DNA of 22,021 nt, taken from a virus. A program made the position numbers and the translations under genes. Each line of letters starts with the position of its first letter. Position 1 is the stretch's first letter. The notes under the pieces were generated by a model. It was not told the DNA's origin, ran no database searches, and saw nothing but the letters and a program-made list of their open reading frames with translations. Below are positions 1 through 22,021 of this stretch, one piece after another. Location of the stretch: IMG/VR virus record IMGVR_UViG_3300032240_000559, positions 1 through 22,021 of that record. One strand, given 5' to 3'.

Positions 1-2
1 AT

Positions 3-197
3 GATGATGGTTTATCAAACACAATGATTGAGCTTGACAAGGCAGGCACCAATCCCTTTAGATACTACTCGGCATACGAATCCGTAAATCACTTGGTCAA
101 CGAACTTCCCTATCGTCCAGAAGTAGTTGGTGTAGTTGATGTAGACTCTCGCCTCTTACGATATGGACACTGGGGAAGGACCTTCAAGGAACTATGA
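3..197 (+). CDS. C-terminal end of an unrecognised protein (5' partial)
   Basis: An open frame runs in from the left edge and ends at TGA 195-197, giving the last 64 residues of a longer protein. The readable tail contains an aromatic patch (RYYSAYE), then EVVGVVDVDSRLL and GHWGRTFKEL. I recognise no family motif. The stop overlaps the helicase ATG by ATGA, the same tight coupling as the genes that follow, so it is very probably a real member of the replication operon. Its function cannot be judged without the upstream part. Confidence 0.6.
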   Translation, partial: DDGLSNTMIELDKAGTNPFRYYSAYESVNHLVNELPYRPEVVGVVDVDSRLLRYGHWGRTFKEL

Positions 198-1420
198 ACA
201 ATGAATCTAAGCTATTAGGTAAAGCGTTACTTAGTAAAGACCTTGCTCCATTATTTGACCGTGGTGTTAGAGACACATGGTTTACAGACCCTGATGTAAA
301 ACGAGTATGGTCTTTTACACGCGACCATTTCTTTAAGTATGCGCAGTGCCCAAGCCTTGAAGTTATTGCTGATAATTTTCCTGCTTACATACCAGCAACA
401 TCAGAAGACAGTATTGATTACTTAATTGACGCTGTTGTAGAAGAACGTCGCCGCGCAACAACAGTGGCTATGGTGGGTAATGCCATCGGTGCTATGGAAA
501 AAGATAAAGACCATGAGAGCGCTTTATTGATATTGCAGAGCGGTCTTGTAAGTTTAGAAGAAGACGGCTTTAGTAAAACCAACGATATAGATTTAACTGC
601 AGACCCATTAGACCGTTGGGAAGAGTACGAGTATCGCAAGAACAACCCAGGTATGTTAGGAGTTCCTACAGGATTTCCAACTATGGATAATGCAACTGGT
701 GGTCTACAACCAGGGCAACTTATCGTTGTAGTAGCTCCACCAAAAACAGGTAAGTCCACACTTGCATTACAAATTGCACAGAACGTTCACATGCAAGACA
801 AGTGCGTTATGTTTCAATCATTTGAGATGAGCAACCATGAACAGCAAACTCGTTACGATGCTATGCGTGCACGCGTCTCTCACTCACGTCTTATCAATGG
901 TGTGCTAGGACCTGAGGAAGAAGGCCGTTACAAATCAAAACTTAAGTCTATGGAAACAATGCGTAAAAAGTTTTGGTTGGTTGATTCCGCTAATGGTTCT
1001 ACCGTATCTGGTATTGCTAGCAAGATTCAGGTTTTGCACCCAGACATCGTATTTATTGACGGTACCTACCTTATGATTGATGAGCAAACTGGTGAGGCTA
1101 ATACCCCACAGTCAATTACTAACATCACCCGTTCTCTAAAGCGTATGGCTCAGCGTTATAAGGTTCCTGTAGTTATCTCTACTCAGGTGCTTAACTGGAA
1201 GATGCGTAAAGGTCAGGTAACGGCAGACTCTATTGGTTACTCATCTTCATTCCACCAAGATGCTGACGTTATCTTTGGTCTACAACGCGAAGATGAGAAC
1301 GTAGATGACACACGAGTATTAAAGATTCTTGATAGCCGTAACTCTGGACGTGCAGAGGTATCACTACTATGGGGCTGGGACACAGGTACATTCCGAGAAA
1401 TTGATAGCAATGACATCTGA
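194..1420 (+). CDS. dnaB-like: DnaB-like replicative DNA helicase
   Basis: This 408-residue RecA-fold ATPase probably acts as the hexameric helicase that unwinds the phage replication fork. A Walker A motif (PPKTGKST) lies near residues 182-189. A hydrophobic strand ending in Asp (DIVFID, 284-289) is Walker B, and VVISTQ (326-331) matches the conserved polar motif (H3) of DnaB/gp41/KaiC-like helicases. The entry 'GVPTGFPTMDNATGGLQPGQL' region just before Walker A is typical of the family. Residues 1-130 are helical and would correspond to the N-terminal domain that binds primase. The ATG overlaps the previous stop (ATGA). The next gene is a primase, the usual pairing. Family assignment is firm; hexamer and loader partners are inference. 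Confidence 0.93.
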   Translation: MNNESKLLGKALLSKDLAPLFDRGVRDTWFTDPDVKRVWSFTRDHFFKYAQCPSLEVIADNFPAYIPATSEDSIDYLIDAVVEERRRATTVAMVGNAIGAMEKDKDHESALLILQSGLVSLEEDGFSKTNDIDLTADPLDRWEEYEYRKNNPGMLGVPTGFPTMDNATGGLQPGQLIVVVAPPKTGKSTLALQIAQNVHMQDKCVMFQSFEMSNHEQQTRYDAMRARVSHSRLINGVLGPEEEGRYKSKLKSMETMRKKFWLVDSANGSTVSGIASKIQVLHPDIVFIDGTYLMIDEQTGEANTPQSITNITRSLKRMAQRYKVPVVISTQVLNWKMRKGQVTADSIGYSSSFHQDADVIFGLQREDENVDDTRVLKILDSRNSGRAEVSLLWGWDTGTFREIDSNDI

Positions 1421-2330
1421 TGAGATGCAAGATACTTTAAAGACTTTAGGTATAAATGTAATTAGTTCTCGCGGTGATGAGTTACAGCTTCATTGTCCAG
1501 CGCATAAAGAACGTACTGGTAAAGAAGACGCTAATCCTTCTATGTGGATTAACTCAGATAGTGGTGCTTTTATTTGTTTCTCATGTCAGTGGAAAGGAAA
1601 CATCTACACTCTTGTTGAATATGTAGGGGGCGTAGCTCCCGACAAAGCTAAGAGTTCGATAGCTACTGGAGCAGGATTGCTTGCTAGATTTAAAAGACTT
1701 ACAGAACATAAGTCTGCTAAGCGCGAAGAAGAGCCAGCGATTATTCATGAGTCAATGCTTAGTGCGTTTAAAGGTGTGCCAGGCGCTACATGTTTAACTA
1801 GGGGTTTGCTTCCAGATATTGTTTGGAAGTATGGCGTGCGTTGGAACTCAGACGACAAGTCTTGGATTATTCCTATTAGAGACCCGCTTACTAATAAGCT
1901 TATTGGATGGCAGGAAAAAGGCCATGACCGTCGTATGTTTAAGAACACTAGCCGTGTAAAGAAGAGCGATGCTTTATTTGGGTACGACCTATACGAGGGC
2001 GGAGACATGATTGTTGTTGAATCTCCCCTAGATGTTATCCGTTTAGCTTCTGTAGGCTTTCCAGGGGGCGTAGCGGCTTACGGCTGTGTAGTCTCTCAAA
2101 CTCAGTTTAATATTATTCGCGGAGCAGATAGAGTCATATTTGCTATGGACAATGATAAGGCTGGTAATGAGGCTTCTAGGGACTTACTTAATAGAGCCAA
2201 GGAATTTGGATTGGAGTGTTGGTTTTTTAACTACGACAACACTGACCAAAAAGATGTTGGCGGAATGTCCCAGTCTGAGATAAGGTGGGGTTTAGAAAAC
2301 GCACGTCACATGTTAAAGGTGAGGTACTAA
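1410..2330 (+). CDS. DnaG-type primase (CHC2 zinc finger + TOPRIM)
   Basis: The gene encodes 306 residues if it starts at ATG 1410, which overlaps the helicase end by 11 nt. An earlier in-frame start at 1329 would overlap the helicase by about 90 nt and adds residues lacking family character. The N-terminus carries a zinc-finger pattern, C29-x2-H32 ... C56-x2-C59, as in CHC2 primases. The TOPRIM domain follows: E204 in IVVESPLDV and D247/D249 in FAMDNDKAG are the metal-binding acidic residues. The protein is about half the length of bacterial DnaG and has no obvious helicase-binding C-terminal domain, which is normal for phage primases. It should make RNA primers with the adjacent helicase. 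Confidence 0.9.
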   Translation: MTSDEMQDTLKTLGINVISSRGDELQLHCPAHKERTGKEDANPSMWINSDSGAFICFSCQWKGNIYTLVEYVGGVAPDKAKSSIATGAGLLARFKRLTEHKSAKREEEPAIIHESMLSAFKGVPGATCLTRGLLPDIVWKYGVRWNSDDKSWIIPIRDPLTNKLIGWQEKGHDRRMFKNTSRVKKSDALFGYDLYEGGDMIVVESPLDVIRLASVGFPGGVAAYGCVVSQTQFNIIRGADRVIFAMDNDKAGNEASRDLLNRAKEFGLECWFFNYDNTDQKDVGGMSQSEIRWGLENARHMLKVRY

Positions 2331-2434
2331 TGCACAACTGCTTTATGTGCGGTAAGTCTACTAACGACTTAACTATCTTTGGTGTTACCTCCTTGTCTTT
2401 GTGCAAAGACTGTCGACGAAAAGAGGACGAATGA
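2330..2434 (+). CDS. Tiny zinc-ribbon protein (34 aa)
   Basis: This short frame starts at ATG 2330 (TAATG overlap with the primase) and stops at 2432-2434 (ATGA overlap with the kinase). It has two CxxC pairs, C4-x2-C7 and CKDC near residues 25-28, so it can bind one zinc ion as a minimal zinc ribbon. The perfect fit between two overlapping stop/start junctions, together with the cysteine spacing, argues that it is translated. No function can be assigned. Similar free-standing zinc ribbons recur in this window at 9216, 13119, 13452 and 17619. Confidence 0.7.
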   Translation: MHNCFMCGKSTNDLTIFGVTSLSLCKDCRRKEDE

Positions 2435-2970
2435 TTATTGGACTAACTGGATACGCACAGTCAGGTAAAGATACTGTGGCTGATATCCTTGTAGAGAATT
2501 ACGGTTACCAACGAGTCGCTTTTGCTGACCCCATACGTGACCTGTTATATGAGGCGAACCCGATGCTCAAAGAAGGATACAGAGTTCAAGGGTTGGTTGA
2601 CGTATACGGGTGGGACAGAGTTAAAGTTGACTATCCCGAAGCTCGTGACCTTCTTCAGAGGTTAGGCGTTGGTGCCCGTAAAACTTTTGGAGAAGATTTT
2701 TGGATAGAGCAGGCTTTAAAAGGTCTTAAGTTATTTGGCAATGCTAACTATGTTATTACCGATGTTCGTTTTCCTAACGAAGCTATTGCCATACGTAAGT
2801 ATGACAACGCTCAAGTGTGGCGCATCAAACGTAATGGCGTTAATGCGGTTAACCAACATGTGTCAGAGACTGCTATGGACGGTGAGAAGGTAGACCAGAT
2901 ATTTATGAACACTGGGAGCCTTGAGGACCTTAAGACTTTGATTGGCATACGCATGAGGGCCTATATCTAA
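2431..2970 (+). CDS. Deoxynucleoside monophosphate kinase
   Basis: Starting at ATG 2431 (ATGA overlap) gives 179 residues; an upstream in-frame start would cover the 34-aa gene. The P-loop GYAQSGKDT (residues 7-15) has the xxxxSGKDT form seen in phage dNMP kinases. The downstream segment with FADPIRDLLY, GEDFW and then ITDVRFPNEA also matches that family: the Asp-Arg-Phe-x-Asn-Glu motif is characteristic. It would phosphorylate dNMPs to dNDPs for phage DNA synthesis, fitting its place between primase and helicase genes. Substrate range cannot be read from the sequence. Confidence 0.85.
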   Translation: MIIGLTGYAQSGKDTVADILVENYGYQRVAFADPIRDLLYEANPMLKEGYRVQGLVDVYGWDRVKVDYPEARDLLQRLGVGARKTFGEDFWIEQALKGLKLFGNANYVITDVRFPNEAIAIRKYDNAQVWRIKRNGVNAVNQHVSETAMDGEKVDQIFMNTGSLEDLKTLIGIRMRAYI

Positions 2971-4562
2971 TGACCTTTACAGGAACGCTTCTTCCCTATC
3001 AACCAGAAGCTGTCGACCGCATGTGCGACCGACAGAAGATGTTGGTTGCCTACGACCTAGGTTTAGGTAAGACGGTCCTAACTATTGCTGCAATAGAACG
3101 CCTTATGGATGAGCAGCGTATTAAAGAACCAGGTCTTATAATCTGTCTGTCTTCATTGAAATATCAGTGGGCTAATCAGATTGAGAAATTTACAAATGGA
3201 ACTTCACAAGCTTTGGTTATTGATGGAACGCCAAAGAAAAGAGCAGAGCAGTACGCTAAAGCAATCGACTGGCGGACTTCGGGCGTTGATTACATCATTG
3301 TTAACTATGAGCAAGTTGTTAACGACTGGGATACCATCAAAGACTTACCAAGAGGATTTGTCGTTCTTGACGAAGCAACAGCAATCAAATCCTTCAGGTC
3401 CAAGCGTTCTAAAACAGTAAAGAAGTTAGTTAGTTCCCCATTTAGATTTGCTCTTACTGGCACACCTATTGAAAACGGTAAGCCTGAAGAGTTGTATAGC
3501 ATTATGCAGTTTGTAGACGCTAGCGTTCTTGGTCGTTTTGATATCTTTGATGCAGCTTTTATTGTGCGTAACTCATGGGGTGCCCCTCAGTATTACCGTA
3601 ACTTGTCTACCCTTCACAATAAGATGAAAGAAGCTTCTGTACGTAAAGCGCAGAAGGACCCAGACGTAGCTCCCTATCTTCCTGACGCTATACATAAAGA
3701 CCCAGTTAAAATTGTTTTTGATAGAGCTTCATCTAAGTTATACGCTCGCATAACACAAGACCTATTAGCAGACCTTGACGAAGCTCAAGACTTGTTTGGT
3801 TCTAATTTTAATGTCATGGCTCATTACGGCATGGAGTCCAGCCGTGGCGGTCCGCAAGATGAGATGCGCGGTAAAATTATGTCTAAGATTGGGGCACTAA
3901 AGATGCTCTGTTCACACCCCGAATTGTTAACTAGCAGCGCAAAGAAATTTAAACTAATGAATGGAGAAGGAAGTGCTTACATCACTGAAATCGTTGATAG
4001 CGGCTTTCTTGATAATGTATCTAACTCGCCTAAGCTTGACTATCTCACCCAATACGTTAAAGACTTTTTGGAACAGGATGAAGCGAACAAAGTAGTTATC
4101 TTTGCTACTTATGTAGATATGCTTGACAAGATTGCTAAAGAACTAGGTTCAGAACAATGTCGTCTTTATTCAGGTAAATTAGATGCCAAGACCAAAGAAG
4201 AAAACAAAATTGCTTTTAATGAAGACCCCACTGTTAGGGTTCTTATATCTAGCGATGCTGGAGGCTACGGTGTAGATTTACCTGCAGCAAACCTTTTAAT
4301 TAACTATGACCTTCCATGGTCTTCAGGCACAGCCACCCAAAGAAATGGCCGTATTAAAAGAGCATCATCAACTTGGGAGACTATTGTTATTCAAGATATA
4401 CTTATTGCTGGAAGTATTGAGGAACGTCAGTGGGAGGCTTTGCAACAAAAAAGTAATATTGCCAACGCTATTATGGACGGCGAAGGTATTGAAACAGATG
4501 ATGATAAAGTTGGTATGTCAGTTAATAGTTTGAAGTCTCATCTTCAATCTTCCAATGTTTAA
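2970..4562 (+). CDS. SNF2-type superfamily 2 DNA helicase/translocase
   Basis: This 530-residue SF2 ATPase has all core motifs: a Q-motif-like LLPYQPEAV (7-15), Walker A DLGLGKT (29-35), DEAT box (134-137), LTGTP motif III (162-166), and in the second lobe SSDAGGYGVDLPAANLLINYDLPWS with motif VI QRNGRIKR. The LGLGKT loop and the motif order match SNF2/RapA-like translocases, common in phage replication regions. It probably remodels protein-DNA complexes or forks; the exact job is unknown. Its stop TAA (4560-4562) directly abuts the first base of tRNA-Asn, so the mRNA 3' end is probably made by tRNA processing. Confidence 0.9.
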   Translation: MTFTGTLLPYQPEAVDRMCDRQKMLVAYDLGLGKTVLTIAAIERLMDEQRIKEPGLIICLSSLKYQWANQIEKFTNGTSQALVIDGTPKKRAEQYAKAIDWRTSGVDYIIVNYEQVVNDWDTIKDLPRGFVVLDEATAIKSFRSKRSKTVKKLVSSPFRFALTGTPIENGKPEELYSIMQFVDASVLGRFDIFDAAFIVRNSWGAPQYYRNLSTLHNKMKEASVRKAQKDPDVAPYLPDAIHKDPVKIVFDRASSKLYARITQDLLADLDEAQDLFGSNFNVMAHYGMESSRGGPQDEMRGKIMSKIGALKMLCSHPELLTSSAKKFKLMNGEGSAYITEIVDSGFLDNVSNSPKLDYLTQYVKDFLEQDEANKVVIFATYVDMLDKIAKELGSEQCRLYSGKLDAKTKEENKIAFNEDPTVRVLISSDAGGYGVDLPAANLLINYDLPWSSGTATQRNGRIKRASSTWETIVIQDILIAGSIEERQWEALQQKSNIANAIMDGEGIETDDDKVGMSVNSLKSHLQSSNV

Positions 4563-4635
4563 TGCCCTATAGCTCAGCTGGCAGAGCGAGCGACTGTTAA
4601 TCGCTAGGTCCCTGGTTCGAGCCCAGGTGGGGCAG
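4563..4635 (+). tRNA. tRNA-Asn (anticodon GTT)
   Basis: A full cloverleaf folds over 73 nt. The acceptor TGCCCTA (4563-4569) pairs with TGGGGCA (4628-4634), with one T-G wobble. The D stem is GCTC/GAGC. The anticodon stem AGCGA/TCGCT encloses CTGTTAA with anticodon GTT at 4596-4598. The T stem CCTGG/CCAGG encloses TTCGAGC. The discriminator is G and CCA is not encoded, so host or phage nucleotidyl addition is needed. It begins at the base after the upstream stop codon. Confidence 0.95.
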
Positions 4636-4639
4636 CAAT

Positions 4640-4715
4640 GCGGTTGTAGCTCAGTTGGTAGAGCGGCACCTTGCCAAGGTGCAGGTCGCGAGTTCGAGCC
4701 TCGTCAACCGCTCCA
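4640..4715 (+). tRNA. tRNA-Gly (anticodon GCC), CCA encoded
   Basis: The acceptor GCGGTTG (4640-4646) pairs perfectly with CAACCGC (4705-4711), followed by discriminator T and an encoded CCA (4713-4715). The D stem is GCTC/GAGC. The anticodon stem GCACC/GGTGC encloses TTGCCAA, with GCC at 4673-4675. The T stem GCGAG/CTCGT (one G-T wobble) encloses TTCGAGC. Only 4 nt separate it from tRNA-Asn and 1 nt from tRNA-Gln, so the three must be cut from one transcript. Confidence 0.95.
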
Positions 4716-4716
4716 A

Positions 4717-4788
4717 TCTCCCTTCGTCTAATTGGCAAGACTGCGGATTCTGGTTCCGCCTATCGAGGTTCGAGTCCTTGGGGGAGAG
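4717..4788 (+). tRNA. tRNA-Gln (anticodon CTG)
   Basis: The acceptor TCTCCCT (4717-4723) pairs with GGGGAGA (4781-4787), with one wobble. The D stem is GTCT/AGAC. The anticodon stem GCGGA/TCCGC encloses TTCTGGT with anticodon CTG at 4750-4752, reading CAG. The T arm CGAGG/CCTTG (one wobble) encloses TTCGAGT. The discriminator is G and CCA is not encoded. The promoter of the next gene lies just past its 3' end. Confidence 0.95.
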
Positions 4789-4797
4789 CTTTTAGTC

Positions 4798-4803
4798 TAT
4801 AAT
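4798..4803 (+). promoter_or_regulatory. -10 element of a leaderless promoter for the RHH gene
   Basis: A perfect TATAAT ends 7 nt before the A of ATG 4810, which puts transcription start at or next to the start codon. There is no Shine-Dalgarno sequence between tRNA-Gln and the ATG. Any -35 box would fall inside the tRNA 3' half and is not convincing. This lets the regulator be transcribed separately from the tRNAs. Confidence 0.6.
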
Positions 4804-4809
4804 TTATGG

Positions 4810-4956
4810 ATGCCTAACGCACCTAAGACGCCTACGCGCACTATCCGTGTATCAGACCAGCTATGGACTGCTGTCCAGAAGAAAGCTGCAGCTGAACGGA
4901 TTACAGTTACTAGCATCATTATTGAAGCGCTAGAAACCTATATTAAAGAAGACTAA
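4810..4956 (+). CDS. Ribbon-helix-helix (Arc/CopG-like) DNA-binding protein
   Basis: The protein has 48 residues. An N-terminal basic strand (TPTRTIRVSDQLW, about 8-19) is followed by two helices (AVQKKAAAERITVTSI and IIEALETYIKED), the layout of Arc/CopG/MetJ-type repressors that dimerise through the strand and insert it in the DNA major groove. ATG 4810 is chosen because the frame upstream lies in tRNA-Gln and a TATAAT sits exactly 6 nt before it. An ATG at 4806 is out of frame. It may repress nearby promoters; the palindrome at 5136-5159 is a candidate operator, though that link is only inference from proximity. Confidence 0.8.
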   Translation: MPNAPKTPTRTIRVSDQLWTAVQKKAAAERITVTSIIIEALETYIKED

Positions 4957-4960
4957 TCAA

Positions 4961-5104
4961 ATGGGAAAACACCACGATAAGATTGCCAAGGCTTTAGCCC
5001 AGCGAATTGCAGCTACACCTAATGGCTCTGGGTACAAAAAGCCAGGCAGTATGAACAAGAAAAAAACTGGTTACCGAGGCATTAAGGCTAACAACGCAAA
5101 GTAA
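4961..5104 (+). CDS. Small basic hypothetical protein (47 aa)
   Basis: The frame starts 4 nt after the RHH stop and ends just before the TTGACA box of the next promoter. The product is very basic (Lys/Arg/His-rich) with no acidic cluster. Its N-terminal half could be helical (DKIAKALAQRIAAT) and its C-terminal half is Gly/Lys-rich (KKPGSMNKKKTGYRG). This composition suits nucleic-acid binding, but I recognise no family. Tight spacing to the RHH gene suggests co-expression. Confidence 0.6.
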   Translation: MGKHHDKIAKALAQRIAATPNGSGYKKPGSMNKKKTGYRGIKANNAK

Positions 5105-5105
5105 C

Positions 5106-5134
5106 TTGACAGCCTTTTAGGCATCCACTAAGTT
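5106..5134 (+). promoter_or_regulatory. Sigma70-type promoter TTGACA-N17-TAAGTT
   Basis: A perfect -35 hexamer TTGACA (5106-5111) is separated by exactly 17 nt from TAAGTT (5129-5134), a TAnnnT -10 box. It lies in the gap between the basic protein and the 129-aa gene and would start transcription near 5141, inside an inverted repeat. It is the best-formed -35/-10 pair I can see in the window. Confidence 0.65.
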
Positions 5135-5135
5135 C

Positions 5136-5159
5136 TTCCTAACAGCTAAACGTTAGGAA
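5136..5159 (+). promoter_or_regulatory. Perfect 8-bp inverted repeat over the start site and SD (possible operator)
   Basis: TTCCTAAC (5136-5143) and GTTAGGAA (5152-5159) are exact reverse complements with an 8-nt spacer. The right arm contains the AGGAA Shine-Dalgarno sequence of the gene at 5165. With the predicted start near 5141 the left arm would be only partly transcribed, so a DNA operator is more likely than an RNA hairpin. The genes for a ribbon-helix-helix and a MerR-like protein flank it. Confidence 0.55.
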
Positions 5160-5164
5160 AAATT

Positions 5165-5554
5165 ATGAACCAAGATGCCATTAAAGAAGAAGTAAAACAG
5201 TTCAATGTTCTTAAAGACCAGATTACACAACTTACAGAACGACAATCAGTAATTAAAAAACATCTTACCGATGCTATTGATGAATTCGGTATTGAAGATG
5301 ACAAAGGCCATATCATTCTTGAATATGAAGAGGGCCAAACAATCATGAAGCAACGTCGTGCTTCTAAAAATCTAGACCTTGCTGCAGCAGAAATTATCTT
5401 AACTAAAAAAGGTATAAGAGAAACCTGTATGAAGATGGTTCCCACTCTTGATGAAGCAGCAATCATGGCTGCTTTTTATAACGGACATCTTTCAGAAGAA
5501 GACATCGACACGATGTTCCCTGCAAAAGTTACATATGCGTTTTTGGTAAAGTAA
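5165..5554 (+). CDS. Hypothetical protein, helical N-terminus (129 aa)
   Basis: An AGGAA sequence lies a few nt before ATG 5165. The first 45 residues (MNQDAIKEEVKQFNVLKDQI onward) form a charged, probably coiled-coil helix. They are followed by a strand-like section (DDKGHIILEYEEGQTIMKQRRASK) and a helical C-terminus. The pattern resembles phage-encoded small proteins that couple a coiled coil to a beta hairpin, but I cannot name a family. It is the first gene after a strong promoter and shares a TAATG junction with the MerR-like gene. Confidence 0.7.
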   Translation: MNQDAIKEEVKQFNVLKDQITQLTERQSVIKKHLTDAIDEFGIEDDKGHIILEYEEGQTIMKQRRASKNLDLAAAEIILTKKGIRETCMKMVPTLDEAAIMAAFYNGHLSEEDIDTMFPAKVTYAFLVK

Positions 5555-6018
5555 TGCCAGACGAGATTGAAGAGATGTTTGCTAATCTCGATGTTTATTA
5601 TCCAGGTAGTAAACGTAAGCGTCGTGAAGACTCATCAAAGAAATTAAAAAGAACAGTAGAAGATTCCGACTGGACAACCAGTGCGGTATTTAAACGAATG
5701 CCTAATGGGCAGTTGTTTGAGTTTTATCAACTAGGGGCTTTAGCACAGGCGCTAGGCCGACCTCTTGTAACAGTTAGATACTGGATGAAAGAAGGTTACC
5801 TACCAGCGGCTCCTTATCGCCTAGGTGATAAAAAAGATAGAAATGGAAATGAGTCTCGTGGACGCAGGTTATATTCACGGGCTCAAATACAAGCAGTAGT
5901 TGATTTGTTTGAGAAGGCTGGATATCTAGAATTAAATAGGATAGAATGGCCTGACCAGCAGTTGACTAATGCAATCGCTGAGGCTTGGGACGCTATAAAG
6001 CGTGCCGAGCTAACTTAA
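5554..6018 (+). CDS. MerR-like helix-turn-helix DNA-binding protein
   Basis: The 154-residue protein has a basic, probably disordered N-terminus (KRKRR near 20-24, KKLKR near 29-33). A winged helix-turn-helix of MerR/excisionase type follows at about 57-112: FYQLGALAQALGRPLVTVRY, then WMKEGYLP and RRLYSRAQIQAV. The last segment (RxYSxxQI) is the wing and helix characteristic of MerR-type domains. There is no effector domain or metal-binding cysteine, so it is not a classical MerR sensor. The start overlaps the previous stop (TAATG). It may be a phage regulator or DNA-architecture protein; its target is unknown. Confidence 0.75.
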   Translation: MPDEIEEMFANLDVYYPGSKRKRREDSSKKLKRTVEDSDWTTSAVFKRMPNGQLFEFYQLGALAQALGRPLVTVRYWMKEGYLPAAPYRLGDKKDRNGNESRGRRLYSRAQIQAVVDLFEKAGYLELNRIEWPDQQLTNAIAEAWDAIKRAELT

Positions 6019-6053
6019 TAAAACAAGAGAACCTAAAACAAGGAGAAATACAA

Positions 6054-6719
6054 ATGTCGGTAGACCGTACAGCAACAGAGTACATGCCAGCAGCAGACGA
6101 ATTTACAATGGATGCCATTGCAGAACGTCCAGCACAGGCAACAAGTACAGCAGTATCATCAGGTTGGGCAGCAGCAGAACAGCTAACAACCTCATCAGGT
6201 GATTTCCCAACAGAATTTAAATTTGTTGATGGAGAACACGCAGTCATTAAGTTCATTGACCAAAATGGTCCATTTGCAATCTATAAGCAACACTTCCTAC
6301 AACAGAAGACTGTTGGTAAGCGCTCATACGTATCACTAGGTGCTAATGACCCGCTATGCACAAAGCTTGGAAGCAAGCCTGAAGACAAGCGTGCTTTTAC
6401 AATCGCAGTTGTAACGCCAGCAGGTGTTCAACGTCAGATGCTTATTGCAAGCCCACGTCTTTATAAGACACTACATGCAGCAGAGTTCTCACCACAGGGT
6501 CCGTTGACCAAGAACTACTGGGGCATCAGCCGTACAGGCAAAATGCAGCAGACTGTATACAACCTCAATGCTATTAAGGCTCGTGACCTCATGGAAGACT
6601 GGGGCATCAATGCTGAGATGGCAGAAGCAGAAGTGGCTAAGATTCAGCCATACGACCGCTCTGTTATTAAAGAGCACACTTGGGAAGAACTAGAAGAAAT
6701 CGCTAACTCCCTTCTCTAA
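6054..6719 (+). CDS. Probable single-stranded DNA-binding protein
   Basis: Starting at ATG 6054, behind an AAGGAGA ribosome-binding site, gives 221 residues; the open frame extends back to 5985 but overlaps the previous gene without an SD. Residues 1-55 are Ala/Thr/Ser-rich and flexible. The centre (EFKFVDGEHAVIKFID, YVSLGANDPLCTKLGSK, RAFTIAVVTP) looks like an OB-type beta barrel, similar to phage T7/T4-type SSBs. The C-terminus is acidic (KEHTWEELEEIANSLL), as expected for an SSB tail that recruits partners. It sits just before the DNA polymerase and ends at a strong terminator. The SSB call rests on layout and context rather than an exact motif. Confidence 0.55.
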   Translation: MSVDRTATEYMPAADEFTMDAIAERPAQATSTAVSSGWAAAEQLTTSSGDFPTEFKFVDGEHAVIKFIDQNGPFAIYKQHFLQQKTVGKRSYVSLGANDPLCTKLGSKPEDKRAFTIAVVTPAGVQRQMLIASPRLYKTLHAAEFSPQGPLTKNYWGISRTGKMQQTVYNLNAIKARDLMEDWGINAEMAEAEVAKIQPYDRSVIKEHTWEELEEIANSLL

Positions 6720-6729
6720 TATCTAGTGA

Positions 6730-6771
6730 TAGGCTGGGGGTATACGTGCATACCCCTGGCCTACACTTTTT
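6730..6771 (+). terminator. Strong hairpin terminator/attenuator before the DNA polymerase gene
   Basis: A 14-bp stem runs from TAGGCTGGGGGTAT (6730-6743) to ATACCCCTGGCCTA (6750-6763), including two adjacent G-T wobbles, with a 6-nt loop ACGTGC. It is followed by CAC and five T residues (6767-6771). The polymerase ATG is only 9 nt after the T run, so there is no room for a separate promoter after the hairpin. Partial termination would make the SSB more abundant than the polymerase. Confidence 0.8.
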
Positions 6772-6779
6772 AGGAATCT

Positions 6780-8753
6780 ATGAACATAATTACGACTAAA
6801 GAACAGCTAGATGAGATGGTTGCTTACTATCTAAAACAAGATGCGTTTGCCTACGACTGTGAAACTGTTGGACCACGTAGGGGCGTTACTGTTGTTAACG
6901 AGGTGCTGTGGCTTAGTTTTTCTACACATGGTCGCGGTGATGTAATCCCTATGGGCCACCCAAATGGTGAGTATGTGAACATTGTTCGCCCACTTACTGG
7001 TCAAGGTGAGAAGCGTAAAGAAAAAGGATTAGAAGTCCGTGACGCTGACTATTCCAGAGACGATAAAAAAGCTACAGTTATTTTTGAAGAGGCCCCCGTT
7101 CAGTTATATCCAGCAGAAGTATTTAAAACGCTGGAGCCCTTGTTCTTTAAAGAAAACATCCTTACCGTAGGACACAACCTAGTGTTTGACCTTACATCTG
7201 TTGCTAAATACTACGGTGGCAAAGTGCCCGTAGGCCCTTACTTTGACACCATGGTTGGCTCATTTCTTTATGACAATCGCAATAAGAATAAGTGCGGTCT
7301 TGATGACTGTCTAAAGCGTGAGTTTGGTTATGAGATGGAGAAGGGCGTAGGAGCACAGGTAGAGGTGCACGCTTTCAATGTTGTTGCTAAGTACGCATAC
7401 CTAGATGCTAAATATACATTCATGCTTTATAAAGTTATTAAAGAAAAACTTAAAGAAGCTAATGTAGAAAACATAATGGACTTAGAAATGGATGTACTAG
7501 CTGTTCTATGCCATATGAAGTTAGCAGGCGCACCTATTGACCAAGATGCTTTGTCTACTTTGCATAAGCAATTAGAAGAAGACATTGAGAAGGCACGTTC
7601 AGACATCTATGCAATTGCTGGTCGTGTGTTTAACATTAATTCGAATCAAGAAAAACAACAGCTTTTATATGCAAAAAAAATTGACGGTGGTCGCGGCCTA
7701 AAACCTAAAATTCTTACAGGTAAAGGGTTAAAGAAAGATGCGGAAGGACGAGAGTTAGAGTTGTCTGACTTCTCTGTATCATCGGAGGCGCTAGAGCCTT
7801 ACCGTGAGAAAGACCCATTAGTTAAAGCATTACTTGAATATGCAGACCTTAATAAACTGTTAAGCACATATGTAATTCCATACCTAGGAGGCGAAGTTGT
7901 CCGAACTGTTAGCGGAAAGTCCAAAATTGAAATCAAAGAAAGCCTTCTTGTTGACGGTAAAATTCACTGCGACTTCATTCAACATGGCGCAGAGACGGGT
8001 AGATTCTCTAGTCGTAACCCAAACCTACAGAATGTTCCCAACCCAGCCACCGCGCATGGTAAAGCTATCCGTAACCTCTTCTACGCACCAGAGGGTTACA
8101 AACTTGTCGTAGCGGATTATTCACAGATTGAGCCACGCATCATTGCCTCTATGTCTAAAGACCCTATTATGATGAAAAATTATTTAGATGGTGGTGACAT
8201 ATACACAACTGTAGGTGACGTTATGGGAGTCAACCGTCAAGGGGGTAAGGTTTTAGTATTGGCTATGGCTTATGGCGTAGGGCCAGATAAGATTGCGCGT
8301 TCCATCGGTTGTTCTATTACAGAAGCTAAGAACTTACTTTCAGATTTTGCTGCTAAGTTTTCTAATGTTAATCGCTATAGGATAAAAGTTGTTGGTGCTA
8401 CTAAAGCCCACAAGTACGTCACTACAATTATGGGTCGTAAGAGATTTTTACCAGAAATTAACTCTAATAACTTTGCTGAGCGTGGCAGCGCTGAACGCCA
8501 AGCGTTTAATACCCGTATCCAAGGGTCAGCTGCTGACATTATGAAGCTTGCTATGATACGCGCTCATCAAATGGTTCCAAAAGAATCACGAATCATATTG
8601 ACAGTACACGATGAGCTTGTAACCATCACTCCTGACCATTTAGTTAATGAAACAAAAGAAGCAATTAGAGAAGCTATGGAAGGTATTAATATGTTAGACG
8701 TCCCTTTAATTGCTGATGTAAAAGTAGTACAACGTTGGGGGGAAGCTAAGTGA
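6780..8753 (+). CDS. polA-like: Family A (Pol I-type) replicative DNA polymerase
   Basis: The 657-residue protein has a 3'-5' exonuclease domain (D26-x-E28 in YDCETV, GHNLVFDL as Exo II, YAYLDAKYT as Exo III) and a complete polymerase domain. Motif A is VVADYSQIEPR with D446, motif B runs R486-x3-K490 ... Y498-G499, and motif C is LTVHDELV with H610-D611. There is no 5' nuclease domain, so it is the Klenow-like form usual in phages. At the position equivalent to E. coli Phe762 the residue is Leu494. An AGGAA SD sits 3-7 nt before the ATG, right after the attenuator hairpin. This is the main replicative polymerase of the phage. Confidence 0.95.
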   Translation: MNIITTKEQLDEMVAYYLKQDAFAYDCETVGPRRGVTVVNEVLWLSFSTHGRGDVIPMGHPNGEYVNIVRPLTGQGEKRKEKGLEVRDADYSRDDKKATVIFEEAPVQLYPAEVFKTLEPLFFKENILTVGHNLVFDLTSVAKYYGGKVPVGPYFDTMVGSFLYDNRNKNKCGLDDCLKREFGYEMEKGVGAQVEVHAFNVVAKYAYLDAKYTFMLYKVIKEKLKEANVENIMDLEMDVLAVLCHMKLAGAPIDQDALSTLHKQLEEDIEKARSDIYAIAGRVFNINSNQEKQQLLYAKKIDGGRGLKPKILTGKGLKKDAEGRELELSDFSVSSEALEPYREKDPLVKALLEYADLNKLLSTYVIPYLGGEVVRTVSGKSKIEIKESLLVDGKIHCDFIQHGAETGRFSSRNPNLQNVPNPATAHGKAIRNLFYAPEGYKLVVADYSQIEPRIIASMSKDPIMMKNYLDGGDIYTTVGDVMGVNRQGGKVLVLAMAYGVGPDKIARSIGCSITEAKNLLSDFAAKFSNVNRYRIKVVGATKAHKYVTTIMGRKRFLPEINSNNFAERGSAERQAFNTRIQGSAADIMKLAMIRAHQMVPKESRIILTVHDELVTITPDHLVNETKEAIREAMEGINMLDVPLIADVKVVQRWGEAK

Positions 8754-9223
8754 GTTGGTTTAATAGATTTTTTAATAAAGATAAAGATGATTTTGAGCTT
8801 ATTAGAAAAGACATACCGCTTAGTACTATCGCTCGTTGGTACATATACGACACAGAATTAGGTGAGCCTAACGAAGTTTCAAATGTGCTTGGCCTTAACA
8901 TGGTTAGTGATGAAGGCGATGAAAAAGAACGTGAAGATAGTCAGTTACGTTTGGGACGTATTGAATATTTACTTCCGTTTATTCACGCCATGTCTGACGT
9001 AGCAGCCGATATTATTTCGGGTATTCAGATAAAAGAGATACTGGAAAAAAACCCAGATGCTGAAGAAGAGATTGAGTCTGAGCTTGACCTTATGAGAACC
9101 ATGTACAAAGTCATTAGTTTGTCGTCTTTAATAGGCGCTTTTTCATCTGCTATGGAGATTGGCCTTATTCACGAAGGTAATATAGAATACGCTGAATGGG
9201 AGAATCGAGTTATAAATGAGTAA
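8750..9223 (+). CDS. Hypothetical acidic protein (157 aa)
   Basis: The gene starts at GTG 8750, overlapping the polymerase stop as GTGA. The N-terminus is aromatic and basic (MSWFNRFFNKDKDD), perhaps an amphipathic peptide, but no true membrane segment is present. The rest is strongly acidic and helical, for example KNPDAEEEIESELDLMRTMY. I recognise no family. Translational coupling to the polymerase suggests a role in replication, for example as an accessory or clamp-like factor, but that is only context. Confidence 0.65.
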   Translation: MSWFNRFFNKDKDDFELIRKDIPLSTIARWYIYDTELGEPNEVSNVLGLNMVSDEGDEKEREDSQLRLGRIEYLLPFIHAMSDVAADIISGIQIKEILEKNPDAEEEIESELDLMRTMYKVISLSSLIGAFSSAMEIGLIHEGNIEYAEWENRVINE

Positions 9224-9581
9224 TCAAAATTGGTGGGCACAGAAACTTGGTAACAACTCCGCACCGTTACCACCAGCCACTCAACCACGTGTAGCCCCGC
9301 AGCCTGCTACTTACGCACAGCCACAACAACAGTACCCACCTAGTCAACAGGTGACGCCTCAAGCAGAACGTTGTCCAGGGTGTGGAAGCGGAAACTACGG
9401 TGGCGGAACACCTGAGTCACGTAAGCGTTGTTACGATTGCGGGTACCCAGTAGTACAGTCAGGCAGTGGGCTTGGTAAAGGGGTTACTAGCGGACCACAA
9501 GCATCTGGACCAGTGCAAGCATCTATACAAGTACCAACAGGCGGATGGAACCCAACTACTATCATTGGAAAACTTGAATGA
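9216..9581 (+). CDS. Zinc-ribbon protein with Pro/Gln-rich N-terminus
   Basis: The protein has 121 residues. Positions 15-50 are rich in Pro, Gln and Ala and probably disordered. A zinc ribbon follows: CPGCGSG at about 53-59 and CYDCGYP at about 72-78. The C-terminal third is Gly/Ser/Gln-rich and again flexible. Short adaptor proteins of this kind often bind nucleic acid or a partner through the ribbon. The start overlaps the upstream stop by 8 nt and the stop overlaps the recA ATG (ATGA). The function is unknown, but its place next to recA suggests recombination or replication. Confidence 0.7.
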   Translation: MSNQNWWAQKLGNNSAPLPPATQPRVAPQPATYAQPQQQYPPSQQVTPQAERCPGCGSGNYGGGTPESRKRCYDCGYPVVQSGSGLGKGVTSGPQASGPVQASIQVPTGGWNPTTIIGKLE

Positions 9582-10627
9582 ACGCAGAACTAACTAAACT
9601 ACTTACAAAGATTAATAAAAAGTATGGCGATGACACCATTGTTTTAGGTTCTGCAATTACTGAGGGCATTGGTCGTATGACTACTGGCTCTATCTCATTA
9701 GACGTAGCATTAGGCGGAGGTTGGCCTACAAATCAATGGCATGAGATTATTGGTGAGGCTAGTAATGGCAAGACTGCAATTGCTCTTAAGACTATTGCTG
9801 CTAATCAAAAGAAAGACCCTAACTTTACTACCGTATGGATTGCAGCAGAGCAATGGGTTCCTGAGTACGCGGAACTTTGCGGTGTAGATGTATCACGTTT
9901 GTATGTTGTATCAACCAACATCATGGAGGAAGCTTATGAAACCGTCATTGAAATTACAGGTTCTAAAACGGTCGATTGTATTGTCATTGATTCACTACCT
10001 GCCTTGGTCCCTTCAGCAGAAGATGATAAGGAGATGGAGGAATCTACTGTAGGTCGTTCAGCGCTTCTTACTAACAAGTTTTTTCGTAAAGTAGGAAAAG
10101 CATCTAAGCGTTCCCTTACAGAGGAAGAGCGTCCATTCATAGGTATCTTAATCAACCAGTGGCGTTCAAAGATTGGCGTCATGTATGGCGACCCTCGCAC
10201 TACCCCAGGTGGGCTTGGTAAGGACTACGCATTTTTTACCCGTATGGAAGTACGCCGTGATGAGTGGATTGAGTCTGGTACAGGGCAAGAAAAACGTCGT
10301 ATTGGTCAGTCTATTAAAGCAAGAGTCATTAAAAATAAATCTGCCCCACCATCACAGGTTGCTACTTTTGACTTTTATTTTGCAGAAGGTGGCGCAGTTC
10401 CTGCTGGAGAGATTGATTTTGGTAAAGAAATTGTGGCTATGGGCATCATTAACAAGGTTATTGTCCGTGCTGGTGCTTACTACCGCTACGGCGATAGACA
10501 ATGGCAGGGCTCAGATGCTATGCTTAACTCCATACGGGAAGAGTTAGACCTAAGAGAAACGTTAGAGCGCGACGTACTGGACTCCATTAAAGCTGGGTCT
10601 AAGTTTGTAGCATCTGATGAAGACTAA
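9578..10627 (+). CDS. recA-like: RecA-like recombinase
   Basis: The 349-residue protein follows RecA through its length. It has GSISLDVALGGGWPTNQWHE before the Walker A motif GEASNGKT (59-66), the activating Glu E91 (in IAAEQW), Walker B CIVIDSL (134-140), the L1-L2 region with NQWRSKIGVMYGDPRTTPGG (193-212), and a C-terminal domain. The P-loop ASNGKT differs from the SSGKT form of bacterial RecA, as in many phage RecA proteins. It should form filaments on ssDNA for strand exchange, recombination-dependent replication and repair, together with the nuclease genes downstream. The start overlaps the previous stop. Confidence 0.92.
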   Translation: MNAELTKLLTKINKKYGDDTIVLGSAITEGIGRMTTGSISLDVALGGGWPTNQWHEIIGEASNGKTAIALKTIAANQKKDPNFTTVWIAAEQWVPEYAELCGVDVSRLYVVSTNIMEEAYETVIEITGSKTVDCIVIDSLPALVPSAEDDKEMEESTVGRSALLTNKFFRKVGKASKRSLTEEERPFIGILINQWRSKIGVMYGDPRTTPGGLGKDYAFFTRMEVRRDEWIESGTGQEKRRIGQSIKARVIKNKSAPPSQVATFDFYFAEGGAVPAGEIDFGKEIVAMGIINKVIVRAGAYYRYGDRQWQGSDAMLNSIREELDLRETLERDVLDSIKAGSKFVASDED

Positions 10628-10958
10628 AGGTCAAAAGGAATCGAAGAAGCACGAGGAACGACTAGCAAAAGCTGTAGGTGGTCAGCGTAGCGCTGCCAGT
10701 GGAGCTTTCTGGAGTCGTAAAGGTGATGTTAGGTCTAAAGACTTGCTAATAGAACACAAGTGGACTGGCAAAGCCTCCGTAACCGTCAAGGCTGCGGTTC
10801 TAGAAAAGATTGTCAACGAAGCTATCGTTGAGAGTCGGACTCCTGTCCTCGGTTTCAGTCTTAACAATAACAATTACGTAATGTTAACTGAAGATGATTA
10901 TCTGGAATTGCGCCAGAATCTTCAGGAGTGTAATTGTACGAAGACATTGGGCACGTAG
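10617..10958 (+). CDS. PD-(D/E)XK nuclease, Holliday-junction resolvase-like
   Basis: This small 113-residue protein has the core of an archaeal/phage Hjc-type nuclease. An N-terminal helix carries the conserved Glu (KKHEERLAKAV, E13/E14). A Gly/Ser-rich GQRSAASGAFWSRKGDV with D37 follows, then LIEHKW with E46-x-K48. That E ... D ... ExK order and the SGA-WxxKGD spacing fit the family. It probably cuts branched DNA made by the neighbouring RecA. Its ATG overlaps the recA end by 11 nt and its end overlaps the WhiB gene. A second resolvase (RuvC-like) is present at 12573. Confidence 0.7.
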   Translation: MKTKGQKESKKHEERLAKAVGGQRSAASGAFWSRKGDVRSKDLLIEHKWTGKASVTVKAAVLEKIVNEAIVESRTPVLGFSLNNNNYVMLTEDDYLELRQNLQECNCTKTLGT

Positions 10959-11251
10959 AAGGATGGCGACATAACGCTAAATGCCGCGGTTTAGATACCG
11001 AGCTTTGGTTTCCTCCACGTGATAAAGCTAAATATAAAAAGATAGCCACAGTCTCTAAAGGCGTGTGCTTTGGTCGTGATGGACTACCAGAATGCCCAGT
11101 TCGTAAAGAGTGTTTACTCTATGCAGACAAGATGGATGAACAGCACGGTATATGGGGTGGGATGTCTCACCGTGAGCGCAACGCGTTAAAAAGAAAAGCA
11201 AAAAAAGCTGGCAAAACTTTTAAAGAATGGGTGTTAGATGATAGGGTCTAG
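10934..11251 (+). CDS. whiB-like: WhiB-family iron-sulfur transcription factor
   Basis: With a TTG start at 10934, behind AGGAG at 10924-10928, the protein has 105 residues; no ATG or GTG precedes the first cysteine in frame. Four cysteines (C17, C45, C54, C60) would bind a [4Fe-4S] cluster. The GIWGGM turn (72-77) and the basic C-terminal helix (RERNALKRKAKKAGK) are hallmarks of Wbl proteins. C45 and C54 are 8 residues apart (CFGRDGLPEC), wider than the usual CxxC. Wbl proteins bind sigma factor region 4 and act as redox-sensitive regulators. This is the strongest sign of an actinobacterial host. It is embedded among recombination genes. Confidence 0.92.
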   Translation: MYEDIGHVEGWRHNAKCRGLDTELWFPPRDKAKYKKIATVSKGVCFGRDGLPECPVRKECLLYADKMDEQHGIWGGMSHRERNALKRKAKKAGKTFKEWVLDDRV

Positions 11252-11253
11252 GC

Positions 11254-12099
11254 ATGACATACAAACCAAGCGGTGCCTTGAAAGCCTTCGTCGACGTGGC
11301 TAAGAAAAACACAAGAGTATTAGGTTCAGTAGAGCGGCATTTAATATCCAAGCCAAGAGACACCAGTCGTCGCACAGACGTACTACATCCTTCCGATATG
11401 GTTGGGGAAGATTGGTGCCATCGCGCTTCTTATTTTCATCTAATGGGTAAAGAGCCATTGTCTACCCGCAACGTTAGTTTACGTATGGCATCAGTGTTTG
11501 AAGAAGGACACGGTATCCATGCTAAATGGCAACGTTGGTTCCAAGAAATGGGTACTTTGTATGGTAAATGGTACTGCATTGAATGTGAAGAAGAATTTTG
11601 GGGCGGGTCTGACTGTCACGATGGCCCACTAGAATATAGAGAAGTGCCTTTGTTCTACGAACCGTTGCGTATTAGCGGGCACTCCGATGGTTGGTTAGTT
11701 AACTTAGGTAACCCTTTAATGCTTGAAATTAAGTCAATTGGTATGGGTACCCTACGTTGGGAAGTCCCAGGTTTGCTAAAAGAAAATGGCAACGATATGG
11801 ATAAGACATGGGCTGCTATTAAAGCACCATTTGAAAAACATATTAATCAGGTTCAAATTTACATGAAGTTGGCTGAGCTTTTAGGTTATCCAGATGTACC
11901 ACAAGAAGCTGTATTAATTTATGAGAACAAAGCAAACCAAGAAACCAAAGAGTTTGTAGTCCCTAAAAGCGACTTTGGAATTGCACATTTATTTGATGCA
12001 GCCGCTATGATTGTGGAAGCAGTAAAGACAGGTGTCCCACCAAAATGTAATGTTGATGGATGGGGACACTGTTCAAGATGTGGAGGTTACGATGACTGA
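11254..12099 (+). CDS. Cas4-like PD-(D/E)XK exonuclease with Fe-S cysteines
   Basis: The 281-residue protein carries H86/H89 (EEGHGIHAKW), SGHSDGW with D145, LEIKSI with E158-x-K160, and a QxxxY-like HINQVQIYMK (196-205). These are the catalytic motifs of RecB-type nucleases. C55 plus C265, C273 and C276 are spaced like the iron-sulfur cysteines of Cas4/AddB. An extra C108-x2-C111 and C121-H122 could bind zinc. It probably resects DNA ends for RecA; phage Cas4-like proteins usually act without CRISPR, and no array is present here. It starts 3 nt after the WhiB stop. Confidence 0.85.
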   Translation: MTYKPSGALKAFVDVAKKNTRVLGSVERHLISKPRDTSRRTDVLHPSDMVGEDWCHRASYFHLMGKEPLSTRNVSLRMASVFEEGHGIHAKWQRWFQEMGTLYGKWYCIECEEEFWGGSDCHDGPLEYREVPLFYEPLRISGHSDGWLVNLGNPLMLEIKSIGMGTLRWEVPGLLKENGNDMDKTWAAIKAPFEKHINQVQIYMKLAELLGYPDVPQEAVLIYENKANQETKEFVVPKSDFGIAHLFDAAAMIVEAVKTGVPPKCNVDGWGHCSRCGGYDD

Positions 12100-12583
12100 G
12101 TTAGTAGCAACAGGAATAAGTGAAGCGGTGCTTGCTCAACTAGAGGCGCAAGGTCTTCCTTTAAAGCGTTCAATGAAAGTTGAACTACCAGATTTTCCTG
12201 AGGACATCACATTAGTTGATGACAATGAGTTGATGATTATGGCTAGCAAATACATGGAGAACATGAATTTCTTACGCACACAGGTAGCGTGTGCCGCTAT
12301 TGCTGAGGCTGAATCTGAAAACACTTTAGATGATGCTGTTGCACAAGGGTTGCTTAACAAAACAACAGGTAAAACTACAGAAAAAGCTGCACTATTACGT
12401 GCTTCAGTTCTTACTGACCCTATAATCAAAGAGTTAGCCGATGCTAAGAATTACTCACACGCTTATCGCAAGCTTCTAGACACCCTGTTAGAGAACACAG
12501 AGCGCTACTACTCCTTGACTAGCCGTGAGCTTACTCGCCGCACGTCTACAGGACGCAGTTCCTTTAACAGATATGCCCCTTAA
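12092..12583 (+). CDS. Hypothetical helical protein between the Cas4-like and RuvC-like genes
   Basis: Starting at ATG 12092 behind GGAGG (12082-12086) gives 163 residues and an 8-nt overlap with the Cas4-like gene; the open frame reaches back to 12032 but without an SD. The protein is mainly helical, with an Ala-rich segment (TQVACAAIAEAESENTLDDA) and a basic Ser/Thr/Arg-rich C-terminus (LTSRELTRRTSTGRSSFNRY). I recognise no family. Its position between two DNA nucleases suggests a recombination accessory role, which is inference only. Confidence 0.7.
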   Translation: MTELVATGISEAVLAQLEAQGLPLKRSMKVELPDFPEDITLVDDNELMIMASKYMENMNFLRTQVACAAIAEAESENTLDDAVAQGLLNKTTGKTTEKAALLRASVLTDPIIKELADAKNYSHAYRKLLDTLLENTERYYSLTSRELTRRTSTGRSSFNRYAP

Positions 12584-13118
12584 AAAAATTGAAGGAGGTC
12601 TCGACCTAGCGGGCAGTAGCCCAATATATTTAGGTATAGACCAATCATTTACTGGATTTGCAATGTGTGCGTATAACAATGACTCATACTACGCAGAGGT
12701 ATACAAGTCCACCAATCGCGGAATGCCACGTATGTTAGATATACGGACTTTTATACGTGATTGGTTATCTAAGGTAGAAATTATTGATGTAGCCATGGAA
12801 GGTTACGCAATGGGAGCCAAAGGCAAAGTATTTCATCTAGGAGAGCTTGGTGGTTTAGTTAAGATGGAGTTGGCAGATATTGACAAGTACCCACTCATAA
12901 TCCCCCCAACTACGCTAAAGAAATATGTAACAGGCGCTGGCACAGGACAGAAGAACCAGATGATTCTGCACACCTACAAGAAGTGGGGTCAGACATTTAC
13001 AGATGACAACGCTTGTGACGCATATGGGCTTGCACGGCTATGCTCAGGGGATGGTAAGCTAGCCTACGAAAAGGCAATATACCAACAGGTGCAGAGCCCA
13101 GATTATCGGGAGATTTAA
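12573..13118 (+). CDS. ruvC-like: RuvC-like Holliday-junction resolvase
   Basis: Starting at ATG 12573 (11-nt overlap with the previous gene) gives 181 residues; GTG 12525 would need a 59-nt overlap. RNase H-fold motifs appear in order: YLGIDQSFTGFA with D23, DVAMEGYAMG with E76, and a C-terminal DDNACDAYGLA with D144/D145 and D149. This is the acidic set of RuvC-like resolvases in phages. It would cut four-way junctions before packaging. A perfect internal Shine-Dalgarno-like GAAGGAGGTC (12591-12600) has no start codon in range. Confidence 0.8.
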   Translation: MPLKKIEGGLDLAGSSPIYLGIDQSFTGFAMCAYNNDSYYAEVYKSTNRGMPRMLDIRTFIRDWLSKVEIIDVAMEGYAMGAKGKVFHLGELGGLVKMELADIDKYPLIIPPTTLKKYVTGAGTGQKNQMILHTYKKWGQTFTDDNACDAYGLARLCSGDGKLAYEKAIYQQVQSPDYREI

Positions 13119-13286
13119 ATGCCAAAATATGATTTTGTCTGCATACCTTGCGACAGTACTGTAGAGATGCATTTAAGTTTTGATTCTTCAGAACGACCAG
13201 CATGCGACAGGTGCGGAAATTTTATGACTAAAGTCTATACACCACCTTCTGTACAGTTTAAAGGTGGAGGATGGGGCGGACAATGA
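13119..13286 (+). CDS. FmdB-like zinc-ribbon protein (55 aa)
   Basis: The frame begins right after the RuvC-like stop (TAAATG) and ends in an ATGA overlap. It has C8-x2-C11 and C29-x2-C32, a short beta-ribbon around VEMHLSFDS, and the end VQFKGGGWGGQ. The Phe-Lys-Gly-Gly-Gly tail is typical of the FmdB family of small zinc-ribbon proteins, found in bacteria and phages with no settled function. The fit is good for so short a protein. It is probably co-translated with its neighbours. Confidence 0.8.
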   Translation: MPKYDFVCIPCDSTVEMHLSFDSSERPACDRCGNFMTKVYTPPSVQFKGGGWGGQ

Positions 13287-13420
13287 TGGCTGAACGTCAA
13301 GTTTTTAATAAGTATTGGGTTTCGTATGGCTATAGCAAGCGGTTAGCTCTTGGCTTTTACGTTGACAAGTATTCTATTGGTATTGATTTTTTATGTTTTT
13401 GGGTAGCGGTGGAGCTATGA
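13283..13420 (+). CDS. Small aromatic hypothetical protein (45 aa)
   Basis: ATG 13283 overlaps the previous stop (a second ATG follows at 13286), and the TGA 13418-13420 overlaps the next ATG. The product is rich in Tyr, Phe and Trp and ends in a hydrophobic stretch (GIDFLCFWVAVEL), which could be a weak membrane anchor or a beta hairpin. No family is recognised. Support comes only from continuous ATGA coupling on both sides. Confidence 0.5.
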   Translation: MMAERQVFNKYWVSYGYSKRLALGFYVDKYSIGIDFLCFWVAVEL

Positions 13421-13455
13421 GTAAGCGCCAAGAAAAGATTGAAGCTAAAACTTGA
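13417..13455 (+). CDS. 12-codon mini-ORF in a coupled chain
   Basis: ATG 13417 (ATGA overlap) reads MSKRQEKIEAKT and stops at TGA 13453-13455, which overlaps the TTG start of the next gene. It may only carry ribosomes from the upstream gene onto the non-AUG start of the zinc-ribbon gene, acting as a translational coupler, or it may be a chance frame. Confidence 0.35.
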   Translation: MSKRQEKIEAKT

Positions 13456-13670
13456 AGTCGATACGGTCCCTCAAGCCTGATTACTCGGGGACCATGGAGT
13501 ATGCCGATGAGGTATGCCATGATTGCCCTCATTGTGAGTCCAACCTTTGGACTGTAAAAGCCTCATTTCAAGATTATGAGCTGTCCCAGTACATGTTAGA
13601 CATGGAGTGCGCTATTTGTGGAACTTATGCCAAAGCGCCTACCCCTTTAGACAGACCTAATTTAATATAA
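13452..13670 (+). CDS. Zinc-ribbon hypothetical protein (72 aa)
   Basis: If TTG 13452 is used, the stop of the mini-ORF overlaps it (TTGA); the first ATG in frame is 13494, which would drop 14 residues. The protein contains CHDCPHC (residues 22-28) and CAIC (53-56), so it can bind one or two zinc ions. The region between is polar and beta-rich (NLWTVKASFQDYELSQYMLD). No named family. The start is uncertain, but the zinc-ribbon core is included in both versions. Confidence 0.65.
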   Translation: MKSIRSLKPDYSGTMEYADEVCHDCPHCESNLWTVKASFQDYELSQYMLDMECAICGTYAKAPTPLDRPNLI

Positions 13671-13680
13671 ACTAGATAAT

Positions 13681-13714
13681 TGTTCCTCGACACTATACGT
13701 AGAACAGAGGAACA
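13681..13714 (+). promoter_or_regulatory. 8-bp inverted repeat sequestering the spoVS ribosome-binding site
   Basis: TGTTCCTC (13681-13688) and GAGGAACA (13707-13714) are perfect reverse complements with an 18-nt loop. The right arm is the SD (GAGGAA) 2 nt before ATG 13716. A second GAACA (13702-13706) just before it could pair with the first 5 nt of the left arm instead, which would free the SD. TA-rich sequence at 13661-13679 may hold the promoter, but the boxes are unclear. Confidence 0.6.
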
Positions 13715-13715
13715 C

Positions 13716-14006
13716 ATGTCAGAACAAGATAAGACTAACAATGACGAGCAAATTTTACGCGTTGGCGCGGGAAGTAACCCACAAGCCGTAGCATCCGCGA
13801 TTGCTCACAGTATCTATGAAACACGCACCTGTAAGGTCCGTGCAGTTGGAGCAGGCGCTATAAACCAAGCAGTTAAGGCGATTGCAATTGCCCGCGGGTA
13901 CACAGCCCCACGAGGCCTAGACCTTACCTGTATTCCAGGGTTTACTAGCATTGAGAGCCATGATGGTCAGATTTCAGCCATCATCTTTGATATTAAAGCT
14001 AGTTAA
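13716..14006 (+). CDS. spoVS-like: SpoVS (stage V sporulation protein S) family protein
   Basis: The protein has 96 residues, with ATG 13716 behind GAGGAA. The sequence matches the family signature: ILRVGAGSNPQAVASAIAHS (13-32), then CKVRAVGAGAINQAVKAIAI (39-58), ARGYTAP and LDLTCIPGFTSIE (68-80), and a final beta strand SAIIFDIKA. SpoVS has an Alba-like fold and may bind nucleic acid; in Bacillus it affects asymmetric septation and coat assembly, but its molecular activity is unknown. Most of the length aligns with the bacterial proteins, with only a short polar N-terminal extension (1-12). In a phage it probably affects host cell cycle or DNA organisation. Confidence 0.9.
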   Translation: MSEQDKTNNDEQILRVGAGSNPQAVASAIAHSIYETRTCKVRAVGAGAINQAVKAIAIARGYTAPRGLDLTCIPGFTSIESHDGQISAIIFDIKAS

Positions 14007-14031
14007 GGCAGTACAGCGCATTAAATACATC

Positions 14032-14060
14032 GTATCCTTGTAGATACCTTCGGCCAAAGG
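14032..14060 (+). promoter_or_regulatory. Two short hairpins in the leader of the basic protein gene
   Basis: GTATC (14032-14036) pairs with GATAC (14043-14047). Then CCTT (14047-14050) pairs with AAGG (14057-14060), the core of the SD, through a 6-nt loop. The two share base 14047, so they cannot form fully together. The 4-bp stem is weak alone; it is noted because neighbouring leaders show the same arrangement. Confidence 0.3.
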
Positions 14061-14068
14061 AAACAAAT

Positions 14069-14389
14069 ATGAAGAACCCATTTAAGAACCCAGCACCGAT
14101 TGCTCCCACCTCAGCGGAGCCAAAAAACGCATCGGCTGCTAAAGCCCGTGTTGCTCCTGTAGTAAAGGGCACATTGGTAAAGAAGAAGAATACTGCAGCA
14201 GGTGGAGCAACTGGCACAACAGGTGCCCGCTCATTCACTACTGCTACTAGTGGAGCACGATACGGAATTCGCGTTAAGTTCCAGAAGACCACAGCCCCAG
14301 AAGCATCGTCTACACAGGCAAACGGTCGTATCATTCCACCAGCAACTAACCGCTCAAAGCCTAATTTCACATCAGGTATGGCGGAGTAA
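14069..14389 (+). CDS. Basic Ala/Thr/Pro-rich low-complexity protein (106 aa)
   Basis: An AAAGGA SD (14057-14061) precedes ATG 14069, and a strong terminator follows its stop. The product is rich in Ala, Thr, Lys, Pro and Gly and lacks long hydrophobic segments (KNASAAKARVAPVVKGTLVK). It is probably disordered and positively charged, like small phage DNA- or RNA-binding proteins or structural decoration. A 62-nt leader before the start contains a 5-bp hairpin (GTATC/GATAC at 14032-14047) and a 4-bp stem whose right arm is the SD. No family is recognised. Confidence 0.6.
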   Translation: MKNPFKNPAPIAPTSAEPKNASAAKARVAPVVKGTLVKKKNTAAGGATGTTGARSFTTATSGARYGIRVKFQKTTAPEASSTQANGRIIPPATNRSKPNFTSGMAE

Positions 14390-14409
14390 ACGCTACAACT
14401 AAATAGCGC

Positions 14410-14440
14410 AAAGCCCCCTTTATAGGGGGCTTTGGCATTT
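14410..14440 (+). terminator. Perfect 10-bp hairpin terminator
   Basis: AAAGCCCCCT (14410-14419) and AGGGGGCTTT (14424-14433) pair perfectly around a TTAT loop. The following sequence is TTTGGCATTT, so the T tract is short and interrupted, but the GC-rich stem with its A/T flank should terminate transcription of the basic protein gene. It separates that unit from the hsp20 promoter. Confidence 0.75.
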
Positions 14441-14468
14441 CGGGAATATATTTTAATTTAGATTGTTG

Positions 14469-14474
14469 TATACT
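14469..14474 (+). promoter_or_regulatory. Probable -10 box (TATACT) of the hsp20 promoter
   Basis: TATACT (14469-14474) lies directly after the terminator, preceded by TTG. Transcription would start near 14481, at a 5-bp stem TGACC/GGTCA (14480-14500) with an inner CTC/GAG. No good -35 is visible, but A/T-rich sequence (14445-14460) is upstream. The gene then has an approximately 50-nt leader. Confidence 0.5.
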
Positions 14475-14507
14475 ATTGCTGACCGCTCAACCGAGGGTCA
14501 CTTAACT

Positions 14508-14528
14508 TATATCGTCTAAGGAGATATA
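14508..14528 (+). promoter_or_regulatory. SD-enclosing hairpin in the hsp20 leader (possible RNA thermometer)
   Basis: TATATC (14508-14513) pairs perfectly with GATATA (14523-14528) around the 9-nt loop GTCTAAGGA, so the SD AAGGAG lies in the loop with its last G in the stem, 2 nt from ATG 14531. The stem is A-U-rich and would melt at mild heat. For a heat-shock gene this could be a thermometer, but only part of the SD is paired, so the loop may instead present the SD. Confidence 0.4.
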
Positions 14529-14530
14529 TT

Positions 14531-15037
14531 ATGGCTTCAGGCTACCCAATGGGTTCCCCACATGGCAGAGACCAGTGGTTGGAACCAAAAAAAATCAATT
14601 CAATAGGTTCAGTTACTATTGCTGACCCATTTAAAGCATTGCACAATATGCTGGACCCATGGACATTTGGGTTTGAGCGTCATCTAGAGTTTTTTGAGAA
14701 CTTAGAAGACATTCGTATTAAGTCCAATTACCCCCCTTATAACATCAAGACTTTGCCCAATGATAAGGCAGAAATTGAGCTTGCTATTGCGGGATTCAAG
14801 AAGGATGATGTTAAGATTACCTACAAAGAAAACATCATTACCGTAGAGGGCAACCGCGGTGAAGATAGTGCAGAATACTCATACAAGGGTATTGCGGCAC
14901 GTAACTTTGTACAGAAGTTTGCAATTGCAGACGATGTACTAGTAGGAGATGCAAAGCTAGAAGACGGTTTCTTAACCATTTCACTAGAGCGCATCGTTCC
15001 AGAAGAAAAGAAAGAAAAGACAGTAAAAATTAAGTAG
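14531..15037 (+). CDS. hsp20: Hsp20/alpha-crystallin small heat-shock protein (IbpA type)
   Basis: The 168-residue protein is a complete small heat-shock protein. The N-terminal region (1-70) is flexible and aromatic-rich. The alpha-crystallin domain starts at NYPPYNIKTL and includes YNI..., IELAIAGFKKDDVKI, ITVEGNRG, YSYKGIAARNFVQKFAIADD and a final LTISLERIVPEE, matching the IbpA-like group closely. A charged KEKTVKIK tail ends with an I/V-x-I-like motif used for oligomerisation. It holds unfolding proteins and probably helps virion assembly or stress survival of the infected cell; phage Hsp20 genes are known, for example in cyanophages. AAGGAG precedes ATG 14531. Confidence 0.93.
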   Translation: MASGYPMGSPHGRDQWLEPKKINSIGSVTIADPFKALHNMLDPWTFGFERHLEFFENLEDIRIKSNYPPYNIKTLPNDKAEIELAIAGFKKDDVKITYKENIITVEGNRGEDSAEYSYKGIAARNFVQKFAIADDVLVGDAKLEDGFLTISLERIVPEEKKEKTVKIK

Positions 15038-15043
15038 GACAAT

Positions 15044-15110
15044 AACCTAGCTATAGGTTGATTCCACTGACGTTCACCAACGTCCAATCATATTGTTATC
15101 ATCATAACAA
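15044..15110 (+). other. Three tandem tetraloop hairpins, 25-nt spacing (possible structured RNA)
   Basis: Three perfect stems follow hsp20: AACCTA-GCTA-TAGGTT (15044-15059, 6 bp), GACGTT-CACC-AACGTC (15069-15084, 6 bp) and TTGTTAT-CATC-ATAACAA (15093-15110, 7 bp). All have 4-nt loops and their centres are at 15051.5, 15076.5 and 15101.5, exactly 25 nt apart. No coding frame fits. They may form a structured 3' UTR or small RNA ending at the terminator 15124-15156. Confidence 0.5.
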
Positions 15111-15123
15111 GGTTGGCAACAAT

Positions 15124-15156
15124 AACACCCACGGCTTTTAAAGTCGTGGGTGTTTT
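15124..15156 (+). terminator. Rho-independent terminator after hsp20
   Basis: AACACCCACGGCTT pairs with AAGTCGTGGGTGTT (one G-T wobble) around a TTA loop, followed by TT, giving a classic hairpin with T run 15153-15156. It ends the hsp20 transcript and precedes a new promoter region. Confidence 0.85.
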
Positions 15157-15186
15157 GCTATACATTTAGTTGATTTGTGATAGGCT

Positions 15187-15192
15187 TATATA
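15187..15192 (+). promoter_or_regulatory. Probable -10 region for the 86-aa gene
   Basis: TATATA/TATACG at 15187-15194 lies between the terminator and the SD-led start at 15227. A TTTAGT (15165-15170) is 16 nt upstream and TTGATT (15170-15175) is too close, so the -35 is uncertain. Confidence 0.4.
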
Positions 15193-15205
15193 CGAAATCA
15201 TCTAC

Positions 15206-15223
15206 TAATCAAAAAGGAGATTA
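15206..15223 (+). promoter_or_regulatory. SD-enclosing hairpin in the leader of the 86-aa gene
   Basis: TAATC (15206-15210) pairs with GATTA (15219-15223) around AAAAAGGA, so the AAGGAG SD lies mostly in the loop, with its last G in the stem, as in the hsp20 leader. The ATG is 15227. The 5-bp A-T-rich stem is weak. Confidence 0.35.
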
Positions 15224-15226
15224 AAG

Positions 15227-15487
15227 ATGAGTGCCAAAATAGGCTCGATACTTGACGATTTTATTGCTGCTTCAAAACTTCCGTCGGTATGTAAAATGGA
15301 AAAGTGGTTAAACACGCTACCTAAAGAAGAAAAAGAAAAGTTTGAATCATTAAAAGATGAGAATAGCCGAGTAGATATTAAAAATTTATATGAAGCATTA
15401 ATTGCAGCGGGGCATAACATTCCAGCAAAGTTAACAGCTTTCCGTTCACACTTTAAGGGGTACTGCACATGCAGCAAGAGTCGATAG
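15227..15487 (+). CDS. Small helical protein, possible helix-turn-helix (86 aa)
   Basis: AAAAAGGAGA precedes ATG 15227. The 86-residue protein is helical: IGSILDDFIAASK, MEKWLNTLPKEEKEKFESLK, then DIKNLYEALIAAGHNIPAKLTA and FRSHFKGYCTC. The last part resembles a helix-turn-helix with a recognition helix ending in a Cys-rich CTC, a pattern I associate with small phage DNA-binding proteins, but the match is not conclusive. Its end overlaps the phosphoesterase start by 19 nt, so they are co-translated. It has its own leader and promoter after the terminator. Confidence 0.6.
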   Translation: MSAKIGSILDDFIAASKLPSVCKMEKWLNTLPKEEKEKFESLKDENSRVDIKNLYEALIAAGHNIPAKLTAFRSHFKGYCTCSKSR

Positions 15488-16503
15488 AAAAAACATCTAT
15501 TTTAAATGTATTAGATTCATTTTTAGTAGAATCTAAAACAGACTGGGCATGGCCCCCTATTCAACAAGCTAAACCAACTGTTATTAAGCCAGCAGAATAC
15601 AAGGAACGTCAGGCCACTAAAAATGGTTTTAAGTTATTTGTTTTTGTACCAGACCCACAGATTGGGTACCGTAAATATGAAGATGGTACGTTAGACCCAT
15701 TCCATGATGAAGCCGCAATTGATGTTCATTTTCAGTTGCTTGCATATATGGAGAAGCGTTATGGCGTAGATGAGATTGTTCACTTAGGGGACTATTTAGA
15801 CCTACCAACAATGGGCAAGTACGCCCAAGAAGAGATGTTTGCACACACAGTTCAGCCAGCTCTTGATTACGGTCACGAACTTTTAGCTAAGCAGCGTGCC
15901 ACATGTCCAACTGCAAAAATTACTTTAATTGAAGGTAATCATGATTGCCGTATGCAACGTTATGTGACTATGAATGCGATGGCATCTAAAGGGATTAAAA
16001 GAGCAGGTGCAGCCCCAGAAGACTGGCCTGTTATGTCAATCCCTTATTTACTTCGTCTAGATGAAATTAGAGTTGATTATGTAGGCGCGTACCCAGCAGG
16101 TGAATATTGGATTACTCCAAACCTACGTGCTATCCACGGTACTACAGTGCGTTCTGGCGGTTCTACTGCATCAGCATATGTAAATAAGAACCCACATGTA
16201 TCAACAGTGTTTGGTCATGCACACCGACAAGAGATGCAGTACAAGACTGTAGCTAATGGAGATGGCCCAATTCGTTCAGTATCAGCATCACCAGGTTGCT
16301 TATGCCGTGTTGATGGCGCTGTTCCTTCCTACGGGTCAGGATTAACAGACCAAGGTCGCCCAGTAAAGCATTGGGAAGATTGGCAGCAGGGAATTATGAT
16401 TGGTTGGGTGCATGAAGATGATGGTCACTTCACATTACAGCCTATTCACATCATGGATGGCGAAGCTATCTATGAGGGTAAAGAGTTTAAGGCTAACAAG
16501 TAA
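15469..16503 (+). CDS. Calcineurin-like metallophosphoesterase
   Basis: The 344-residue protein has the metallophosphoesterase motif set: D62-x-Q64 (DPQ, with Gln in place of His), HLGDYLD with G107-D108 and D111, GNHD at 156-159, a lone H223 in AIHGT, and FGHAH at 248-252. These bind two metal ions for hydrolysis of phosphate esters or phosphodiesters. The first 55 residues are a variable N-terminal region. The DxQ variant is known in a subset of phage enzymes. The substrate (DNA ends, nucleotides or signalling molecules) is unknown. It starts within the previous gene and lies before the leaderless gene at 16528. Confidence 0.88.
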   Translation: MQQESIEKTSILNVLDSFLVESKTDWAWPPIQQAKPTVIKPAEYKERQATKNGFKLFVFVPDPQIGYRKYEDGTLDPFHDEAAIDVHFQLLAYMEKRYGVDEIVHLGDYLDLPTMGKYAQEEMFAHTVQPALDYGHELLAKQRATCPTAKITLIEGNHDCRMQRYVTMNAMASKGIKRAGAAPEDWPVMSIPYLLRLDEIRVDYVGAYPAGEYWITPNLRAIHGTTVRSGGSTASAYVNKNPHVSTVFGHAHRQEMQYKTVANGDGPIRSVSASPGCLCRVDGAVPSYGSGLTDQGRPVKHWEDWQQGIMIGWVHEDDGHFTLQPIHIMDGEAIYEGKEFKANK

Positions 16504-16515
16504 GCGATACGGGCG

Positions 16516-16521
16516 TATCAT
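16516..16521 (+). promoter_or_regulatory. -10 element of a leaderless promoter at 16528
   Basis: TATCAT (16516-16521) ends 7 nt before the A of ATG 16528, with CTAACA (16493-16498) 17 nt upstream as a plausible -35 matching TTGACA at 4 of 6 positions. The AGGT before the ATG is too close to be an SD, so the transcript probably starts at the ATG. Confidence 0.55.
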
Positions 16522-16527
16522 TTAGGT

Positions 16528-17067
16528 ATGCCAAATAGCCACCAAAATGTCCAAGCGCTTGGCGCTGGCGGCATGTATGGAACCACTACCAACTATGGTG
16601 GCGGTGGTACGCCCGTAGCACGCAGTGAGCTCGACTTTCTTCGTTTAGGAGTGGGTCGTCAACCATCTGCAGAGTATCCAGACGGTTACTTAGGAACTAT
16701 TCGTTCACGTCGTGATGACCGTGGTCGTAATTCCAGTACATCCGATAATGTAATGGATGCACTTAAAGTTAGAGTTGGGCAGCGTTCATATCAACGTGGC
16801 GTTCACCGTGGTGAGCGTATTGATATGCAAGATTATTATTACCCTGAAGGATTAGAAAACACAGCGGGTATTCGTCGTCAGATGCAGTCATCTGTTGAAG
16901 GCGCTATCTATCGTGCAAAACGTCATGCGCCAGTATCTAAGTTAGTACCAGCACCTCACCTACCTAATGATGGTAAAGCAGGTCCTACTGTTAAGAGCGA
17001 CTCACCTATGCAGATTAACCAAGCACGACAAGACCAGATGGCTCGTATGAAGCCACAGTGGAGATAA
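16528..17067 (+). CDS. Hypothetical protein, Gly/Arg/Tyr-rich (179 aa)
   Basis: This 179-residue protein begins the block of unknown small genes. It is rich in Gly, Arg, Tyr and Gln (ALGAGGMYGTTTNYGGGGTP; RRDDRGRNSSTSDNV) and probably extended, like capsid, tail or decoration proteins or an RNA-binding factor; no motif proves it. It ends at TAA 17065-17067, one base before the next ATG. Translation is probably leaderless because there is no SD. Confidence 0.65.
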   Translation: MPNSHQNVQALGAGGMYGTTTNYGGGGTPVARSELDFLRLGVGRQPSAEYPDGYLGTIRSRRDDRGRNSSTSDNVMDALKVRVGQRSYQRGVHRGERIDMQDYYYPEGLENTAGIRRQMQSSVEGAIYRAKRHAPVSKLVPAPHLPNDGKAGPTVKSDSPMQINQARQDQMARMKPQWR

Positions 17068-17068
17068 A

Positions 17069-17446
17069 ATGCCAGGTAAATTTGCAGATGGTGTTTATGG
17101 TCATAAGCCATGGGACAAGGACCGCGCTGGGGTTAATACTCCAGAAGAAGCTGCGTTTCCACCCCAGGAATACATTGGCCCATTCCAATCTAATCAAGAA
17201 CGCCTATTAAGTCAGGCGCTCGCAGCATGGACTATGAGTGGTGCTGAACTACAAGCACACGTTCGCCCTAATCTTCCTCAAATCCAACTATTTCCAGACC
17301 GCTACGGGTATACTGATACTGAACTAAGCATTGAAGATATTGTTGCTTTGCCACGACCAGGCGCAGAGCAGCGTGTAGAGTCTGACTTTAGTAATACCCC
17401 AAATAGCACACAGTCAACAAGCAGAAATACGTTAGGACAAGTTTAA
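17069..17446 (+). CDS. Hypothetical protein (125 aa)
   Basis: A GGAGA SD precedes ATG 17069. The 125-residue protein opens with MPGKFADGVYGHKPWDKDRA, a pattern of aromatic and charged residues, has a central helix (ERLLSQALAAWTMSGAELQA) and ends in Ser/Thr/Asn-rich sequence. I recognise no family. It lies between the Gly/Arg-rich protein and a 58-aa gene, in a run with TAATG and ATGA junctions, which suggests a single module of co-translated proteins. Confidence 0.65.
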   Translation: MPGKFADGVYGHKPWDKDRAGVNTPEEAAFPPQEYIGPFQSNQERLLSQALAAWTMSGAELQAHVRPNLPQIQLFPDRYGYTDTELSIEDIVALPRPGAEQRVESDFSNTPNSTQSTSRNTLGQV

Positions 17447-17622
17447 TGGCAGAAGACCGCGCACACGATGAGTCTCGTCGTTTAAAATTACCTCACGATT
17501 TATATAAAATGACAAATGATGAGTTTAAAACGTGGAGTGGTAAAGTTGCAAAACTTCCAGGAGAAATTCGCCATGAAATGCGTCAATTAGATTACGATGA
17601 AGGGGGGATTAATCCATCATGA
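17446..17622 (+). CDS. Small charged hypothetical protein (58 aa)
   Basis: ATG 17446 overlaps the previous TAA and the stop 17620-17622 overlaps the next ATG. The product is helical and charged (DESRRLKLPHDLYKMTNDEF; KLPGEIRHEMRQLDYDEGG). No motif is known. It is supported by the two coupled junctions. Confidence 0.6.
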   Translation: MAEDRAHDESRRLKLPHDLYKMTNDEFKTWSGKVAKLPGEIRHEMRQLDYDEGGINPS

Positions 17623-17831
17623 AGAACGACCCAGGACTATATACAGATTCAACAGGTGAGGGCATGGCTGGGGCTACAGACGTTAGTTTAGAGACCATTT
17701 ATAACGGTTCTAGAGCCTGTAAGGCGTGCGGAATGCGTATGAACCCAGTAGAATCATTGAAGGACCAAGACGTGTGCCCTAACTGCAATCGTCGTAAGGC
17801 CCACAACTTAGTTAAAGGACGGATGGCATAA
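17619..17831 (+). CDS. Zinc-finger hypothetical protein (70 aa)
   Basis: The 70-residue protein has CKACGMRM (CxxC) at about 33-40 and CPNC at about 54-57, with basic residues around them (NRRKAHNLVKGRM), so it is a zinc ribbon with a basic tail. The start overlaps the previous stop (ATGA) and the end overlaps the next ATG (TAATG). It probably binds nucleic acid or protein; no family is recognised. Confidence 0.65.
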   Translation: MKNDPGLYTDSTGEGMAGATDVSLETIYNGSRACKACGMRMNPVESLKDQDVCPNCNRRKAHNLVKGRMA

Positions 17832-18040
17832 TGACAGTTAATAGCTCACGTTCAGTAAATGCTGAACTAAATGAAGGTGCAACTGACGGCAAGTATCGCA
17901 AGCGCCGTCCTAATACAACTGTAGCCGCTGGTATGGGCGACCAAGATGTCGTCAAGAACCGTGCAGGCTTGCACCCATATATGAACTATGGCTTTATCAA
18001 TTCAGAAGAAGCAGCAAAAGTAAATCCAGCAGGTAACTAA
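17831..18040 (+). CDS. Hypothetical protein (69 aa)
   Basis: The 69-residue protein contains KYRKRRPN (about 21-28), a nuclear-localisation-like basic patch, and ends with YGFINSEEAAKVNPAGN. Neither is diagnostic. It is bracketed by TAATG junctions, which supports translation. No function can be given. Confidence 0.55.
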   Translation: MTVNSSRSVNAELNEGATDGKYRKRRPNTTVAAGMGDQDVVKNRAGLHPYMNYGFINSEEAAKVNPAGN

Positions 18041-18294
18041 TGTTTGGGCGCAGAGAACGCGACGCTCGTCGCCAATCTAAAGCAGATGTAGCCTCAGTAA
18101 ACTCCCATAAAGAGACTATGCTTGGGCTTCTTCGTGCTTCTCAAACTTATAGAACTGATAGCCCAGAAGTAGCGCAACGTCGCCGTGTTGCAGCGGGTGA
18201 CCCAACAGCCGTCGCTACGGGCGCTAGTGGTAAAAAAACACGAACTAATAATCCTAGTCCACGCGACTCTGGTGGTCACGTAGAGGTTAAGTAA
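18040..18294 (+). CDS. Hypothetical basic protein (84 aa)
   Basis: The 84-residue product is basic and polar (GRRERDARRQSKADVAS; SPEVAQRRRVAAGDPTAV), with a short helical N-terminus and a Gly/Ser/Lys-rich tail. No motif is recognised. ATG 18040 overlaps the upstream TAA, and the TAA at 18292-18294 overlaps the next ATG. The Arg content suggests nucleic-acid binding. Confidence 0.6.
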   Translation: MFGRRERDARRQSKADVASVNSHKETMLGLLRASQTYRTDSPEVAQRRRVAAGDPTAVATGASGKKTRTNNPSPRDSGGHVEVK

Positions 18295-18944
18295 TGGCGC
18301 TAAAAGATATTGGCAAGATTGTTGCTAACCAAGGCGCACAGGCTGAAGATGCAAGAGCTGCAGCTAACACCCCTACTTCCCAAGGTCCACAATGGGAACC
18401 TAATATAGATTTAAGCAAACATGAGCCTGCCGATGTAGCAGGTCATCGTGGTTTTAAATATGATTCTGCAAACCCATTTCACAAAGACTTTTTAACAACC
18501 TTATTAAAAAGCGGTGATGCAGGAAAAATGGTAATCCACGAAGGTGGCGCACTATCAGTTCCAGCAAAAGTAGCTATGAAAGAAGGAATTTCTAAAAAGT
18601 TTGAAGTAGCAACAGATTTTGGTGGCGGAGAAAAACGTTATGAAGGTCTTACTCCAAAACCATCTACAGCAGTAACTCCCGCTCCACGTACTTCTGAAAA
18701 GGACGCTAAAAAGCCTGGTAGACGTCCAGCAGCCCCACGTCCTGTAAAGCCCGTAAGCCCAGTAACAGCGGTTACAGATAAAGTTGGGTTGCAAAAAGAA
18801 GATATTGCAGCTTTATTTAAAGGTGCAAATTCTAGAGTAACTCCAGAGTCTATTGAACTTGAAAAAAAGAAAAAAGCAGACGCAGAGGCAGCAGATAAAG
18901 CAGCAAGGGCTGCAGCACGTAAAAAGATGTTGGAAGAAGATTAA
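18294..18944 (+). CDS. Low-complexity Lys/Ala/Pro-rich protein (216 aa)
   Basis: GAGG precedes ATG 18294. Residues 40-115 look folded (DVAGHRGFKYDSANPFHKDF; MVIHEGGALSVPAKVAMKEG), residues 120-160 form a Pro/Lys/Arg linker (KKPGRRPAAPRPVKPVSP), and the C-terminus is a charged helix (LEKKKKADAEAADKAARAAA). This linker-plus-coil layout is common in phage scaffold or DNA-associated proteins, but no family can be named. It ends the run of coupled small genes before a leaderless start. Confidence 0.6.
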   Translation: MALKDIGKIVANQGAQAEDARAAANTPTSQGPQWEPNIDLSKHEPADVAGHRGFKYDSANPFHKDFLTTLLKSGDAGKMVIHEGGALSVPAKVAMKEGISKKFEVATDFGGGEKRYEGLTPKPSTAVTPAPRTSEKDAKKPGRRPAAPRPVKPVSPVTAVTDKVGLQKEDIAALFKGANSRVTPESIELEKKKKADAEAADKAARAAARKKMLEED

Positions 18945-18953
18945 AGTGTATGG

Positions 18954-18959
18954 TAGTCT
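18954..18959 (+). promoter_or_regulatory. -10 element of a leaderless promoter at 18966
   Basis: TAGTCT (18954-18959) ends 7 nt before ATG 18966, and TTGGAA (18930-18935) is 18 nt upstream as a possible -35. No SD lies before the ATG. This is the third start with the same spacing. Confidence 0.5.
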
Positions 18960-18965
18960 TTCCAC

Positions 18966-19526
18966 ATGGTATTGGACCTTTCTAACTTAAACCCTAGCGC
19001 TCCTAAAGAAGAACGCCCTAAGGTATTGCTATTAGCTTGTTATACATGTAAATCTGTGGATGAGATTCCATACGATGACAGATTTCCATTTGGCAATAAG
19101 CCAGGGCACGACCAAAATCAAAACCCATTTTTACATGCCATGGTTGCACGCCACCCAGACCACAAAGGCATGCTTGCAGACGCTGACCTTGCCGTGTGGC
19201 AACATGAAGATGGTAAAAGACAAATTGTTGAACAATTCCAAAAAGGTGGGTCACCAGGGCTAGATGTATTTGGTACTAACTTTTATGAGACTAAGGCTAA
19301 TTTCTCAGCTGATGCCATGACTTGCTACTCACAACATAACCGACCAAAGGGTCAGTGCCCTGATTATAAGAGCGATAAAAAGATTCTTAAAGCAGATACC
19401 TCTAAAGAGCGTATTGATGCTGGGTTAGACCCTAGCAAATTACCAAAGATGCACCTATGTGACTTTTGCCCAGTAAAGTCATACAATATGACCAAACACA
19501 ACCAGAGTAAGGGACTATACAAATGA
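18966..19526 (+). CDS. Cys/His-rich hypothetical protein (186 aa)
   Basis: The 186-residue protein has CYTC near the N-terminus (about 25-28), a His/Asp-rich middle (HAMVARHPDHKGMLADADLA), then CYSQHNRPKGQC and CDFC near the C-terminus, so it probably binds zinc at two sites. The pattern CxxC ... C-x(4)-H ... C ... CxxC is structural rather than catalytic. No family is recognised. Its ATG 18966 lacks an SD and follows a TAnnnT box, so it is probably leaderless. Confidence 0.65.
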   Translation: MVLDLSNLNPSAPKEERPKVLLLACYTCKSVDEIPYDDRFPFGNKPGHDQNQNPFLHAMVARHPDHKGMLADADLAVWQHEDGKRQIVEQFQKGGSPGLDVFGTNFYETKANFSADAMTCYSQHNRPKGQCPDYKSDKKILKADTSKERIDAGLDPSKLPKMHLCDFCPVKSYNMTKHNQSKGLYK

Positions 19527-19888
19527 CAGATAACATCGAAGACGCAGAAGTTATTAATGCAATGGAAGAAACAATTAATTTGGGAGAACTTAACCCAGAA
19601 GATTTAGGTATTAAAGGTCCCGATGGAGTTACCGCATTTCTTATTATTAAAAAAGAAACAGGAGATTGGTACGCAACCGCTGAGTTGGGTATGAAGCCAA
19701 ACATCCAGCGCCCAGCTTCTATGGAAGACATCAAGCACGGGTGTCAGGACATCGTAGAGAGTATGCTTCAGACAAATATCGCCTTTACAGTCACAAATAT
19801 GCTAAAAGGCTACCTTGCTACCCCAGAAGCTGAAAAAGACGTATCGAGTTCAATACGAGAAGCGCTAGCCCAACGCGATATACTGTAA
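19523..19888 (+). CDS. Acidic hypothetical protein (121 aa)
   Basis: ATG 19523 overlaps the previous stop (ATGA), with AAGGGA nearby. The 121-residue protein begins acidic (MTDNIEDAEVINAMEETINL), has a central beta-rich part (GVTAFLIIKKETGDWYATAE) and a helical C-terminus (SSSIREALAQRDIL). The acidic, compact layout suits a partner or inhibitor protein, which is only impression. No family is recognised. Confidence 0.65.
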   Translation: MTDNIEDAEVINAMEETINLGELNPEDLGIKGPDGVTAFLIIKKETGDWYATAELGMKPNIQRPASMEDIKHGCQDIVESMLQTNIAFTVTNMLKGYLATPEAEKDVSSSIREALAQRDIL

Positions 19889-19917
19889 CTACATATTAAG
19901 GGATAAGGTGGCTGACC

Positions 19918-20145
19918 ATGGCGTTCATCGAAATGAGTTGCAATTGTTCCGCTAGTTTTCAAGCGGATGTCAGCGATGCTGGTAATGAGTCAATGGTGAT
20001 TATGTGGGCGCAACAATTTGTTAGCGCACACGGAACATGTGGCTTTATGAACCTTGTTAAGACAGATAAACCAGAAACTCATAGAGTTATTGACTGGGAT
20101 ACCGACGTTAAGTATAAAGAAAGTGGCATAAACGAGATAGAATAA
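19918..20145 (+). CDS. Small Cys-containing hypothetical protein (75 aa)
   Basis: AAGGTGG (19905-19911) precedes ATG 19918. The 75-residue protein carries CNC (8-10) and a further Cys-Gly-Phe (HGTCGF near 39-44), so a small metal or disulphide site is possible. The pattern resembles short phage proteins of unknown role. The 29-nt gap before it separates it from the previous operon. It ends 4 nt before the nucleotidyltransferase-like gene. Confidence 0.55.
   Translation: MAFIEMSCNCSASFQADVSDAGNESMVIMWAQQFVSAHGTCGFMNLVKTDKPETHRVIDWDTDVKYKESGINEIE
20138..20143 (+). promoter_or_regulatory. -10 element of a possible leaderless promoter at 20150
   Basis: TAGAAT (20138-20143) ends 7 nt before the A of ATG 20150; the gap AACCTC contains no SD. 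The box overlaps the end of the previous gene and no good -35 is visible, so this is the weakest of the four similar sites. Confidence 0.4.
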
Positions 20146-20149
20146 CCTC

Positions 20150-21082
20150 ATGGATTTCTATGATTCGCTGGTTAAGAAAGCAAAACCCGTATCAGTAGAG
20201 CCATCTGAGACTTCCTACTTCTCAACCCCAGGTGCGGGGTTAGACCCCCGTCTATTTAGAGATGGAAAGCTAATTGCTTCTACCCGCGCTTCTATCCTTC
20301 GGGTACTAATTAATCACCTAAAGAATCACTATTACAGCCCTGAGGGCTACATCCATGTTTGGCTTGCTGGCTCTGGAGTTAGCTATCAATGGTCCGCAGC
20401 TCGTAAACCAGCTGACCTAGACTGTTTGATTGGCATTAATTACTTAGGATTTAGACAATCTAATCCAGAATACAAGGCTTTAAGTGATAAACAGATAGCT
20501 CAGATGTTCAACGAGGATTTTGCCACAGCTTTGAACCCCATGACTAATGATTTTTTAAATACTTATGAACTAACGTTTTATGCAAATGTTCAATCAGATA
20601 TTCGCTCCATCAAACCCTATGCAGCCTACTCATTAACAAATGATGACTGGACTGTGCAACCAGAGATTAAAAATGTTCCTATCAATAAGGCTTGGGATAG
20701 AAAAGTAGCGCAAGATACTTCCATGGCTACTGAAATTTTAAGTAGATACTCTAAAGCACTTAATGAGATAGGAGCGGCACCTACAGACAGCGCTCGCCGC
20801 AATGCTGAAGCCACACTTAAACTGGCGGTAGAGCAGGGCGCTGCACTTTTTGAAGATATGCACCACGGTAGAAAGTATGCCTTTAGTCCTAGCGGACAAG
20901 GGTATGCGGATGTACATAACTATCGTTGGCAAGCGGGTAAATCAAGTGGTACTGTACAGGCGCTAAAGCAGTTAAAAGAGATTGCTACAGAATCAAAGAA
21001 AGACTTTGAATCTAATACTTATGGCATGGAACTACCAACTAGCGATACACTGATAAGAAGAGCACTTATTAACAAGCGTTAA
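20150..21082 (+). CDS. Nucleotidyltransferase-fold protein
   Basis: The 310-residue protein has the minimal signature of DNA polymerase beta-like nucleotidyltransferases: GSGVS (74-78) followed by PADLDCLI with D89 and D91, and a later acidic residue in a beta strand (YELTFYANV, E140) as the possible third metal ligand. The C-terminal half is helical (EILSRYSKALNEIGAAPTDS and following) with a basic end. Such enzymes add nucleotides to proteins, RNA or small molecules; phage versions are common but poorly understood. No SD precedes the start, and a TAnnnT box lies 6 nt away. The specific substrate is unknown. Confidence 0.65.
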   Translation: MDFYDSLVKKAKPVSVEPSETSYFSTPGAGLDPRLFRDGKLIASTRASILRVLINHLKNHYYSPEGYIHVWLAGSGVSYQWSAARKPADLDCLIGINYLGFRQSNPEYKALSDKQIAQMFNEDFATALNPMTNDFLNTYELTFYANVQSDIRSIKPYAAYSLTNDDWTVQPEIKNVPINKAWDRKVAQDTSMATEILSRYSKALNEIGAAPTDSARRNAEATLKLAVEQGAALFEDMHHGRKYAFSPSGQGYADVHNYRWQAGKSSGTVQALKQLKEIATESKKDFESNTYGMELPTSDTLIRRALINKR

Positions 21083-21102
21083 TATATTTAGGAGCACAAC
21101 AC

Positions 21103-21570
21103 GTGGCTATTTTGCTATTTATGGATGATGTATTACGTATGGATAATAACCATCCAATACCTAATGGCATTTCCCTGTACAGAACATTAAAAGAAAAGAA
21201 CCGCGTTCTTATCCTTTGCAAAGATAAAGATAAAGCAGACCATTGGTTGCGCCAACAGCGTATTAACAACTATGATGACCTGGTTGATATTGCTGATGTA
21301 CCTGCACCAGGAGACAACCCAAAGCTACGTCACGTAGAGTGGGTAAATTCTTTAGGTCCTGTAGATTTTGTGGTAACTTCAGACCCTGAACTAACAGTTA
21401 AACTATTAGAAAAGGGATTTACTACATTAGTTTTTCTAAACCCTACTTATATAAGAGAAGAGTTTAGACCAGACTCCCGCCAAGGGGTTCGTTCATGGAC
21501 TGATATAGTTACAGAAATAGAAAAACAACAGGATAACTTTAGAGAGGACCCTAGGCATGAACGTATCTGA
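21103..21570 (+). CDS. Hypothetical protein, weakly HAD-like (155 aa)
   Basis: AGGAG (21090-21094) precedes GTG 21103. The start MAILLFMDDVLRMDNN places a hydrophobic strand before Asp-Asp, like the first motif of HAD phosphatases, but the typical DxDGT is not complete, so catalysis is doubtful. Further strands (VLILCKDKDKAD; PVDFVVTSDPEL; TTLVFLNPTYI) fit a Rossmann-like alpha/beta fold with a ready Ser/Thr at motif II. It may be an inactive or divergent HAD or a nucleotide-binding protein. It overlaps the next gene by 14 nt. Confidence 0.5.
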   Translation: MAILLFMDDVLRMDNNHPIPNGISLYRTLKEKNRVLILCKDKDKADHWLRQQRINNYDDLVDIADVPAPGDNPKLRHVEWVNSLGPVDFVVTSDPELTVKLLEKGFTTLVFLNPTYIREEFRPDSRQGVRSWTDIVTEIEKQQDNFREDPRHERI

Positions 21571-22021
21571 CGACCACAAGCACCCTAATGTATTTGAGGA
21601 TAATCAGCAGTCAATGAATACTTTGGCTTTTAAGCATTTACCTGATGCTATTGAGACCCTGCATCAAGTAGCGCAGTGGAATAAGGTTTATTGGACACTT
21701 CAATACCCAGAGGTCTACACAGATTTTGATTTTGATGCTTTTTATGAATCTGCATCTAAAGTTAAAATGGGTCTACCAGCGTGCTTTATTGCAGAGTTAA
21801 ATGGGGAACTAGCTGGCACTATTTCCATAGTTCATGAAAAAGTACCCATGTTTGCTGAATTTAACCCATGGATTGCAAACCTATATGTTCGTGAAGATTT
21901 TAGAAGTCAAGGCATTGGGGACTTCATGATGCAAATGGCTTTTGCTAGAGCAGAAGACTTAGGCTATAAAAAAGTATATTGTTGGGGTCAGGCTTCTATG
22001 GAGAAGTACTTTACTGACCAA
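21557..22021 (+). CDS. GNAT-family acetyltransferase (3' partial)
   Basis: From ATG 21557 the frame stays open to the window end, giving 155 residues without a stop. The GNAT core is visible: LNGELAGTISIVHE (beta 2-3), then NPWIANLYVREDFRSQGIGD, where R-x2-G-I-G is the acetyl-CoA pyrophosphate loop, and a helix MMQMAFARAEDLGYKKVYCW. The C-terminal part (beta 6-7) is missing because the window ends. Phage GNAT proteins may modify host or phage proteins; the substrate is unknown. Confidence 0.8.
   Translation, partial: MNVSDDHKHPNVFEDNQQSMNTLAFKHLPDAIETLHQVAQWNKVYWTLQYPEVYTDFDFDAFYESASKVKMGLPACFIAELNGELAGTISIVHEKVPMFAEFNPWIANLYVREDFRSQGIGDFMMQMAFARAEDLGYKKVYCWGQASMEKYFTDQ

Follow-up and report, generated by a model that had tools for sequence, protein, structure and literature searches.

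Why three short, perfect tetraloop hairpins should stand in a row between the stop codon of a phage hsp20 gene and its transcription terminator is the question raised by this locus. The window, by which we mean the whole 22,021-base stretch analyzed, is a fragment, an IMG/VR virus record, for which no DNA-level relatives were found in the phage collection; its proteins, among them a DnaB-like helicase, a UvsX/RecA-like protein, and a DNA polymerase, mark it as phage DNA. The host is likely actinobacterial, because the phosphoesterase encoded downstream of the array is closest to those of Clavibacter and Microbacterium phages (46%) and has one distant relative, at a Leifsonia aquatica locus (46%), in a genome contig scan. 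The window also contains a cluster of three tRNA genes at 4563–4789, for Asn (GTT), Gly (GCC), and Gln (CTG). Judging from its flanks (Table 1), hsp20 appears to be a single-gene unit with terminators on both sides, followed by a gene with a promoter-like site of its own, and the array lies in the hsp20 3' UTR, between stop codon and terminator. The three perfect stems, centered at 15051.5, 15076.5, and 15101.5, are exactly as the first-pass annotation had described them, and the terminator that it placed at about 15139 is likewise there, with a G+C-rich stem followed by a T-run, as in intrinsic terminators; the stem is kept with altered sequence in L021, L107, and other relatives (L numbers denote viral contigs). 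The array is flanked by an 8-base direct repeat, ACAATAAC, the two copies being 80 bases apart.

Table 1 Features of the hsp20 unit and its surroundings in the window
Feature	Coordinates	Strand	Details
Terminator-like hairpin of the gene upstream of hsp20	14409–14434	+	11 bp; bounds the hsp20 unit
Putative −10 of the hsp20 promoter	14469–14474	+	TATACT; conserved in the 5' regions of relatives
Two-hairpin element of the 5' UTR	14480–14528 (5' UTR to 14533)	+	Hairpin I, 14480–14500; ribosome-site hairpin, 14508–14528, loop GUCUAAGGA
hsp20, small heat-shock protein	14531–15037	+	168 aa; PF00011, 2e-16; phrog_432, 5e-37
HP1	15043–15060	+	6 Watson–Crick pairs and one U–G (15043/15060), loop GCUA; AACCTA-GCTA-TAGGTT at 15044–15059
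Decamer-type tract	15063–15087	+	CCACTGACGTTCACCAACGTCC; conserved in relatives
HP2	15069–15084	+	6 bp, loop CACC; GACGTT-CACC-AACGTC
HP3	15093–15110	+	7 bp, loop CAUC; TTGTTAT-CATC-ATAACAA
Repeat ACAATAAC	15119–15126	+	Identical to 15039–15046, at the base of HP1; may be left over from a second copy of HP1
Intrinsic terminator	15124–15157	+	Stem 15124–15154, center 15139; 15-nt arms 93% complementary; T-run GTGTTTTGC
Putative −10 of the next gene	15181–15186	+	TAGGCT; TAGGCT/TACGCT conserved in relatives
Gene following hsp20	15227–15487	+	86 aa, function not assigned; allele travels with the 3'-UTR type

The clustering of the hairpins is real and exceeds chance. The whole window has 8 tetraloop hairpins with perfect stems of 6 bp or more, against 6.3 expected, and three of them fall within 67 nt. 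A triplet with centers within 60 nt arose in 0/300 whole-window dinucleotide shuffles (Poisson expectation, about 0.001), and at least three hairpins in the 80-nt UTR arose in 0/20,000 local shuffles. That the cluster is a mere accident of this window, as might be argued from the fact that its spacing varies among relatives and that this is one window among many read, is very improbable in view of these shuffles and of the recurrence of the hairpins in relatives. With the terminator included, the region folds with a z score of −8, mostly due to the terminator; without it, the z score of the window's 3' UTR lies between about −2.6 and −2.8 for the + strand and between −0.9 and −1.5 for the − strand. 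The terminator-less UTR likewise beats its shuffles in the window, L012, L019, L009, L010, L206, and L190 (z −2.5 to −5.1), each time folding more strongly on the + than on the − strand (−2.58 vs −0.87 in the window, −5.08 vs −1.45 in L206, and −2.47 vs +0.64 in L190); L122 and L123 have the region, yet fold at the level of shuffles (−0.1 to −1.6). Since this strand difference is partly due to G–U pairs, it favors RNA over DNA structure, and a DNA cruciform or operator dyad is therefore disfavored, with HP1 left as a candidate for it.

Several other classes were discarded. The only + strand reading frame over the array is a 27-aa frame starting with TTG, and spacing and indels differ among relatives, contrary to a small ORF. 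Stems of 6–9 bp with 3–4-nt loops do not fit (by eye) a tRNA-like remnant, and ARAGORN predicts tRNAs only in the cluster mentioned above. Searched against Rfam, the array (15044–15110) gave no match at the gathering threshold and only weak, chance-like matches below it; over the window, tRNAs alone reached gathering. A REP/BIME or other repeated palindromic element is contradicted by the distribution of the decamer module, which in 20 related records occurs only after hsp20, the sole exception being an off-site match that contains a mismatch, and the same layout, for which a search elsewhere in the phage had been suggested, did not turn up as a second hairpin cluster in the window.

Relatives of hsp20 (65–83% identity, and more distant) were collected by protein and DNA-pattern scans of viral contigs (IMG/VR), and their 3' UTRs vary in the number and order of hairpins. 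Type I (the window, L012, L019, L023, L105) has HP1, the decamer tract with HP2, HP3, and the terminator, in this order, whereas type II (L009, L010, L024, L206, L122, L123, L190) has the decamer tract, an HP3-like and then an HP1-like sequence, and the terminator, HP2 being present in the decamer tract of L009, L010, L024, and L206. One hairpin is found in L107, one HP3-like hairpin in L021, and the decamer tract only in L022; in L003, L004, L008, L015, and L020 the terminator stands without any array hairpins. The hairpin orders of the two types (HP1–HP2 vs HP2–HP1), together with the ACAATAAC repeat, would fit an ancestral HP1–HP2–HP3–HP1 array that later lost one end or the other, which we offer as a conjecture. 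The exact 25-nt spacing from which selection had been argued is true of the window, where the hairpin centers lie 14.5, 39.5, and 64.5 nt from the stop codon, but is not conserved: the centers lie at 11.5 and 40.5 in L012, with an imperfect HP3 near 61.5 (spacing of about 29/21 instead of 25/25), and at 19.5 and 67 in L009, whose two hairpins are thus 47.5 nt apart. Regular spacing accordingly fails as a sign of selection, and its evenness, peculiar to the window among these relatives, appears to be a coincidence.

What persists is the pair of hairpin types rather than their exact sequences. HP2 with a CACY tetraloop is found in the window (CACC) and in L012, L009, L206, and L024 (CACU), and with one mismatch in L022, the two-sided changes being confined to the loop-closing pair (U–A, C–G, U–G). 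HP1-type hairpins with differing 5' arms occur in the window, L012, L019, L009, L024, and L190; among 10 sequences, the 3' arm and the adjoining CGACTCC are nearly invariant, while the 5' arm drifts from A–U to G–U pairs and mismatches. In the window HP1 has been rebuilt in another register, and in L190 the same HP1 3' strand takes part in a different 9-bp hairpin. Homologous but imperfect forms of HP3 are seen in L012 and L021. That the stems are unrelated in sequence, as first described, holds for the three hairpins themselves but not for the surroundings of HP2, which sits in a tandem decamer, ACGTYCACTG, with a core that is itself palindromic and of which L012 has two exact copies. The compensatory changes that selection for structure had been expected to leave in relatives are largely missing: HP1 has 0 compensated pairs among the 10 sequences, HP2 has 1, not above shuffles (148/500) and with low power from few distinct sequences, and HP3 has 2 in three distinct sequences, again not above shuffles (296/500), and five relatives are without the array. 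Because distinct array sequences are few, such covariation tests have little power; the tendency to form hairpins nevertheless appears to persist among the relatives without formal covariation.

The history of the array is tied to the gene on its far side. In all members of the family the gene after hsp20 is a small one of about 86 aa, whose alleles diverge strongly and are exchanged independently of hsp20. Between L010 and L024, hsp20 is 66% and the next gene 100% identical, whereas between the window and L010 the values are 82% and 29%, so that the two genes have had different histories. The 3'-UTR type tracks the allele of the downstream gene, not hsp20, so that the UTR travels as part of an exchangeable cassette, which comprises the terminator, the promoter, and the small gene and has the array region as its left edge.

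The other end of the hsp20 message presents a different picture. A two-hairpin element in the 5' UTR, in which the ribosome-site hairpin encloses AAGGA in the invariant GUCUAAGGA loop, precedes very divergent phage hsp20 genes (L003–L024, L122–L127, L209–L240). Pairing holds in 94.8% of cells over 27 distinct sequences, and nine pairs show two-sided changes (49 cells), values reached by 0/500 shuffles; slid structures drop to 32–49% pairing, and covariation is also significant for the ribosome-site hairpin alone. In each of 14 phage records a covariance model built on the element detects a single copy, and it detects none in the Leifsonia genome; the 5' tag has no copy in genome contig scans, and the element has no Rfam match at gathering. 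Because RNA thermometers at the ribosome site are common in bacterial small heat-shock genes (PMC8155344), the obvious hypothesis is that the element is a candidate RNA thermometer, or else a translational operator bound by Hsp20. With its strong covariation, against the weak covariation of the array, the 5' element is the more interesting RNA of the two, and, being absent from Rfam, it opens the way to direct tests of how a phage chaperone is regulated. We also observed an H-type pseudoknot of small size, NNNC-CUGRGCA-(N)GNNN..-AAACUGCYC, behind phage hsp20 genes that are more distant (L209, L216, L219, L220, L231, L232); many other viral contigs carry it too, each with several copies between genes (L242–L321; for example L302:4359, 6004, 6525, and 7862, L314, and L288). 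Its stem 1 (at least 4 bp) forms in 72/98 distinct copies, with 31 different triplets, against 10.4 after permutation, and it too has no Rfam match at gathering.

As to the array itself, the best single explanation, though one that we hold only tentatively, is that it forms a structured 3' UTR, under loose selection, on a monocistronic message of phage hsp20; non-random folding of the + strand and the recurrence of HP1 and HP2 types speak for it, and the weak covariation speaks against it. RNA polymerase would start upstream of the 5' UTR element, read through hsp20 and the array, and halt at the intrinsic terminator; a separate promoter would serve the next gene. The small hairpins and the terminator would then form a compact RNA tail, the likeliest job of which would be to keep 3'-to-5' exonucleases off the message and to insulate hsp20 from its neighbor. 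For such a task any short stable hairpin would do, which would account for the drift in sequence, spacing, order, and number; selection, if it acts here, would act on stability. A small RNA or a protein-binding array, both proposed at first, may be kept as candidate readings. A purely structural role does not explain, however, why type II keeps part of the sequence, TGTTATAGTACGACTCCCCC, unchanged but lets the opposite arm drift. Alternatively, the hairpins could be by-products of replication, produced by template switching at imperfect inverted repeats and by cassette exchange in a neutral intergenic stretch. Template switching is a documented mechanism that creates perfect stems in one step (PMC8794818), so that perfect short-loop stems need no function, and in the window and L012 the stems have been perfected by clustered changes in one arm: in HP3, TTGCAAT became TTGTTAT with the ATAACAA arm unchanged, and HP1 was re-made in a new register. 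The stems lack significant covariation, and the array has been lost in several lineages, as this origin would allow. We nevertheless consider it a less probable explanation than the structured 3' UTR, perhaps to be granted a quarter of our belief, since two types of hairpin are retained in 3' UTRs that have been rearranged, G–U pairs and the stronger + strand folding point to RNA, and 20 nt are invariant in type II.

The array might instead regulate the translation of hsp20, acting either in cis or after being processed into a small RNA. In type I, the stretch from HP1 up to and including the first decamer is complementary, co-linearly though imperfectly, to the ribosome site and start codon of hsp20, in that the HP1 3' strand, followed by (C/U)UCC and GACG, is antisense to CGUC..GGAG..UUAUGGCU. 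Pairing of the 3' UTR with its own start region is stronger than that of shuffled UTRs (4/500 in the window, 10/500 in L019, and 15/500 in L012, three related sequences and several comparisons), as is that of the 20–22-nt HP1 segment alone (15–77/2000 in five sequences), and there is precedent both in the 5'/3' UTR pairing of icaR (PMC3868564) and in 3'-derived small RNAs (PMC9438474). Whole type II UTRs, however, are not significant (236/500, 279/500, 343/500), other start regions pair equally well (own hsp20 ranks 9–14 of 125), and when both UTRs are free to fold, pairing gains nothing beyond shuffles, all of which leaves this control unlikely. The energies of full-length 3'/5' UTR duplexes, striking at first sight (0/200 in L012), were set aside after shrinking against decoys and with folding included. 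Still less likely is a single switch uniting both ends of the message, in which the 5' UTR element would expose or hide the ribosome site, the 3' HP1 strand would pair with it, and the message tail would feed back on Hsp20 synthesis, the array storing or releasing the antisense strand. In seven relatives (L009, L010, L024, L122, L123, L190, L206), the invariant TGTTATAGTACGACTCCCCC, mostly followed by TTCTTGTAC, stands before the terminator, a stretch that resembles either the promoter of a short, terminated transcript or an antisense seed. Type II UTRs have TTGCAA, 17–18 nt, and TGTTATAGT, then the invariant ACGACTCCCCC, and the HP1 region could accordingly be, in part of the family, a promoter driving a short terminator-ended RNA, its dyad being secondary. 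This suggestion, to which we give as little credit as to the switch, draws on the uninterrupted TGTTATAGTACGACTCCCCC common to the type II sequences L009, L122/L123, and L190, on TTGCAA being held at 17–18 nt despite a changed spacer, and on the match of TATAGT to the TANNNT −10 of neighboring putative promoters; it is at odds with the window, where TATAGG shows that the −10 is not kept, with L012, which has neither TG nor TTGCAA, and with consensus scans, in which there is no promoter excess.

If the structured 3' UTR is protective or tunes expression, the relatives provide a natural series of 3'-UTR variants on one phage gene, with 0, 1, 2, or 3 hairpins in two orders, which suits measurement of the effect of 3' hairpins on message life; if it is neutral, the locus is a clean case of perfect hairpins without function and warns against taking regular hairpins as selected. 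The locus is worth comparing with several known systems. The array would resemble template-switch hairpins (PMC8794818) in that perfect short-loop stems appear or re-form at homologous positions, although such switching is a mutational origin and not a function. With the promoter/stem-loop (PeSL) cassettes of T4-type phages (Arbiol 2010, Comeau 2014), as these are described in PMC4503421, it would share an intergenic stem-loop and promoter at the edge of an exchangeable module; the cassette linkage is observed here, and the promoters are putative ones read from the sequence, whereas the modules lie only after hsp20 and are not scattered over the genome as in that description. Like icaR 5'/3' pairing (PMC3868564) and 3'-derived small RNAs (PMC9438474), it includes a stretch of 3' UTR that is complementary to its own gene's ribosome site, but the pairing is imperfect, unspecific with respect to decoy start sites, and gives no signal in type II. 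The array has its position between stop codon and terminator, its orientation on the coding strand, and its stable hairpins in common with structured bacterial 3' UTRs that end in an intrinsic terminator; to these it adds, before the terminator, hairpin units that vary in number and order among relatives.
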